Source: Alistipes ihumii AP11
GTDB taxonomy: Bacteria; Bacteroidota; Bacteroidia; Bacteroidales; Rikenellaceae
Reading direction: 5' to 3'
NCBI RefSeq assembly: GCF_025144665.1
Contig: NZ_CP102294.1
Span: 1,798,001-1,862,000, forward strand
DNA length: 64,000 nucleotides
Shown here: in pieces, positions 1 to 64,000 of the stretch
How positions within the stretch are numbered: position 1 is the first letter of the stretch
Layout: each line of letters opens with the position of its first letter
Notes under the pieces: generated by a model
Database searches by the model: none
What the model saw: only the letters and a program-made list of their open reading frames with translations
Told to the model about the DNA's origin: nothing
Translations under genes and position numbers: made by a program

Positions 1-291
1 TCCGCGCGATGTGGGCTGTCATCGCCGCTTCGTTACTCGGCGACTTATCTAAATGCAATACTACGTATCCCATATATTTTTCTCTGTTTATGTGGTGAAC
101 GATTCGGCTGCCGGAACTTCGGACGCGGGGAGCGTCCGGCGGTCGGAACAACCGCAGAGGGGGTGTCCAGCGGGGTTCTCCCTGCTGGCCTATTGGGGCT
201 TTTTCCGCGTCGGCTTGGCGATGCGAAAAGAAAAAGCCCTAATAGGCTATGGCTTTTCCGGGGGCGTAAATGCCGCGGGTACGTAGCGGGG
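1..291. other. No gene seen; left edge of mobile element
   Basis: No convincing coding frame is visible here. The open frames present are short, arginine- and glycine-rich and overlap one another on the same strand, which is typical of chance frames in GC-rich DNA. The stretch lies just downstream of the primase gene of a mobilizable element, so mobilization genes would be expected further left, outside the window. Confidence 0.5.
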
Positions 292-1281
292 TTAGAACTT
301 CCGACCGGGACCTCTCTTTTTCACCGGGGGCGAGACACATTGTTGAGCTTGCGGAACAGTAAGATGTGCCCGTTCTGTTTCCTTCCGTTGCCGTTCGTGC
401 GGAGGTGTTTGCGGGGTGGCAAGGTTTCGTTTCTCCCGCCAGTAGTCGTTCAAATCTTTGTGGTTGCGGTAAAAAACGGATTGGTCGATCACTTCGGTCG
501 AGGGTAAGGATTCTTCCAGTCGGGCCAACGCTTTTCGCCCCGCGTCGTCGTTGTCGAGGAAGGCATGGACGACTCTGTGGTGCGAGAGAAATGGAACGGC
601 CTTTTGCAGATTCGTCACCGAATTGAGTACGGTGGCGTCGATGGCGGGTGTCGGGTTTGCTTTCAGCGAGAGATAAGATAGGAAGTCGATAAACCCCTCG
701 AACACCATTGTCGTATCGCTGCCGTTGTCGAGGGTGGTGATGTTCTTGGGCGTACTGCTTCCTTTGAATCGGGGATTACGCAGCTCCCAGCCTCCGGCAT
801 CGTTGCGGAACCCGATGGCGAAATACTCTTTGCCGCCGATCGTGTAACGCACCTCGCGGCAATAAGTCCGGGCGATGGCAGGGTCTATGCCTCGCCCTGT
901 CAGGTAGCCGAGCAATGCCGGGTGGGTCAGTTCGCGGTCGGAGAGGATGATAAGGCGGGATGGTGTCGGTTCGTTTGTTCTTAACGCTTCGACGTGGATG
1001 GGGACGAGCATTCCGTGTTCTCCTATCGCAAGCCTTCGTGCGGCCTCGATCTCGGAACAACCTTCCATACGGGCCACAAGGTCGATGATCGAGCCGCCCT
1101 CGCCTGTCCCGAAGTCGTGCCAGAGGTTTTTGTCGTAACTGACGCTGAAACTGGCGGTGCGTTCCTTACGCAGCGGCGAAAGGTACATACCCCGGTTGCC
1201 GCGTTCCCACCGGGGGTTGATTCCCCGTGCCGCGAGGTAAGCCCGAATACTGATGCGTCGTTTTATTTCTTCGTAGTTCAT
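292..1281 (-). CDS. Toprim/CHC2-like primase of a mobilizable element
   Basis: A 329-residue primase-type protein probably used for replication or single-strand conversion of the element. Residues 4-85 match the CHC2 fold region seen in Bacteroidota element primases (SPLRKE near 35, HDFGTGEGGS at 55-64), but the zinc-binding cysteines of classical DnaG are absent. A Toprim domain follows, with Glu195 in VFEGF and the acidic pair Asp243/Asp245 in FLDNDDAG, the metal-binding residues of the fold. The last 45 residues are basic and low in complexity. The helicase-like gene lies upstream on the same strand across a 183-bp repeat-rich gap. The family assignment is from motifs; use by this element is inferred from context. 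Confidence 0.8.
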   Translation of the reverse strand: MNYEEIKRRISIRAYLAARGINPRWERGNRGMYLSPLRKERTASFSVSYDKNLWHDFGTGEGGSIIDLVARMEGCSEIEAARRLAIGEHGMLVPIHVEALRTNEPTPSRLIILSDRELTHPALLGYLTGRGIDPAIARTYCREVRYTIGGKEYFAIGFRNDAGGWELRNPRFKGSSTPKNITTLDNGSDTTMVFEGFIDFLSYLSLKANPTPAIDATVLNSVTNLQKAVPFLSHHRVVHAFLDNDDAGRKALARLEESLPSTEVIDQSVFYRNHKDLNDYWREKRNLATPQTPPHERQRKETERAHLTVPQAQQCVSPPVKKRGPGRKF

Positions 1282-1302
1282 GGTAGCGGATTTTTTGTTA
1301 AC

Positions 1303-1436
1303 TTGTTACATTGTTCCTCCAACTTTCAGTAAAAGAAAGGTTTAAGGGCAGTAACAGTTGTGTAACGGTTTTGGAGAATTGTTACACGCCGTGTAACTAA
1401 TTTATTTTGTTACACATTTGTTACAGGTTTGTAACG
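1303..1436. repeat. GTTACA iteron cluster between helicase and primase genes
   Basis: At least eight copies of GTTACA or its complement TGTAAC occur in about 135 bases, near 1305, 1351, 1361, 1381, 1392, 1409, 1420 and 1430. One more lies at about 1477, inside the end of the helicase gene. Two form an exact inverted repeat, GTTACACGCCGTGTAAC, at 1381-1397. Dense iterons between replication genes are usual at replication origins or as initiator or repressor binding sites. The role here is inferred. Confidence 0.65.
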
Positions 1437-1464
1437 AGGTGTTGATTATTGATTTTCAAAGATT

Positions 1465-2670
1465 TTATTCTTCACTGTTACAGAATAACAGTTTTTCAGA
1501 AATGAAACTGCGGGTGACAGAATAGGGCCTGCCGGTACGTGGTTCCGGGAACAGCGAGCCATCGCCGGATAGACGGTAGGAGATGTAACGGGTAACCTTT
1601 TCCGGTTTCAGCCCCCAACTATCCTGCAATACCCGCTTTATCTTTACCGGCTCGGTCTTTATATCCCGGACACTAAGCATATTCTGCATATCTTGTATGC
1701 AGAACACATATTCGTCCTTGTCATGCACCTGAAATATGTCCTCCAGTACGCCGAGCATTTCATTTTCGAGCTGTCCGCGATTATATTGGATAATACGGCG
1801 TAGGGCAGGTGTCGTGAGCAGTTCCGGATCGAACCACATTCGGCTGGCTTCCGGTACACTTAATTCCCGGTTAAGCAAAAAATGGAGAAAAGCAGGTATC
1901 TCCTGTTTCATCTTGTCGAGCAACCCCGTATCGTCTTTGGCAATGGGGCCCACTTTACGCACCCAATAACGGGTTTCCCCCTGGTCGATAATCACAGGAT
2001 TGTCCTCGTTGTTGGAACACAGTACGAACTTGGCGAAAAACTCGATCTCCAACCGATCTTTGCCTTTGGCTTCCAGTTTGAACGTCCGGGCCGTACTAAG
2101 TGTCTTGAATCTTTCGGAATCCTCCCGGCGGTTCAATAACACCTCGTCGGTGGCGACAATCAGTTTGCTGGCCCATTCCGAATTGAAATTGCTGCGGAAA
2201 TCTTCGTTCGTATTGACGGTCATGTTGGCCCCAAAGATGGCTTTCAACAGATGGATGAAAGTCGTCTTACCCGTATTGCGTTCCCGCGAAACGAGCAGCA
2301 GAATCGGTAATCGCTGGCGTGGTCGGCGGTAAAGCAGTTGCAGGTAGTCATACCCCAATTCGATCTGCGGGCCGAAAATATGGGACAGAAATGCCCGGAT
2401 ATGGGGAAATTCGCCCGGCTCCGGATGATATGGAATCGGCTCATACATATTCAGGAAATTGCCGTACATCCGCTGATAATCCACATGGGCAGGAAAAAAG
2501 CAATAACCGTCGTATTTCTTGATATTGGCTACGAAATCTTTGGAATGATCCTGCCGGATGGTCTCTATATTCCACGGCAAGTATTTCTCCCGGAACTCAC
2601 CCGTAGCGGTCGGCACACGGCACAGTTTCAGGTAGCACGTCCCCACACGGATATATTCTTCGTTATCCAT
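1465..2670 (-). CDS. Primase-associated helicase / P-loop ATPase of mobile element
   Basis: A 401-residue ATPase of the virulence-associated E / SF3-like helicase type common in integrated Bacteroidota elements. The Walker A motif is RNTGKTTF near residues 131-138 and the Walker B-like strand is KLIVATDE near 169-176. A conserved arginine-containing CSNNEDNP segment follows, as in D5/SF3 ATPases. I chose the ATG at 2670 rather than an in-frame start at 2715 because it overlaps the stop of the upstream excisionase-like gene by a few bases, a typical translational coupling. It sits between that gene and the primase, so a replication module is likely. DNA unwinding is inferred from the family. 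Confidence 0.8.
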   Translation of the reverse strand: MDNEEYIRVGTCYLKLCRVPTATGEFREKYLPWNIETIRQDHSKDFVANIKKYDGYCFFPAHVDYQRMYGNFLNMYEPIPYHPEPGEFPHIRAFLSHIFGPQIELGYDYLQLLYRRPRQRLPILLLVSRERNTGKTTFIHLLKAIFGANMTVNTNEDFRSNFNSEWASKLIVATDEVLLNRREDSERFKTLSTARTFKLEAKGKDRLEIEFFAKFVLCSNNEDNPVIIDQGETRYWVRKVGPIAKDDTGLLDKMKQEIPAFLHFLLNRELSVPEASRMWFDPELLTTPALRRIIQYNRGQLENEMLGVLEDIFQVHDKDEYVFCIQDMQNMLSVRDIKTEPVKIKRVLQDSWGLKPEKVTRYISYRLSGDGSLFPEPRTGRPYSVTRSFISEKLLFCNSEE

Positions 2671-2968
2671 GACGGCGCACCCCTTTTTTGCCGGTGCGGA
2701 TCGCCTCGACATCATCCTTTTTATACCGCTTGCGTCCGCCGAACGGGAAAGACTTTATATACCCGGTCTTTTCCCAGCACCATAAGGTAGACGAGTCGAT
2801 TCGCAAAACGGATAGAACCTCTTTGCGGCTTAAAAATTCTTCGGGAGGTGGTTCTTGTCGAACAGGTTTGAGGCTTCCCGCTGCCTCTTTGAGAATCTCT
2901 CTCAGGTCGTCCAGTTTGACCGCTACGGTTACGTTCGCCCCGGACTCCAACAAATCTTTCAAACTCAT
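2663..2968 (-). CDS. Excisionase-like helix-turn-helix protein
   Basis: A 101-residue protein whose residues 45-95 form a MerR/excisionase-type winged helix (LSRKEVLSVLRIDSSTL, then a GGRKRYKKDDVEA wing). The N-terminal 40 residues are probably a helical oligomerization segment. Genes of this size and fold stand just ahead of the helicase and primase genes in many Bacteroidota mobilizable elements, where they act as excision factors or regulators. Its stop overlaps the helicase start, suggesting one transcript. The direct target is unknown. Confidence 0.75.
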   Translation of the reverse strand: MSLKDLLESGANVTVAVKLDDLREILKEAAGSLKPVRQEPPPEEFLSRKEVLSVLRIDSSTLWCWEKTGYIKSFPFGGRKRYKKDDVEAIRTGKKGVRRHG

Positions 2969-3111
2969 AGTCGAATTTTTTGAGTGTTAAACAATGGGTT
3001 CTGAATCCGACATTCAATCGAATCCGGGGCAAATAAATAAGGAGATTTTTCGGAGAACAAAAACACTCGTTTTCTCCTTAAAATCTCCTTATAATCTCTT
3101 GAAAGAGGTGG

Positions 3112-3825
3112 TTAGCCGTTGTGTTCGGCCATGTATTTTGGGATATCCTCTATGTTAGGAATGGCGTATTTCTCGGTTTGATAGTCCCGCAGTTTCCCTT
3201 TGATATAAGAATCTTCCAAGTCGGACAAAGGGGTAAATACGGCTTTCAGCCACGGCACGACATCCTGTTTCGGCTGTCCGAAATAATGAGCCATGTTCCA
3301 TCCGAAATGAAACAGATCCGCATTTTTCAGTTTTTCGGGCCGGATGGGTACGAAATCTACCGGGCATGCTTCCTCTCGACCATAACACTCGACACACCGA
3401 TCAAGCCGGGCCAGTTCATCGGATGTTACATAAGGGCCTATTGTCCGATGAGCGTAACGCAGGAACAACTCTATTTTTTCTTTTCGTCGTTCGGCGAATT
3501 GCCTGTCTGCATCTTGTTTGATCTGCTCGACATTCATGACGGGCATGTTGTTGATGGACGGAACGGCTTCCGTTTCAACAGCGGGGTGTTTCGTCTCCGG
3601 GAACTTCTTTATAACCCACGGAATGATCGTATGGGAGAAAACCGACATAATAATCAGATACACCACCGCACAAACGCCGAGAACAATGACAAAGGTAAGA
3701 TTCGCCGTACCAGCATCAACTCCTTGCCCCAATACCATCAGCCGTGCGACCATAGCCACGAGCAACCCGACGACAATCACTATTGCCAGCAAAATAATAT
3801 GACTATTTATCTTGCGGTAATCCAT
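3112..3825 (-). CDS. Membrane protein of mobile element, unknown function
   Basis: A 237-residue protein with two predicted membrane segments (about residues 9-31 and 43-65) followed by a 170-residue soluble tail. The tail has a charged helix around 100-120 and a small cysteine cluster (Cys144, Cys147, Cys154). I do not recognise a named family. It precedes the excisionase-like gene on the same strand and is probably part of the element backbone, for example an accessory to conjugative transfer or mobilization, but nothing in the sequence proves this. A start at 3825 is preferred because the first membrane segment begins shortly after it. Confidence 0.65.
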   Translation of the reverse strand: MDYRKINSHIILLAIVIVVGLLVAMVARLMVLGQGVDAGTANLTFVIVLGVCAVVYLIIMSVFSHTIIPWVIKKFPETKHPAVETEAVPSINNMPVMNVEQIKQDADRQFAERRKEKIELFLRYAHRTIGPYVTSDELARLDRCVECYGREEACPVDFVPIRPEKLKNADLFHFGWNMAHYFGQPKQDVVPWLKAVFTPLSDLEDSYIKGKLRDYQTEKYAIPNIEDIPKYMAEHNG

Positions 3826-3933
3826 TTTATCACAAATTAATTCTCACGGTCAAAATTACTCAAATATACAATTTGCTTCCCTATTGTGAGATACTTGTAA
3901 ATCTAATCATCGCTATAAATTTACTAATTTTCG

Positions 3934-3941
3934 TATCTTTG
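3934..3941 (+). promoter_or_regulatory. -7 box TATCTTTG ahead of the DUF3800 gene
   Basis: TATCTTTG matches the Bacteroidota -7 consensus TAnnTTTG and lies 17 bases before the ATG at 3959. No clear -33 TTG is present. The match suggests that the cassette has its own promoter, divergent from the element backbone genes. Confidence 0.55.
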
Positions 3942-3958
3942 CAAAAAGATGTTAAATA

Positions 3959-4636
3959 ATGAATTACGAAGTTTATTGCGACGAAAGCGGAATAGAAGCA
4001 TTATTTGATAAAAATGCTCATAAATATACTGTCATAGGAGGAATTTGGATTCCTAAAGAATATAGGGATCAATTAAAGAAAGACCTTAACGAAATAAAGC
4101 ACAGATTTAATGTATGGGGAGAAATCAAATGGAATAAAATTTCTCCGGCATATTTAGATATGTATAAAGAAGTTATTAGTCTTTTCTTAAAAAGCCCCAA
4201 AATTAGATTTCGAGCTATTATTATCAATAGTGCAAATGTTAATCACGACAAATACAATAATGGTTGTGGTGAATTGGGATTTTATAAGTTTTATTATGAG
4301 TTGATCTATCATTGGCTTAATCCCAATAATGTATATGACATCTTTGTTGATTATAAAGTCAATGGATATAAATACCGAATAAATGAATTAGAAAAAATTT
4401 TACGTTATTCGAATAATGTAAACAGAGTGCAGGCTTTACCTTCTCACGAATCAGTAGCGATACAACTTGCAGACATACTAACAGGCTTGGTGGCATCTAA
4501 ATTTAATGAAGAAACAGTTAGTCAAGCAAAATTGGAGGTCAGAGATTGCATAGAACAGTATGAGCCTATAAAACCAACCTCTAAAGGAGAGAATAAGTTT
4601 AATATTTTTGACATTCATCTGCGTAAAGGTTGGTAG
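3959..4636 (+). CDS. DUF3800 domain protein, candidate nuclease-like factor
   Basis: A 225-residue DUF3800 protein. The family has a predicted RNase H-like fold and is frequent in mobile elements and defence islands; its biochemical role is not settled. Visible family signatures are YCDESG at residues 6-11, GEIKW at 54-58, an acidic strand FVDYK around 129-133 and HESVAIQLADILTG at 163-176. Asp8, Glu55, Asp131 and Asp172 could form an acidic metal site. The gene is markedly AT-rich compared with the chromosome and faces away from the element backbone genes, consistent with cargo. The next gene starts two bases after its stop, so the two are almost certainly co-translated. Confidence 0.8.
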   Translation: MNYEVYCDESGIEALFDKNAHKYTVIGGIWIPKEYRDQLKKDLNEIKHRFNVWGEIKWNKISPAYLDMYKEVISLFLKSPKIRFRAIIINSANVNHDKYNNGCGELGFYKFYYELIYHWLNPNNVYDIFVDYKVNGYKYRINELEKILRYSNNVNRVQALPSHESVAIQLADILTGLVASKFNEETVSQAKLEVRDCIEQYEPIKPTSKGENKFNIFDIHLRKGW

Positions 4637-4638
4637 TT

Positions 4639-5076
4639 ATGTCGTATAAGAAAATTAAGCCTGTCGAATATACGGAGGCTGAATTACGGGAATTATGGCG
4701 TTGTGAATATTGCAGAAAGGTTATTCATACTCATGATGGCATACGAGTACGATTTTATGAAGATCAATTTGATCACGCATTTTATGAAAGTACAAATAGA
4801 AAAAAAGCCAATAAAGATGCTTTGTCGTATGCCCGGTTAGAAAAAATGTTATGGATAAAGGATGTATTGGCTGATGCTTCTGCAAAAATGTATGTAGGAT
4901 GGGATAAGAAAACAAAATCCTATAACACCAACAAAAGAGTGTCTATTGTCAAAGAGGATTATGTTGTGGTTATTGGGATAATCAAGGATACAGAAGCGAA
5001 ATTTATCACGGCTTACAATGCCGATTCACCTCATACTAAAGCACAGATTATAAAAAGTCCGGAATGGAAAAAATAA
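4639..5076 (+). CDS. Small nuclease-like protein (BECR-fold candidate)
   Basis: A 145-residue protein starting at the ATG two bases after the DUF3800 stop; a TTG at 4630 in the same frame is a weaker start. It has CEYC at 22-25, a DHAFYES segment at 45-51, a conserved-looking arginine and WIKD around 66-75, and a C-terminal strand pair ending in FITAYNADSP at 122-131. The pattern of Arg, Trp-Ile-Lys and a terminal Thr-Ala-Tyr resembles phage-associated nucleases of the barnase-EndoU-colicin-RelE group. That resemblance is from memory of motif layout and is only a suggestion. The tight coupling implies one system with the DUF3800 protein. Confidence 0.55.
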   Translation: MSYKKIKPVEYTEAELRELWRCEYCRKVIHTHDGIRVRFYEDQFDHAFYESTNRKKANKDALSYARLEKMLWIKDVLADASAKMYVGWDKKTKSYNTNKRVSIVKEDYVVVIGIIKDTEAKFITAYNADSPHTKAQIIKSPEWKK

Positions 5077-5079
5077 AAA

Positions 5080-5105
5080 GGACGCTGATTACTGGTTCAG
5101 CGTCC
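5080..5105. terminator. Stem-loop closing the two-gene cassette
   Basis: GGACGCTGA and TCAGCGTCC form a perfect 9-bp stem around an 8-base loop, starting four bases after the stop at 5076. There is no T-run on the plus strand, but an A-rich stretch lies on its left. It stands between two convergent transcription units and may end transcripts from either side. Confidence 0.5.
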
Positions 5106-5260
5106 GAAACCTCTGTAGGTTCCCTACCAAGGGTAGAGACGGTACAAATGTATGAAGTTTTTATTTAACTGCAAAAAAAATCATATCTTTGCGCGCTCTT
5201 TCAAATCTCATTTCAGATATATAACGCAAAAGGCGTGCTATTATTATACACTTCTTGTTT

Positions 5261-6661
5261 TTATTCTAAATAGCCTATTAGTTCTTTCTTCATATCCTCG
5301 TCGATGTCGCGGTAACGAGCGAATGCTTTGCTGCCTTCCTTGTGTCCACTCAATGATCTCACGAGGTTGGGGTCTTTCACTTTTTTGTATATATTGCCGA
5401 TGAACGTGCGCCGGGCCATGTGCGATGATGCAACCTCATATAATGGCTTCTGTACTTCTTGTCGGGTCTGCTGATCGAGGACGGTAACGATACGGTCTAA
5501 GCCAGCCTTTTTGAATGCCTCTTTGATTTTCCGGTTGTAATGCTGTTCCGTGCTGAACGGGAACAAACTCCCTCTATCATGGTCCTGATATTTGGCGATC
5601 AGTCGTTTCGCGGTGTCGTTCAGCGGTACACGCACGGTGATCGGTCTGTCCTCTTTAGTCTTTCGGGGAATATACTCCACCGCATCGTTAATAATGCTTC
5701 GGTAGGTCATTTTATACAGGTCGCTGACACGACAACCGATAAGGCATTGAAATACGAAAATATCTCGCTGTGTCTCTATCTCCTTATCATCAGACATATC
5801 GGCTTCGAGCAGTCGGTTTCGTTCTTCATTACTGATATAGATAGGTGTGCCGTAAACGATCTCCCCAATCGTAAAATGTTTGAACGGATTATTTATCGTG
5901 TAGTTGTTGTCGATAGCCCATATAATAAAAGCCCGGAAGCGGGTGAGCATATCCGCAACGGAATTTTGCCCACGCGGTTTCGGCATTCCTTTAGGAATTT
6001 CGTTGCCGTCCTTATCGAGAATCGGCGGACGCTTGCGCTTCGGTGTCAGTAACGCTACTTTAGCGGAATACGGAAATAGATCGTATATCTCCGGGTATTT
6101 CAAGAAGGCCTCTTGTTCGTTTAGCAGAAAGTTCTCGATCTGTCGCAATAGTTCCGGATTAAGATTGGCGAAAGTTATTTTGAAGCCCCGGTGTCCCTCT
6201 TTTTTCCAGTACAACTCGAACCGATGCAGGCTCCGCATGATTACTTTGAAATTTTTGCGTCGCGGCTCCGACAGTTTATGTGTGGTAACGTATCTTTCCA
6301 TAATATCGAAAAACGAAATCTCACTTTCTTTCTGGGCTTTGGGCGGTTTATGGAATTTGCGAACTATTTTCTCAAGGAATGATTTATCAATAATTGATTT
6401 ATCTTCCGCAGTCTGTACCTCTTTTTCAATATGCTCTGTTAAAGCCTTTAATTTGGTCTTTTTCTCCAAAAGCATTTCTCTTTCTTCGCCGGGAATATTA
6501 GGTATGTTGATCTCGTTTTTCTTTCCCCACCGTTTAGCTTCTACCCAAATACCACTGCCGATGCGGATTCTGTTATCCTTGCTAACATAAATTCGCATAC
6601 AAATTTCCGATTCTCCGGCGGCATCTTTTTTTCTGCTGATATTATAATACGTCTTGCCCAT
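5261..6661 (-). CDS. Tyrosine integrase of the mobilizable element
   Basis: A 466-residue site-specific recombinase with every catalytic residue in place: Arg311 (GCRVSDL), Lys334 (RKTKE), His414 and Arg417 (HMARR), His440 (SGHKEG) and the nucleophile Tyr450 (ARYRDI). An arm-binding and core-binding region of about 290 residues precedes the catalytic domain, the usual layout of Bacteroidota element integrases. I start it at the ATG at 6661 (MGKTYYNIS) because the 15 residues upstream look unrelated. It stands at the edge of the element, with paired candidate binding sites at 6715-6731 and 6920-6936. It is intact and should be active if the ends are intact. Confidence 0.9.
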   Translation of the reverse strand: MGKTYYNISRKKDAAGESEICMRIYVSKDNRIRIGSGIWVEAKRWGKKNEINIPNIPGEEREMLLEKKTKLKALTEHIEKEVQTAEDKSIIDKSFLEKIVRKFHKPPKAQKESEISFFDIMERYVTTHKLSEPRRKNFKVIMRSLHRFELYWKKEGHRGFKITFANLNPELLRQIENFLLNEQEAFLKYPEIYDLFPYSAKVALLTPKRKRPPILDKDGNEIPKGMPKPRGQNSVADMLTRFRAFIIWAIDNNYTINNPFKHFTIGEIVYGTPIYISNEERNRLLEADMSDDKEIETQRDIFVFQCLIGCRVSDLYKMTYRSIINDAVEYIPRKTKEDRPITVRVPLNDTAKRLIAKYQDHDRGSLFPFSTEQHYNRKIKEAFKKAGLDRIVTVLDQQTRQEVQKPLYEVASSHMARRTFIGNIYKKVKDPNLVRSLSGHKEGSKAFARYRDIDEDMKKELIGYLE

Positions 6662-6714
6662 ATTTTTACTTTTTCGGCAAGTTATAATATCCTTCGGAAT
6701 ACACAAAATATTTC

Positions 6715-6936
6715 GGGCACTTTTTGGGCACTTTTATTCCAAACTATCGAAAACAGTATAAAACACATTCAATTGAAATCAACTTTTAGTTATTGATATA
6801 TAGATATTTATTTATATAATTCGATGGTTTTTATTTTGGTGGTTTTTGCCATTTCAAAACCGGCTCCGGGTACAGAAGACGCCTCTCACGTACGTGAGAG
6901 GCGGCTTTGCTTTCAAGATGTTCCCAAAATGTTCCC
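6715..6936. promoter_or_regulatory. Paired 11-bp-spaced sites flanking the integrase upstream region
   Basis: On the minus strand GTGCCC occurs twice with 11-bp spacing (6715-6731 read as GGGCAC on plus). On the plus strand GTTCCC occurs twice with the same spacing (6920-6936, as TTCCCAAAATGTTCCC). The two pairs share the pattern GTKCCCAAAAWGTKCCC and point in opposite directions about 200 bp apart. One-turn spacing and inverted arrangement next to an integrase suggest arm-type recombinase binding sites around the attachment core. This is inference. Confidence 0.5.
6880..6903. repeat. Perfect 24-bp palindrome near the element end
   Basis: Twelve bases beginning CGCCTCTC are followed immediately by their exact complement, giving an uninterrupted palindrome centred between 6891 and 6892, followed by GCTTTGCTTTC. 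It could be a terminator-like hairpin or, being symmetrical and between two candidate integrase sites, part of the attachment region. No tRNA gene is recognisable here. Confidence 0.6.
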
Positions 6937-7068
6937 ATCGATCAATGGAATTTTAATGAGCACAAGTAAAAATCTTCGTGCTTCTCATTTGAAATAGAAA
7001 ATAGCTGCTTTAAGATATTCTGCGTGTTGCGACAAAAAGATTACGCAATCGGAGTCAATAGAAATATA

Positions 7069-7102
7069 AAATGCGGGGACAGTATCACCGTTCCCCGCAT
7101 TT
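7069..7102. terminator. Stem-loop, possible terminator
   Basis: AAATGCGGGGA pairs exactly with TCCCCGCATTT (11 bp) around a 12-base loop, with AT-rich sequence on both sides. It sits in the gene-free interval between the element integrase and the next integrase remnant. It may be a bidirectional terminator left at the element junction. Confidence 0.5.
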
Positions 7103-7189
7103 ATTAAGCAATTGCTATATTCGTCTATCGTGCGGGCATGAAAACGAAATGCACAAAACATAAGATGTCGAAAGTAGTATAACAAGACA

Positions 7190-8300
7190 ATGAACCAACA
7201 ACTTACAAAAGTGTGACAAAATTCGACGGAAAAAACCAAAAATAAAAGCGTCGTCGCCCAGCGTATCAACGAAAAGTTAGAAAATATTAAGACCAATATC
7301 GGCAAGCGGTACCAGTGTACCTGCGATCGATTCGTATGTCGCTGCAGAGAAAGTCAAGAACGCTTTGCTGGGTTTCGGGGACGGGTACCAACTCCTACTG
7401 CAAACATTCGATGAGTACCTGAACGATTTCGAGAAAAACCGTGTCGGCAAAGACCGCAAAGCCTCCACGTTGGAAAACTACCGTAAGCAGTACCGACGCC
7501 TTGCCGCGTTTCTGCAATATGAGTATAAGGTAGAGGATATACCTTTCAGGGAACTTAAACGGGAGTTTATCGAAAAGTATGTCGTATATCTTTCTACCGT
7601 TCGGAGGATGTTGCCGGGGACATTGCCCAATGCGATCAAGAAACTAAAGTTGATGAGCTATACGGCCTTTAAGAACGGATGGATTGCTTCAGACCCTTTC
7701 GTTGGATTCCGGGTGACAGGTAAGTATCGCGACCGCCGTTTTTTATCGGAATCGGAATTTCAGGCGGTCATGGACGTGCAAGTTCCCAATTATAAAACGG
7801 CTATCGTCAAAGATATATTCGTGTTCTGTTGTTTTACGGGACTGTCTTATGCCGACGTAAAGAAACTTTCCTATGACGACACCCATACAGACGAGCGGAG
7901 TGATGTGTGGATTATCGATAACCGGGCAAAGACGGGAACGCAGTTTAGGGTCAAACTCCTACCTGTAGCCAAAGAACTCGTTGAGAGGTACAGCCGCTTG
8001 CGGTTGTCGGATAATAAGGTGTTTCCGGTCAAGGACTGTGCTTCGATGGATATGTCCTTGCGTCATGTAGCTCGTCATGCGGGATTGTCGTTCAATCCGA
8101 CGATGCACGTTGCGAGGCACACTTTCGCAACCACGATTACTCTTTCTCAGGGCGTACCGCTGGAGACGGTCAGTAAGATGTTAGGCCACAAGCATATCAC
8201 GACGACCCAGATTTATGCGAAAATCACCAACGACAAGATAGGTAGGGATATGGATATGCTGAGCGAAAAAATAGCGGGTAAATTTAGAATGGCTCGATAA
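7190..8300 (+). pseudogene. Tyrosine integrase, damaged at the 5' end
   Basis: The last 311 codons (from about 7365) are an open tyrosine recombinase domain of the Bacteroidota integrase type: CFTGLSYADVKKL, AKTGTQ with the catalytic Lys, HVARHTFAT, LGHKHI and the nucleophile Tyr in QIYAKI. The first catalytic Arg is replaced in FTGLSYAD, as in some known Bacteroides element integrases. Upstream, a matching N-terminal segment can be read from an ATG at 7190 (NKSVVAQRINEKLENIKTNI), but it is broken by a TGA near 7214 and by a frameshift near 7308, after which AIDSYVAAEKVKNALLGFG continues in the next frame. The usual arm-binding N-terminus is therefore lost. A short translated C-terminal product remains possible. 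Confidence 0.75.
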
Positions 8301-8387
8301 ATACCTTAAATATTCGTGTTGAGCATATTGCATTTTCAACTAACAAAGAGAGCATTTTGTCGATGCTATTTCAATACCCATTTCTAA

Positions 8388-8423
8388 TAAAACCGTTTCA
8401 TGATACATTGTGAGGCGGTTTTA
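8388..8423 (+). terminator. Terminator after integrase remnant
   Basis: TAAAACCG pairs with CGGTTTTA and the stem extends by weaker pairs around a short loop. It lies about 90 bases after the integrase stop and is preceded by A-rich and followed by T-containing sequence. A simple intrinsic terminator is the most likely reading. Confidence 0.55.
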
Positions 8424-8463
8424 GTTTCCTAATACACTATACAAATAGAGTCTTTATTTGAGT

Positions 8464-9353
8464 TTATCTGAGCATTTTGCACATTTGGTCGATGCAATGG
8501 CGTTTCTGTTCCGTATTCGGGTGAACGTATAAATTGAGTGTAGTACTGAGATTGGAATGTTCGAGTAGTACACTTACTGTTTTGTAGTCGCACTTGCTTT
8601 CGATGCAGCGGGTAGCGAAGCTATGCCGTAGACCATGGAATTTCATTGCGGGCAATACATATCGGGGAGATTTGTGCGTTAACGTGAGACGATTTGGATG
8701 TCGAAAACGGAGTTATCCTTGTTCGAAGAACAATTCAATGCATTGAGGTAATTTTCAACACTCCGAAAACTCCATTCGAGAAATTCCGATGACAAAAGAC
8801 TTGCAGAAAATGTTCGCCCTATCAAAAAGTTGTGAACGGGAATTTTTACGTCCTGCCGAATGATCCGACGTCGGCCGAACCGCGCGCATATCGAAACTAT
8901 TACAGACAATTATGCAATCGCTCGGACTGCCGTACTTAGACATAGTAAATACCCAGATTCTTGAACGTAAGATGAGATTGGACATATTCCATGATGTGCC
9001 TTTGATGCGAACGACTTAAAATATCTATTGACTGTTTGTCGCGTTCGGTCGGAAACTTTATGTCTATCTGACGATATTCAATCATTTGGTTCTTGACACC
9101 GAAATGCGTTACCGTTTTCAGAACGATCAAAATCACCTTGACGGTTTTCAGGCTTAATCCTTCGTCGAGTTTACGAAATACGAAGGTTTGCACATGCTGG
9201 CCCCCGACGAGTATCCGTACCATTTTACCGAATAAAGGCAAAATGTGGTTCCCGATCAAAAGCATGCAGGCCCAAGATCGAACGCTTTGCATGATGTTTC
9301 TTATCTTCTATTCTCAGCGCGACGATTTCCGATAGTTTGGTTGCTGCCGGCAT
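8464..9353 (-). pseudogene. Dead tyrosine integrase with an inverted middle section
   Basis: Three parts of one integrase are readable. The N-terminal part is on the minus strand: MPAATKLSEIVA from 9353, a frameshift, then LPLFGKM, RKLDEGLSLKTVK and FPTERDKQSIDILS down to NLGIYY near 8945. The C-terminal part is also on the minus strand, from KFHGLRHSFATRC near 8646 through STTLNLYVHP to the stop at 8464. The missing middle is on the plus strand between about 8646 and 8940: GEICALT, DDLDVENGVILVRRTIQ, NSIREIPMTKDLQKMF, GNFYVLPNDPTSAEPRAYRN and MQSLGLPYL. Placed in reverse it joins the two ends in family order. The flipped part has a stop (where a Trp is expected) and frameshifts, and the motif GH has become EH. 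The gene cannot make an active recombinase. Confidence 0.85.
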
Positions 9354-9487
9354 AGCTTAAAAGGTTTCGGACACGCCGATCCGTACCCTACCTTGCCCGC
9401 CGGATCGACGAACCTGATCTTCCGACAAACCGAGACTTCATTTATGCGTCGATCCGAAGTTTCGGAGGAATATTAAAAAATCACATC

Positions 9488-10759
9488 ATGACAACCATCC
9501 AAGTGAAATTGCGTCATTCCGGCGTACAGGGTAAGGCCGGCACGATCTACTATCAAATCACCCGTGGCCGAAAGACACGCCGGATCGCTACACACCTTCG
9601 GATCGCACCCGAACACTGGCTGCCGGCGGCGCAACGCATCGCCCCTGCAATCTCGCAGACCCCGGAGGGACGTCTGCTGCGGCACCGTATCGAGCACGAC
9701 ATCGCATCGTTACGCCGTATCGTTCGGGAATTGGACACGCAAGGGAACGGTTACGGACCGGACGATATCATCATGCGATTCCGTATCATGGCACAGCGCA
9801 TAACGGTAGCCGAATCGATGCGGCGCGAGATCGACGAACTGACGAACAGCAACCGCCTCGGAACGGCCCGGAACTACCGGCGGGCGTTGAACAGTTTTAT
9901 GAGTTTTCTCGGGGCAAAAGACATTCCTTTTTCGGCCGTAACCGAATCCCTGATCGACGAGTACAACGGCTTTCTGATCCGGCGGGGCGTCGTGCGCAAT
10001 ACCGTATCGTTCTATATGCGTATTCTCAGAGCCGTTTACAATAAAGCCGTCCGCAAGTACGGTATCGAGCAGACCTATCCGTTTCGGCATGTCTATACCG
10101 GAATCGACCGTACCCGCCAGCGGGCTATCGACGAACGTTTCATCGCCAAGCTATGGAGGCTGGATCTGACCGATGCCCCCTCTCTCTCGCTGGCACGCGA
10201 TCTCTTTATTTTCAGTTACTGCGCGCGCGGCATGGCTTTCGTCGACATGGCCTATCTGCAAACGAAAAATATCCGGGACAATGAAATCGTCTACACGCGT
10301 CGCAAAACCGGACAACCGCTACGCATCCGCATCGAACCGTGCATGCGCGAGATCATCGTCCGGCATGCGGCGGCGACTTATCCGTCTTACCTTTTCCCGA
10401 TTCTGCGGACAACGAAACCTGACAAGGCCTTTTCCCAGTATCAGACGGCACTGAATCGCTACAACCAGCAATTGAAGGAGCTGGCACAACGCCTGAACCT
10501 GAAGGAGTCGCTCTCTTCCTATGTAGCCCGGCACAGCTGGGCCACGGCTGCACGAAAACACAACATCCCCCTTTCCGTTATCAGCGCGGGGATGGGGCAC
10601 GCTTCGGAACGAACGACCCTGATCTATCTGGCTTCGCTGGAGAATTCGGCAATAGATGCTGCCAATCAGAAGATTACGGCTGTTTTGAATAAAAACGTCT
10701 CTATGCAAGAAACCATAAGCGGAGATAAACAGTTGGTAATGAATAGGCATGTTGTATAA
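9488..10759 (+). CDS. Tyrosine recombinase beside the capsule locus
   Basis: A 423-residue, apparently intact recombinase. The catalytic residues are Arg247 (CARGMAF), Lys273 (RRKTGQ), Arg348 within SYVARHSWAT (where Tyr345 takes the usual His position), His371 (GMGHASE) and Tyr380 (TLIYLASLE). The SYVARHSW and MGHASERTT signatures are typical of Bacteroidota recombinases that sit beside surface polysaccharide loci, some of which invert promoters; others are phage or transposon integrases. The next gene is upxY, 387 bp downstream, with a good promoter in between. I found no convincing inverted repeats around that promoter, so promoter inversion is only a hypothesis. Base composition matches the GC-rich chromosome more than the AT-rich element to the left. 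Confidence 0.85.
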   Translation: MTTIQVKLRHSGVQGKAGTIYYQITRGRKTRRIATHLRIAPEHWLPAAQRIAPAISQTPEGRLLRHRIEHDIASLRRIVRELDTQGNGYGPDDIIMRFRIMAQRITVAESMRREIDELTNSNRLGTARNYRRALNSFMSFLGAKDIPFSAVTESLIDEYNGFLIRRGVVRNTVSFYMRILRAVYNKAVRKYGIEQTYPFRHVYTGIDRTRQRAIDERFIAKLWRLDLTDAPSLSLARDLFIFSYCARGMAFVDMAYLQTKNIRDNEIVYTRRKTGQPLRIRIEPCMREIIVRHAAATYPSYLFPILRTTKPDKAFSQYQTALNRYNQQLKELAQRLNLKESLSSYVARHSWATAARKHNIPLSVISAGMGHASERTTLIYLASLENSAIDAANQKITAVLNKNVSMQETISGDKQLVMNRHVV

Positions 10760-10932
10760 AATGCCGCATTGTTACATTTGTTTGCAACGTAAACACAAAC
10801 ATTTTACACAGATGGCGAACGGCATAGCAAAACGATAGCTTGATATCGGCAGATAAGCACCATTATGAATGTATTTATTTTGTTTTTAATATGTTGCACT
10901 AATACGGATAAATATTTTTTCGATCCGACGAC

Positions 10933-10963
10933 TTGTCCATTGTTGTTTTTTTATATATGTTTG
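10933..10963 (+). promoter_or_regulatory. Capsule operon promoter (TTG-N20-TATGTTTG)
   Basis: TTG at 10933-10935 is followed by exactly 20 bases and then TATGTTTG at 10956-10963, a full match to the Bacteroidota primary sigma promoter pattern. Transcription would start near 10970 and leave a leader of about 175 bases before upxY. Long leaders are the known site of UpxY antitermination in Bacteroides. Confidence 0.75.
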
Positions 10964-10969
10964 TAATCG

Positions 10970-11146
10970 CATTATGTGGTTTCTTGCATAGAGACCATGC
11001 GAAACGGGATCATCTCGTCGCCGCATTCGAATGCCATAATCGCAAGATGCGAACGAGGGGAAACGCATAGTGCGAAATGAAACGAAGGGCAAGTCTGAAA
11101 TTTTCAGTATCCCTTTCTGTTTGACGGGTAAGTCTTTGATATATCG
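10970..11146 (+). other. Untranslated leader of the capsule operon
   Basis: About 175 bases without a gene between the promoter and upxY. It contains a perfect 12-bp palindrome GCATTCGAATGC at 11022-11033 and several related ATGCGAA or GCATAG words (near 10987, 10997, 11046 and 11064) that could form alternative hairpins. By analogy with Bacteroides, this leader would carry the pause or termination signals on which UpxY acts. Confidence 0.5.
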
Positions 11147-12310
11147 ATGGTTGTACAAGCCGTTCGATATGGCGGAGGAGTGTCTGTAACTGAAAAAAGC
11201 GACTGTTTTTTGGAAGCGAATATAGATACTTTGGAAGGGGAGACCAAGGACATTCCCGAGTTGGCCGAACGCTTTGCACGCAGAAGAAACAGCCAAGCCG
11301 TAAGGTGGTACGTGCTGACGCTTCCTTCCTGTCACCGGGGACCGGCCGTCGGTCTGCAAAGGGAGCTGGACCGCCGCATCCGTTGCGGCGAGCCGGGATT
11401 CGAGTTCTTCGCTCCCTCGTACGTAGAAGTGAAGGACGAGGAGGGACATTTCGTCCGTACCCGCCGCCCGTTGCTTTACAACTATGTTTTTGTCCGCTCG
11501 TCGGAAAGCGAGATATATCGGATGAAGCAGGAATTGCCTCAATACAACTTCCTGCCGCGAGTGCGGGAAGGGCTACGCGGATACTATCCTTACCTGTCCG
11601 ACGAGGCGATGCGCAACCTGCAATGGGTTGCACGCTCCTACTGCGACGAGCTACCTGTCTATATGCCCGAAACGGAGAGGCTCGCCAAAGGCGACCGCAT
11701 CCGTATTATCGCGGGGAGATTCAAGGGTGCTGAGGCACGCGTAGCGATCCGACCCGGCGGAGGACGGAAAGATGTCGTCGTATGCGTAGAGAACTGGATG
11801 TGGGTTCCGCTGCTGCACGTCCGTCCGGGAGAGTACGAGATCATCGCTCTGCACGAGGGCGGAAAACACGTATATACCCGGCTGGATAACGACCGGTTGC
11901 AGGAAGGCCTGCACGAGGCTATGGGGCGCTGCTTCTCCCCGGGAGGCGCGACGGACGAAGATCGCGCCTTGGCGGCCGAAACGATCAAACAATACGGCCG
12001 ACTGCAAGTAGACAGCGATGTGTTGCGCAGCAAACTCTACTCCATACTGCTTCCGGCCTACACGTTGCTCGGGGAGAGGAAAGAGCGCGAAAAGCTGATC
12101 GGGACGATCCGACACCTGCTTCCGCTCGTCCAGGCAGAACAGGCTCGTGCGAATTTGCTCGTCACATTGTACGGATGCGCGGATAGCAGTCTTGATTACG
12201 AACGGGCCCACGAGATCGTCGAACGATGGAAAAGGGAAGAATCTCCCAAGAAAAGCAAGGCGCGCCTGATCCGGTGGCTGGACGATTACGACCGCTGGCT
12301 GGGCCACTGA
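11147..12310 (+). CDS. upxY: UpxY-family transcription antiterminator
   Basis: A 387-residue NusG-like protein. In Bacteroides, UpxY proteins let RNA polymerase read through the leader of their own capsule operon. The NGN domain is visible from about residue 52 (RWYVLTLPS) to 150, including FFAPSYVEVKDEEG and YNYVFVRSS. A KOW-like segment follows near 178-200 (KGDRIRIIAGRFKGAEARV). The remaining 170 residues are longer than the usual NusG paralogue and predominantly helical. The true start could be one of several internal codons. The gene follows the promoter at 10933 directly and is followed by upxZ, the canonical order at the head of these loci. Confidence 0.88.
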   Translation: MVVQAVRYGGGVSVTEKSDCFLEANIDTLEGETKDIPELAERFARRRNSQAVRWYVLTLPSCHRGPAVGLQRELDRRIRCGEPGFEFFAPSYVEVKDEEGHFVRTRRPLLYNYVFVRSSESEIYRMKQELPQYNFLPRVREGLRGYYPYLSDEAMRNLQWVARSYCDELPVYMPETERLAKGDRIRIIAGRFKGAEARVAIRPGGGRKDVVVCVENWMWVPLLHVRPGEYEIIALHEGGKHVYTRLDNDRLQEGLHEAMGRCFSPGGATDEDRALAAETIKQYGRLQVDSDVLRSKLYSILLPAYTLLGERKEREKLIGTIRHLLPLVQAEQARANLLVTLYGCADSSLDYERAHEIVERWKREESPKKSKARLIRWLDDYDRWLGH

Positions 12311-12459
12311 ATGCTGCACGCTTTTACACGCTTGCATATGCTTGATTTTCCGAATCCCTGCTTCAGGTATGGTTCTCGGACTCGCTTGGAAAACGGATAC
12401 GGAATAAACCGGTAGCCGGACTCGATCGAAACATCACCTTAAGTTAAGGAAGAGTCAGT

Positions 12460-12885
12460 ATGCGACAACCCGTGGAAAACGCAGAAATCATGGCTGGAGG
12501 ACCGCTACGAAATACCGAGGCCGAACCTTCGGGAGTCCGTCTGATGGCCTTCTTGGCAGCTCACCGAACGGAAGTGCTCGCTCGGGAACAAAATAACGAG
12601 CGATTCATCCACTTGTATGGCACAGGGGGATACTGGGCGGCTTTCGAACGATCCGCCTACCAGCTATGCCGGTTGTTTCCCCGAAACGAAACCGCGGTTT
12701 TCCATTTCGCGGCTTATCCTTTTCCCGTCGTCATGGCATCCATTGCGGACGGCGAGCTGCGGGCCTACTCCCGGAGACACATACTGCGGACCGTTGATCC
12801 CGATCATAAAGTGCTGACGGTTCCGGTACTCGCGCCCGAGGCGTACAAACGATGGCGTGGCGAAAAAATAGAAGAATTCGCGTAA
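12460..12885 (+). CDS. upxZ: UpxZ-family inhibitor of other UpxY proteins
   Basis: A 141-residue protein recognisable as UpxZ by LYGTGGYWAAFERSAYQL around residues 52-69 and by its place right after upxY. In Bacteroides, UpxZ proteins block UpxY antiterminators of other capsule loci, so that one capsule is made at a time. The first 20 residues look dispensable; an internal ATG (MAFLAAH) may be the real start. The 149-bp gap to upxY contains no gene, and 174 bases separate it from rfbA. Confidence 0.82.
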   Translation: MRQPVENAEIMAGGPLRNTEAEPSGVRLMAFLAAHRTEVLAREQNNERFIHLYGTGGYWAAFERSAYQLCRLFPRNETAVFHFAAYPFPVVMASIADGELRAYSRRHILRTVDPDHKVLTVPVLAPEAYKRWRGEKIEEFA

Positions 12886-13059
12886 CGAGATACTTTGCTC
12901 CTTTCACGAACGGCATTGCTCGTCCATGAGATATTGCGGAGAACCGGTTGTTCGGAGAGCGAATGATTTGTATAACATGGAAACGATAATCGACCGGCCT
13001 GTATCCGAGATCCGGCGCAGGCCGGTCGGGCACAGTAACCGTTTTTACTTAATCATCCT

Positions 13060-13953
13060 ATGAAAGGTATCGTATTGGCCGGGGGGTCGGGGACGCGGTT
13101 GTACCCGATCACCAAGGGGGTTTCCAAGCAGTTGCTGCCGATCTACGACAAGCCGATGATCTACTATCCGCTGTCGGTTCTGATGCTGGCCGGAATCCGG
13201 GACATTCTGGTGATCTCCACGCCGTGGGATCTGTCCTCGTTCCGGCGGCTGCTCGGAGACGGGTCCGACTACGGGGTCCGTCTCTCCTATGCCGAGCAGC
13301 CGTCTCCCGACGGACTCGCTCAGGCGTTTCTGATCGGAGAGGAGTTCATCGGGGACGAGGCCGTATGCCTCGTTCTGGGCGACAACATCTTTCAGGGGGT
13401 GGGCTTTCCCGCTCAGCTGCGGGAGGCCGTCGGCACGGCCGAGCGGGAGGGCAAGGCAACCGTTTTCGGATACCGGGTAGACGATCCCCAGCGGTACGGC
13501 GTGGCCGAGTTCGACGAGAACGGGACATGCCTCTCGATCGAGGAGAAGCCCGAGCATCCTAAATCCAATTACGCCGTAGTGGGACTGTACTTCTACCCGA
13601 ACAGAGTGGTCTCCGTGGCCAAATCGATCGAGCCCTCCTCCCGCGGGGAGCTGGAGATCACCTCGGTGAACCAACGGTTTCTCGCCGACGGAGAGCTCAA
13701 GGTGCAGACCCTCGGACGAGGCTTCGCCTGGCTCGACACCGGAACGCACGATTCGCTCTCGGAGGCGTCGATCTTCGTCGAGGTGCTCGAGAAGCGGCAG
13801 GGGGTCAAGATCGCCTGTCTGGAGGAGATCGCCTATCGCAACGGGTGGATATCCGAAGAGAAACTGCGGGAGGTGGCCGAACCCATGCTCAGGAACCAGT
13901 ACGGACAATATCTGCTCAAGCTGCTCGCAGAGGTCGCCCGCGACGGGCGCTGA
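13060..13953 (+). CDS. rfbA: Glucose-1-phosphate thymidylyltransferase
   Basis: Makes dTDP-glucose from glucose 1-phosphate and dTTP, the first step of the dTDP-sugar branch. The 297-residue length is normal. The nucleotide-binding signature GGSGTRLYP is at 8-16, with [17 protein letters not shown] following at 24-40. The catalytic region GDNIFQG (about 110-116) and the sugar-binding [19 protein letters not shown] stretch near 161-179 are intact. It is GC-rich like the core chromosome. A 5' ATG follows the leader CTTAATCATCCT. It is separated from rfbC by an unusual 866-bp gap. Confidence 0.95.
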
Positions 13954-14819
13954 ACGGGAAACGGACGCTTATTCCAGACACGACACGCAAGCCGTCTCCG
14001 TCCCGAATCATATGCCCTGACGTACCGGCTTTCGCGTTTCCGATGCTTCCGGCTTGCGCGCGCGAGCTTCCTTCCGTCGGCAGAGACCTCGCGGCCGGAA
14101 ACGGTCGGAGACACGGTCTGTGAGCCTCAAGCCGCGGCTGGGAGATATCGCAACTCCGGGGCGGGTATGCTCGCCACATAACGAAACATATGATTGCCGT
14201 ATCCGTCCTAACGGAATAGGATGCCTCCGCTGGCGATCGACGAGGCGGCGGCTCGGGTGCAGGCCGGCTGCCCGACCGGCCGGACAGGAGCCGGTATTCC
14301 GGGCCGGTTCGGCATCCGAACGATCCGCAACGCTCGGTTTCCGATGAAAGCCCCCGGCGGGCTACAATTCCGGCAACGCGCCGAAAAACGAGAGAGAAGA
14401 AGCAAGACGAATTCCCCGGGCATTGTATTATCCGTCCGGAGACGTACCACGCCCCCCGGGCGACAGAACCGGAAATGCGGCCGGGGAGAGAGCGGAGCGT
14501 CCGCGAGTCCGGCTCGGCCTTGCGGAGCCCGGGAGCGAGGAAGGCTCGTGCGACCGGTTTCTGGGTTGCGCGGATCGGTCCTTCCCGACAGAAACGCCGG
14601 GCGAGCCCGGAATATCTGCTAAACCCGATTACACACTTTGTTACACCAGCCGTTCTAGGAGGTGTTTTCGGCTCATACTTCCCGATGGCTGGAAACCCTC
14701 TGGCATGGAGCCGGCTGGAAAATGCTTGCACTTGGCACATTCGGTATATTAATGCGTATGATCGGTCTGCCAAATACTTCTCCATACCGAAACCCGGATA
14801 AAAAACAGGGTTCATTCTT
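13954..14819. other. 866-bp gene-free gap inside the capsule operon
   Basis: No supported gene. The first 650 bases are very GC-rich, with only chance frames rich in Arg, Gly and Pro. The last 220 bases (about 14600-14819) are visibly less GC-rich and contain a plus-strand frame ending at 14801 whose tail (GSYFPMAGNPLAW, CTWHIRYINAYDRS) looks less random than its surroundings. No TAnnTTTG box is visible. The gap may hold regulatory sequence, an RNA or the remains of a gene. Confidence 0.5.
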
Positions 14820-15395
14820 ATGAAAGTTATCGAAACAGCGCTCGAGGGGGTCGTAATCCTCGAGCCCGAGTTGCATCGCGATGCGCGGGGATACTTCTTC
14901 GAAAGCTACTCACAGAAATTGTTCGACAGATCGGTTCGGCCGGTCCGATTCGTACAGGACAACGAATCGCGATCCTCTTACGGCGTGCTGCGGGGGCTCC
15001 ATTTCCAGCGCGGAGAACATGCACAAGGGAAACTGGTGCGCGTGATTTCAGGAACCGTACTGGACGTGGCCGTGGACATCCGCCGCGGCTCGCCGACCTT
15101 CGGCCGCCACGTGGCCGTCGAGCTCTCGGGCGAAAACAAGCGTCAACTGTTCATCCCCCGCGGATTCGCGCACGGGTTCGCCGTACTGAGCGAGGAGGCG
15201 CTCTTCCAGTATAAATGCGACAACTACTACGCCCCGCAGAGCGAGGGGGCGATCGCATGGAACGACCCGCAGATCGGTATCGACTGGCGGATCGACCCCG
15301 CGAACGTGATTCTCTCGGAAAAGGACAGCCGCCATCCGAGACTGGACGAAGCACCCGAACTGTTCGACTATAATACGGACTATTACGCAAGGTAA
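14820..15395 (+). CDS. rfbC: dTDP-4-dehydrorhamnose 3,5-epimerase
   Basis: Converts dTDP-4-keto-6-deoxy-D-glucose to the L-lyxo form. At 191 residues it has the standard cupin fold length. The catalytic base His61 lies in RGLHFQ, and the proton donor Tyr131 in FQYKCDNYY. The IPRGFAHGF stretch at 112-120 and the NDP-sugar contacts around FFESY near 26-30 are present. It is GC-rich. It follows the long gap and is followed within 52 bp by the reductase-like gene. Confidence 0.95.
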   Translation: MKVIETALEGVVILEPELHRDARGYFFESYSQKLFDRSVRPVRFVQDNESRSSYGVLRGLHFQRGEHAQGKLVRVISGTVLDVAVDIRRGSPTFGRHVAVELSGENKRQLFIPRGFAHGFAVLSEEALFQYKCDNYYAPQSEGAIAWNDPQIGIDWRIDPANVILSEKDSRHPRLDEAPELFDYNTDYYAR

Positions 15396-15446
15396 TCTCC
15401 GGATACGAGTCGAACTATCCTCTTTTTCCTGAAACATATTTTTCGA

Positions 15447-16295
15447 ATGGATAAACTGAACATATTGCTCACTGGAGCCAACGGATATATTGGAAGGCAC
15501 ATCGTATCCCGACTGGTCGAACTGGGGCATGCCGTCACAGCCTGCGATCTGACTTTCACGGACAAACATCCCGAGGTAAAGCATGTAGAATACAATATTC
15601 TGCAAAAGCACCCTGACGATCTATTCTCGAAACTGGGAGCCCCCGACGTATGTCTCCACATGGCATGGCGGGACGGTTTCGTTCATAACTCCGATAGGCA
15701 TATGCAGGATCTGTCGGCACATTTCGATTTTTTGAAGACACTGATCGACGGAGGTCTGAAACGGTTAGCCGTCATGGGAACCATGCACGAAATAGGTTAT
15801 TGGGAAGGAGCGATCGACGAGCATACGCCCTGCAATCCCGTCTCGTTGTACGGAATAGCCAAAGATGCGTTGCGCCGGAGCATGATGTGGTATTGCGGAG
15901 CTCACGATTGCCAGTTGCAATGGCTGAGAGCCTATTACATACTCGGCGATGACGCGAAAAACCATTCGGTGTTCAGTAAAATCTTGCAAGCGGCCGAAGC
16001 CGGTGATCAGACCTTTCCGTTCACGACCGGCAAAAGCCAGTACGATTTTATCGATGTCGACGAACTTGCCGATCAGATAGCCTGCGCCGTCTCGCAAAAC
16101 GAGGTACTCGGTATTATCAATTGCTGCACCGGCCGTCCCGTATCGTTGGCCGAGAAGGCCGAACGGTTTATCGCCGAGCGAGGGCTGAACATCAGACTGG
16201 CATACGGAGCTTATCCCGATCGACCGTACGACTCACCTGTCGTATACGGCGATCCGGCGAAAATCCGGAAAATTATGGGAATAATAAACCATTAA
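15447..16295 (+). CDS. dTDP-4-keto-6-deoxyhexose reductase-like SDR (Fcf1-like)
   Basis: A 282-residue extended short-chain dehydrogenase. NAD(P) binding is shown by TGANGYIGRH at 9-18, and catalysis by Thr112 in VMGTMHE, Tyr135 and Lys139 in SLYGIAK. The HMAWRDGFVHNS and EHTPCNPVSLYG stretches recall the dTDP-4-dehydro-6-deoxyglucose reductase Fcf1, which makes dTDP-D-fucose. I recall this resemblance rather than having computed it. It occupies the position usually held by rfbD, so it is probably the final reductase of the locus, but the stereochemistry of its product cannot be read from sequence. It is less GC-rich than rfbC and rfbB on either side. Confidence 0.7.
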   Translation: MDKLNILLTGANGYIGRHIVSRLVELGHAVTACDLTFTDKHPEVKHVEYNILQKHPDDLFSKLGAPDVCLHMAWRDGFVHNSDRHMQDLSAHFDFLKTLIDGGLKRLAVMGTMHEIGYWEGAIDEHTPCNPVSLYGIAKDALRRSMMWYCGAHDCQLQWLRAYYILGDDAKNHSVFSKILQAAEAGDQTFPFTTGKSQYDFIDVDELADQIACAVSQNEVLGIINCCTGRPVSLAEKAERFIAERGLNIRLAYGAYPDRPYDSPVVYGDPAKIRKIMGIINH

Positions 16296-16310
16296 CCGAA
16301 ACTGATCGCT

Positions 16311-17417
16311 ATGAAAAACATACTGATCACGGGCGGCGCCGGCTTCATCGGGAGCCATGTGGTGCGCCTGTTCGTAAACAAGTACCCCGGATACCGCATC
16401 GTCAACCTCGACAAACTGACCTACGCCGGCAATCTGGCCAATCTCGCGGACGTCGAGAACGCCCCGAACTACACGTTCGTAAAGGCCGATATCTGCGACT
16501 ACGAGAGGATGCGGGAGCTATTCCGCGAGTATGCCGTCGACGGGGTGATACACCTCGCGGCCGAGAGCCATGTCGACCGATCGATCCGGGACCCGTTCAC
16601 CTTCGCCCGGACGAACGTCATGGGAACGCTGTCGCTGCTTCAGGCGGCCAAGGAGCAATGGAACGGAGATTACGAAGGGAAACGGTTCTACCACATATCC
16701 ACCGACGAGGTCTACGGAGCGCTGCCGATGACACGGCCCCAAGGCGATCCGAACGGAAACGAGTGCGGAGGGGGACCCTACGGAGATCGCTTCTTCACCG
16801 AGCGGACCAAGTACGATCCGCACAGCCCCTACTCGGCCGGCAAGGCTTCGTCGGATCACTTCGTCAGGGCCTATCACGATACATACGGCCTGCCGACCGT
16901 CATCTCGAACTGCTCGAACAACTACGGACCCTATCAGTTCCCCGAAAAGCTGATCCCGCTGTTCATAAACAACATCCGGAACGACAGGCCGCTACCGGTC
17001 TACGGCAAGGGGCAGAACGTCCGCGACTGGCTATACGTGGAAGACCACGCACGGGCCATAGACCTGATTTTCCACGAGGGGAAAATCGCCGAAACGTACA
17101 ACATCGGAGGATTCAACGAGTGGAAGAACATAGACCTGATAAAAGTGATCGTCAAGACCGTAGATCGACTGCTGGGCAGGCCGGAAGGCGCGAGCGAAAA
17201 ACTGATTACCTATGTCGCTGACCGGGCCGGGCACGACCTGCGCTATGCGATCGACTCCACGAAGCTCAAGGAGGAATTGGGCTGGGAACCGACCCTCCAA
17301 TTCGAAGAAGGCATCGAAAAAACAGTCCGATGGTATCTCCATAACCAAAAGTGGATCGATAACGTGACCTCGGGGGAGTATGCAAAATACTACGAGGAAA
17401 TGTATCAAAACAGGTAA
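16311..17417 (+). CDS. rfbB: dTDP-glucose 4,6-dehydratase
   Basis: Converts dTDP-glucose to dTDP-4-keto-6-deoxyglucose using tightly bound NAD. It has 368 residues with TGGAGFIGSH at 7-16, the catalytic triad region Thr131-Asp132-Glu133 in STDEVYG, and Tyr174/Lys178 in YSAGK. The NCSNNYGPYQFPEKLIP stretch near 204-220 is the family signature. The gene follows the reductase by 15 bp and is followed by the flippase after 13 bp, so the three are co-transcribed. It is GC-rich, matching rfbA and rfbC rather than its low-GC neighbours. Confidence 0.96.
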   Translation: MKNILITGGAGFIGSHVVRLFVNKYPGYRIVNLDKLTYAGNLANLADVENAPNYTFVKADICDYERMRELFREYAVDGVIHLAAESHVDRSIRDPFTFARTNVMGTLSLLQAAKEQWNGDYEGKRFYHISTDEVYGALPMTRPQGDPNGNECGGGPYGDRFFTERTKYDPHSPYSAGKASSDHFVRAYHDTYGLPTVISNCSNNYGPYQFPEKLIPLFINNIRNDRPLPVYGKGQNVRDWLYVEDHARAIDLIFHEGKIAETYNIGGFNEWKNIDLIKVIVKTVDRLLGRPEGASEKLITYVADRAGHDLRYAIDSTKLKEELGWEPTLQFEEGIEKTVRWYLHNQKWIDNVTSGEYAKYYEEMYQNR

Positions 17418-17430
17418 CCGGGAAAGGGGA

Positions 17431-18963
17431 ATGCTGAAAGCCGAGAACAACCGCCGAATAGCAAAAAATACAGGCATACTATATCTCCGGACGATACTCA
17501 TTCTCGTCATCACGTTGTATACGTCCCGTATCGTGCTAAATACGCTCGGCATCGAAAATTACGGAATATACGATATCATAGGCGGATTCGTCGCATTTTT
17601 TTCGGTCGTCAGCGCCACGATGGTTGCCTCAACGCAGCGGTTCTTGACTTTCGAACTCGGAAAAAAGGAGGGTCATTCTCAGGAAGTATTCGGAGCCGCA
17701 ATGACGATTCATATCGTCTTAGCGCTGATTCTGTTGTTGCTGTTCGAGACCGTCGGTCTGTGGTTTCTGAACGCCAAGTTGAATATCGCCGCGGAAAGAA
17801 TGCATGCGGCCAACTGGGTCTACCAATGTTCGGTTCTGACTTTTCTGATCAATATCCTGAGTATTCCCTACAACGCGACAATCATCGCCCACGAGAAAAT
17901 GGACGTCTTCGCCTACATCAATATTCTGGAGGTGACGTTGAAACTGCTTATCGTTTATTTTTTGCTTATCTCGCCGGTCGACCGGCTAATCCTTTATGCG
18001 GTGCTCGTACTCTGCGTAGCCGTATTCGTCCGCTTTATTTACGGTGCTTACTGCTTGAGACATTTTCCGGAAACCCGATACATGCTGATTCGAGAAAAAT
18101 CCTACTATAAAAAGATTTCCCAATTTGCCGGGCTGAACTTTTTGGGAGCCAGTTCGTATATCTTGGCAGGACAAGGTATCAATCTCCTGCTTAATCTGTT
18201 TTTCGGCGTGACGGTCAATGCAGCACGGGGAATCGCCTTGCAGGTCGAAGGAGCCATCATGAAGTTCGTCAACGACTTTACGACAGCCCTGAACCCGCAG
18301 ATTACGAAATCTTATGCCTGCGAAGACAAGGATTACATGATGGAATTAGTCTGCCGGGGATCGAAATATTCATTCCTGCTCTTCCTGTTTCTAGCGCTTC
18401 CCGTGATGGTCGAAACTCCGCTGGTACTGTCCATTTGGTTGAAAGAAGTACCGGAGTATACGGTGATTTTCGTCCGATTCTCGTTAAGTATCGCGATGCT
18501 CAATACGCTCTCCGCCCCTTTGACGACTTGTGTTTTGGCCACGGGCAACATCAAGGCGATGTCGCTCTGGATCGGGACGGTGCGATTGTGCGTGCTGCCG
18601 TTGGCCTACTTGTTTCTGCGATGGGGCTATCCCCCGTTTATCGTATATGCGGTCGTTCTACTGACGGATATGTTGCTGTTGTTCGTTCGTATCGGCATCG
18701 TGACGAAAGTGGTCCGGTACAGCGCCGGTTTTTTTATGAAAACCGTCATATTGAGGCTCATTCCGGTATTACTTCTTTCGGGGCTGTCGGCCGTTCTGCT
18801 GTCCCGTTTCATTGCGGCCGATAGTTTCGTCGGGCTGGTAGCTTTTACTGTAACTTGCTTATGCGTGACCGCAGGAGTGGTCGCATATGCCGGATTGAAC
18901 GATACAGAAAGAACGTACGTCGTCACGATGGTCTGTTCGAAATGGGGTAAACCGAAACGCTGA
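17431..18963 (+). CDS. wzx: Wzx-type oligosaccharide flippase (MATE-like/PST family)
   Basis: A 510-residue multi-spanning membrane protein with about 12 hydrophobic segments and an N-terminal LYLRTILILVITLYTSRIVLN segment typical of Bacteroidota polysaccharide flippases. It should move lipid-linked repeat units across the inner membrane. I start it at the ATG at 17431, 13 bases after rfbB and preceded by a purine-rich GGAAAGGGGA. An upstream in-frame start at 17380 would overlap rfbB. AT-rich codon use contrasts with the dTDP-sugar genes and suggests exchange as a cassette. Confidence 0.85.
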   Translation: MLKAENNRRIAKNTGILYLRTILILVITLYTSRIVLNTLGIENYGIYDIIGGFVAFFSVVSATMVASTQRFLTFELGKKEGHSQEVFGAAMTIHIVLALILLLLFETVGLWFLNAKLNIAAERMHAANWVYQCSVLTFLINILSIPYNATIIAHEKMDVFAYINILEVTLKLLIVYFLLISPVDRLILYAVLVLCVAVFVRFIYGAYCLRHFPETRYMLIREKSYYKKISQFAGLNFLGASSYILAGQGINLLLNLFFGVTVNAARGIALQVEGAIMKFVNDFTTALNPQITKSYACEDKDYMMELVCRGSKYSFLLFLFLALPVMVETPLVLSIWLKEVPEYTVIFVRFSLSIAMLNTLSAPLTTCVLATGNIKAMSLWIGTVRLCVLPLAYLFLRWGYPPFIVYAVVLLTDMLLLFVRIGIVTKVVRYSAGFFMKTVILRLIPVLLLSGLSAVLLSRFIAADSFVGLVAFTVTCLCVTAGVVAYAGLNDTERTYVVTMVCSKWGKPKR

Positions 18964-18986
18964 ACACCTTAACACCCTAAAAAACA

Positions 18987-19823
18987 ATGATAAAAGAGGC
19001 TATTGTACGGGCCCTGCGATGGATGGTGAAAGGAACCCCGAACGTTCGAATTACGGCGAACATCGTCGAAACAGCTCCGCAGAACAGGCTCGCAGGCAAA
19101 AAAGTGATCGTTACCGGAGGCGGACGAGGCTTAGGTTTTTACATCGCACGGAAGTGTCGGCAAGAAGGAGCGTCCGTCTTGATCGCCGGACGGGACGAGC
19201 GAGTGCTGCAAGAAGCGTCGCAACGGCTCTGCGACTGTCCTTATCTCGTATTCGATGTCCGGCGAACGGCAGGTATCGCCGCTTTCCTGTCCGAAGCCGA
19301 CAGACTGCTGGGAGGCCGAGTTGATTGTTTGGTAAACAATGCGGGTATATCTCTGCATGAAAAATCGTTCGCCGATGTGACTGAGGAGGGATTCGATCGC
19401 CAATTCGACACAAACCTCAAAGGCCCCTATTTCCTGACTCAGACTTTCATCGACTACATGAACAGAGAGAAAATCGGACAAGGCAACATCCTATTTATTA
19501 CTTCGGAAAGAGGTCTCTATTGCGACGACATTCCCTACGGGTTGACCAAGGCGGCGATCAACAGTCTCACGACCGGCCTCGCCCGTCGACTGATCGCTCA
19601 GGGGATTCGGGTCAATGCGATTGCACCCGGCGTAACGGCTTCCGACATGACGGGGGTCGATAAGAACGGCAACCTCTATTGGCCCTCTTCCTGTGCCGGA
19701 CGGGTTTTCCTTCCCGAAGAGGTGGCCGAAGTCGCGGCTTTCCTCCTGTCGGACGTTTCCATGTGCATTTCAGGTGAAATCGTGCCTTGTAACCAAGGGA
19801 ACCACTACCGATGCGACTGGTAA
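18987..19823 (+). CDS. SDR-family oxidoreductase of the capsule locus
   Basis: A 278-residue classical short-chain dehydrogenase: TGGGRGLG at 43-50, NNAG at 117-120, catalytic Ser173, Tyr184 and Lys188 (YGLTKAA), and a C-terminal ISGEIVPCNQGN stretch that normally closes the active site. The first 35 residues precede the Rossmann fold and are unusual for the family. It is followed 33 bp later by a thiamine diphosphate enzyme, and the two probably act in one pathway. The substrate is unknown; a keto-sugar or a short polyol precursor would fit. Confidence 0.8.
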   Translation: MIKEAIVRALRWMVKGTPNVRITANIVETAPQNRLAGKKVIVTGGGRGLGFYIARKCRQEGASVLIAGRDERVLQEASQRLCDCPYLVFDVRRTAGIAAFLSEADRLLGGRVDCLVNNAGISLHEKSFADVTEEGFDRQFDTNLKGPYFLTQTFIDYMNREKIGQGNILFITSERGLYCDDIPYGLTKAAINSLTTGLARRLIAQGIRVNAIAPGVTASDMTGVDKNGNLYWPSSCAGRVFLPEEVAEVAAFLLSDVSMCISGEIVPCNQGNHYRCDW

Positions 19824-19856
19824 TCAATCGTTCGAAAAAATATAATATAAAATATC

Positions 19857-21602
19857 ATGAATAAGTCGTATACGAACGAGCGGAATGTCCAGATCGTGAT
19901 CGCGCTCCTCAAGGCGCACGGAATCCGCAAAGTAATCGTGTCTCCCGGCACGACCAATGTCGCTCTGGTAGGAAGCATACAATACGATCCGTGGTTCGAG
20001 ATTTTTTCGGCGGTGGATGAACGTTCCGCAGCCTATATGGCCTGCGGATTAGCGGCCGAAGCGGGCGAACCCGTCGTACTCAGTTGTACCGGGGCCACGG
20101 CTTCGCGCAATTACATGCCGGGGTTGACAGAAGCGTATTATCGGAAATTGCCGGTACTGGCCATCACCTCGATACACGATTTTTCGAACGTGGGACATCT
20201 CATGCCGCAGGTCATCGATCGGACGGTCTCCCCGCGCGATGTCGTCGGACTGAAAATCGAATTGCCGTCCGTCAGAGACGACAAGGAAGCGTGGAATTGC
20301 GAGATCAAAGTGAACAAGGCTCTGCTCGAACTCAAACGCAAGGGCGGCGGTCCCGTGCATATCAATTTGGCGACGGGAGCCAGTTGCAGCTTCTGCGTCA
20401 AGAACCTTCCTGCGGTACGGATGATCGAGAGGATCGGATACGGAGACATTCACCCGGAAATGCCCGCCGGTCGAATCGCCGTCTTTGCAGGAAGCCATGC
20501 TCGATGGAGTCCCGAACTGACCGAAGCGGTGGATCGTTTTTGCGCATCGCGCGATGCCGTGGTATTTTGCGACCATACGAGCGGCTATCACGGGAAATAC
20601 AAAGCGTTGTACGCGCTCGTCGCCGGACAGGAACAGTACGATCCGGGATTGGGACAAGTCGACTTGCTCATCCATATCGGGGAGGTGTCGGGCGATTACT
20701 TCACGGCGGGCCGGATGAAAGGTTGCCAAGTGTGGCGAGTGAGCGAAGACGGTGAGATTCGCGACACTTTCCGTCGGTTGCGTTACGTGTTCGAAATGTC
20801 GGAACGGTCGTTTTTCAAACATTACACCGTCGGCGAAGGTACGTCCGACCGCTTTCTGCGGCAATGCCGGACCGAGTACGACAATTTGTACGCAACGATT
20901 CCCGATCTGCCTTTTTCCAATGTATGGATCGCCTCGCGGATGGCCCCTCGCATACCGGAACATGCTGTCGTGCATTTCGGAATCCTCAATACGCTACGTT
21001 CGTGGAACATGTTCCGGATGCCGGAATCGGTCGTCTCGAACTCTAATGTCGGCGGTTTCGGGATAGACGGCGGGGTATCGACTCTGGTAGGGGCTTCTTT
21101 GGCCGACCCCGACAGACTCTGTTTCTGTTTCATCGGAGACCTCGCGTTTTTCTACGACATGAACGCGATCGGCAACCGGCATGTCGGAAACAACATCCGC
21201 ATTATGTTGATCAATAATGGGAAAGGCACCGAGTTCAGAAATTATTTCCATCCCGGACAGATGTTGCTCGGCGACGATGCCGACCGGTACGTCGCCGCAG
21301 CCGGCCATTACGGCAACCGGTCCCGCGTCTTAGTCAGACATTATGCGGAAGATTTGGGATTTACCTATCTGTGCGCATCGGACAAAAAAGAATTCGAACG
21401 AGTATATGAACAGTTCCTGACCCCGGAAAAGACACCTAAACCCCTGTTGTTCGAAGTCTGGACGAACAGCGATGAAGAGAGCGAGGCGCTACGGATTTTG
21501 CGGAACATAAAATCGGACCCGACGGGAAAAACGAAGCATTTAGTGAAACAATACCTTGGTCCTAGAGGGATCAACTTCGTGAAAAACATTCTGAAAAAAT
21601 AA
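19857..21602 (+). CDS. MenD-like thiamine diphosphate enzyme of the capsule locus
   Basis: A 581-residue ThDP-dependent enzyme. The cofactor-activating Glu55 lies in AVDERSAAYMACGLA, and the ThDP and Mg binding motif starts at GD near 427-428 (IGDLAFFYDMNAIGN) and runs to NNGKG near 456. The layout is that of MenD, but the MenD substrate loop (normally SPGSRSTPL) reads SPGTTNVAL, so isochorismate chemistry is unlikely. Enzymes of this class make carbon-carbon bonds or decarboxylate 2-oxo acids. In a capsule locus it may build a branched or acylated sugar together with the SDR just upstream. The exact reaction is not recognised. Confidence 0.75.
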   Translation: MNKSYTNERNVQIVIALLKAHGIRKVIVSPGTTNVALVGSIQYDPWFEIFSAVDERSAAYMACGLAAEAGEPVVLSCTGATASRNYMPGLTEAYYRKLPVLAITSIHDFSNVGHLMPQVIDRTVSPRDVVGLKIELPSVRDDKEAWNCEIKVNKALLELKRKGGGPVHINLATGASCSFCVKNLPAVRMIERIGYGDIHPEMPAGRIAVFAGSHARWSPELTEAVDRFCASRDAVVFCDHTSGYHGKYKALYALVAGQEQYDPGLGQVDLLIHIGEVSGDYFTAGRMKGCQVWRVSEDGEIRDTFRRLRYVFEMSERSFFKHYTVGEGTSDRFLRQCRTEYDNLYATIPDLPFSNVWIASRMAPRIPEHAVVHFGILNTLRSWNMFRMPESVVSNSNVGGFGIDGGVSTLVGASLADPDRLCFCFIGDLAFFYDMNAIGNRHVGNNIRIMLINNGKGTEFRNYFHPGQMLLGDDADRYVAAAGHYGNRSRVLVRHYAEDLGFTYLCASDKKEFERVYEQFLTPEKTPKPLLFEVWTNSDEESEALRILRNIKSDPTGKTKHLVKQYLGPRGINFVKNILKK

Positions 21603-21615
21603 CGATATAATACCG

Positions 21616-22713
21616 ATGAAAATAGGCATCCTGACTTTCCATTGCGCCCATAATTATGGAGCAGTATTACAGGCATACGGACTACAGGAATATCTTAGGT
21701 CGCAAGGACACGAAACGTACATAATCGATTATCGTCCCGGTTATCTGACTCGAAACTACAAAGCGTTCAATATTCGCTTCTGGATGGCCTCTACCCCGCG
21801 GGAGATAGTATATAAATTGCGCTACGAGCCTTTTTTATGGAAACACAGAATATTGCGGGGCAAAGCATTCGACCGATTCATACGGAACCGCTTCGACCTG
21901 CATCCCTATGTCCGGCATACGAATTTTTCCGATTTCGATGCGATTTTTTTAGGGAGCGATCAAATCTGGAACAAAACGATTACCGGGCAGCGTTACGACG
22001 AGGTATTCTTTGGAGGAAACGCAACATGCAGGGTTATCGCCTATGCGGCCAGCATGGGACGCGGAACGCTTTCCGACAAAGACCGCGAACGCCTCCGGCA
22101 ATATTTGGCCCCTATGACCGCAATCGGCGTAAGGGAGGAATCGCTAAAGGAGTTGTTGCAGCCGCTGAGCGCCAAACCGGTTTACACAACGATCGACCCC
22201 ACGCTTCTGGCAGGCACCGAAATGTTCGAAAAGATCGCCTCGCCCCCGGCCTCAGATCGGAAATACGTCCTCGTATACGACTTGAGCCCTTACAAACGCG
22301 AGGTGCTTGAGATCGCCCGGAATGTCGCCGAAAAGATCGGGGCTCGAATCGTGGAACTCGACGCCTATCCGCTGACCGGATTCTCCATGCGATACAAAGA
22401 CCAGACGGCATCGCCGGAACAATACCTCGGCTATTTCCGACATGCAGCCTTCGTGGTCACGACCTCTTTTCATGGCACTGCATTCTCGTTGCTGTTCAAC
22501 CGACCTTTCTACACGATCAAGCAGGACAATCCGGCAGACCTCCGAGCGCTCTCCTTATTGGAAAAAGTAGGATTGACCGACCGGTTTATTCCACTCGGAA
22601 CGGTACCCGGATGCAATCCCGTCCGGTACGAAAAAGTAGAGCAGCATCTTGCATCAGAAGTAGAAAAATCACGAGCATTCATCGACGACGCTCTTTCGTC
22701 GCCGATTCGTTAA
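21616..22713 (+). CDS. Polysaccharide pyruvyl transferase family protein
   Basis: A 365-residue member of the CsaB/pyruvyl transferase family, which adds a pyruvate ketal to sugars of surface polymers using phosphoenolpyruvate. Family signs are the N-terminal GILTFHCAHNYGAVLQAYGLQ, DIGSDQIWN-like FLGSDQIWN near 115-123, and the C-terminal VTTSFHGTAFSLLFNRPF near 286-303. It starts 13 bases after the ThDP gene and 12 bases before the next. Pyruvylation of the capsule is inferred; family members with other roles exist. Confidence 0.82.
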   Translation: MKIGILTFHCAHNYGAVLQAYGLQEYLRSQGHETYIIDYRPGYLTRNYKAFNIRFWMASTPREIVYKLRYEPFLWKHRILRGKAFDRFIRNRFDLHPYVRHTNFSDFDAIFLGSDQIWNKTITGQRYDEVFFGGNATCRVIAYAASMGRGTLSDKDRERLRQYLAPMTAIGVREESLKELLQPLSAKPVYTTIDPTLLAGTEMFEKIASPPASDRKYVLVYDLSPYKREVLEIARNVAEKIGARIVELDAYPLTGFSMRYKDQTASPEQYLGYFRHAAFVVTTSFHGTAFSLLFNRPFYTIKQDNPADLRALSLLEKVGLTDRFIPLGTVPGCNPVRYEKVEQHLASEVEKSRAFIDDALSSPIR

Positions 22714-22725
22714 AACTCATTTTTC

Positions 22726-23832
22726 ATGCCTACCCGACGAATAGCATTTCTACTGCCCCGATCCGGCGTCACTCCAATCGGTGGGTACAAGGTCGTCTAT
22801 GAATACGCCAACCGACTGGCGGCCGACGGATACGAAGTCGAACTGGTCTATCCCGCCTACGTAGCTCGATTCCAACAAAGCCTGCTGGTGACCTGCCTGA
22901 AGTGGAGCAAATCGTTGATCACGTTTCTTTACCGAAGGTGGAAGGGGTATTCGGGTCGGCAATGGTTTCCACTACATGAACGGATTAAGGAACATTGGGT
23001 ATGGTCCCTCGTCGAAAAGCGCGTTCCTTTAGCTGATGTTTACATCGCTACGGCAGTCCAAACCTCGCGTTATCTGGAACGATATGTAGGCATTTTGCCG
23101 GAACGAAAATATTATTTCATACAGGGATTCGAGAATTGGGGCAGCAACACATCTGAGCATGTCATGGAATCCTACCGCTATCCTATGCGAAAGATCGCCA
23201 TCGCCCGTTGGCTCGTCGAACGAGTCGAGTCGTGTGGCGAAAGTTGCGCATTGATATACAATGGATTCGACTTCGATTATTTTAAAAGGGAAATCCCTTG
23301 CTCGGACCGAGACAAATTCCGTATCGCCATGATGTATCACGCTTTGGAAACGAAAGGATGTGCTGACGGCTTCAAAGCATTGGAGATCGTCAAAGCACGC
23401 TATCCTCAAATAGAGGTTTCCATATTCGGAGCGACACCCCGCCCCCGACATTTACCCAAATGGTATCATTATGTACAGCGCCCCGACCGGCAGACGCACA
23501 ATCGCATTTATAACGAAGCGGCTATTTTTATCGGAACGAGTTGGTCGGAAGGCTGGGGGCTGACCGTAGGAGAAGCCATGATGTGCGGCGCAGCAGTTGC
23601 TTGTACGGACAATCCGGGTTATTCGGAGATGGCACGGAATAGCGAAACGGCCCTGGTATCGCCGATCAAAAATTCACAAGCGTTGGCCGAGAACATCATC
23701 CGTTTGCTCGAGGACGACGAATTGCGCTGTCGTATCGCAGAGGCTGGTTATCGAAATATACAACAATTCACATGGGAGGCATCTTATCCGAAATTTCGTT
23801 CGTTGATCGAAAACGGCTGTCGGCAAATATAG
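22726..23832 (+). CDS. Glycosyltransferase family 4 protein
   Basis: A 368-residue GT-B glycosyltransferase. The N-terminal segment RSGVTPIGGYKVVYEYANRL recalls rhamnosyl- and mannosyltransferases of the GT4 type, and the C-terminal nucleotide-sugar site is TSWSEGWGLTVGEAMMCGA near 266-284, with the conserved Glu pair. It presumably adds one sugar of the capsule repeat unit to a lipid-linked acceptor at the inner membrane. The donor and linkage cannot be read from sequence. The pyruvyl transferase gene lies directly upstream. Confidence 0.85.
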   Translation: MPTRRIAFLLPRSGVTPIGGYKVVYEYANRLAADGYEVELVYPAYVARFQQSLLVTCLKWSKSLITFLYRRWKGYSGRQWFPLHERIKEHWVWSLVEKRVPLADVYIATAVQTSRYLERYVGILPERKYYFIQGFENWGSNTSEHVMESYRYPMRKIAIARWLVERVESCGESCALIYNGFDFDYFKREIPCSDRDKFRIAMMYHALETKGCADGFKALEIVKARYPQIEVSIFGATPRPRHLPKWYHYVQRPDRQTHNRIYNEAAIFIGTSWSEGWGLTVGEAMMCGAAVACTDNPGYSEMARNSETALVSPIKNSQALAENIIRLLEDDELRCRIAEAGYRNIQQFTWEASYPKFRSLIENGCRQI

Positions 23833-23854
23833 TCGCTCCCCTCATTACAAACGT

Positions 23855-24901
23855 ATGCATACTTTAGGTATCGTTACGTTGCTATTCGTTGGCTGCGCCA
23901 TTATCGCATTGGGCGAATCGAGCATAAAGCGAAAACAACTGTATTTTATATACGGGCTGACCGGATTTCTGATGGTATTGGCCGCCGGATTGAGAGACGG
24001 AAATACCGTCAGCGATTATAAGACTTACCTCAACATGTTCCAATACCCAGAGGAGGCGTCTACGGTAGAACCCACATTTACCCTCATCGGCTCTCTGGTC
24101 AAAGCAGTTTGTCCGTGGCCCGTCCTATTATTCGTGATTTACGCGAGCATCGGCGTTACATGCAAGATTTTAGCTATCAAGAGACTGACTTCATTATTAT
24201 TTCTGTCGTTAGTCATTTACATATCGAACGTGTACCTGCTACACGACATGACGCAAATCAGAGCCGGAGTTGCGTCCGGCATTTTTTTGCTGGCCATTCG
24301 ACCTCTGGCCGAACACAAAATATTCCGTTATACGGCTTTGATTCTGCTGGCCTCGCTTTTCCATTATTCTTCACTGTTGCTATTACCGCTAGTCGTGTTG
24401 AAAAACCAACCGATTGCAAGCAAAAGCAAATGCCTCTGGTGGAGTATCGTACCGCTGGGATTCATAGTCCACGGTACGATGTTCGATATTTCCGTCATTC
24501 CCATCGAAAGCATTCGACTCAAACTGGAAATGTATCAACATCTTCAGGAACAAAGCGTACAAGGGTTTACGGACGCCAATTTATTCAACCCGTACTTTTT
24601 GTTCCGATGTGCGCTGTATTACGGCATGCTGTGGAAACGTGACACGATCGGAACGTACAATCCCTATTTCCCGCTATTGATTAAGATAGAAGGAATCGCC
24701 CTCTTTCTGTTTCCCGCGCTTTCATTCATCTCGTTACTCGGGTATCGGGGATCCGAATTACTGGGCGTCGTCGAGATTATCCTGTATCCACTGTTCATGT
24801 ACGCATTCCGGCCTCGAATAGCTGCCAAGATGGCGGTGATCGGAATCGGTACTCTGCTACTGGCGGTCAACATCATTCATAAACATTTGATTTTTACATG
24901 A
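23855..24901 (+). CDS. EpsG-family polysaccharide polymerase (Wzy-like)
   Basis: A 348-residue integral membrane protein with about nine or ten hydrophobic segments. The AAGLRDGNTVSDYKTYLNMF segment near 45-64 is the EpsG family hallmark, followed by EPTFTLIG and the HDMTQIRAGVASGIFLLA segment near 129-146. EpsG-like proteins act as Wzy polymerases that link repeat units in the periplasm. It overlaps the next gene by four bases (ATGA), so translation is coupled. Confidence 0.8.
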   Translation: MHTLGIVTLLFVGCAIIALGESSIKRKQLYFIYGLTGFLMVLAAGLRDGNTVSDYKTYLNMFQYPEEASTVEPTFTLIGSLVKAVCPWPVLLFVIYASIGVTCKILAIKRLTSLLFLSLVIYISNVYLLHDMTQIRAGVASGIFLLAIRPLAEHKIFRYTALILLASLFHYSSLLLLPLVVLKNQPIASKSKCLWWSIVPLGFIVHGTMFDISVIPIESIRLKLEMYQHLQEQSVQGFTDANLFNPYFLFRCALYYGMLWKRDTIGTYNPYFPLLIKIEGIALFLFPALSFISLLGYRGSELLGVVEIILYPLFMYAFRPRIAAKMAVIGIGTLLLAVNIIHKHLIFT

Positions 24902-25635
24902 AACCGTCTATTTCTGTATGCATGGCAACCTACAATGGGTCTGATTATATCCGGGAACAACTAGACTCAATCTTACCTCAATTGAACAACGACGACGAAA
25001 TAGTCATATCGGACGACCATTCATCGGACGATACAATCGAACGGATCAAAGCTTTGGGAGACCCACGCATCAAAATTTTCTACAACACTGGAGAACAGGG
25101 ATTCACGTCTAATTTCGAAAATGCCTTGAAACATGCCACTAAACCGATCATATTCCTGTCGGATCAAGACGATATATGGATGCCCTCCAAAGTCACCTAT
25201 TGCATGGAGCGTCTGGCCGGAGGGTGCGATCTGGTAGTCCACGATGCCGTCGTCGTCGACGAGAACAAAAACGTTTTACACGACTCTTTCTACCGTGTGA
25301 GGCATGTTCATAGAACGCTCATAGGCAATCTTGTCAAATTCGGATATTTGGGATGCTGCATGGCTTTCCGACGCGAGATTCTGGAAGTAGCTCTACCGTT
25401 TCCGACGAATCGCAAATGTTGTCTCCACGATAATTGGCTCTATTTGGTAGGAAGCGCTTTTTTCAAAAGCACAATTGTGAACGAGAAATTAATTCTCTAT
25501 CGTCGACACACCCATAACACCTCGACCGGCGGCATAGGTTCTTCCACCACGACAGCGGGCTTTAAACTGAAGTATCGTTTTTACCTGATATGCCGATTGA
25601 TCGGTCGAATGCGACTTGATCGTCATCGAAAATAA
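24898..25635 (+). CDS. Glycosyltransferase family 2 protein, rhamnosyltransferase-like
   Basis: A 245-residue GT-A enzyme. It has SVCMATYNGSDYIREQLDSI at 5-24, the metal-binding region ISDDHSSDDT near 41-50 and the SDQDDIWMPSK stretch at 86-96 that marks capsule rhamnosyltransferase-like members of GT2. Given the dTDP-6-deoxysugar genes in the locus, transfer of a rhamnose-type sugar is plausible but not shown. It starts inside the end of the EpsG gene and ends eight bases before the epimerase. Confidence 0.85.
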   Translation: MKPSISVCMATYNGSDYIREQLDSILPQLNNDDEIVISDDHSSDDTIERIKALGDPRIKIFYNTGEQGFTSNFENALKHATKPIIFLSDQDDIWMPSKVTYCMERLAGGCDLVVHDAVVVDENKNVLHDSFYRVRHVHRTLIGNLVKFGYLGCCMAFRREILEVALPFPTNRKCCLHDNWLYLVGSAFFKSTIVNEKLILYRRHTHNTSTGGIGSSTTTAGFKLKYRFYLICRLIGRMRLDRHRK

Positions 25636-25643
25636 ATATTCCT

Positions 25644-26780
25644 ATGAAAAATATTCTGATCACGGGCGGCGCGGGCTTTATCGGCTCGCACGTCGCGCTC
25701 AAGCTCGCCGACAAAGGATACGAAGTCACCGTGCTCGATAATCTGTCGCCGCAGATTCACGGCGAGGACCCCCAAAACACCTCCCCGCTGTACCGCAGCA
25801 TCCGCGACCGCGTGCGCTTCCTGCGCGGCAGCGTAACCGACCGGAACGACTGGCTGCGGGCCCTTGACGGACAGCATGCCGTGATCCATCTGGCCGCCGA
25901 AACCGGAACCGGGCAGTCGATGTACGAGATCGAGAAATACACTGCCGTCAACATCGGCGGCACCTCGCTGATGCTCGACCTGCTCACGAACACGAAGCAT
26001 TCGGTCGAGAAGGTGATCGTCGCAGCATCGCGCGCGATTTACGGCGAGGGACGCTATCTGAGCGAGGAGATGGGATACGTCTATCCGCTCTCGCGCGCCG
26101 ACGAGGACATGAGACGGGGCGACTTCGAGTGCAAGTACCCCGGCTGCACGAAGCCGCTACGGCTGGTCGGGACGACCGAAGACTCGGCGATTCACCCTAC
26201 GTCCGTCTACGGCATCACCAAGCAGGTGCAGGAACAGCTCGTGATGACCGTCTGTCCCGCGATCGGCATCGCCCCGGTCGCCTTCCGCTATCAGAACGTC
26301 TACGGACCCGGCCAGTCGCTCAGCAATCCCTATACGGGCATCCTGTCCATCTTTTCGACCCGGATTAAAAACGGAAACGGAATCAATATCTTCGAGGACG
26401 GCCGCGAGACGCGCGACTTCGTCTATATCGACGACGTGGCCGACGCGACGATCCTCGGTCTGGAAAAGGCCTCGGCTGACGGCGAGGCATTCAATGTCGG
26501 CACGGGCGTGGCGACTGACGTCATGACGGTCGCGCGCACGCTGATCGACAAGTACGGCACCGAGGTCCCTCTCACGGTCAGCGGGAACTATCGGCTGGGC
26601 GACATCCGGCACAATTTCGCCGACATCTCGAAAGCCCGGCGGCTGCTCGGATTCTCTCCCCGCTGGTCGTTCGACGCCGGCATCGAGCGGTTCGCCCGGT
26701 GGGTAGACGGCCAGCAGGTGCAGGCAGACCGGTACGAAGACTCGATCGAGGAAATGAAGCGGAAAGGATTGTATAAATAG
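25644..26780 (+). CDS. NAD-dependent epimerase, dTDP-L-rhamnose 4-epimerase-like
   Basis: A 378-residue extended SDR with TGGAGFIGSH at 7-16, an unusual catalytic context ASRAIYGEG near 129-137, and Tyr/Lys in SVYGITKQVQEQL near 190-202. The IHGEDP segment near 34-39, the TGTGQSMYEIEKYTAVN stretch, a CKYPGC pair and RYQNVYGPGQSLSNPYTG near 213-230 are what I associate with dTDP-L-rhamnose 4-epimerases, which make dTDP-6-deoxy-L-talose. UDP-glucose 4-epimerase relatives are the alternative. It is strongly GC-rich, like rfbA, rfbC and rfbB, and marks the end of the low-GC cassette. Confidence 0.75.
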   Translation: MKNILITGGAGFIGSHVALKLADKGYEVTVLDNLSPQIHGEDPQNTSPLYRSIRDRVRFLRGSVTDRNDWLRALDGQHAVIHLAAETGTGQSMYEIEKYTAVNIGGTSLMLDLLTNTKHSVEKVIVAASRAIYGEGRYLSEEMGYVYPLSRADEDMRRGDFECKYPGCTKPLRLVGTTEDSAIHPTSVYGITKQVQEQLVMTVCPAIGIAPVAFRYQNVYGPGQSLSNPYTGILSIFSTRIKNGNGINIFEDGRETRDFVYIDDVADATILGLEKASADGEAFNVGTGVATDVMTVARTLIDKYGTEVPLTVSGNYRLGDIRHNFADISKARRLLGFSPRWSFDAGIERFARWVDGQQVQADRYEDSIEEMKRKGLYK

Positions 26781-27204
26781 TCCGTCCCCGACACCCCCGA
26801 CGGATCCGGACTTACCCGTGCATCCGAACAGGCGGCGGACACCCGCAAGATTCCGCGCCGCCCCGCGCTGGCGGCGAGCTTCGCTCCCGGACAGCTCTCC
26901 GGCGCGTCGAAGTCCGTTCGCCTTTCAGGTCATAATCCCGTTGAACGACGAGCCGGGGTCGCGGTACGGACGCCCCGATCGATACGAAGCGTCCTTCCGG
27001 CTCCCATCCCGCTGCGTACCATAAACGACCCGGCAACGACACCCCTCATAGACGCCTACGGAGCAGCTTTCGACTCATCCTTATTAAAGCAACTTTTTTC
27101 CCCCGGAGAAACGGACCGGCTTTCGGAGCCCGCAGTCCGGTTCCGAAAGCCGGAACGCACCCGCGCGCAAACCGTCTGTTGCGACACTTTTGTTATAACC
27201 GATC
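26781..27204. other. 424-bp gene-free gap within the capsule locus
   Basis: No gene, hairpin with T-run or TAnnTTTG promoter is visible. The sequence is GC-rich until about 27080 and then becomes mixed, with a T-run near 27093 that is not preceded by a clear stem. It separates the epimerase gene from the last gene of the locus. Confidence 0.45.
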
Positions 27205-28197
27205 ATGTTTTTAGAAAACAGAAGCATTCTGTTCTTCTCCGCGCAAGCGTTCGGCTATCAGAACGAAATCCGCGCGGAGATGGAGCGCATGGGAGCCCGC
27301 GTGGACTATTTCGACGAGCGCCCGGCCAACTCGTTCGCGGTCAAGGCCGCGATCCGGATCAACCGGAATCTGCTGGCCCGCTACATCGACCGTTACCATG
27401 CCCGGATCATCGAGCGCACCAAAAACCGAAAGTACGATTATGTCTTTTTCATCAAGGGCGAGTCCATTTCCGTTGAGAATCTCAATAAAATCAAGGAACT
27501 GCATCCCGAGGCGAAGCTGATCATTTACCATTGGGACTCGATTGCCAACAACCGCAACGCGCTGCGTATCCTGCCCGTGTTCGACCGGGCCTTCTCGTTC
27601 GACAAGCCCGACTGCGAGAAGCTCGGCATCCGCTTCCTGCCGCTGTTCTACCTGAGAGACTACGAGGAAATCGGCAGACAGGAGCCCGACTACCGCTACG
27701 ATCTGATGTTCGTCGGCACCGTTCACAGCGACCGGTACGGGCTGCTGCACCGCGTGACCGGACAGATCGAGCGGGCCGGCGGACGCTGCTTCGCCTACAT
27801 GTTTTTCCAGAGCCGGATTCTGTACTGGAAAATGAAGCTACAGAACAAGAGCCTACGCGGCACGTCGATCAGGGATTTCCGCTTCGTCCCGCTGCCGAAA
27901 GCCGGCTTGCTCGATCTCTACCGCAAATCGCGGGCAGTCATCGACATTCAGCATCCCCGGCAAACGGGCCTCACGATGCGGTGCATCGAAACGATGGGCG
28001 CCAAAAGAAAACTCATAACTACGAACGGACATATCGCCGAATACGACTTCTACGACCCGAACAATATTCTGATCGTGGATCGGCAGAATCCCGTCGTGCC
28101 GCCCGGTTTCACGACCTCTCCCTACAGGGACATACCTGTCGAGACGTACGACCGCTATCGGATCGACCGCTGGCTCGAAACGATTCTCGAATCGTAG
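27205..28197 (+). CDS. CgeB/CpsH-like glycosyltransferase-type protein
   Basis: A 330-residue protein resembling the CgeB and CpsH group of spore and capsule proteins, which have a GT-B-like fold. Signs are the DYVFFIKGESISVENLNKIK stretch near 75-94, IIYHWDSI near 110-117, a DLMFVGTVHSDRYGLL segment near 166-181 and a C-terminal RCIETMGAKRKLITTN segment near 259-274. Transfer of the last sugar or a decoration is a reasonable guess. It is separated from the rest of the locus by 424 bp but precedes the locus terminator, so it is probably still part of the cluster. Confidence 0.7.
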   Translation: MFLENRSILFFSAQAFGYQNEIRAEMERMGARVDYFDERPANSFAVKAAIRINRNLLARYIDRYHARIIERTKNRKYDYVFFIKGESISVENLNKIKELHPEAKLIIYHWDSIANNRNALRILPVFDRAFSFDKPDCEKLGIRFLPLFYLRDYEEIGRQEPDYRYDLMFVGTVHSDRYGLLHRVTGQIERAGGRCFAYMFFQSRILYWKMKLQNKSLRGTSIRDFRFVPLPKAGLLDLYRKSRAVIDIQHPRQTGLTMRCIETMGAKRKLITTNGHIAEYDFYDPNNILIVDRQNPVVPPGFTTSPYRDIPVETYDRYRIDRWLETILES

Positions 28198-28240
28198 CTC
28201 CGGTCGGATCCGAAATTTCGACGAAAGACGAATTTTCCGC

Positions 28241-28285
28241 ACGAGAGGGGCTGTCTGCAAACGCAGACAGTCCCTCTCGTCTTTT
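28241..28285 (+). terminator. Strong intrinsic terminator closing the capsule locus
   Basis: A near-perfect 18-bp stem (ACGAGAGGG with GCTGTCTGC, paired with the complementary half ending CCCTCTCGT) with a four-base loop is followed by CTTTTC. It lies 44 bases after the last capsule gene and is the clearest end point of the locus. Confidence 0.9.
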
Positions 28286-28651
28286 CGGACACAATCTTCC
28301 ATAGGGCAAACAAGGCCTACGACAAGTTCCGCCATATCGCAACTCACGGAATACTTTCCTCCGTTCTGAGAACGGTCGCTTTTACCGAACGCGGCGGGTT
28401 CCCGATCGAATCCCGGCCGCACTTTTCATTCCATACCGTCATGCCTGCGACCGGTTTCAAATCGAAGCGGCACCGAAGCCACAGAAAGCGGAATACATGG
28501 GCAAATACCGCCGATTCGGTTCTTCGCATAGTGCAGCACGGTCTTGCAAAGACACCCCCCCGGCCCTGCCGCGCTTTTTCATGGCAACATGCCTTTGCTC
28601 GATCGGAATTCGGCGGTTCCGCTCCTGCGGCCCGCATGAACCATTCGCTCC
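28286..28651. other. Gene-free interval downstream of the capsule locus
   Basis: About 365 bases between the capsule terminator and the terminator of the following minus-strand gene. No supported gene, promoter or RNA is visible; the frames present are short and antisense to each other. Confidence 0.5.
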
Positions 28652-28713
28652 AAAAAAGTGGCTCCCCCAATGCTTGGGAGAGCCACCGAACCGGCCTTCA
28701 TAAGGCCTTTTTT
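28652..28713 (-). terminator. Tandem terminators of the BACON lipoprotein gene
   Basis: On the minus strand GTGGCTCTCCCAA pairs with TTGGGGGAGCCAC around a three-base loop and runs into TTTTTTGG (28652-28686). Just upstream, GGCCTTATGAAGGCC forms a second stem (28693-28707), whose A-run on this strand is a T-run on the plus strand. The pair would stop transcription from the lipoprotein gene and also any readthrough from the capsule locus. Confidence 0.85.
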
Positions 28714-28725
28714 ATCTCTGCGGTA

Positions 28726-30699
28726 TTACATCTGCACGTACACGCCGCTGTTGAACGTATAGGCGATACCGGCGTCAGCACCGATATGCCCCTCGCCGTC
28801 GGTTACGAAGAACGGCTTGTCGGCACCGGTAGCAGCACCTTCCAAAATCACGTCGCCCGGCTCGAACGAACCGTTCGCAGTATCCGACACCTTCGAGAGA
28901 ATTTCGTCGTCAGCGGATACGTAGATGAATTGGAACTGGCTGCTCACATCGTTGTAAACGACCGTACCGTTGTTCACGCCGTCGGGCAACTGGAGAACCT
29001 GACCGGCATCGGTCAAAGCATCAACCCAGCCGTCGGTTGCCGACGCGGTCGCCAGATGGAGCGCTCCGTCCTTCGCATAGTAGAAGTTGAGCGTACCGTC
29101 CTTAACCACCATCGAAGAAACCGAACCGGTCAGCGAAAGCTCTTCCTTCACGATCGTCCAGTCCTTACCGTCGGTCGTCGAAGCCACCCAAATCTTGCCG
29201 TTCGCATCGGACAGCGCCATATAAGTCTTCGTTCCAACTTTCACTGATGCAATATTATTGGCATGTCCTAACTTGCTGGCATTTATAACATCCCCGGTTT
29301 CTTTTGGATCGTCCTTAATCATAGCTCGGTTCAGATAATATTCATCTTTCATATTCCATCTTACACCGTCGCTCGAACTGATATTCTTTACGGTAGAACG
29401 TCCTAACTCTATTTTAGCCTGAGTGTCATCCTTAAATACGATGTAGGAAAGAGAAATAATTTTCGTTGCAGGTTGTCCGTCAATAAAACATTCTATACCG
29501 TCTAACGCACTTTCCAAAGCCGGATGCGCTTTATAATCAGCCACATCAACATACGCCCCTGCTTCATTAGGTTCGATTACTAACAAATAATCTCCCGAAG
29601 GATCCCATCTCTGACCGTTTCCACCGATGTATCCCCATCCACTGGAAACACTCGGAACGTCTTCAAGAACCGGCCCGTTAGCAACAGTCTTGGCATAGTC
29701 CGTATCCCAATAATAAAGTTTCACCTTATCCTTGTCTCCGCCATAACACATCGTTCGCATTGACGTCTCCGCATTGAATCGTAACGCAATCGAATTGCTA
29801 CCGGCATCATCAAAAACATATTTCTCGTTTCCGTAAAAGATACTCTCTACCCCACTTATATAACATGGAATAGCGTAATACCACCCTGAACTCCAATAAT
29901 GCTCCGCAACCAGGTCCGCTTGAGTGGCCGGATCCTGACGCAGCGTATACGAGACATACTCGCCGTTCACGTTCATCATCACGGCATCGAGCGCGTTATT
30001 GCCCTCGTAGACTACCGAGCCCGTAACCGGAGCGCCCTCCTGGGTCACCGTCACATTCACGCTGGAAGCTTTGCCGTCGGCATCGTAAATGGTAATCGTA
30101 CCCGTACGGGCGGCGGGACCCGTATTCTTCTTGATCGTGAACGAGAGACCGGCTTCGGTCGCAGCCATCGTAGCCGGCAGCGGAATGATCCACTTCTGAT
30201 CCTTCTCGGCCACCTCGGCGGCATAGTTAGTCACATTGGTCAGGAACTTCACCTGAACGACCGACTCTTCATAGCCTACAGGATAATTCTTTTTTTCCAC
30301 GGAGAAACCGTCCACGTCCTGCCTAACGACCAGACGCACCGGCGCTTCCGTATCCTCGCCTACCTGAGACAGTACCAGCGTAGCCTTACGCTCTACCAAA
30401 GAGGCAAGCGTCGTAACGGTCACCGAAGCCGTGCCGCTCGCCGTGCCCGAGGTCGGGTCCGTCGACAGCCAGTCCTTGTCGGGATCGGTCGCATCGTACT
30501 CGACGTCGAGCTTCCAATCCTTCGCCGACTGCAAGGAAATCGTGCTGTTACCGCCGGCCGTAGACATCACCAGCGTATCCTCAACATGAAATTTGAGCGA
30601 GGTATCCACGGGAGGCAGGGGTGGATAGTCGTCGTCCTTGCACTGCCATATCAACAAAGTCGGAAGCAGTAACAAACAATAGTAAAAAAGCTTTTTCAT
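28726..30699 (-). CDS. BACON-domain surface lipoprotein with an AT-rich insert
   Basis: A 657-residue lipoprotein: signal MKKLFYYCLLLLPTLLIWQC with the lipidated Cys20. Two BACON-type Ig-like repeats follow, at about residues 35-130 (DWLSTDPTSG, LVVRQ) and 135-230. A jelly-roll-like region and a C-terminal beta-propeller-like region with ASTTDGKDW and YFYYAKDG-type repeats come after. BACON proteins of gut Bacteroidota usually bind or degrade host or plant glycans, or mucin, at the cell surface. I use the ATG at 30699, not the in-frame codon at 30774. Bases 29230-29890 (residues about 270-490) are about 38% GC in sampled lines versus about 62% nearby, a sign of domain exchange. The C-terminal half resembles that of the lipoprotein at 60162. 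Confidence 0.8.
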   Translation of the reverse strand: MKKLFYYCLLLLPTLLIWQCKDDDYPPLPPVDTSLKFHVEDTLVMSTAGGNSTISLQSAKDWKLDVEYDATDPDKDWLSTDPTSGTASGTASVTVTTLASLVERKATLVLSQVGEDTEAPVRLVVRQDVDGFSVEKKNYPVGYEESVVQVKFLTNVTNYAAEVAEKDQKWIIPLPATMAATEAGLSFTIKKNTGPAARTGTITIYDADGKASSVNVTVTQEGAPVTGSVVYEGNNALDAVMMNVNGEYVSYTLRQDPATQADLVAEHYWSSGWYYAIPCYISGVESIFYGNEKYVFDDAGSNSIALRFNAETSMRTMCYGGDKDKVKLYYWDTDYAKTVANGPVLEDVPSVSSGWGYIGGNGQRWDPSGDYLLVIEPNEAGAYVDVADYKAHPALESALDGIECFIDGQPATKIISLSYIVFKDDTQAKIELGRSTVKNISSSDGVRWNMKDEYYLNRAMIKDDPKETGDVINASKLGHANNIASVKVGTKTYMALSDANGKIWVASTTDGKDWTIVKEELSLTGSVSSMVVKDGTLNFYYAKDGALHLATASATDGWVDALTDAGQVLQLPDGVNNGTVVYNDVSSQFQFIYVSADDEILSKVSDTANGSFEPGDVILEGAATGADKPFFVTDGEGHIGADAGIAYTFNSGVYVQM

Positions 30700-31089
30700 A
30701 CGTTTTAATTTGTTAAGTAACTTTTGGTTAGTAAATCCAGATCTCTCTCGTTTCTGCTGTTTATCCGATTCCATTCATGTTCTCCGTACCGCAACGCCCC
30801 CGAACAAAAGCGCGCGAACGGCACGAAAAATGCCGGTCCGGACTCTTTCCCGGGATATTTTAGGGTAAAAATATAAAACTTTTCTAACATAAATCCACTC
30901 CTGCATGCAAAAATAGAAAAAATTTTAACCTTCCGCATCCGATACACGGCAATTCCGCACCCATTTTCCCGCCGGGAGGAAACGTCTGCCCGCCGGACCG
31001 CGACGGAGTTTCTTGACGGAAACGGAGATTTTGAGTATCTTTGAGACTGAAGCCCGCTTCGGCGAGCAATAACCCGAACACAAGATGAA
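30700..31089. other. Intergenic region between divergent genes
   Basis: 390 bases between the lipoprotein gene (minus) and the GH39-like gene (plus). It holds the plus-strand promoter at 31013-31043. On the minus strand TATTTTTG at 30908-30915 is a possible -7 box for the lipoprotein gene but has no matching -33 element. Nothing else is seen. Confidence 0.5.
31013..31043 (+). promoter_or_regulatory. Promoter of the GH39-like gene (TTG-N20-TATCTTTG)
   Basis: TTG at 31013-31015, a 20-base spacer and TATCTTTG at 31036-31043 give a full Bacteroidota promoter, about 40 bases before the start codon at 31090. Confidence 0.75.
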
Positions 31090-32544
31090 ATGAAGACGAC
31101 TGCATCGAAATACGGCATGCGCCTGCTGGTATGCGTCCTGCTCGCCGCGACGGCCGGTTCCGCAACGGCAGGACCGGACCGGGACGGTGGGACCGGCGTT
31201 GCAAAGGCGAGCGTCCGGATATTCGCCGACAGCGCGGCCGGGCCGATCAAGGAACTGAACGGCGGCAATCTGGCCCCTCCGCTGATGGACGAGGAGATGC
31301 CCGGCTGCGACATCCGCGAATCGTTCTCGCGGCTGAACATCCCGATCACCCGGCTGCACGACGCGCCGCTGGAAAACGCGGGCATGCGGGTAGTCGACAT
31401 TCCTCTGATATTCGCCAACTTCCATGCCGACGCGAACGATCCCCGCAACTATTATTTCGATCAGACCGACGACTACATCCGCAATTGCGTCGAAAGCGGC
31501 ACGCAGGTATACTACCGCCTCGGTACGTCGATCGAGCACAGCCGCAACAAATATTTCACCGACCCGCCCTCCGACGCGGGCAAATGGATCGACGTCGTGT
31601 CGAACGTCATCCGCCACTATACGGAAGGGAAATGGAACGGATACCGCTACGACATCGAGTACTGGGAAATCTGGAACGAGCCCGATCTGGGCCCGAAAAT
31701 GTGGACCGGGACGCTCGAAGCGTTCAACGACTTTTACGCTACGGCGGCCCGGGAGCTGAAAAAGCGGTTCCCGCACCTGAAGTTCGGCGGGCCGGGTCAT
31801 TGCGCTTTCGGAGAGGAGAAGGTGAAAGCCTTCGCCGAGAACTGCGCGAAGCACGGGGCTCCGCTCGACTTCTATTCGTTCCACTACTACTCTCCGTCCG
31901 ACACCGAGCTGCTGCAAATGGCGCTCGACGCCCGGCGATGGCTCGACGAGAGCGGCTTCCCCGATACGGAAATCCACCTGAACGAATGGCACTACAATCC
32001 CTACGGGGGCGCGCTGTGGGGCATGGGGCCCGTCGAGCAGAACGAGGCGATCCGGTTCATGCGCGGACTCGAGTCGGCCGCCTTCCTGAACACGGTGCTG
32101 ATCGGATGGCAGGACACGCCGATCGACCGGGCGTTCTACTACACGGTCACGACGACGCGCTGGGGCCTGTACGACGACCGGACGCCGAACAAGACCTATT
32201 ACGGCATGCAAGCCTTCGGCGAGCTGACTCGCTACGGCGAACGGGTAGCGGCGGCGGGGAACCTGCCCGAAGGCTCCCGCACGCTGGCGGGACGAAACGC
32301 CGCGGGCGATCTGGCCATACTGACGGCCTGCTGGAAATCGGGACCTCTGGAAATCGCTTTCGACATCGACGGAATCGAGCGGTTCGGCTCCATCGAGGTC
32401 CGGATGCTCGACCCGACGCACGATCTGGAAAAGGTTTTTTCCGCCGGGACGGTCTCGGGCCCGCTGAAAGTCCGCACCGTATCCGAATCGAGCGTCATCC
32501 TGATCGAGATGAAAAAATCCCGGCCCGATCCGGCAGAAAAATAG
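31090..32544 (+). CDS. GH39-like glycoside hydrolase, secreted
   Basis: A 484-residue protein with an N-terminal signal peptide (LLVCVLLAATAGSATAG). The clan-A barrel is shown by the acid/base Glu197 in EIWNEPD and a candidate nucleophile Glu299 in HLNEWHY, spaced as in family GH39 (beta-xylosidase, alpha-iduronidase and related exo-enzymes). LYYRLGTSIEH-like and FYSFHYYSP segments line the site. A small beta-sandwich follows at about 400-480. The polymer attacked cannot be read from sequence. The gene is alone on its transcript, not in a classical polysaccharide utilization locus with susC/susD. Confidence 0.82.
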   Translation: MKTTASKYGMRLLVCVLLAATAGSATAGPDRDGGTGVAKASVRIFADSAAGPIKELNGGNLAPPLMDEEMPGCDIRESFSRLNIPITRLHDAPLENAGMRVVDIPLIFANFHADANDPRNYYFDQTDDYIRNCVESGTQVYYRLGTSIEHSRNKYFTDPPSDAGKWIDVVSNVIRHYTEGKWNGYRYDIEYWEIWNEPDLGPKMWTGTLEAFNDFYATAARELKKRFPHLKFGGPGHCAFGEEKVKAFAENCAKHGAPLDFYSFHYYSPSDTELLQMALDARRWLDESGFPDTEIHLNEWHYNPYGGALWGMGPVEQNEAIRFMRGLESAAFLNTVLIGWQDTPIDRAFYYTVTTTRWGLYDDRTPNKTYYGMQAFGELTRYGERVAAAGNLPEGSRTLAGRNAAGDLAILTACWKSGPLEIAFDIDGIERFGSIEVRMLDPTHDLEKVFSAGTVSGPLKVRTVSESSVILIEMKKSRPDPAEK

Positions 32545-32993
32545 GCATAGTCCCGGAGGAGCGCCCGCCTCGGAAACGGCAGCTCTCGGAGCAAGCGCGG
32601 CGTTTCGGCGGCATAGGCCGAACGTATTCGGCTTTGCGCTTATGACGGGACCGCATTTTCTACGAATCCGACCCGGCGAGCAGCCGACGGGCGTACCCGT
32701 CCGGCAGCCGTATCGGCACGATTCCCGACCTGCGGAGCGTACCGCCGCCGGACGATCAGCCCGGAAACGGGAAAAGAAAAACCGGCACGCGGCCTGCAAC
32801 ACGATCTGTCCGGAACCGCCGAGACCGCCGAACTTCCGGGCACGGCGTTCGTCCGCCCCGCAGCGCCGGAACGAAAAAGCCGGCCGCTATGGATATCAGG
32901 GGAAGGTTTTTCGGCTCGCAACAGGGACCGGCAGGAAAACGCCTGTCCTCCCGCAAGAGGCGCAAGCCGGCCTTCCCGACGGAAAGCCCGAGC
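32545..32993. other. 449-bp gene-free interval
   Basis: GC-rich DNA between convergent genes, with only overlapping, arginine-rich chance frames. No clear hairpin with a T-run was found. Confidence 0.5.
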
Positions 32994-33683
32994 CTACAAC
33001 AACGCCAGCAGCTCCCTGAGCGATCCGATCCTGTACGTCGGACGGCATTCGCACGGCATACCCGAGGGATCGAACCAGATCGAATCGATCCCGGCCCGCT
33101 CCGCGCCGGGAATATCGCTGTACGGGTCGTCGCCGATCATCACGGCCGCACCGGCCTTTACCCCTGCCAAATCGAGGGCGTATTCGAAAATGCGCGGATC
33201 GGGTTTGTTCGCCCCGGCGTCTTCGGAGCAAACGACGCCCCGGAAATAGCCGTCCAACCCGCTGTGACGCAGCTTGATCTGCTGCACTCCGGCGAAACCG
33301 TTGGTCACGATATACATCGGATACCGCCCGCTCAGCTCGCGGACGACTTCCCTCGCATACGGAATCAGGCCGCGGAACGTCGGGGCGAGCTTCAGGTAAT
33401 CGTCGGCCAGAGTCCGGGCCAGCGCCCGGTCGCTCAGGCCGATCTCGTCGAGCATCCGCTCGAAACGCGTGTCGCGCAGTGTCTCGCGCGAGATTTTCCC
33501 GTCGCGGTAATCGTCCCACAAGCCGGCGTTGATCCGCTCGAACACCGCGAAGCAGCGCTCGAACCCGATGCCGGAACGATCCAAGCCGTAACGGCCGTAC
33601 AGCACCCTCAAGGCTTTCTTCTGATTGCGATCGACATCCCACAGCGTGCGGTCGAGATCGAAAAACAGGCAGTCGTACCTCAT
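32994..33683 (-). CDS. HAD-superfamily phosphatase, YjjG-like
   Basis: A 229-residue haloacid dehalogenase-type phosphatase. Motif I is FFDLDRTLWD with the nucleophile Asp9 and acid Asp11, motif II is VTNG (about 123-126), motif III Lys is in NKPDPRIF near 160, and motif IV is GDDPYSDIPGA. The LWDVDRNQKKAL start and the cap between residues 15 and 90 match the YjjG nucleotidase group, which removes phosphate from noncanonical pyrimidine nucleotides. I start it at the ATG at 33683; the open frame upstream is chance. A TATCTTTG box at 33707-33714 precedes it by 24 bases. Confidence 0.85.
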   Translation of the reverse strand: MRYDCLFFDLDRTLWDVDRNQKKALRVLYGRYGLDRSGIGFERCFAVFERINAGLWDDYRDGKISRETLRDTRFERMLDEIGLSDRALARTLADDYLKLAPTFRGLIPYAREVVRELSGRYPMYIVTNGFAGVQQIKLRHSGLDGYFRGVVCSEDAGANKPDPRIFEYALDLAGVKAGAAVMIGDDPYSDIPGAERAGIDSIWFDPSGMPCECRPTYRIGSLRELLALL

Positions 33684-33706
33684 CGTTTTTTCGTTACATT
33701 TGCCGG

Positions 33707-33714
33707 CAAAGATA
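33707..33714 (-). promoter_or_regulatory. -7 box of the YjjG-like gene
   Basis: TATCTTTG on the minus strand, 24 bases ahead of the start codon. No matching -33 TTG is visible at the expected distance. Confidence 0.5.
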
Positions 33715-33881
33715 GTGCAAACGGACGAGCCGGGAATATGCCTCCGCATTTCCGGCACGTTCGGGCTTTTCCCGAAGCCGCCGCAGCCGGCCGAACGGAT
33801 CACGCCTTTTCCGGGAATCGCGTCCCCGGCCGGAAGACGTGAAGGCGGCGGAGCAGCGGCGACCGGACAGAAACGACCACG

Positions 33882-34562
33882 ATGAATCGAGCAGACGACC
33901 TGACAGCCATCCTCCGGGCAGCGGCCTCGCCCGAACACCGCAGCGGCATGAGCCGTTTCGGCATTCCGACGGAACGGGCGCTGGGCATTGCGGTTCCCGC
34001 GCTGAGAAAGATCGCCCGGGAGACGGGTACGGACCACCCGCTGGCCGTCGCGCTTTGGGACACGGGCTGGCACGAGGCCCGCCTGCTGGCCCCGATGATC
34101 GCCGATCCCCGGCAGACGACCGTCGAACTCGTCGACCGCTGGACGCAACAGTTCGACGCATGGGACGTCTGCGACCTGTGCTGTCAGAACCTGTTGCGCC
34201 GCACCGCGTTCGCCTACGAGCTGATCGAGCGATACGCTCCGCGCGAGGAGGAATACGTCCGGCGCACGGCCTTCGCGCTGACGGCGGCGCTGGCGATCGG
34301 AGACAAGCGGTCGCCCGACGAGAGGTTTCTGCCGCTGCTCGGACTGATCGGAAAAGCTGCGGACGATCCGCGCAATTTCGTCAAGAAAGCCGTCAACTGG
34401 GCTCTGAGACAGATCGGCAAACGAAGCCTACGGCTGCACGGCGAGGCCGTCGGGCTGAGCCGGACGCTGGCCTCGTCGCAAGACCGTACGGCCCGCTGGA
34501 TCGGCCGCGACGCCTTGCGCGAGCTGACCGATCCGAAAACGATCGCCCGGGTCGGGAAATAA
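33882..34562 (+). CDS. DNA alkylation repair protein, AlkD-like
   Basis: A 226-residue HEAT-like repeat protein of the AlkD family, whose better-known members remove 3- or 7-alkylpurines from DNA. Family features are RFGIPTERALGIAVPALRKIA near 25-45, the repeated ALWDTGWHEARLLAPMIADP segment near 57-77, the DAWDVCDLCCQNLL stretch near 91-105 (in which AlkD has a catalytic Asp), and NFVKKAVNWALRQIGKR near 166-182. Repair specificity is inferred from the family. It is oriented away from the HAD gene with 198 bp between them. Confidence 0.85.
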   Translation: MNRADDLTAILRAAASPEHRSGMSRFGIPTERALGIAVPALRKIARETGTDHPLAVALWDTGWHEARLLAPMIADPRQTTVELVDRWTQQFDAWDVCDLCCQNLLRRTAFAYELIERYAPREEEYVRRTAFALTAALAIGDKRSPDERFLPLLGLIGKAADDPRNFVKKAVNWALRQIGKRSLRLHGEAVGLSRTLASSQDRTARWIGRDALRELTDPKTIARVGK

Positions 34563-34909
34563 GGCAGGGAAGAGAGTCGGCGGCGCTCAGCCGAAAACGG
34601 CGGCGGACCTCCAGTCCATGCGAAACGATGAAACGCGCACGAAGAAAACGCATCCGACGCGGACCGAGCGCCTCAAAAGACGATCCGACCGGAAATTCGG
34701 TGCGGCTTCGCGCAAAAAACGCATGGCGGCCGGCCGGACGCGGCTCACGACGATCCGCACGCCAGACGACGGTACGACTCCGCCGGTAGCGATCGCACAA
34801 TGCGACGCCCCCCTACTTCCGGCAAAGCGCGCCATGACGCGAAAACCGGCAGAAGCGACGGGAAGAACTCTCCCGAAGCCATACGGCGATACGGCAAAAC
34901 AGAATAAAG
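34563..34909. other. 347-bp gene-free interval
   Basis: GC-rich sequence between the convergent alkD-like and tsaE genes. No supported coding frame or hairpin with T-run is visible. Confidence 0.5.
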
Positions 34910-35326
34910 TCAGTCGATCGAGATCACGCGCTCATCCTCGTCGGGCACGTCGATGCGCACGTTCATCGCATCGTCCGGGAGCAGGCTCTCGATCTTCTCG
35001 GGCCACTCGACCAAGCAAAGGTTTCCGCTGAAAAAATACTCCTCGTAGCCGAAGTCGAACGCCTCCTCGATCCGGTCGATCCGGTAAAAGTCGAAATGAT
35101 AGACCGGAGGCGTGCCGTCGCCGCGATACTCGTTGACGATAGCGAACGTAGGGCTGGTCACCGTGTCGGTCACGCCGAGGCGGTCGCAGACCGCCCGGAT
35201 CAGCGTCGTCTTGCCCGCGCCCATCCCGCCGCGAAACGCGATCACCGTGCGGCCGGCCCGCGCGTCGAGAATCGCTTCGGCCACCTCGGGCAAATCGCTC
35301 GTCGAACGTATCCTGAATGTTTTCAT
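34910..35326 (-). CDS. tsaE: tRNA threonylcarbamoyladenosine ATPase subunit TsaE
   Basis: A 138-residue P-loop protein of the TsaB-TsaD-TsaE complex that makes t6A37 in ANN-decoding tRNAs. The Walker A motif is RGGMGAGKTTL (Lys39), followed by a switch-like TSPTFAIVNEY segment and the HFDFYRI stretch near 73-79, with a C-terminal LVEWPEKI signature. The longer open frame upstream is chance; the ATG at 35326 follows a TATCTTTG box. Length and motif order are normal. Confidence 0.93.
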   Translation of the reverse strand: MKTFRIRSTSDLPEVAEAILDARAGRTVIAFRGGMGAGKTTLIRAVCDRLGVTDTVTSPTFAIVNEYRGDGTPPVYHFDFYRIDRIEEAFDFGYEEYFFSGNLCLVEWPEKIESLLPDDAMNVRIDVPDEDERVISID

Positions 35327-35664
35327 GGATTTTTCCCACTCTCTTTGGAGGCAAAGATAACGGTTCGGAGCGAATTTCAAAACCGCGCGGGTTTTCCGTC
35401 CGCCGCATGTCCGGCAGAAAGCGCGCTCCGCAGGTCCGCCGGCCATCCGCCCGACAGAACGCGGAATTTCCGTTCCCGCTCTTTCCCGAAGTCCTGCGCG
35501 GGACGGCAAACGTAAAAGCGGGCGCACGGTTCCGCCCGCGGCCGCCCTGCTCCCGCAGCGAACCGCAAAATCCGCCGGCGCACGGCCGGAAACGGACCGG
35601 ACGAGGCTGTCCGAACCCGGGGAAGCCGTCCGGCACGCCGCGACTCCGGGCAAAGGGACCGGCG
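35327..35664. other. 338-bp interval between tsaE and porX
   Basis: Holds the tsaE promoter at 35352-35381. The remaining GC-rich part shows no supported gene and no obvious terminator for porX. Confidence 0.5.
35352..35381 (-). promoter_or_regulatory. Promoter of tsaE
   Basis: On the minus strand TTTG (35378-35381) is followed by about 18 bases and then TATCTTTG (35352-35359), 25 bases ahead of the tsaE ATG. This matches the Bacteroidota promoter pattern with a slightly short spacer. Confidence 0.6.
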
Positions 35665-37218
35665 CTACCTCGGCTTCATGACGATGAAGGGAATGATCAT
35701 CTCCTCCATCGAGATGCCGCCGTGCTGGAACGTATCGTTATAATAGCGCACGAAACGGTTCGTATCGTTCGGATAGACGAAAAAGTCGCGGTTGTAGGCG
35801 AAAATATAGGTGGACGTGATGTTCGACTTGGGCAGGTGAGCCTGCTCGGGTTTCGTGATCGCGAACACCTCCTTGGGGTTGAAGCCCAGGTTGCGGCCGG
35901 TCTTATAGCGCAGGTTGGACGACGTCTCGCGGTCGCCCTGCACGCGGACCGGACGGTCCACCTGAATCGTGCCGTGGTCCGACGTGACGATGACCGTGTG
36001 GCCGCGCTCGGCGACCAGCCGCATCAGCTCCAGCAGGTCCGAGTGCTCGAACCACGAACGCGTGAGCGAGCGGAACGCCGCCTCGTCCTCGGCCAGATCG
36101 CGGATGATCTGCGTTTCGGTCCGCGCATGCGACAGGATATCGAGGAAGTTATAGACGATTACCGAGAAGTCGGCGGCGGCGACCCGGTCGAAATTCTCGA
36201 TCAGCCGCTTGCCCGAGTCGGTCTTGACGATCTTGTCGAAAAACAGCTTGTAGCTCTTACCCTGAGACTGCATTTGCCGGCGCAGGAAATCTTCCTCGTG
36301 CTGATTCTTGCCCCCGTGCTCGTTGTCGTTGAGCCACAGATCGGGCATGATCTTGTCGATCGCCAGCGGCGTCAGCCCGGCGAAAATCGCGTTGCGCGCA
36401 TACTGGGTGGCCGTCGGCAGAATGCTGCAATAGAAATCCTCCTGCTCGACGTCGAACAGTCCGTGCAGCACCGGACGGATCATCCGCCACTGGTCCAGCC
36501 GGAAATTGTCGATCAGAAAGAGGGTCGTCTTGGCCGAGGCGTCCACAATAGGAAAGACTTTCGAGCGGACCAGCTGGTGAGACAGCACCGGAGCGTCGGC
36601 ATCGCGGTCCGAGAACCAGCTCAGGTAGTTGGCGCGGACGAACTTGGCGAACTCGTTGTTCGCCTCGTTCTTCTGGTACGACAGGATCTCGCGCACGCCC
36701 GGATCGGTCGACTCGGTCAGCTCGACCTCCCAGCCCACGAGCTTCTTGTATATCTGCACCCAGTCGGCGAACGTCCGCGCGGAGGCGAACGACGAGGCGA
36801 TGAGACCGAACTCGCTGCGGTAGTCGGCCGTCGTCTGCTCGGTGACGAGCTGCTGGCTGTGGACGTTTTTCTTGATCGACAGCAGCACCTGATTCGGATT
36901 GACGGGTTTGATCAGGTAGTCGGCGATCTTCGACCCGACGGCCTTGTCCATGATGTTCTCCTCCTCGCTCTTGGTAACCATGATCACCGGCGTCATCGGC
37001 CGCAGCTCCTTGATTCGCGGAAGCGTCTCGAGACCCGTCAGGCCGGGCATCATTTCGTCGAGGATGATCAGGTCGAACGGCTGGGACGAAGCCAGATCGA
37101 TCGCGTCGTAGCCGTTGTTGCTCGTAACCACGTCGTAGCCCTTGCCCTGAAGAAACAGAATATGGGGCTTAAGCAGGTCGATCTCGTCGTCGACCCACAG
37201 GATTTTGGCTGCACTCAT
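35665..37218 (-). CDS. porX: PorX: response regulator with alkaline phosphatase-like domain
   Basis: A 517-residue two-domain regulator of type IX secretion. Residues 1-120 are a CheY-like receiver: Asp10/Asp11 acidic pocket, phospho-acceptor Asp54 in LIILDEMMPG, Thr/Lys switch residues in VTKSEE and IKPVNP. Residues 160-517 hold the PglZ/alkaline phosphatase-type domain: SKVFPIVD, FLIDNFRLDQW with the nucleophile-region Asp, VIVTSDHGTIQVDRP near 415-430 and the C-terminal HGGISMEEMI. In Porphyromonas and Flavobacterium, PorX drives T9SS genes and is phosphorylated by PorY; no T9SS gene is in this window. Length and motifs are full. A TATCTTTG box precedes it. Confidence 0.95.
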   Translation of the reverse strand: MSAAKILWVDDEIDLLKPHILFLQGKGYDVVTSNNGYDAIDLASSQPFDLIILDEMMPGLTGLETLPRIKELRPMTPVIMVTKSEEENIMDKAVGSKIADYLIKPVNPNQVLLSIKKNVHSQQLVTEQTTADYRSEFGLIASSFASARTFADWVQIYKKLVGWEVELTESTDPGVREILSYQKNEANNEFAKFVRANYLSWFSDRDADAPVLSHQLVRSKVFPIVDASAKTTLFLIDNFRLDQWRMIRPVLHGLFDVEQEDFYCSILPTATQYARNAIFAGLTPLAIDKIMPDLWLNDNEHGGKNQHEEDFLRRQMQSQGKSYKLFFDKIVKTDSGKRLIENFDRVAAADFSVIVYNFLDILSHARTETQIIRDLAEDEAAFRSLTRSWFEHSDLLELMRLVAERGHTVIVTSDHGTIQVDRPVRVQGDRETSSNLRYKTGRNLGFNPKEVFAITKPEQAHLPKSNITSTYIFAYNRDFFVYPNDTNRFVRYYNDTFQHGGISMEEMIIPFIVMKPR

Positions 37219-37241
37219 CGCTTCACCGATTTTATTTCATA

Positions 37242-37249
37242 CAAAGATA
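37242..37249 (-). promoter_or_regulatory. -7 box of porX
   Basis: TATCTTTG on the minus strand, about 24 bases ahead of the porX ATG. No -33 TTG is seen at the expected distance. Confidence 0.5.
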
Positions 37250-37614
37250 GCTAAATTCGGCACATGCGTCGCGCGGCGCGACGCATGCCCTTTACAAATA
37301 ATGCAAAAACCGGACTTTTATTGTCCGGAGCCGCAGACTAACCTGTAACTTTCAGCGTTATATCACTGGCAAACCGGGATCAAGCCGCCGCCTCGGACGG
37401 CGAAAGCGCGTCGCATGCGGCAGAATACCACCGTCTCAGATTGTAAACAACTGAAAAACAATACGATAACTAAAAATTTACTGTTTTTCACTACTTTGGG
37501 CTGATTTTTGCGTGTGCGGGAAATAGAAACGGAATAGGAGTGAAAGAGTTAGCATTTTCCCGCAGCAGGAAAAAATATTTACTCCCGTAATTTCTTTATA
37601 AGGAAATAAAGATA

Positions 37615-37622
37615 TATATTTG
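37615..37622 (+). promoter_or_regulatory. -7 box of the HU gene
   Basis: TATATTTG lies 53 bases before the ATG at 37675. The preceding 60 bases are AT-rich, as expected for a strong promoter; the -33 element is only a T-rich match. Confidence 0.6.
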
Positions 37623-37674
37623 CACTCCAATGGACTAAGGGGAAAAATAAGTTTAAACTAAATATTTTTGGATT

Positions 37675-37959
37675 ATGACAAAGGCGGATATTGTTAACGA
37701 AATTTCAAAAGGCACCGGTGTCGAAAAAGCGCAGGTGCAGCAGATCGTGGAAGCGTTCATGGAAAGCATCAAGGACTCGCTGACCTCGAACAAGAACGTC
37801 TACCTGAGGGGCTTCGGCAGCTTCATCGTCAAGAGAAGAGCGGAGAAGGTGGCCCGCAACATTTCGAAAAACACGACTATTACGATCCCTGCCCACAACA
37901 TCCCGGCATTCAAGCCGGCCAAGAGTTTCGCAGGCAAAGTAAAAGCCAATGCCAAATAA
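37675..37959 (+). CDS. HU-family nucleoid DNA-binding protein
   Basis: A 94-residue HU/IHF homologue that bends DNA as a dimer. Residues 1-40 form the helical dimer core (MTKADIVNEI, AQVQQIVEAF), GFGSFIVKRRAEKVARN at 46-62 is the family signature leading into the beta arm, and the arm tip carries the intercalating Pro in ITIPAH (near 70-72). The FKPAKSF motif closes the fold. It heads a small group with the basic 30-residue protein 28 bp downstream. It could be the main HU or an IHF-like variant; sequence alone does not tell. Confidence 0.95.
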   Translation: MTKADIVNEISKGTGVEKAQVQQIVEAFMESIKDSLTSNKNVYLRGFGSFIVKRRAEKVARNISKNTTITIPAHNIPAFKPAKSFAGKVKANAK

Positions 37960-37987
37960 TTAACCATCTTTATTAAACCTTACGATT

Positions 37988-38080
37988 ATGCCAAGCGGTA
38001 AAAAAAGAAAAAGGCATAAAATGTCTACCCACAAGCGCAAGAAACGTCTGAGAAAAGACAGACATAAAAAGAAAAAGTAG
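37988..38080 (+). CDS. 30-residue basic protein, COX24/AURKAIP1 family
   Basis: A tiny protein starting MPSGKKRKRHKM and ending RKDRHKKKK, with more than half of its residues Lys, Arg or His. It resembles the COX24/AURKAIP1 family, whose mitochondrial member is ribosomal protein mS38; Bacteroidota carry short relatives in this exact position beside HU genes. A ribosomal role is inferred from the family. It begins 28 bp after the HU stop and is followed by a terminator, so the two share a transcript. It is too small for routine gene calling. Confidence 0.8.
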   Translation: MPSGKKRKRHKMSTHKRKKRLRKDRHKKKK

Positions 38081-38108
38081 GTAGCACTTTTATGTGTCGG
38101 AATGTTAT

Positions 38109-38139
38109 AAACCTAAAGTACCCAAGGGTCTTTAGGTTT
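38109..38139 (+). terminator. Terminator after the basic protein gene
   Basis: AAACCTAAAG pairs exactly with CTTTAGGTTT (10 bp) around an 11-base loop that itself can pair (ACCC with GGGT). It begins 28 bases after the small gene and ends in ATTGC rather than a long T-run. Confidence 0.7.
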
Positions 38140-38245
38140 ATTGCATATTGAATGTCCGTAACCCACTCCCCCGCACGCGTCGCCGAACAAGGCGGCCCGA
38201 CCGCCCTCAAGGGACTCCGCGTGCGAAGAAACCTCACAGACTCTG

Positions 38246-39790
38246 ATGAATAAAGAACTAATTATCAACGTAACCCCCAGCGAGATCGCCATCGCCCTGT
38301 TCGAGGACAAGCAACTGGTCGAGCTGAACAAGGAAAAGTGCAAGACGGGATACTCCGTCGGCGACATCTACCTGGGGAAAGTCAAGAAGATCATGCCCGG
38401 CCTGAACGCCGCGTTCGTCAACATCGGGTATGAGAAGGACGCTTTCATCCATTATCTCGATCTGGGCCCGCAGTTCACCTCGCTGCACAAGCTCGTCGGC
38501 ACGCTGACCTCCGGGAAGAGAGCTCCTCTGTTTCAAAACATACGCCTCGACAAGGCGATGGGCAAGACCGGCAAGATTTCGGGTTTCATAGCCAGCGGCC
38601 AGCCCATTCTCGCGCAGATCGCCAAAGAGGCCATATCGACCAAAGGTCCGCGGCTGACGTCCGACATCTCGCTGGCCGGACGCAACGTCGTGCTGATTCC
38701 CTTCTCGAACAAGATATCCATTTCGCAGAAAATCCGCTCCAACGAAGAGCGCAACCGGCTCAAGCGGATCGCCTCGGCCGTGCTGCCCAAGAATTACGGC
38801 GTCATCATCCGCACGGCCGCGATGGGCCAGCAGGACGCAGACATCGAGCACGACATCACGTCGCTCGTGCGTCGCTGGGAAAAAGTGCTCGACGGCCTGC
38901 GCAACCAGACGCCCCCGTCGCTGATCCTGAACGAGGAAAACCGCACGACGACGATCATCCGCGACCTGCTCAACGGGTCGTTCAGCAGCATATACGTCGA
39001 CGACCACACCGTGTACGAAGAGATCCGCGAATACATCCGGATGATCGCCCCGGACAAGGAAAAGATTGTCAAGCTGTACAAAGGCAGCACGCCGATCTTC
39101 GACAACTTCGACGTGTCGAAGCAGATCATGTCGCTGTTCAGCAAGTACGTCTCGCTCAAGAAGGGCGCCTACCTGATCATCGAGCATACCGAGGCGCTGC
39201 ACGTCGTGGACGTCAACAGCGGCAACCGGGCGAAAGTCGACAACGATCAGGAGCGCACGGCGATGGACGTGAACCTGGCCGCCGCGGCCGAAATCGCGCG
39301 TCAGCTCCGGCTGCGCGATATGGGCGGCATCATCGTGATCGACTTCATCGACCTGCACAAGAGCGAGAACCGCAACGCGCTGGTCGAGAAGATGCGAGAG
39401 CTGATGGCCGGCGACCGCGCGAAACACACGATCCTGCCGCTGTCGAAGTTCGGGCTGATGCAGATCACGCGCCAGCGGGTACGGCCCGAGACGCACATCG
39501 ACGTGCGGGAGACCTGCCCGGCCTGCCACGGCACGGGCCTCGTCGCGCCCGCCGTGCTGATCGACGACCAGATCGAGAAGCAGATCGCCTATTTCGTGAA
39601 GGAGAAAAAGCTGAGTTACCTGAAGCTGAGGGTCAGCCCCGTCGTGGCGGCCTTCGTCAAAAAGGGCTTCCCGTCGCTCCGCACGCGGTGGATGTTCAAG
39701 TACCGTTGCCGCATCCGCGTCGCTTCGGACAATACGACGGGCATCATCGAGACCCGCTTCTTCAACCGCGAGGACGAAGAGTTGATTTGA
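38246..39790 (+). CDS. rng: Ribonuclease E/G family endoribonuclease
   Basis: A 514-residue RNase G-type enzyme that processes rRNA and starts mRNA decay. The S1 domain lies within residues 36-130 (GDIYLGKVKKIMPGLNAAFVNIG), the RNase H-like and 5'-sensor region follows, and the catalytic Asp residues are in HVVDVNSG (about 320-327) and IVIDFIDL (about 361-368). The zinc-link CPACHGTG is near 424-431. No long C-terminal scaffold is present, so it is RNase G-like in length. It ends seven bases before mfd, suggesting co-transcription with it. Confidence 0.93.
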   Translation: MNKELIINVTPSEIAIALFEDKQLVELNKEKCKTGYSVGDIYLGKVKKIMPGLNAAFVNIGYEKDAFIHYLDLGPQFTSLHKLVGTLTSGKRAPLFQNIRLDKAMGKTGKISGFIASGQPILAQIAKEAISTKGPRLTSDISLAGRNVVLIPFSNKISISQKIRSNEERNRLKRIASAVLPKNYGVIIRTAAMGQQDADIEHDITSLVRRWEKVLDGLRNQTPPSLILNEENRTTTIIRDLLNGSFSSIYVDDHTVYEEIREYIRMIAPDKEKIVKLYKGSTPIFDNFDVSKQIMSLFSKYVSLKKGAYLIIEHTEALHVVDVNSGNRAKVDNDQERTAMDVNLAAAAEIARQLRLRDMGGIIVIDFIDLHKSENRNALVEKMRELMAGDRAKHTILPLSKFGLMQITRQRVRPETHIDVRETCPACHGTGLVAPAVLIDDQIEKQIAYFVKEKKLSYLKLRVSPVVAAFVKKGFPSLRTRWMFKYRCRIRVASDNTTGIIETRFFNREDEELI

Positions 39791-39797
39791 CGCGCAT

Positions 39798-42700
39798 ATG
39801 ACGATCGCCGAGCTGGAACAGATTTTCACCGATCAGCAGGCTTTCCGGCAACTGACCGAGAGCATCCGTCCGGGGAGTACGGTACAACTCGCGTCGCTGG
39901 TCGGATCGTCGCTGTCGCTCGTCGCGCACGGAGCGATCGCCCGTCTCGGAGGCGTCCACGTCCTGGTCGCCGAAGACCGGGATACGGCGGGCTATCTTTA
40001 CAACGACCTCTATCCGCTCACGGGCGGAGAGGGGTTGTTTTTCTTTCCAACGGGCTACAAGCGCTCGATCCAGTACGGACAGGAGGACCCGTCGGGCCTC
40101 GTACAACGCACGACGGCGCTCAACGCACTGCGAAGCGCGGCGGACAAGCCGCTGATTCTGTGCACATATCCCGAGGCGCTGACCGAAAAAGTCGCCGACC
40201 GGGAGCGGCTGAGCGACAGCGTACTGAAGTTGCGCCGAGGGGACAATCTGTCGACCGCTTTCGTCGAGGAAGCGTTGCGGGAATGCCGTTTCGAACGGGT
40301 CGAGTTCGTCTACGAACCGGGACAATACTCGGTTCGCGGCGGCATCGTCGACATTTTCTCCTATTCGGACAACAAACCCTATCGGATCGACTTTTTCGGC
40401 GACGAGATCGACTCGATCCGGCCGTTCGACGTCGGCACGCAGCTCTCGACCGGCACGCTCGACGAGGCGGAGATCGTTCCGAACCTCAAGACGGTAACCT
40501 CGGTCGAGCATCGCGTCTCGCTGGCCCGGTTCGCGGGAGAAGTCACCTACTGGATCGCCGACGGAGACTACACGCTCAAGCGCTTCGACGACATCCGGAC
40601 GAAGATTCTCGGCGATCTGGACGAGCCGTCGTCGATCGACACGCTGGTCACCAGCCGCAAAGGATTTCTCTCCGACGCGAAGAAGGCGGCTTTCGTGTTG
40701 TTGCGCGACAACGTCCGCGAGCGGCCCGCCGAAGTCCGCGTCGCGTTCGACACGACGCCCCAGCCCGAATTCAACAAGAAATTCGATCTGCTGGCCGACG
40801 ACATCAACGCGAACCGTCTGAGAGGTTATTCGACCTGTCTGCTCTCCGACAACAAGGCTCAGATCGAGCGGCTGTCGAACATCTTCAACTCGATCGGAGA
40901 GAAGAACGTCGTCTTCGACTCCGTTCCTCTGGCACTGCACGCGGGGTTCGTCGACCATACGTCGAAAAACTGCTTCTACACCGATCACCAGATATTCGAC
41001 CGCTACCAGCGCTACCGTATCCGGGGCGAGCTGGACCGGAGCGAAAGCCTGACGATTCAGGAGCTCAACTCGCTGAAAGTAGGCGATTACGTCGTGCACA
41101 TCGACCACGGCGTCAGCCGCTTCGGGGGACTGACGCGGACGGTCGAGAACGGCAAGGTGCACGAGGCGATCAAGCTCGTCTACCGCGACAACGACGTGCT
41201 GCTGGTAAACGTCCACGCGCTGCACCGCATCTCGAAGTACAAGGACAAGGACAGCGAGCCGCCGAAGATATACAAGCTCGGCTCGGGGGCATGGCAGCGC
41301 ATGAAGCTCAACACGAAAAAGGCCGTCAAGGACATCGCCCGCGAGCTGATCGCGCTGTACGCGAAGCGTCAGGCCAGCCGGGGCTTCGCCTTTTCGCCCG
41401 ACAGCTACATGCAGCACGAGTTGGAAGCCTCGTTCATTTACGAGGACACGCCCGATCAGCAAACGGCCACGCAGCTCGTCAAGCAGGACATGGAAAGTCC
41501 CGTGCCGATGGACCGGCTGGTCTGCGGCGACGTCGGGTTCGGCAAGACCGAAATCGCGATCCGCGCGGCCTTCAAGGCCGTCACCGACTCGAAGCAGGTC
41601 GCCGTGCTGGTCCCCACGACCATCCTCGCACTGCAACACTACCGTACGTTCAACGAGCGGCTGAAGGAGTTCCCCGTCCGCATCGAGCACCTGAGCCGCC
41701 TCAAAAGCGCGAAGGAGACGCGCCAGATTCTCGAAGAGGTCAAAAGCGGCAAAATCGACATCCTGATCGGCACGCACAAGATACTGGGCAAGGGCATCGA
41801 GTTCAAGGACCTCGGTCTGCTCGTGATCGACGAGGAGCAGAAGTTCGGCGTGGCGGCCAAGGAGAAGCTGCGCCAGCTGAGAGCCGAAATCGACACGCTG
41901 ACGCTGACCGCCACGCCGATCCCCCGCACGCTGCAGTTTTCGCTGATGGGCTCGCGCGACCTGTCCGTCATCACGACTCCCCCGCCCAACCGCCAGCCCA
42001 TAGCGACCGAGACGCACCCGTTCGACGAGGAGATCATCCGCGAGGCGATCGAGTTCGAGCTCGCGCGCGGCGGACAGGTATATTTCGTTCATAACCGGGT
42101 CGGAACGGTCGCCGACATCGAGGCGCTCGTTCGCAGGCTCTGTCCGCAGGCGCGGACGGCCGTAGGGCACGGACGAATGAACGCGCAGCAGATGGAGAAG
42201 CTGATGATGGACTTCATCTACGGCGAATTCGACGTGCTGATCGCCACGTCGATCATCGAGTCGGGCGTCGACGTGCCGAACGCCAACACGATCATCATCG
42301 ACAACGCGCAGAACTTCGGGCTGAGCGACCTGCACCAGCTGCGCGGCCGCGTCGGACGGTCGAACCGCAAGGCTTTCTGCTACCTGCTCACCCCTCCCGA
42401 GGAGACGCTTTCGTCCGACGCTCGCCGGCGGCTGCGCGCCATCGAGGAGTTCTCGGACCTGGGCGCGGGGTTCAACATCGCGATGCAGGACCTGGACATC
42501 CGGGGAGCGGGCAACCTGCTCGGCGGCGAACAGAGCGGCTTCATCGCCGACATCGGATTCGAGACCTACCAGAAAATCCTCGCCGAGGCGATCGCCGAGC
42601 TGCGCGAGGAGGAGCAGGCAACCGCCGCGCCGCAGGAAGGCAAGCCGCAGGAAGCGCTTTCCCCGCAGGCAAGGCCCGCCGCTTTCATCACCGACTGCCA

Positions 42701-43151
42701 GATCGAGACCGACCGCGAGGCGTTCATTCCGGACGAGTACGTCGGCAGCAGCACGGAGAAGATCAGGCTCTACCGCGAGCTCGACAACATCGCCGACGAG
42801 GAGCGGCTGTCCGTCTTCGAGGCGAATCTGCGCGACCGTTTCGGCGAAATCCCCGCGCCGACCCGCGAGCTGTTCGACGTCGTGCGGATGCGCTGGGCCT
42901 GCATCCGTCTGGGCTTCGAGAAAGCGATCGTCAAAAACGGGATCATGATCCTGAAATTCATCGAGAACCAGCATTCGGCCTACTACAAGAGCGACTTGTT
43001 CGGCGGCATACTGAAAGCGGCTACGCGCGCAGAGAGCAAATTTATTTTCCGTCAGAACAATAATAAGCTCTCCGTGGTAGTTAGAAATATAAAAAATATC
43101 TCCGAGGCGACGGCCGCGCTGCACGAGCTGGCCGAAAAGGCCGCGCAGTAG
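39798..43151 (+). CDS. mfd: Transcription-repair coupling factor Mfd
   Basis: An 1117-residue translocase that removes stalled RNA polymerase and recruits nucleotide excision repair. The UvrB-like N-terminus (about 1-350) contains YEPGQYSVRGGIVDIFSYSD near 173-192, the RNA polymerase-interacting CarD-like domain is near 425-500 (GDYVVHIDHGVSRFGG), and the RecG-like motor has Walker A CGDVGFGKTE near 575-584 and the DEEQ box in VIDEEQKFG near 675. The TRG motif and regulatory C-terminus near 950-1110 are present. The length is normal. An apparent long frame on the opposite strand is a shadow of its GC-rich codons. Confidence 0.97.
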   Translation: MTIAELEQIFTDQQAFRQLTESIRPGSTVQLASLVGSSLSLVAHGAIARLGGVHVLVAEDRDTAGYLYNDLYPLTGGEGLFFFPTGYKRSIQYGQEDPSGLVQRTTALNALRSAADKPLILCTYPEALTEKVADRERLSDSVLKLRRGDNLSTAFVEEALRECRFERVEFVYEPGQYSVRGGIVDIFSYSDNKPYRIDFFGDEIDSIRPFDVGTQLSTGTLDEAEIVPNLKTVTSVEHRVSLARFAGEVTYWIADGDYTLKRFDDIRTKILGDLDEPSSIDTLVTSRKGFLSDAKKAAFVLLRDNVRERPAEVRVAFDTTPQPEFNKKFDLLADDINANRLRGYSTCLLSDNKAQIERLSNIFNSIGEKNVVFDSVPLALHAGFVDHTSKNCFYTDHQIFDRYQRYRIRGELDRSESLTIQELNSLKVGDYVVHIDHGVSRFGGLTRTVENGKVHEAIKLVYRDNDVLLVNVHALHRISKYKDKDSEPPKIYKLGSGAWQRMKLNTKKAVKDIARELIALYAKRQASRGFAFSPDSYMQHELEASFIYEDTPDQQTATQLVKQDMESPVPMDRLVCGDVGFGKTEIAIRAAFKAVTDSKQVAVLVPTTILALQHYRTFNERLKEFPVRIEHLSRLKSAKETRQILEEVKSGKIDILIGTHKILGKGIEFKDLGLLVIDEEQKFGVAAKEKLRQLRAEIDTLTLTATPIPRTLQFSLMGSRDLSVITTPPPNRQPIATETHPFDEEIIREAIEFELARGGQVYFVHNRVGTVADIEALVRRLCPQARTAVGHGRMNAQQMEKLMMDFIYGEFDVLIATSIIESGVDVPNANTIIIDNAQNFGLSDLHQLRGRVGRSNRKAFCYLLTPPEETLSSDARRRLRAIEEFSDLGAGFNIAMQDLDIRGAGNLLGGEQSGFIADIGFETYQKILAEAIAELREEEQATAAPQEGKPQEALSPQARPAAFITDCQIETDREAFIPDEYVGSSTEKIRLYRELDNIADEERLSVFEANLRDRFGEIPAPTRELFDVVRMRWACIRLGFEKAIVKNGIMILKFIENQHSAYYKSDLFGGILKAATRAESKFIFRQNNNKLSVVVRNIKNISEATAALHELAEKAAQ

Positions 43152-43206
43152 CCCCCGGTATCCCTCGCGCGGCAAGGCCGGGCTTGCGCGGCACGAACGG
43201 AATCGC

Positions 43207-43214
43207 TAATTTTG
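43207..43214 (+). promoter_or_regulatory. -7 box ahead of coaX
   Basis: TAATTTTG lies five bases before the coaX ATG. Transcription would start almost at the ATG, so a leaderless or nearly leaderless message is possible. Confidence 0.45.
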
Positions 43215-43219
43215 CAAGG

Positions 43220-43954
43220 ATGAATCTTGCTATCGACATAGGCAACTCGCTCGCCAAGCTGGCCGTCATCGAAAACGGGCAGGTAGTCGACTTTCTGAAG
43301 ACCGACCGGCCCGACGCGGCTTTCGTCGCCGGCGTGCTCGACGCGAATCCCGCCATCAACGCCGCGATCGCCATCTCCTGCCGGACGGCCGACAGCGAGG
43401 TGGAGAGCCTGCTGAGAAGACGGTTGCGCCGCTTCCTGCGCTTCGACCGGAGCGTACCGGTCCCGATCGAGAACCGTTACGCGACTCCCGAGACGCTCGG
43501 ACCGGACCGGCTCGCGGCCGCCGTGGGCGCATGGACCCTCTATCCCGGACGGAATATCCTGATCGTCGACTTCGGAACGGCCATCACGATCGACTTCGTA
43601 ACCGAACGCGGCGAATATCTCGGAGGCAACATCTCTCCCGGCGCCGATACCCGCTTCCGGGCGCTGAACCGCTTCACCGACACCCTGCCGCTCTGCTCGT
43701 TCCCGCAGCAGGAGAAGCCGACGCTGCTGGGAGACTCGACGCGGTCGGCCATCGAATCCGGCGTCGTGAACGGCATCGTATACGAGATCGAGGGCTATAT
43801 CCGCGATCTGGAGCAGCGCTACGAAGACCTGAGAATCGTTTTTACCGGCGGAGAGAGCGATTTTTTTGCCAAAAGACTAAAAAATACGATATTTGCAACT
43901 TACGACCTGGTGGCTTACGGCCTGAACCGAATTCTTGAATATAATGCAAAATAG
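43220..43954 (+). CDS. coaX: Type III pantothenate kinase
   Basis: A 244-residue ASKHA-fold kinase that phosphorylates pantothenate in coenzyme A synthesis and needs a monovalent cation. The phosphate loop is AIDIGNSLAKLAV (Asp5) at the start, GPDRLAAAVGA lies near 94-104, DFGTAITIDFV near 116-126 and GGNISPGADTRF near 134-145, all in family order. I start it at the ATG at 43220 because the upstream frame does not align. Its 3' end overlaps the start of the outer-membrane protein gene by 11 bases, so the two are translationally linked. Confidence 0.93.
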   Translation: MNLAIDIGNSLAKLAVIENGQVVDFLKTDRPDAAFVAGVLDANPAINAAIAISCRTADSEVESLLRRRLRRFLRFDRSVPVPIENRYATPETLGPDRLAAAVGAWTLYPGRNILIVDFGTAITIDFVTERGEYLGGNISPGADTRFRALNRFTDTLPLCSFPQQEKPTLLGDSTRSAIESGVVNGIVYEIEGYIRDLEQRYEDLRIVFTGGESDFFAKRLKNTIFATYDLVAYGLNRILEYNAK

Positions 43955-45272
43955 CAAGCAGATCATCATCCGAGCGGCTCTCGCGGTATGGCTGGCGCTG
44001 CCGGTCGCCGCGCAGGCGCAAAGCAGCAGCCTGAATGCCTTCTCGCCCTATACTTTCTACGGACTGGGCGATTTCTCGACACAGGGACCCGCCTACATGC
44101 GGTCGATGGGAGGCGTCGGCGTAGGGTACCGCAACTCGATGAAGATCAATTATATCAACCCAGCGTCGTACAGTCTGCTCGGACGGAAGACCTTTCTGTT
44201 CAACGTCGGGATCGAAGGCAACAACACCTACTCGAAAACCGCCGAAGCGAAAACCAGCCACAACTCCTTCAACGTCCGGGACATCGCGCTGGCCATGCCG
44301 CTGGGCCGGGGCGTCGGGCTCGGCGTCAGCGTCACGCCGCTGAGCAGCGTGGGATACCGGGTGCAGATGGAAGACACCGATCCGCTGTTGCTGGCCAACG
44401 ACAAGTACGTCGTATACAACTACGTGGGCGACGGTACGGTCACGCAGGCGAAGCTGGGACTGGGCGTTCAGGTGACCAAGCATCTCGCCCTCGGAGCCGA
44501 CATGGTCTACTATCACGGCCGGACGACCCGCAGTTTCTCGACGACGGTCACCTCGCTGATGACCTCCACGCAGTACAGCAATGCGGTAGGCCGGTCAAGC
44601 GAGACGATCTCGCGCATAGGTATGAACTTCGGCCTCCAGTACGACATCCTCCGCAACGACAAGCGGATTCTCACCTTCGGCGCGACATACCGTCCCAAAC
44701 TGAACCTGAAGCCCGAAAACGAGCGTATCGTATACACTTCGGGCATCGAGTCCGATACGGTCAGCTATTCCGACGGAAAGCAGTCGTTCAACCTGCCGGG
44801 CATGTTGCGCGCGGGACTGTTCTATCAGACGCATAAGCTGGGCGTCGGCTTCGACTACTCGATGGAGCAGTGGAACGGCATCAATCCGCCCGACTCGCAG
44901 GACGACGTCGTCTTCAAGAACAACCAGTATTATCGCGTAGGAGTCGAGTATACCCCGAACGCGATCGATATCCGTCGATTCCTCAACCGGTGGACCTACC
45001 GCTTCGGAGTCTATTACAACGACTACTACATGCGGATCAACGGCCATAAGATCAACGACGTGGGATTGTCCGTGGGCGTCGGCATCCCGATCAAGATGCA
45101 GGGCTTCAGCTCGGTCAATCTCGGTCTGACATGGGGATGCCGGGGGACGACGGCTACCGGCATGATCGGCACCCGACAGTTCCGCATGGTCCGCGAGAAT
45201 TATATCAAAGTATCCATCGGACTGAGCCTGTTCGGCGAAGACGACTGGTTCAAGCGCTTCAAATATCAGTAG
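43944..45272 (+). CDS. Outer-membrane beta-barrel protein, unknown role
   Basis: A 442-residue protein with a Sec signal peptide (IIIRAALAVWLALPVAAQAQ) and alternating hydrophobic strands throughout, as in FadL/OmpP1-like barrels. The first mature segment SPYTFYGLGDFSTQGPAYMRSMGGVGVG is typical of Bacteroidota proteins in this family. A function in lipid or small-molecule transport is possible, but none is shown. It starts inside the end of coaX and is followed by lptC after 14 bp, so the three genes form one operon linking coenzyme A supply and envelope biogenesis by position. Confidence 0.75.
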   Translation: MQNSKQIIIRAALAVWLALPVAAQAQSSSLNAFSPYTFYGLGDFSTQGPAYMRSMGGVGVGYRNSMKINYINPASYSLLGRKTFLFNVGIEGNNTYSKTAEAKTSHNSFNVRDIALAMPLGRGVGLGVSVTPLSSVGYRVQMEDTDPLLLANDKYVVYNYVGDGTVTQAKLGLGVQVTKHLALGADMVYYHGRTTRSFSTTVTSLMTSTQYSNAVGRSSETISRIGMNFGLQYDILRNDKRILTFGATYRPKLNLKPENERIVYTSGIESDTVSYSDGKQSFNLPGMLRAGLFYQTHKLGVGFDYSMEQWNGINPPDSQDDVVFKNNQYYRVGVEYTPNAIDIRRFLNRWTYRFGVYYNDYYMRINGHKINDVGLSVGVGIPIKMQGFSSVNLGLTWGCRGTTATGMIGTRQFRMVRENYIKVSIGLSLFGEDDWFKRFKYQ

Positions 45273-45286
45273 ACAATCGTCCTCCC

Positions 45287-46084
45287 GTGCAAGAACCGAC
45301 GCGACATACGCTCCGCCGTGCAGCGGCGCTTCTGCTGGGCGGATGCGCCGCGCTGCTCGTCTCTTGCGACAGCAAAACCTCCGTCGCGAACGACGACGGC
45401 GTACGGAACATGATGACTCAGCAGAGCGAGGACCTGACGGTCATCCTGTCGAGGAACGGGAATCTCACCTATCGGTTCACGACTCCGCTGCTGGAGCGTT
45501 ACGAATATGCGCTGGAGCCTTATACCGAGTTTCGCAAGGGAATCCACATCGAAACCTACAACGACTCGACCCATCAGGTCGAATCGTCGCTGACGGCCAA
45601 CTATGCCATATTGCTCGAAAAGCAGCAGCTGTGGGAGGCCAAGGGCAACGTCCGGGGCCACAATGCCGGGGGCAACCAGCTCGAGACCGAACAGCTGTTC
45701 TGGAACCAGAAATCCAAACTCGTCTACTCGAACGTCGATTCGAAAATCACCCAGAACACGGACGTCGTCTATGGGGACGGATTCGAGTCGGACGAGCGTT
45801 TCGAGGAGTTCGTCGTACGCAACCCGAAAGGAAAGGTAACGGTCGAGACGGCGCCGAACCGCTCCGACACGACGGAGAAAGCCCCCGAAGCCGCTCCGAA
45901 ACCGGACGTGCCGGCGGACGTGCCGGTGATCCGCGAGGGAGAAGGCGTGGCCAATCCGGCCACGATCCGCAACCAGCGCAAACGACGGGACGAACCCCGT
46001 ATGCTCGGCAAGCCGGTCAAACTCGAACGGTTCGACCGTCCGGGCCGCCCGGAAGCCGACGCAGCCGGAAGCCGCCGTCCTTAA
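45287..46084 (+). CDS. lptC: LptC-like LPS transport lipoprotein
   Basis: A 265-residue lipoprotein with a signal ending in ALLVSC (Cys24), starting at a GTG 14 bp after the barrel gene. The body (residues about 45-190) matches the Bacteroidota LptC fold: QQSEDLTVILSRNGNLTYR, FRKGIHIETYNDS, LEKQQLWEAKGNV, NQLETEQLFWNQ and ITQNTDVVYGDGFESDE. LptC passes LPS from the LptB2FG transporter to the periplasmic bridge. The last 75 residues are Pro- and Arg-rich and probably disordered. The GTG start is inferred, since no ATG lies in a suitable place. Confidence 0.82.
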   Translation: MQEPTRHTLRRAAALLLGGCAALLVSCDSKTSVANDDGVRNMMTQQSEDLTVILSRNGNLTYRFTTPLLERYEYALEPYTEFRKGIHIETYNDSTHQVESSLTANYAILLEKQQLWEAKGNVRGHNAGGNQLETEQLFWNQKSKLVYSNVDSKITQNTDVVYGDGFESDERFEEFVVRNPKGKVTVETAPNRSDTTEKAPEAAPKPDVPADVPVIREGEGVANPATIRNQRKRRDEPRMLGKPVKLERFDRPGRPEADAAGSRRP

Positions 46085-46169
46085 AGGCGCCGCCGGATTT
46101 CCCGGCGCGACGAACGGGAAAGGGCCGCCTTATTCGCGCCCGGGAAACACTCAGGCAAATAAATTGTTG

Positions 46170-46177
46170 TATCTTTG
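46170..46177 (+). promoter_or_regulatory. -7 box of the CBS-domain membrane protein
   Basis: TATCTTTG lies 76 bases ahead of the ATG at 46254. No clear -33 TTG is present at 19 to 21 bases upstream. Confidence 0.5.
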
Positions 46178-46253
46178 CCGCAGGAGGGCGCCGAGCGGAA
46201 CGGACGTTTTCGCCCCGCGCCCTCCGCCGCAGACACTTACGCTTCAGATAACC

Positions 46254-47513
46254 ATGCTTTCGGTCGCCATAACAGTCGTCGTCTCGCTGATATTGTCCGC
46301 TTTTTTCTCGGGCATGGAGATCGCCTTTCTGTCGTCGAACAAGCTGAAACTGGAGATCGAGCGCAAACGGAGCCGACTGTTCGGTTACATCGCGGGGCTG
46401 TTCGCAAAATATCCCGGACAGTATATCACGACGATTCTGGTAGGCAACAACGTCGCGCTGGTCGTCTACTCGCTCCAAATGAGCGTGCTGATCCAGGCCG
46501 GACTGCACGCCGCCGGCATCTCGCCCGGCGACGGAGGATCGTACCTGATCGAGACGCTCGTATCGACGGCCATCATCCTTTTCGCGGCGGAGTTCGTGCC
46601 GAAAGCCGTCGTCCGGCTCAACCCGAACTTCTACTACCGGAGCTTCGCGCTGCCGGTCTATTTCTTCTATCTGCTTTTCTACCCGGTCGCCAAACTGACG
46701 ACGCTCGTGTCGGTCGGCATCCTCAAAATGGCCGGGCTGCCGCTGCGGCGCGACCAGTCGATCAGCACGTTCGACCGCGAGGATCTGGCGCATCTGCTCG
46801 ACGAGGCCGCCGAGGACAGCGAGCAGACGCAGAACGAGAAGGATATCCGGCTGTTCCAGAACGCGCTCGACTTTTCGGACCTGCTCGTGCGCGACTGCAT
46901 GGTTCCTCGCGTCGACATCGAGGCCGTCGAACAGGGTTGCTCGGTCGAAGAAGCCACGCGACAGTTCATCGACACGCAGTTCTCCCGCCTGCCGGTCTAC
47001 CGCGACAACATCGACAACATCGTCGGATACATCAACACCAAGAGCCTGTTCCGCTATCCGCGCTCGATCGGAGAGATTCTCAACAAGATCGACTACGTGC
47101 CCGAGAGCATGCCGGCTCAGAAGCTGCTGACGCTGTTCATCCGCAGCCGCCACTCGATCGCCGTCGTGATCGACGAGTTCGGGGGCACGGCAGGCATGGT
47201 CACCATCGAGGACATCCTCGAGGAGATATTCGGCGAGATCGAGGACGAGCACGATTCTCAGGACCTGGTCGAAAAGAAGATGAGCGACAACGAGTATCTG
47301 TTCTCGGGACGCCTCGAGATCGAGTACGTCAACGAGAAGTACCGGCTCGACTTCCCCGAAAGCGAAAACTACGACACGCTGGCCGGATACGTGATCGACA
47401 AGTATCAGGGCATTCCCTCGGCCGGCGAAACGATTCTCTCGGACAACAAACGGATCAAGATTCTGCGAACGAACGCCTCGCGTATCGAGCTGATGCGGGT
47501 AACGATCGTCTGA
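46254..47513 (+). CDS. Hemolysin-like CNNM/CBS membrane protein, GldE-like
   Basis: A 419-residue protein: an N-terminal DUF21 domain with about four membrane segments (SVAITVVVSLILSAFFSGMEIAFLSSNKLKLEIE at the start, then segments around 60-165), two CBS domains at about 190-310 (VRDCMVPRVDIEAV and HSIAVVIDEFGGTAG) and a C-terminal CorC_HlyC domain. Relatives act as divalent cation exporters. In Bacteroidota the GldE member supports gliding and T9SS in some species, which fits with porX nearby but is not specific. I use the ATG at 46254; the upstream frame lacks family similarity. A CDS-free 159 bp follows. Confidence 0.85.
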   Translation: MLSVAITVVVSLILSAFFSGMEIAFLSSNKLKLEIERKRSRLFGYIAGLFAKYPGQYITTILVGNNVALVVYSLQMSVLIQAGLHAAGISPGDGGSYLIETLVSTAIILFAAEFVPKAVVRLNPNFYYRSFALPVYFFYLLFYPVAKLTTLVSVGILKMAGLPLRRDQSISTFDREDLAHLLDEAAEDSEQTQNEKDIRLFQNALDFSDLLVRDCMVPRVDIEAVEQGCSVEEATRQFIDTQFSRLPVYRDNIDNIVGYINTKSLFRYPRSIGEILNKIDYVPESMPAQKLLTLFIRSRHSIAVVIDEFGGTAGMVTIEDILEEIFGEIEDEHDSQDLVEKKMSDNEYLFSGRLEIEYVNEKYRLDFPESENYDTLAGYVIDKYQGIPSAGETILSDNKRIKILRTNASRIELMRVTIV

Positions 47514-47672
47514 GCCTGCCCCGGCACCTCTCCGGCCGCAGGCGCGAAGAATGCGAACCGTCCGGAGAGTATCCCCGTAACGAACGGACCGCCGCAGGCG
47601 GAATGCGACGGCACGGGCGAAGACCGGGCGGACCGTTTTCCGAACCGATAAAGAGCAAACTTTCAGCCGCCC

Positions 47673-48266
47673 ATGAAAAACGATTCCTATGAGGCAATCG
47701 CCGACCGCAACCGCCGGAGGGCGTGGCAAGTCGTCGACGAACTGAATCTCGTGAAAATCTGGGAAGCCGCCGGCGCCCGGGTGAATCCGGTCGGGTCGCT
47801 TGCGACCGGACTGCTCGCCAAGCACCTCGACATCGACTTTCACATCTATTCCGAGCCGCCCTTGCTCCCGAGCGGCTTTGCCGCCATGGCCCGCGTCGCG
47901 GAAAACGCCTCCGTCCGGCGAATCGAATGCGTCAACCTGCTGCACACGGACGAGAAGTGCGTCGAGTGGCACGCATGGTACGAAGACCGCGACAGCGAGC
48001 TCTGGCAGATCGACATGATCCACATCGAAGCGGGTTCGGCCTACGACGGCTATTTCGAGCGCTTCGCCCGACGGCTGCAAAGGGCGCTGACGCCGGAAAT
48101 GCGGCAGGCCGTCCTGCGGCTCAAGTTCGAAACTCCCGACCACGAGAAAATTTCCGGAGTGGAAATCTACCGCGCGGTCGTGCAGGGCGGGGTCCGGACC
48201 CGTGCCGAACTGGAGCGTTGGAGAGCGGAGCATCCGCTGACCGGCATCTCGGAATGGATGCCCTGA
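47673..48266 (+). CDS. Nucleotidyltransferase-fold protein, function unknown
   Basis: A 197-residue protein with the signature of a minimal nucleotidyltransferase: GSLATGLLAKHLDIDFHIYS at 42-61, where GS and the DxD-like DID form the metal site. A third acidic residue could be Asp114 or a neighbour in the strand QIDMIHIE. The family is widespread as conserved hypotheticals. A start at 47673 follows a short AT-containing leader. It stands alone between the CBS protein and the foldase. Substrate and role are not recognisable. Confidence 0.65.
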   Translation: MKNDSYEAIADRNRRRAWQVVDELNLVKIWEAAGARVNPVGSLATGLLAKHLDIDFHIYSEPPLLPSGFAAMARVAENASVRRIECVNLLHTDEKCVEWHAWYEDRDSELWQIDMIHIEAGSAYDGYFERFARRLQRALTPEMRQAVLRLKFETPDHEKISGVEIYRAVVQGGVRTRAELERWRAEHPLTGISEWMP

Positions 48267-48425
48267 GGGCGGAACGAGCGGATGAAAAACCGCTCCGCCG
48301 AACCGTCGCCGCCGCCCGGAGTCGCCGGAGCCGAAAGCAGGCTAAAAACTTGACGAAACGCACGGTGGAGCGGAGCAAAATTGCAGTTTCTGACGCCGGA
48401 TTGCACTTGCAAAGAAGAATTTTAT

Positions 48426-48433
48426 TACCTTTG
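48426..48433 (+). promoter_or_regulatory. -7 box of the foldase gene
   Basis: TACCTTTG lies 50 bases before the ATG at 48484. TTG triplets at 48401 and 48406 lie 22 and 17 bases upstream, neither ideal. Confidence 0.5.
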
Positions 48434-48483
48434 GGTTTCGTTATCCAGCACGAAACCGCATTTTCAAAAACTATTGAACCAAT

Positions 48484-50553
48484 ATGGCAACACTTAACAC
48501 ATTGAGAACTCGCGGCGGCATCGTCGTTTCGATCGTCATCGGAATCGCCCTGCTGGCCTTCCTGCTCGGCGATTTCGGCAATCAGGGCGCCAGCGCGTTC
48601 CAAGAGCGCAAGATGCGCGTCGGAGAAATCAACGGGGAAAAAATCGGATATACCCAGTTCACCGACAAGGTCGACTACCTGACCGCGATCGTCGAGACCT
48701 CCTCGGGACGCAACAGCCTCTCGGCCGAGGAACAGGATCAGATCAGGGATCAGGCATGGGACTTTCTGGTCAGCCAGTATGCGCTCGAGCCCGGTTTCGA
48801 GGCGGCAGGCTTCCGTGTCGGCGAAGCCGAGCAGATCGACATGGTCGACGGCACGTATATCTCGCCGGTTGTCCGCAGCACGTTCATCAATCCCAACACG
48901 GGAGCCTATGACGGCACCATGCTGCGCCAGTTCGTGTCGAACCTCTCGCGGGACGCATCCGGCCGCGCGGCCATGATGTGGGAATACCTCAAGGATCAGA
49001 TGACCAAGCAGCGCCTGGTACTGAAGTACATGGCGCTGGTAGCGAAAGGCATGTACGTGACCGACCTCGAAGTGGATCAGGCCGTAGCCGGCTCCAACGT
49101 GGCGAGCGGCATTTCGTACATAGTCGAGAACTACGACCGGATCGCCGATTCGACGGTCAGCGTCACGAAGGAAGATATCCGCAAATATTACGATGCGCAT
49201 AAAAACGCTTTCCGCCAGAGCGCCTCGCGCGACGTCGAGTACGTCATGTTCGACGTGCTTCCTTCCGAGGAGGACTATGCCGCTGCGGAAAAGGAAGTGA
49301 ACGAAATGGCGGAGGAATTCTCCCAGAGCACGACGCCGATGCAGTACGCTACGCTGAACTCGCAGGCTCAGACCGATAAGGAGTATGTCGGCGAAAATCA
49401 GCTTTCCGGCCCGCTGGCGAAGTACGCCTTCGGTCCCGACAACCAGAAAATGTACGGTCCCGTAAAAGAGGGCGACACCTATACGCTAGCCCGTGTCGTC
49501 GATACCAAAATGCTGCCCGACTCGGTCGGAGCCCGTCACATCCTGCTTCCTGCCGGACAGGCGGAGCTGGCCGACAGCATCGTGAAAGCACTGCAGGGCG
49601 GCGCCTCGTTCGCCGAGCTGGCGGAGGTCTACTCGAACGATCCCGGCTCGAAAAGCAAGGGCGGCGATCTGGGCGTCTTCGCCCCCTCGCAGATGGTTCC
49701 CGAATTCGGCGATGCGGTTCTCGCCAACGAAAAGGGGAAGGTCTTCACGGTCGATTCGCGTTTCGGAACGCACATCGCCGAGGTGACCTATCTGAGCAAA
49801 CCGACCAAAAAAGTCCAGCTCGCAACGATCACCTACCGGATCGAGCCGAGCCAGACGACCCAGCAGGCAGTCTACGCGAACGCCAGCAAGTTTATCGCCG
49901 AGGCTCACGGTTCGTACGAGAACTTCGACAAGGCGGTCGCCTCGAACTCGCTGTCGAAACGCGTGGCCCGCATCCGCAATACCGACCGCAACCTCAACGG
50001 CATCGACAACTCGCGTGAAATCGTCCGCTGGGCTTTCAACGGAGAGAAAGGCGACGTTTCCGCGATCATGGATATCGACGGCAACTACATCGTCGCAGCA
50101 ATCACCGGAGTGACGGCGGACGGCATCGCGCCGGTCGAATCCGTTTCGAAACAGATCGCCGATATCCTTCGCCTGAGGAAAAAGGGAGAAATGCTGTCGG
50201 AAGAACTGAGCGGGAAAGGCTCGCTCGCCGAAACCGCATCGAAACTGGAGACCGAGGTGAAGGAAGCCTCCGGCATCGAGTTCAACTCGTTCTATATCGA
50301 AGGAGTAGGGGTCGAGCCCAAGCTGATCGGAGCCGTGACGGGTGTCGAAGAGAGCGCCCAGTCGAAACCGGTCGCCGGTAATGCGGGCGTCTACCTGTTC
50401 GACGTCACTTCGCGCAGCGCCATAGAGACCGTCACGCCCGAAAGCGAGCGCGTACGCCTCGAAGCCAATGCGCAGGCATACATCATCGAGCGGGCCAATC
50501 AGGCGCTCGTAGATGCGATCGAGATCACCGACAACCGGGTGAAGTTCTTCTAA
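48484..50553 (+). CDS. PpiD/SurA-like peptidyl-prolyl isomerase, membrane anchored
   Basis: A 689-residue periplasmic foldase with an N-terminal membrane anchor (residues about 12-30, GIVVSIVIGIALLAFLLGDF). A SurA_N-type chaperone region follows (about 40-230), and a parvulin domain lies near 348-445 (ARHILLPAG, SNDPGSKSKGGDLG, VFTVDSRFGTHIAEV). The C-terminal part is a second, degenerate parvulin-like module. Such proteins help fold secreted and outer-membrane proteins. The assignment to PpiD is by layout; activity of the parvulin domain is inferred from its intact motif. A terminator follows. Confidence 0.88.
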   Translation: MATLNTLRTRGGIVVSIVIGIALLAFLLGDFGNQGASAFQERKMRVGEINGEKIGYTQFTDKVDYLTAIVETSSGRNSLSAEEQDQIRDQAWDFLVSQYALEPGFEAAGFRVGEAEQIDMVDGTYISPVVRSTFINPNTGAYDGTMLRQFVSNLSRDASGRAAMMWEYLKDQMTKQRLVLKYMALVAKGMYVTDLEVDQAVAGSNVASGISYIVENYDRIADSTVSVTKEDIRKYYDAHKNAFRQSASRDVEYVMFDVLPSEEDYAAAEKEVNEMAEEFSQSTTPMQYATLNSQAQTDKEYVGENQLSGPLAKYAFGPDNQKMYGPVKEGDTYTLARVVDTKMLPDSVGARHILLPAGQAELADSIVKALQGGASFAELAEVYSNDPGSKSKGGDLGVFAPSQMVPEFGDAVLANEKGKVFTVDSRFGTHIAEVTYLSKPTKKVQLATITYRIEPSQTTQQAVYANASKFIAEAHGSYENFDKAVASNSLSKRVARIRNTDRNLNGIDNSREIVRWAFNGEKGDVSAIMDIDGNYIVAAITGVTADGIAPVESVSKQIADILRLRKKGEMLSEELSGKGSLAETASKLETEVKEASGIEFNSFYIEGVGVEPKLIGAVTGVEESAQSKPVAGNAGVYLFDVTSRSAIETVTPESERVRLEANAQAYIIERANQALVDAIEITDNRVKFF

Positions 50554-50583
50554 CTTCCCGGGGGAAGATCTTATTCATTATCA

Positions 50584-50619
50584 GGAAAGCCGTCTCCCAG
50601 TGGACGGCTTTCCGTTTTT
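50584..50619 (+). terminator. Intrinsic terminator of the foldase gene
   Basis: GGAAAGCCGTC pairs with GACGGCTTTCC around a short loop and is followed by GTTTTT. It begins 31 bases after the stop codon. Confidence 0.88.
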
Positions 50620-50983
50620 CCGGCGTACAAAGACATATACGGGTTGCCGCCGTCCGAAACTCCCCGAACAGCCGAGTGGGCAAGATTCGGCCCGGCAGCA
50701 CCGGTTCCGCCGCTCTTTCCGCCGGAATCGCCCGATCCGTAAGCGCTTCTCCTTTGGCCCGCACCGCTCCGGGATATGCCGATATGCAACTCCGCCGGCT
50801 TTTACACTGAACGTGCGATCGATCGATCGGTCGGCCGCTCGGTCCGCTCCTATATCCCGGCCGGAACGGAAACTTGGAAATCTCAGAGGCATACACAGCA
50901 TATGAATTATCAAAGCAAAATATCCCCCATTCGCGAAGAAGGCTGAAAACCGCCCGTTCTTTCTCGGATTAGGAAAAAATTAA
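50620..50983. other. Gene-free interval ahead of the riboswitch
   Basis: About 360 bases of GC-rich DNA that end in an AT-rich promoter region. No supported gene is visible in either direction. Confidence 0.5.
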
Positions 50984-50991
50984 TACATTTG
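50984..50991 (+). promoter_or_regulatory. -7 box of the riboswitch transcript
   Basis: TACATTTG fits TAnnTTTG and lies directly before the riboswitch, so transcription would begin at about 50998. Confidence 0.6.
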
Positions 50992-50999
50992 CCCCGGAT

Positions 51000-51172
51000 C
51001 GGTTTGCCTTTCCGCACTCAAGGAAGTAGGCAATAATAGGGAATCGGGTGAAAGTCCCGGACAGTCCCGCTGCTGTGAGGTTCCGTTTCGTCCGACACGA
51101 TCTGTCGCCACTGGCGCCGCGCCGGGAAGGCCGTCGGACGGGAACGAGTCAGAAGACCTGCCGGTTCGTTTC
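51000..51172 (+). ncRNA. Cobalamin riboswitch
   Basis: The conserved elements appear in order: AATAGGGAA, GGTGAAAGTCCCGGACAG, CCCGCTGCTGTGA, the GCCACTG box near 51107-51113, GGGAAGGCCG near 51124-51133 and the closing AGTCAGAAGACCTGCC near 51148-51163. This is the adenosylcobalamin/B12-box architecture. It normally lowers expression of downstream genes when cobalamin is plentiful. The next gene on the strand is accC-like, about 320 bp away, so the riboswitch probably controls the carboxylase operon, unless an unseen element lies between. Confidence 0.93.
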
Positions 51173-51495
51173 GCGTTTCGGAGCTTCGTGGGTTAGGCTC
51201 CGGAATATGCAGATCGTCAAGTCCGAGCGACAAAGGGTAGACCGAATGTCAGGTCCGTCTTTTGCAGAAGAGACGAAAAGGGTGATTGATCGGAGAGCGT
51301 GGTGACAACGGAGAATCGGAACAAGAACGGCCGGACGGGCAAGTCGCATCGGCCGGCGGAATACGGAGACGGTACGGAGCGGCTGCCGAACCGCACGGAA
51401 GTCGCGCCGTGTGCCGACTCGATTCCCGCGGCAGCTTTCCGTTCAGGCGGACCGGCGCCCGCGACGGACGGACAAGTCGAACCAAACTTGTTGTT
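51173..51495 (+). other. Long leader between riboswitch and carboxylase operon
   Basis: About 320 bases with no supported gene. An in-frame extension of the carboxylase frame to a TTG at 51286 is possible but looks like chance (rich in Gly, Arg and Ser). No second promoter box of the TAnnTTTG type or terminator with a T-run is clear, so the expression platform could not be identified. Confidence 0.5.
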
Positions 51496-53013
51496 ATGAT
51501 AAAAAAAATCGTGATTGCCAACCGGGGAGAAATCGCGGTGCGCGTGATTCGCTCGTGTCGCGAGATGGGTATCAGCCCGGTGGCGCTGTTCTCGGAAGCC
51601 GACCGGCTGTCGAGGCATGTGATGCTCGCCGACGAGGCTTATTGCATCGGCGGAGCCGCCTCGAAAGAGAGCTACCTGAACATCGACCGGATCATCCGCG
51701 TGGCCCTGGCCTGCGGAGCGGACGCCGTGCATCCCGGCTACGGATTTCTGTCGGAGAACGCCGACTTCGCACGCCGGTGCGCCGAGGCGGGGCTCGTGTT
51801 CATCGGCCCCCGGCCCGAAACGATCGACGCGATGGGAGACAAGATCTCGGCCCGCAGGAAAATGATCGAGGCCGGCGTTCCGGTCGTTCCGGGCACGCAG
51901 GAGAACCTGTCCGGAGCCGACGAAGCCGTCGAGGCCTGCCGCCGCATCGGCTTTCCGGTCATGCTGAAAGCGTCGCAGGGCGGCGGCGGCAAGGGAATGC
52001 GTCTGGCGCGGTCCGAGGACGAGGTCCGCGAGGCTTTCGTGGCGGCACGCTCCGAGGCGGTGGCCTCGTTCGGCGACGGAACGATCTACATCGAACGCTT
52101 CGTCGAAGAGCCTCACCATATCGAGTTCCAGATTCTGGGCGATACGCACGGAAACGTGATCCACCTGTGCGACCGGGAGTGCTCGGTACAGCGCAGACAT
52201 CAGAAAATCGTCGAGGAGAGCCCGTCCCCGTTTCTGACGCCGGAACTGCGCGAGAGGATGGGCGCCGACGCCGTGGCCGCGGCCCGGGCCGTCGGATACG
52301 TCGGAGCAGGCACGATCGAGTTTCTGGTGGACAAGCACCGCAACTACTATTTTCTGGAGATGAATACCCGTTTGCAGGTCGAGCATCCGATCACCGAGGA
52401 GGTGACGGGCGTCGATCTGGTCCGCGAGCAGATACGCATCGCAGCGGGCGAGCCGCTGTCGCTCGCGCAGCCCGACATCGTGCAGCGGGGCCATGCGATC
52501 GAATGCCGGGTCTGCGCCGAGGATGCGGCCGCCGGGTTCATGCCGTCGCCGGGTCCGGTAAGACAACTATCGGAACCCGGAGGTCCGGGCGTACGCATCG
52601 ACGGATACGTCTACGAAGGATACGATATCCCTATCCACTACGACCCGATGATCTCCAAACTGATCGTGCACGCCGACACCCGTGAGCGAGCGATCGCGCG
52701 GATGCGCCGCGCTTTGGACGAGTACCGGATCACCGGTGTCAAAACGAACATCGGCTACCTGAGCTCCATTCTCGGCGTGCCCGACTTCGAGCGCGGGTCG
52801 TACGACACGTCGTTTCTGGAAAAGAACGCCGTCCTGCTCGGCTCCGCCGCTCCGCAACAGGACGAACGAACCGAGGATCTGGCCATGATCGTGGCGTATA
52901 TGAACTATATCGTCGATACCGAGAGCGGCGCCGGCGCGACGGCCGCGACGGCCGGCGACCAGACGAGCCGGTGGCGCGAATTCGGCAAGCGCAAGGGCGT
53001 CATGGGCATGTAA
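51496..53013 (+). CDS. accC: Biotin carboxylase subunit of an acyl-CoA carboxylase
   Basis: A 505-residue ATP-grasp biotin carboxylase. The start KKIVIANRGEIAVRVIRSCREMG is the family signature, the ATP-binding loop is SQGGGGKGMRLARS near 156-169, and EMNTRLQVEHPITEEVTGVDLV near 290-311 contains the catalytic Glu and Arg. A C-terminal tail near 440-505 is specific to acyl-CoA (propionyl-CoA-type) carboxylases. It carboxylates biotin on the carrier subunit with bicarbonate and ATP. It is followed by the carrier and carboxyltransferase genes within 20 bp. The ATG at 51496 is chosen over the TTG extension. Confidence 0.93.
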   Translation: MIKKIVIANRGEIAVRVIRSCREMGISPVALFSEADRLSRHVMLADEAYCIGGAASKESYLNIDRIIRVALACGADAVHPGYGFLSENADFARRCAEAGLVFIGPRPETIDAMGDKISARRKMIEAGVPVVPGTQENLSGADEAVEACRRIGFPVMLKASQGGGGKGMRLARSEDEVREAFVAARSEAVASFGDGTIYIERFVEEPHHIEFQILGDTHGNVIHLCDRECSVQRRHQKIVEESPSPFLTPELRERMGADAVAAARAVGYVGAGTIEFLVDKHRNYYFLEMNTRLQVEHPITEEVTGVDLVREQIRIAAGEPLSLAQPDIVQRGHAIECRVCAEDAAAGFMPSPGPVRQLSEPGGPGVRIDGYVYEGYDIPIHYDPMISKLIVHADTRERAIARMRRALDEYRITGVKTNIGYLSSILGVPDFERGSYDTSFLEKNAVLLGSAAPQQDERTEDLAMIVAYMNYIVDTESGAGATAATAGDQTSRWREFGKRKGVMGM

Positions 53014-53032
53014 AACGAAAAAGGCAAAAAGT

Positions 53033-53560
53033 ATGGAAGTACAGATAGCAGACCGCACGGCCGAAGTCGAGCTGATCGAAAAGAACGGCAACGGCATCCG
53101 GCTCTCCGTCGACGGCAAAGCGTACGATCTGGACATGGTGATGACCGACCGGGGCATCTGCTCGGTGCTCTGCGACGGACGGTCGTACGATATGGAAGTC
53201 GAGCGTCGCGAGGGCGGCAAGAATTTCACGGTCAACAGTCGCTTCGCCTCCTACGAGGTCAGCATCGTCGACGCGCAGGCCAGGTACCTGCGCAACCGCC
53301 GGCGCGACGACACCCGGCAGGACAACGACCTGTGCGCCCCCATGCCGGGCAAGGTGGTGCGCATCGACGTGGCCGAGGGCGACCGGCTTCAGGCCGGCGA
53401 CACGGTCGTCGTCTTCGAGGCGATGAAAATGCAGAGCACGCTGAAAGTGACGGGCGATTGCATCGTCCGCGAGATCGCCGTCCACGAGGGCGACACGGTG
53501 GCCGGCGAGCAGCTGCTCGTGCGTCTCGACGTGATCGTCGAAGAAACGGAAAACCAATAA
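53033..53560 (+). CDS. Biotin carboxyl carrier protein
   Basis: A 175-residue carrier with a C-terminal biotinyl domain: PMPGKVVRIDVAEGDRL near 102-118 and the biotinylation motif EAMKM with Lys132. The N-terminal 95 residues form a beta-rich partner domain (RLSVDGKAYDLDMV, SYDMEVE) like those of Bacteroidota propionyl-CoA or methylmalonyl-CoA enzymes. It carries carboxyl groups from the biotin carboxylase to the acyl-CoA. It is placed between the other two subunits, in one operon. Confidence 0.92.
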   Translation: MEVQIADRTAEVELIEKNGNGIRLSVDGKAYDLDMVMTDRGICSVLCDGRSYDMEVERREGGKNFTVNSRFASYEVSIVDAQARYLRNRRRDDTRQDNDLCAPMPGKVVRIDVAEGDRLQAGDTVVVFEAMKMQSTLKVTGDCIVREIAVHEGDTVAGEQLLVRLDVIVEETENQ

Positions 53561-53570
53561 CGAAGAGAAG

Positions 53571-55103
53571 ATGGAAAACGAAAGGATATACGAGGATTTC
53601 GAGCGGCGTAACCGGGCCGCCGAAGAAGGCGGCGGAGCCGACAAGGTGAAGAAACAGCACGAGGCGGGCAAAATGACCGCCCGCGAGCGGATCGAAACGC
53701 TGCTCGACAAGGGAACGTTTGTCGAACTGGACAAGTTCGTCGTGCACCGCTGCACGAACTACGGCATGGAGCGCCACCGCATTCCGGGCGACGGCGTCGT
53801 GTCGGGCTACGGCAAGATCGACGGCCGCCAGGTTTTCGTCTACGCCTACGACTTTACGGTGCTGGGCGGCTCGCTCAGCGCCACGAACGCGCAGAAGATC
53901 GTCAAGATTCAGACGATGGCCCTCAAGAACGGCGCGCCGGTCATCGCGCTGAACGACTCGGGCGGAGCCCGCATACAGGAAGGCGTGGAGAGCCTGACGG
54001 GCTACGCGAACATCTTTTTCCAGAACACGATCGCGTCGGGCGTCATTCCGCAGATCTCGGCCATTCTGGGCCCCTGCGCCGGCGGAGCCTGCTACTCGCC
54101 CGCGCTGACCGATTTCATCTTCATGGTCGACGGCAAAAGCCACATGTTCGTGACCGGCCCCGATGTCGTGAAGGCCGTTACGCACGAGGAAGTCGGCAAG
54201 GAGGAGCTCGGAGGGGCCTACACGCACAGCAGCAAAAGCGGCGTGGCCCATTTCATCGGTCCGAGCGAGGAGGACGTGCTGATGAGCATCCGCGAGCTGT
54301 TCGGTTTCCTTCCGTCGAACAACATGGAGGACGCCCCGGTCGTCCCGACCTCGGACGACATCCACCGCGAGGACGAGCGGCTCGATACGCTGATCCCGGC
54401 CGATCCGAACGTACCCTACGACGTGAAAGAGCTGATCGAGTCGGTCGTCGACGACCACTATTTCTTCGAAGTGATGCCCCATTTCGCTAAGAACGTCGTG
54501 ATCGGATTCGCTCGGCTGGGCGGCCGCCCGGTCGGCATCGTCGCGAACAATCCGGCTTTTCTGGCCGGCGTGCTCGACATCGACGCCTCGGACAAGGCGG
54601 CGCGTTTCATCCGCTTCTGCGACTGCTTCAACATACCGCTCATTACGCTCGAGGATGTACCCGGCTTCCTGCCGGGATGCACGCAGGAGCACGGCGGCAT
54701 CATCCGCCACGGCGCGAAAATCGTCTATGCCTATGTCGAGGCGACGATCCCGAAAATCACGCTGATCCTGCGCAAGGCCTACGGCGGAGCCTATATCGTG
54801 ATGTCGAGCAAGCAGACCGGATCGGACGTCAATCTGGCCTACCCGACGGCCGAAATCGCCGTAATGGGAGCCGAGGGGGCCGTCAACATTCTGTTCCGTC
54901 ACGCCGACGAGCAGCAGCGCGCGCAAGCCGTCGAGGAGTACCGCGAACACTTCGCGAATCCGTACCGGGCGGCCGAGCTGGGCTATGTCGACGAGATCAT
55001 CCTGCCGCGTCAGACCCGTTTCAAGCTGATTCAGGCCCTCGATATGGCGCACAACAAGATCCGGAGCAATCCGCCCAAGAAGCACGGCAACATGCCGCTG
55101 TAA
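53571..55103 (+). CDS. Acyl-CoA carboxylase beta subunit (carboxyltransferase)
   Basis: A 510-residue crotonase-fold carboxyltransferase of the propionyl-CoA/methylmalonyl-CoA group. It has the ALNDSGGARIQEGVESL segment near 125-141, GPCAGGACYSPALTDF near 165-180, a first oxyanion Gly pair there and a second in the GAYIVMSSKQTGSD stretch near 405-418. Substrate choice (propionyl-CoA is most likely, given B12 linkage and length) cannot be fixed by sight; decarboxylating relatives also exist. It starts 10 bases after the carrier gene and ends the operon. Confidence 0.92.
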   Translation: MENERIYEDFERRNRAAEEGGGADKVKKQHEAGKMTARERIETLLDKGTFVELDKFVVHRCTNYGMERHRIPGDGVVSGYGKIDGRQVFVYAYDFTVLGGSLSATNAQKIVKIQTMALKNGAPVIALNDSGGARIQEGVESLTGYANIFFQNTIASGVIPQISAILGPCAGGACYSPALTDFIFMVDGKSHMFVTGPDVVKAVTHEEVGKEELGGAYTHSSKSGVAHFIGPSEEDVLMSIRELFGFLPSNNMEDAPVVPTSDDIHREDERLDTLIPADPNVPYDVKELIESVVDDHYFFEVMPHFAKNVVIGFARLGGRPVGIVANNPAFLAGVLDIDASDKAARFIRFCDCFNIPLITLEDVPGFLPGCTQEHGGIIRHGAKIVYAYVEATIPKITLILRKAYGGAYIVMSSKQTGSDVNLAYPTAEIAVMGAEGAVNILFRHADEQQRAQAVEEYREHFANPYRAAELGYVDEIILPRQTRFKLIQALDMAHNKIRSNPPKKHGNMPL

Positions 55104-55331
55104 TTTTCCGCGCAGCGGCGCAGATTACCGTTTTCCCCGAACGGCGGCCGACATCGTGAGCAATCCGTCTTCCGCCCGACAGAAGCAGGAGATTCCGTAA
55201 CAGAGAGAACGGTAGCAGGGAACCCGCATCCGCAGAAACGTTCCGCCCCGCAAGCGGACGATGCGGAAGGACGACCGGTCCCAAGGCCGCCTGCAACGAA
55301 CCGCCTTCCCGGTCGTTACAAACGAAAACGA
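55104..55331. other. Gene-free interval after the carboxylase operon
   Basis: GC-rich DNA between the stop at 55103 and the operon terminator. No supported frame is visible. Confidence 0.5.
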
Positions 55332-55371
55332 AGCCTTGCGGCTGAACGCATGTTCAGCCGCAAGGCTTTTT
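55332..55371 (+). terminator. Terminator of the carboxylase operon
   Basis: AGCCTTGCGGCTGAAC pairs exactly with GTTCAGCCGCAAGGCT around GCAT and is followed by TTTT. It is an ideal intrinsic terminator 229 bases after the last stop. Confidence 0.92.
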
Positions 55372-55686
55372 CGGCCCGCCTCCACCGTAACCAAATTTCC
55401 CCGGCAGACCGGAATAACCTGCCATGCCGGACATAAGGAATCGGGGGGGTCGTCCGACAGAGCCGTTCACGGAACCCCGCCGGAATCGTCAGCCGTCCGC
55501 CGTAAATCAGCCGGGCAACGACAATCCGGACAATAGCCTGAAAAAGAGAACGGTTTCGTTCGAAACCGCTTTCCGCGAATACGGAAGACCCGTTCACAGC
55601 ATAACCGTCACGAAGCCCGACACGCCCGAAACACGCTCTGCATTTTATCGGGAACGATCGCCGGCAATCCGGAGTCCCTTTACCCG
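55372..55686. other. Gene-free interval between convergent terminators
   Basis: About 315 bases bounded by the terminators of the carboxylase operon and of the S9 peptidase gene. No supported gene is visible. Confidence 0.55.
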
Positions 55687-55728
55687 AAAAAAGCATCGGC
55701 CCCGGCGCAAAAACGTGCCGAGGCCGAT
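55687..55728 (-). terminator. Terminator of the S9 peptidase gene
   Basis: On the minus strand ATCGGCCTCGGC pairs with GCCGGGGCCGAT (one mismatch) around a T-rich loop and runs into GCTTTTTTC. It lies about 110 bases downstream of the peptidase stop. Confidence 0.8.
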
Positions 55729-55837
55729 ACTCCCATTCTCATACGGCCGAAACAGGCTTTCTCCTATCCGCAGGCAGCCGTATCGAAAGCCTTCGCCCGC
55801 TCGCGGACCGGTCCGTCATCCCGATCCGGCCGAGCCC

Positions 55838-57967
55838 CTATCGCCCGGTCTGTTCCGCCGGAGTTTCGGCATTCTTGACGTAACGGTCGAGCCAGCTGAA
55901 AAATTCGCGGTTCCATACGAGCGAATTCTGCGGCTTGAATACCTGATGCGCCTCGTCCTCGAACGAAACCAACCGGCTCGGCACGCCCATCAGGCGGGCG
56001 GCCGTGAAAGCCTGCAGGCTCTCGGTGTACGGAATCCGAAAATCGCGCTGGCCTGAGAAAATCAGGATCGGCGTATCCCAGTTCTTCACGAACTTGTGCG
56101 GAGAGTTGGCATACGAGCGGCGGGCCACCGGCGAGTCGCTCCAGTAGGGACCGCCGAGGTCGTTGTTCGGAAACCAAAGCTCCTCGGTCGCGCCGTACAT
56201 GCTCTCGAAGTTGAACATGCCGCAGTGCGCGATGAACGCCTTGAAACGCTTCTGATGGTTTCCGGCCAGAAAGAAGACCGAATACCCTCCGTAGCTCGCC
56301 CCGACGCAGCCCAGCCGGTCGCGGTCGACCCACGGCTCGGCCGACACGTCGTCGATCGCGCTCAGATAGTCGCGGATGTTCTGTCCGCTGTAATCGCCCG
56401 AAATCTGATCGAGCCACTCCTGCCCGAACGACGGCAGGCCGCGCCGGTTCGGCGCCACGACGACGTAGCCCTGAGCCGCCATCAGCTGCAGGTTCCACCG
56501 GTAGCTCCAGAATTGGCTCACGACGCTCTGCGGACCGCCTTGGCAGTAAAGCAGGGCAGGGTATTTTTTAGACGGATCGAAATCGGGCGGCAGCACGACC
56601 CAGACGAGCATCCGCTTGCCGTCGGTCGTTTCCACCCATCGCTCCTCGACTTTCCCCATTCGGATATGTTCGTATATCTCCGCGTTGGTATTCGTGATGC
56701 GCGTCATCGCGCCGTCCGACGGATTCACGTCGAACAGTTCGGTGGGCGAGCCGAGCGTAGTCATTTCGGCCACGACGCGCCCGCCCGCCGCCGAGAATGC
56801 GTTCAGATCGTGCGCTCCGGAAGTAATCACGCGCACCGGACCGCCCGAAAGCGACACGCTGCAAAGCTGAATCGTCGCGCGGATCGGCGACAGGAACAGC
56901 AGCGTCGAGTCGTCGGCCCAACGGACATTGCCGGCATTGTAGTCGAAACCTTCGGTCAGATACCGCTTGCTTCCGTCGGCGAGACTCATCACGAACAGCC
57001 GGTCCTTATCCGACTCGTTGCCCGGGCGCTCCATGCTCGTAAAAGCGATCATCGAGTCGTCGGGCGAAAAGACGGGATACTTGTCGTAGCCCGGCATTCC
57101 CTCGGTCAGATTGCTCGTCCGGCCCGAGGCTACGTCGTAGAGATAAATGTCCGAGTCGGTGCTCAACGCGTACTGCGTACCCGTCAGTTTCTTGCAGGTA
57201 TAGGCAAGCTGAGTGCCCGCATGGTTCCATGCGATCTCCGACGCGTCGAAATAGGGAGCCAGCGGGGCGTCCCACGGCTCGCCCTCCATGATGTCGGTCC
57301 CGCCGGTCACCCGGCCGGCCATGTCGGCGACGAACAGGTGCAGGTAGCTTCCGTCGTCCCAATAGTCCCAGTGGCGCTCCATCAGATCGTCGTATATTTT
57401 CGCCTTGGACTGTCCCAGATCGGAATAGAGCTCCGACGAGCTCCGCTTCACGACCGGCACACGCTTGATATACAGAATCCGGTCGCCCGAAGGAGCCACC
57501 GAGAATCCTTCCACGCCGCCCTCGATGTCGGTCACCTGAGCCAGATTGTTCCCGCTGGGCGCGGCCGACCAAACCTGACCACTGCCCGTGCGGTCGGACA
57601 GAAAATAGATTTTCTTTCCGTCAGCGCTCCACTGGACCGACGACTCGTTGTTGCCGGGATCGGTCACACGGACGGCCTTGCCGCCTCCGGCCGGTACGGA
57701 CCAGATGTCGGTCGTCCCCTTGTTCTGCTCCATATCGTAGCGGGTCACCGTATAGAGCACGGTGCGCCCGTCGGGCGAAAGGACGGAGCCCCCCACGCGT
57801 CCCATTTTCCACATCACCTCGGCAGTCAGGATGCCGGCGGCCTTCTCCTGCTCGGTCAGCGAGTTCTTCGTTTCCATTCTGTCGTTTCTTTTCTGCGGGC
57901 CTTCGGCGCACGATGCCGCCGCGACGCACAGCGCCGCGCCGAGCAATACGGTTACGGTTTTCTTCAT
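55838..57967 (-). CDS. S9-family prolyl oligopeptidase-type peptidase, lipoprotein
   Basis: A 709-residue peptidase with a lipoprotein signal (LLGAALCVAAASC). A beta-propeller of WD-like blades fills residues about 50-430 (LSPDGRTVLYTV, WSADGKKIYFLSDRTG, FSPDDSMIAFTS). The hydrolase domain carries catalytic Ser558 in GASYGGYS, Asp642 in SGQRDFRIPY and His674 in DEAHQVF. This is the DPP-like/acylaminoacyl peptidase layout of gut Bacteroidota that digest oligopeptides in the periplasm or at the surface. I use the ATG at 57967. It lies 19 bp after the NUDIX gene on the same strand. Confidence 0.92.
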   Translation of the reverse strand: MKKTVTVLLGAALCVAAASCAEGPQKRNDRMETKNSLTEQEKAAGILTAEVMWKMGRVGGSVLSPDGRTVLYTVTRYDMEQNKGTTDIWSVPAGGGKAVRVTDPGNNESSVQWSADGKKIYFLSDRTGSGQVWSAAPSGNNLAQVTDIEGGVEGFSVAPSGDRILYIKRVPVVKRSSSELYSDLGQSKAKIYDDLMERHWDYWDDGSYLHLFVADMAGRVTGGTDIMEGEPWDAPLAPYFDASEIAWNHAGTQLAYTCKKLTGTQYALSTDSDIYLYDVASGRTSNLTEGMPGYDKYPVFSPDDSMIAFTSMERPGNESDKDRLFVMSLADGSKRYLTEGFDYNAGNVRWADDSTLLFLSPIRATIQLCSVSLSGGPVRVITSGAHDLNAFSAAGGRVVAEMTTLGSPTELFDVNPSDGAMTRITNTNAEIYEHIRMGKVEERWVETTDGKRMLVWVVLPPDFDPSKKYPALLYCQGGPQSVVSQFWSYRWNLQLMAAQGYVVVAPNRRGLPSFGQEWLDQISGDYSGQNIRDYLSAIDDVSAEPWVDRDRLGCVGASYGGYSVFFLAGNHQKRFKAFIAHCGMFNFESMYGATEELWFPNNDLGGPYWSDSPVARRSYANSPHKFVKNWDTPILIFSGQRDFRIPYTESLQAFTAARLMGVPSRLVSFEDEAHQVFKPQNSLVWNREFFSWLDRYVKNAETPAEQTGR

Positions 57968-57986
57968 GACTATATGTTCGGTTGGA

Positions 57987-58604
57987 TCAGTCGGAGAGTC
58001 CTGCCTCGCGGAACACGTCCCGGATTGTGTAGTAAGCCCCGGACAAGCGGGCGGGAATCTGCTCGCGCGCGACCCATTCGGCCCGCGTAATCCCCTCGAC
58101 GGTCTGCGGCCGGGGAGCGACGGCTCCCGCATAGCGCATCCGGTACCAGCTCGTCCGCTTGAGCACCCAGCGGTCGCCGATGCGGTAGCAATGATAGGTA
58201 TCGGCGATCTTGTCGTCCCGCCGCAGTTCCTGCAACGGCAGCGCGCACTCCTCGGACACCTCGCGCACGGCGCACTCCTCGATCCGCTCGCCCGGCTCCA
58301 GCTTGCCCTTGGGCAAATCCCACCGCCCGTTGCGGAAAATCATCAGCACGCGTCCCCCGGCATCCGAGACCAGACCGCCGCCCGCTTCGATCAAGGGCAT
58401 CGACGCGCGGAACCCGTCGAAAACGGACTCTATTTTTTCGGATATTACGGTTAACTTTTTGGTAAATTGAAGTTTTTGCAACAACTTTGTCATAGAAACG
58501 CTTTCGCCGGGAGAGACCGCGAGCGACGGTTCTCCGTCCCCGGCGCGCCCTTCCGGGGCGAAGCGGATGCAGCTGTTCTCGACATAAACTTTATAAACAC
58601 TCAT
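57987..58604 (-). CDS. NUDIX hydrolase
   Basis: A 205-residue NUDIX protein. The Nudix box lies at about residues 99-121 (GKLEPGERIEECAVREVSEEC), with the last position Cys in place of the usual Gly-containing EExGU ending, which is a small deviation. WDLPKGK precedes it. An N-terminal region of about 70 residues is not part of the fold and is conserved-looking. It hydrolyses a nucleoside diphosphate linked to X; the substrate is unknown. The start codon is one base from the pyrE start on the other strand, an unusually tight divergent pair. Confidence 0.85.
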   Translation of the reverse strand: MSVYKVYVENSCIRFAPEGRAGDGEPSLAVSPGESVSMTKLLQKLQFTKKLTVISEKIESVFDGFRASMPLIEAGGGLVSDAGGRVLMIFRNGRWDLPKGKLEPGERIEECAVREVSEECALPLQELRRDDKIADTYHCYRIGDRWVLKRTSWYRMRYAGAVAPRPQTVEGITRAEWVAREQIPARLSGAYYTIRDVFREAGLSD

Positions 58605-58605
58605 A

Positions 58606-59247
58606 ATGAACGATTTATCGAGTAAGATAGCGGAAAGCCTGTTACAAATTAAGGCAATTAAATTAAATCCGGCAAATCATTTCACATGGGCCTCGGGCTG
58701 GTATTCCCCGATCTACTGCGACAACCGCAAGATTCTCTCGTATCCGGCCGTTCGCAAGCAGGTCTACGAAGGCTTCGAGCGGATCATCGCCGAGAAATAC
58801 CCCGACGCCGACATCATCGCCGGCGTCGCCACCGGAGCCATCGCGCACGGCGTGCTGGTCGCCGAACGGATGGGCAAGCCGTTCATCTATGTCCGCAGTT
58901 CGCCGAAAACGCACGGGCTGACGAACCAGGTCGAGGGCGAATACTGGCCCGGCGCCAAGGTCGTCGTCGTCGAGGACCTCGTCTCGACGGGCGGGAGCAG
59001 CCTGAGCGCCGTCGAGGCGCTGCGCGAGGCGGGATGCGACGTGTTGGGCATGGTGGCCATCTTCACCTACGGTTTCCCGACCGCCGCCGAGAATTTCGCC
59101 GGAGCCGACGTGAAGCTCGACACGCTCAGCGACTACAAGACGATGATCGAATTGGCGGCGAAACAGGGCTATGTCCACGAGGACGAGCTGCAAACTCTCC
59201 AGCAGTGGCGGCGCGACCCTGCGAACTGGAAAAAATCGGCACAGTAA
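58606..59247 (+). CDS. pyrE: Orotate phosphoribosyltransferase
   Basis: A 213-residue enzyme of UMP synthesis: orotate plus PRPP gives OMP. The PRPP loop is VVVVEDLVSTGGSSLSAVE at about 120-138, with the Asp/Glu pair that binds the ribose phosphate. FTWASGWYSPIYCDNRKILSYP near 25-46 is the PyrE signature, and YVRSSPKTHGLTNQVEG near 90-106 forms the flexible loop. The length is normal. No promoter box was found in the preceding intergenic space, since none exists: the start is one base from the divergent NUDIX gene. Confidence 0.95.
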   Translation: MNDLSSKIAESLLQIKAIKLNPANHFTWASGWYSPIYCDNRKILSYPAVRKQVYEGFERIIAEKYPDADIIAGVATGAIAHGVLVAERMGKPFIYVRSSPKTHGLTNQVEGEYWPGAKVVVVEDLVSTGGSSLSAVEALREAGCDVLGMVAIFTYGFPTAAENFAGADVKLDTLSDYKTMIELAAKQGYVHEDELQTLQQWRRDPANWKKSAQ

Positions 59248-59252
59248 TCGCT

Positions 59253-59663
59253 ATGGAGAAGTACGAAAGCAAACACGTCCGGATCCTGCGTCCGGCCGAA
59301 ACGGTTTACGGCGTCCTGTCGCGTTTCGACAACCTGACCCCGGTGCTCGCCGACAAGGTCGAAGGGTGGACGGCCGACGAAAACACCTGCTCGTTCAAGG
59401 CCAAGGGCTTCCCGGTCCGGCTGCGCATGGTCGAGAAAGAGCCTTTCAAGCTCGTCAAGGTGACCGGCGAGGACGGCTCGCCGATGGACTTCACGTTCTG
59501 GCTGCAGTTGGTTTCCGCCGACGTCAGCGACACGCGGATGCGGCTCGTGCTGCACGTCAAGCTGAACATGATGATGAAAATGATGATCGGCGGCAAGCTG
59601 CAGCAGGCGCTCGACCAGATCGCCGACCAGATCGCCGAAGCGTTCAACAACGCGCCTGTCTGA
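59253..59663 (+). CDS. Small SRPBCC-like protein
   Basis: A 136-residue protein that looks like a START/polyketide cyclase-like fold. ESKHVRILRPAETVYGVLSRFDNLTPVLADKVEGW at the start and a long C-terminal helix (KLQQALDQIADQIAEAFN) are typical. It starts five bases after pyrE, so it shares a transcript. The bound ligand is unknown. The Met-rich NMMMKMMIGG segment at about 107-116 is unusual but occurs in this family of Bacteroidota hypotheticals. Confidence 0.7.
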   Translation: MEKYESKHVRILRPAETVYGVLSRFDNLTPVLADKVEGWTADENTCSFKAKGFPVRLRMVEKEPFKLVKVTGEDGSPMDFTFWLQLVSADVSDTRMRLVLHVKLNMMMKMMIGGKLQQALDQIADQIAEAFNNAPV

Positions 59664-59763
59664 AAAACGCCTGTCCCCGCACGGCTCCCCAAGCGGAGCA
59701 AGGCGGAACCGCGCGGGAAATAAAAAAAGAGCTCAAACGGATCACCCGTTAAACTCACAGCAT

Positions 59764-60057
59764 ATGATCAACATTCTGGTAACCATCACCGTCTCGGAGC
59801 AGAACCGCCCGCAGACGTTGCGACTGCTCGAACAGCTGACCGAAGCCTCGCAACAGGAAAACGGAAATATCTCCTATCAGCACTACCTGCATCCGACCGA
59901 TCCCGAGCAGCTGCTGATCGTCGAACTGTGGCAGAACGGCGAAGTGCTGGCCGCCCACGAGGCTACCCGCCACTTCACGACGCTGCTTCCTCAGATCGAA
60001 AAACTCTCGGACGGCATCGACATCCGCAAGTTCGACGCGGAGCCGGTCGTGGAATAG
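59764..60057 (+). CDS. ABM-domain monooxygenase-like protein
   Basis: A 97-residue antibiotic biosynthesis monooxygenase (ABM) fold protein: NILVTITVSEQN at the start, NISYQHYLHPTDPEQLLIVELWQNGEVLAAHEATRHF in the middle and IEKLSDGIDIRKFD at the end. The fold dimerises and is used by small heme- or quinone-modifying enzymes, but many members have no known role. It follows the SRPBCC gene after 100 bp. Confidence 0.8.
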   Translation: MINILVTITVSEQNRPQTLRLLEQLTEASQQENGNISYQHYLHPTDPEQLLIVELWQNGEVLAAHEATRHFTTLLPQIEKLSDGIDIRKFDAEPVVE

Positions 60058-60161
60058 CCAAGGCGCTTCCCGCCCGACTCGTGCCCAAGCACGCTTCAAA
60101 ACGGCGCTCGATACGATCTGAGTCGTGCTCTCGAAACCCAACCAACCTAAAACTTATACCT

Positions 60162-62168
60162 ATGAGCGCAATCAAGCGGACGACCGCCGGAATATTGTTT
60201 CCGGCGTGTGTTCTCATTTTATCCGGATGCAGAGACAAAGACTCGGCCGGAACCGATCCCGCCGTCGAGCTGAAAACAACGACCGTCACGCTGGCGGGAG
60301 CGACAGGCAGCGAGCAAAACGTCTCTTTCGGGGCCACGGTCGACTGGACCGCCGCGCTGACGGACCCGAAGGCCGCCGAATGGTGCGCGGTCACCCCGAC
60401 CCGGGGTAAGGCCGGATCGGAGCTGAAGCTGACGGTCCGGTCGCTGCGGACCAACGACACGGACGGCGAGCGGACGGCCGAAATCGTCGTCACGGCCGGT
60501 ACGGCCAGCGGCAAAGTGACCGTCACCCAAGTCAAACAAGGCGTGCTGGCCGTCAATCCGGCCCGTTTCGACGTTCCCGGCATCGGAGCCACGATCGATG
60601 CGACCGTGCAGCAGAACGTCGAATACTCGGTGGTGATACCCGACTCCGTCGCTTCGTGGATTCTTCCCGCCGACGGCTCGAAAGCGGTCGTTGACCGACT
60701 GTCTTTCGAAGTGAAGCCGAACGAGACGCCGCACGTGCGCGAAGCGGTTGTCCTGCTTCGCGACCTGCACAGCGAACTGAAGGGTGAAATCGCCATCCGC
60801 CAGCGATCGGCATACGTACCCGAGATCACCGACGGCTGGGATATCTACGGCGGCGGCGGTTACCGGTACGGCCCATCGATCATGATCCATGACGACGGCA
60901 CGATCGACGCATGGTTCGCCGCCCCGGGCGGCCAGTACGGAGACAACGTGCTCCTGTACGAGAACAAGGGCCAAAACACGCCGGTCAGACTCGGTGCCGC
61001 CGGCTCGTCGGTGGGTCAGCGATTCACAGCCGACAGGCCGTTCTACGCCGCCGGGGCGATCTGTGTGAACTGGAACGGTCAACCGTGCGGGCTGCGCCTT
61101 TCGCTTTACCGCTGGGACACGAGCTACGATCGAACGGTCGCCTCCACTCCCGTCGCACGCCAATCGTTCACGAACTATGCCGACGGCGGATTCGTCCATG
61201 TCACAGCCTCCGAAGGCAAGTTTCCGGCGGGAACCTATCTGTGGGTCATGGACGAAGGCACGACGGAGCATTCCGGACTGTGGAAGCATCCGGGCGTCGT
61301 CACGGGCGTCACGAACTACCAGAACGGACAAGCGGTCGACTTCAGCCTGGCAGGTCAGTACATGTTGGAATATTCGGGAGGAAGCACATTCTGGGATCAA
61401 GCCTCCTACCAGCGATCGGAGGACGGCGGAATCAATTGGAGTCAGGAGAAAATGGTGCTGCTGCCGACCGAGTTCTCGTCGGACCACTTCTCGGTCTGCG
61501 ACCCTGGCGTCGCGCGCTGGGGAGGCTACTACTACGCGGGCTATACGTCGACCGAGAACCTGAACATGGTCGAGAACCACGTCTACATTGCGCGCTCGCA
61601 GTCGCCCGAAGGTCCGTGGGAGAAATGGAACGGCACGGGCTGGACGACCGGTGCGGACGTGCAGCCGATGATCCGCTATACGGACGACCCGACCGCTTTC
61701 GGGGCCGGCGAGCCCTCGATCGTCGTGCTCGACGGAACGATCTACTTCTATTACTCGTGGAACGACTCGGGTACCGGCATCAAGACCAGGCTGGCGACGG
61801 CCGACGCGACCGATCCGCTGTGGCCCGCCCACCTCGATTTCCACGGCGTCGTGATCGATAAAAGCGCGATCGCGGGCTCCGACCATTGCGACGTGAAGTA
61901 CCGCGAGGACATCGGCAAGTTCCAAGCCGTCCACACGGCCTCGCGGATGAGCGCCGACAGCTACATCGTGCTGTGGCAGTCCGACGACGGCATCCGTTTC
62001 GAGAAAATCGCCGAGTTGCGGGACGGCCTGCAGCCCTATCTCCACAATTGCGGATGGAGCGGCGACGAGCTCGGGCATATCAAGCCCGGCGTACAGCAGT
62101 ACATCGCATACGCTTACGGAACCGACTGGGGAAACTGGAAAACCCGTTGGAGCCGGGTCGATTTCTGA
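60162..62168 (+). CDS. BACON-domain lipoprotein with glycosidase-like propeller
   Basis: A 668-residue lipoprotein (signal ending LILSGC, Cys23) with Ig-like BACON repeats at about 33-130 (WCAVTPTRGKAG, VTQVKQ) and 130-215. A carbohydrate-binding-like jelly roll near 220-400 has LSLYRWDTSYDRTVASTPV. The C-terminal five-bladed propeller near 415-660 resembles GH43-like domains (DPGVARWGGYYYAGYTSTEN, GEPSIVVLDGTIYFYYS). A hydrolase function is plausible, but catalytic acids are not certain. The jelly-roll part is shared with the lipoprotein at 28726. A terminator follows near 62289. Confidence 0.78.
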   Translation: MSAIKRTTAGILFPACVLILSGCRDKDSAGTDPAVELKTTTVTLAGATGSEQNVSFGATVDWTAALTDPKAAEWCAVTPTRGKAGSELKLTVRSLRTNDTDGERTAEIVVTAGTASGKVTVTQVKQGVLAVNPARFDVPGIGATIDATVQQNVEYSVVIPDSVASWILPADGSKAVVDRLSFEVKPNETPHVREAVVLLRDLHSELKGEIAIRQRSAYVPEITDGWDIYGGGGYRYGPSIMIHDDGTIDAWFAAPGGQYGDNVLLYENKGQNTPVRLGAAGSSVGQRFTADRPFYAAGAICVNWNGQPCGLRLSLYRWDTSYDRTVASTPVARQSFTNYADGGFVHVTASEGKFPAGTYLWVMDEGTTEHSGLWKHPGVVTGVTNYQNGQAVDFSLAGQYMLEYSGGSTFWDQASYQRSEDGGINWSQEKMVLLPTEFSSDHFSVCDPGVARWGGYYYAGYTSTENLNMVENHVYIARSQSPEGPWEKWNGTGWTTGADVQPMIRYTDDPTAFGAGEPSIVVLDGTIYFYYSWNDSGTGIKTRLATADATDPLWPAHLDFHGVVIDKSAIAGSDHCDVKYREDIGKFQAVHTASRMSADSYIVLWQSDDGIRFEKIAELRDGLQPYLHNCGWSGDELGHIKPGVQQYIAYAYGTDWGNWKTRWSRVDF

Positions 62169-62288
62169 CCTCCGGCCAAACGCCGGACAGGATAGCCCGA
62201 GGAAGGTACGGGACTCGATCCGCACGAATACGGTATAGGACGTCCGGAGCGGGAAACCTTCCCTCCTTTCGTCCCAAAAACGGAAAGC

Positions 62289-62321
62289 AAAGCCTGACAA
62301 TCGGCGATTGTCAGGCTTTTT
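62289..62321. terminator. Bidirectional terminator between lipoprotein and tRNA-Gln genes
   Basis: AAGCCTGACAATC pairs with GATTGTCAGGCTT around GGC, with TTTTT on the plus side. It would end the lipoprotein transcript and also the tRNA-Gln transcript from the other side. Confidence 0.8.
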
Positions 62322-62323
62322 CG

Positions 62324-62394
62324 TTGACCCACCAAGACTCGAACTTGGAACGACAGAACCAAAATCTGCTGTGTTACCATTACACCATGGGTCA
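62324..62394 (-). tRNA. tRNA-Gln (anticodon TTG)
   Basis: On the minus strand a full cloverleaf can be drawn in 71 bases: acceptor TGACCCA pairs with TGGGTCA, the D arm contains GGTGTAATGGTAACAC, the anticodon stem CAGA pairs with TCTG around a loop with TTG, and the T arm is CCAAG-TTCGAGT-CTTGG. The U1-A72 pair and the lack of an encoded CCA are typical of bacterial tRNA-Gln in Bacteroidota. Confidence 0.95.
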
Positions 62395-62441
62395 ATCCGC
62401 CTCCGGACCAACCGGACGGGCAAATATAGTTCAATAATTCG

Positions 62442-63671
62442 TCATCTGCAAATTTCGTCCACGATCCGCCGGGTCGCCCCGCGATGGGACTCGACATACG
62501 TCCTGCATGCCTCGCCGGCACGTTGCGTCGCTGCGGGATCGCGATACAGGCGGTCGAACCACTCGAGCAGTTGCGCGCCGTCGGCGATGCTCTCGGCTCC
62601 TCCCGACTCGATCAGGTCGCAGGCTTCCCGGAACTTCCCGTAATGCGGCCCGAACGCCAGCGGCAGGCCGAATACGGCCGCCTCCAGCGTGTTGTGTATT
62701 CCCGCGCCGAAACCGCCGCCGATATAGCCCCAGCGGCCGTACCGGTACAAGGACGACAGAATGCCGATCGTATCGACTATCAGTACGCCGGCTTCCGCCG
62801 AATCAGTCTCCGGGGTCAGTTGCGTATAGCGGAGGGCCGGACGACCGATGCGGCCGATCAGACGCTCGATCCGGTCCGGGTCGATCTCGTGCGGCACGAC
62901 GATGAACTTGACGTCGCGGTAGCGATCGATCATCCCGAGCAACAGTTCTTCGTCGGGAGGCCATGTGCTCCCCGCCACGAAAACGGGCCGGCCGGCCGCG
63001 AAGCGCTCGATTTCAGGCAACCGCTTGGCCCGAGCGGCAATCGAGCAGACCCGGTCGAAACGCGTGTCGCCCGTCACCGATACGCAGCGGACGCCGATGC
63101 GTCCGAGCAACGCCCGCGACTCATCGTTCTGCACGAAAATATGGCTGAACGCGCCCAAAGCCCGGCGAAACAGACCGCCGTAAGGCCGGAAAAATATCTG
63201 ACCGCGCCGGAAAATCGACGAAATCAGGTAGAGGCGCGTTCCCTCCTTTCGCATCGCGAGCAGGTAGTTGATCCAGAACTCGTACTTGACGAAAACGGCC
63301 ACTTTCGGCCGGAAGATGCGCAAAAAGCGCCGCGCATTGCGCGGAGTATCGGCCGGAAGGTAGAATACCCAGTCGGCGCCGGCATAGTTTTTCCGCACTT
63401 CGTAACCCGACGGAGAAAAGAACGTCAGCAGAATCTTGTATCGGGGACATGCCTCGCGGAGCGCCTCGATCACCGGGCGTCCCTGCTCGAACTCCCCGAG
63501 CGAGGCGGCGTGAAGCCATGCGACCTCGTCGTCCGGTCCGACGACCTCGGCCATGCGGCGGAAAATATCCTTGCGTCCGCGAACCCACAGCCGGGCCTTC
63601 GGATTGAACGGCGCGGCCATGCGCAGCCCGGCATTCATCAGCAGAATGCCCAGATCGTAAAGCAATCGCAT
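62442..63671 (-). CDS. waaA: 3-deoxy-D-manno-octulosonic acid transferase
   Basis: A 409-residue GT-B glycosyltransferase that adds Kdo from CMP-Kdo to lipid A precursors at the inner membrane. An N-terminal membrane-associated helix (LLYDLGILLMNAGLRMAA) is followed by WLHAASLGEFEQGRPVIEALR near 52-72, in which the conserved Glu is catalytic, and a C-terminal CMP-Kdo site with YIGGGFGAGIHNTLEAAVFGLPLAFGP near 317-343. Length and motifs are complete. The Crp/Fnr gene stops five bases ahead of it, so the two are co-transcribed. Confidence 0.94.
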   Translation of the reverse strand: MRLLYDLGILLMNAGLRMAAPFNPKARLWVRGRKDIFRRMAEVVGPDDEVAWLHAASLGEFEQGRPVIEALREACPRYKILLTFFSPSGYEVRKNYAGADWVFYLPADTPRNARRFLRIFRPKVAVFVKYEFWINYLLAMRKEGTRLYLISSIFRRGQIFFRPYGGLFRRALGAFSHIFVQNDESRALLGRIGVRCVSVTGDTRFDRVCSIAARAKRLPEIERFAAGRPVFVAGSTWPPDEELLLGMIDRYRDVKFIVVPHEIDPDRIERLIGRIGRPALRYTQLTPETDSAEAGVLIVDTIGILSSLYRYGRWGYIGGGFGAGIHNTLEAAVFGLPLAFGPHYGKFREACDLIESGGAESIADGAQLLEWFDRLYRDPAATQRAGEACRTYVESHRGATRRIVDEICR

Positions 63672-63675
63672 AGGG

Positions 63676-64000
63676 TTATTTCAGAATATCCTCGAGCCCC
63701 TTGCGGTTCAGTACCGTGATCCGGTCGCCGGAAAGGGCGACCAGACGCTTTTTCTCCAATTCGGCGAGCACGGTCTGCACGGCGCTGCGCGTCGCGTCGA
63801 AATACTGCGCTATCTCGCGGATGTCGGGCATCTCGACCGAGGGGGAAGCTTCGGTCGAATGCCCGAGCAAATAGCCGGCCGCCTTCTCCTTCAGCGAGCG
63901 GAACGACAGGAAATAGATTTTTTTCGACCAGACGTTGGCCCGGTTCGAGATGATGTCGATGAAGTTCGACATAATCAGCACGTTGCTCTGCATCAGCTCG
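63676..64000 (-). CDS. Crp/Fnr-family regulator, truncated by the window edge
   Basis: The C-terminal part of a Crp/Fnr-family regulator; the first codons lie beyond 64000. Visible are the end of the dimer helix and the winged helix-turn-helix DIREIAQYFDATRSAVQTVLAELEKKRLV, with a basic wing DRITVLNRKGLEDIL near the end. The ligand-binding domain is not seen. It overlaps the waaA transcription unit, so it may tune LPS synthesis, but its targets are unknown. Confidence 0.8.
   Translation of the reverse strand, partial: ELMQSNVLIMSNFIDIISNRANVWSKKIYFLSFRSLKEKAAGYLLGHSTEASPSVEMPDIREIAQYFDATRSAVQTVLAELEKKRLVALSGDRITVLNRKGLEDILK

Follow-up and report, generated by a model that had tools for sequence, protein, structure and literature searches.

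The window analysed here, a stretch of 64,000 nucleotides from the gut bacterium Alistipes ihumii AP11, carries at 8467-9353 the remnant of one tyrosine recombinase of about 308 aa, the middle of which reads on the opposite strand from both of its ends (Table 1). The upstream neighbour of this remnant is an intact integrase gene (9488-10759), which precedes an apparent capsule or O-antigen locus; in the Alistipes indistinctus plasmid p2BBH45, the counterpart of that locus has annotated rfbA and rfbC genes. Shortly before the remnant in window coordinates come two more integrase-like genes, one with a Pfam integrase match and one named integrase-like by eye from its sequence, and three integrase genes and one remnant are found within about 5.5 kb.

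Table 1. Features of the recombinase remnant and its surroundings (window coordinates)
Feature	Position	Strand	Basis or remark
Integrase-like gene	5261-6706	-	Named by eye
Integrase gene	7365-8300	+	Pfam integrase match
C-terminal part of remnant, residues ~246-308, open reading frame, PF00589	8467-8654	-	91% DNA identity to L020 (sense 737-922 = window 8654-8469)
Left breakpoint, GGCA	8651-8654		C-part match ends and middle match starts; 4-bp microhomology with the right breakpoint
Inverted middle, residues ~141-246	8655-8931 (alignment from 8654)	+	DNA match to L020 sense 423-740, 76% with gaps counted
Right breakpoint, TGCC	8928-8931		End of middle match adjoins end of N-part match
N-terminal part of remnant, residues 1 to ~139	8932-9353	-	DNA match to L020 sense 1-419 (window 9353-8932), 80%
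Intact integrase gene	9488-10759		423 aa in this orientation
Candidate invertible segment	10697-10995		299 bp, perfect 19-bp inverted repeats at its ends
387-aa gene	11147-12310		Presumably UpxY-like; no Pfam match

An earlier note on this DNA had placed the N- and C-terminal parts of one integrase on the minus strand with the middle on the plus strand between them, and both tblastn and DNA alignment bore this out. Searches with P0001, an integrase from a Bacteroides finegoldii plasmid record, and with the protein of locus L007 recovered three stretches covering complementary residue ranges, of which the two outer ones (N and C) read on the minus strand and the middle one on the plus strand (E ~1e-18 to 1e-32), and the three pieces were also found (E 3e-29 to 1e-54) with P0002, the protein encoded by locus L020 in a genome of the same family as A. 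ihumii (G025) and the closest intact relative found. The remaining P0001 and L007 matches within 8301-9500 had E-values of 0.009 or worse, and elsewhere in the window the single match at E 0.001 was that of P0001 to a separate integrase near 7824-8207. Amino acid identity to P0002 was 80% for residues 29-135, 56% for residues 142-239, where frameshifts lower the value, and 89% for residues 246-308. These E-values, and the way the three pieces together match a single protein, led us to reject chance resemblance; moreover, L020 was the best among the compared relatives for each piece, which argues that they belong to one gene. The Pfam profile PF00589 (Phage_integrase) matched the C part at E 6.5e-12 and intact P0002 at E 1.9e-28; the reading frame of the N part, scanned alone, matched no Pfam family at E 0.001.

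By alignment with L020, the inverted segment is about 278 bp long, from 8651/8655 to 8928/8931, rather than the approximately 8646-8940 originally proposed, since the plus-strand bases up to 8940 match the end of the L020 N part on the minus strand. For the same reason, the motif SLGLPYL that had been assigned to the middle stands except for its last two residues, YL, whose bases on the minus strand match that N-part end. Inverted sequence common to both junctions amounts to only 4 bp (GGCA/TGCC), and a junction match of at least 4 bp occurred in 2.0% of random breakpoint pairs spaced 150-450 bp apart (200,000 draws within 8301-9500). A match of 4 bp is weak to modest evidence for any mechanism. 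Among the 25 longest of 42 inverted-repeat pairs, none had one arm at each breakpoint; the nearest was a perfect 8-bp pair (8634-8641/8986-8993) lying about 10 bp from the left breakpoint and 55 bp from the right. The initial impression that no clear inverted repeats mark the breakpoints was essentially right, with 4 bp only at the junctions. An exact-match search of IMG/VR found no copy of the left junction.

All three parts have diverged from L020, with identities over ungapped codons of 81.4% for the N part (414 bases), 86.0% for the middle (258 bases) and 90.7% for the C part (183 bases). Leaving out alignment ends, there were three gaps in the N part, seven in the middle and none in the C part; the middle has eight gaps as aligned if one at its first base is counted, and three of its gaps may represent one deletion of about 30 bp. 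The single in-frame stop also lies in the middle, in agreement with the stop and frameshifts first noticed there, and the C part is open over its 63 codons. Differences between the N part and L020 fell 16/16/45 on the three codon positions, compared with 10/6/30 (small numbers) for a control comparison of L035 with L020 over the first 134 residues, which are open in both; this relative excess at positions 1 and 2 is what would be expected after long function followed by decay. The earlier view that the event is old or was followed by decay agrees with the indels, the stop and the surplus of differences that change amino acids. In the flipped part, the arginine of the P0002 RIGE motif has become histidine. 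We take this residue to be the box-I catalytic arginine, of a catalytic set comprising box-I Arg, HxxR and Tyr, and its loss would speak against an active enzyme, not against descent from a tyrosine recombinase; the C part keeps HGLRH and LYVHP. As the gene stands, a full-length protein is predicted to be impossible in either orientation.

The usual order of the gene, sought in related genomes as the earlier note had advised, was found across both breakpoints on one strand at 48 of 54 loci matching P0002 at E 1e-8; the other six (L005, L035, L049, L054, L060 and L071) were partial, and none was of mixed strand. This count takes in distant integrases and leaves out the window's own locus, the second copy in the same genome and three duplicate fetches. 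With 48 loci straight across and none flipped, the inversion is most plausibly a derived state, and this locus is the one place where it is known so far. These relatives represent a sample, taken from 11 of 200 family genomes (E 1e-40) and 21 of 393 order genomes (E 1e-12) and from contig scans that yielded 11 loci in genome contigs and 8 in viral contigs. Of nine genomes in the genus searched at the DNA level, A. ihumii included, A. ihumii alone gave a match. Among phage records, 1663 matched P0002, 1662 of them below 60% identity, and window 8600-9000 had no DNA match. The description of the middle as inverted in place was upheld: among the relatives compared, the pieces share the same closest one, they meet with an ambiguity of about 4 bp, and no other locus is flipped.

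Three truncated copies were inspected individually. At L004, elsewhere in the same genome, a second and diverged remnant (5796-5965), 82.8% identical to the C part in the window, keeps residues 243-285 in the usual order and extends beyond the C-side junction by about 14 bp, where a deletion ends it; at about 83% identity it would not be the direct parent allele. Plasmid p2BBH45 holds a third copy of the neighbourhood with recombinase residues 1-41 only. At L035 (3001-3438, from a Rikenellaceae MAG), the same recombinase, 90% identical to P0002, stops at residue 134, a point no more than about 17 bp away from where the N part in the window ends. A shared breakpoint was considered and rejected: unrelated DNA and reading frames follow the cut, with neither middle nor C part, and we therefore treat the position as coincidence.

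Kinship of the remnant to recombinases beside hsdS genes is an addition to what the first reading from the letters had offered. The closest relative found (L020/L063) is a recombinase gene divergent from hsdS: at L063 the start of its intact reading frame is separated by 3 bp from a divergent Methylase_S reading frame, and further along lie a second specificity gene and then HsdM and HsdR, with the Methylase_S, HsdM and HsdR domains confirmed. An inverted repeat of 48 bp (91.7%) lies close to where the two hsdS genes begin. Of 30 distinct relatives that are full-length and at least 55% identical to P0002, 23 have hsdS-like sequence upstream, the nearest match within 180 bp and the one or two nearest per relative all divergent; because the probes were taken from L063 and L007, a match at L020 and L007 is built in. 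Seven of the 30 gave no match with these probes; the upstream DNA searched was under 120 bp for L026, L027 and L028, 349 bp for L039, 534 bp for L024, 2.3 kb for L006 and 3.0 kb for L033. The 30 exclude three duplicates and three more distant relatives (43-47% identity; no hsdS match in these three), and the survey was made before seven full-length viral-contig relatives were found. Intact members probably shuffle their adjoining hsdS genes, and there are known type I loci that invert and encode their own recombinase (PMC7394358). Profile searches of the A. ihumii genome (one contig, 2.78 Mb) returned no Methylase_S (PF01420) and no HsdM_N (PF12161) match, while each profile found matches in 9 of 14 control genomes. 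Given relatives next to hsdS and a genome with neither domain, the remnant is best read as the putative orphan of a lost hsdS-shuffling type I system, or the recombinase may have arrived alone, with no full type I system in this genome.

A better candidate for a switch than the recombinase middle is the 299-bp segment at 10697-10995. The same segment is present at L004 (4075-4373), 100% identical and in the opposite orientation, between collinear flanks of 99.6-99.8% identity. Within the genome, its 19-bp repeat (up to 3 mismatches allowed) is confined to the four arms of these two copies. The 3' end of the intact integrase gene contains one of the arms; its product therefore has a different ending in each copy (423 aa in the window, 410 aa at L004), and inversion would alter the C-terminus of the enzyme that is probably the invertase. 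Promoter switches of such kind are known at capsule loci in Bacteroidales. A relaxed Bacteroides-type promoter expression had two matches in the window orientation of the segment and none in the flipped one, and the strict form had none in either. Over about 4.6 kb (window 9295-13933, L004 1139-5774) the two loci are 99.6-99.8% identical, whereas the adjoining recombinase remnants are about 83% identical, which suggests recent copying between distant loci. Within this stretch, the L004 counterpart of the 387-aa gene (2761-3923) is split into frames of 287 and 113 aa.

With these neighbours, a reversible intragenic inverton that turns the recombinase gene on and off would come to mind, in a gene family and a neighbourhood rich in DNA inversion and with a segment bounded by 19-bp inverted repeats, found in both orientations, only about 2 kb away. 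We nevertheless regard it as very unlikely: the junction match is 4 bp where the inverted repeats of invertons measure 10-40 nt (PMC11892184), the nearest longer perfect repeat among the 25 longest of 42 pairs, the 8-bp one, sits off the right breakpoint, and the gaps and stop of the middle and the gaps of the N part leave both orientations broken. Resemblance of the breakpoints to the L063 hsdS repeats or to the 19-bp repeat (10697/10977) was also tried, and in ten comparisons the lowest random-window fraction was 0.009 (one hsdS repeat, left breakpoint only) and the other nine were 0.163 or more, which is not convincing after correction for ten tests. The 4-bp ends, the lack of a convincing repeat likeness and the lack of an orientation with a working protein together make site-specific inversion unlikely. 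That the enzyme itself, or one of the recombinases nearby, inverted the middle of this gene at weak sites and left it permanently off is highly improbable.

Explanations that do away with an inversion event in the gene fare little better. Insertion, in reverse, of a fragment from a further integrase copy, with the original middle deleted, could draw on the other family remnant in this genome, at L004. However, the middle and its flanks share L020 as closest relative, diverge from it to a comparable degree (N 81.4%, middle 86.0%, C 90.7%), and meet within about 4 bp where the flanks stop, and we find such an insertion distinctly unlikely. Introduction of a short inversion during genome assembly is very unlikely in a genome of a single contig that is 99.98% complete, with no long repeat flanking the segment among the 25 longest of 42 inverted pairs.

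We therefore consider it very likely that the remnant is a recombinase pseudogene, kin to hsdS-shuffling enzymes, whose middle was turned by a rare illegitimate, probably microhomology-mediated event, and that it is not a switch. Loss of hsdS and HsdM from the genome would have left the recombinase gene free to decay and, at some point before or after the first inactivating mutation, about 278 bp of its middle would have turned around between the 4-bp GGCA/TGCC matches, by template switching or by breakage and rejoining. Decay would have made the flip tolerable. From the comparisons above we infer the former function, a once-full type I system here, the mechanism of inversion and its tolerance through decay.

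The proposed history has partial parallels among known systems. PsrA/CreX of Streptococcus pneumoniae is the recombinase of an inverting type I hsdS locus, and the relatives of the window gene are likewise tyrosine recombinases divergent from hsdS, with inverted repeats in the hsdS genes at L063. The likeness drawn here is one of gene arrangement, and the window copy differs in being broken, with its middle flipped, in a genome with no Methylase_S or HsdM_N match. Intragenic invertons, reportedly described by Chanin et al. in 2024, resemble the present inversion in lying wholly within one gene, but here the ends have no repeats of at least 10 nt, there is no alternative intact frame and there is no sign of switching. 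Short microinversions distinguish human and chimpanzee (PMC8755829) and are likewise turned in place; the case here is bacterial and inside a decayed recombinase gene, and the likeness drawn is one of form. No published title among the top matches of larger literature listings reported this inversion.

The flip is genuine, though an ordinary accident, in a gene that had probably lost its use, and by itself it matters little. It does show how a bacterial pseudogene can conceal a short inversion made in place, in a form that routine annotation would report as unrelated fragments. The remnant suggests that a type I restriction-modification system was lost from the lineage with its recombinase left behind. 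The more useful object of study is the invertible segment at 10697-10995, which illustrates the form that a switch takes in this genome.
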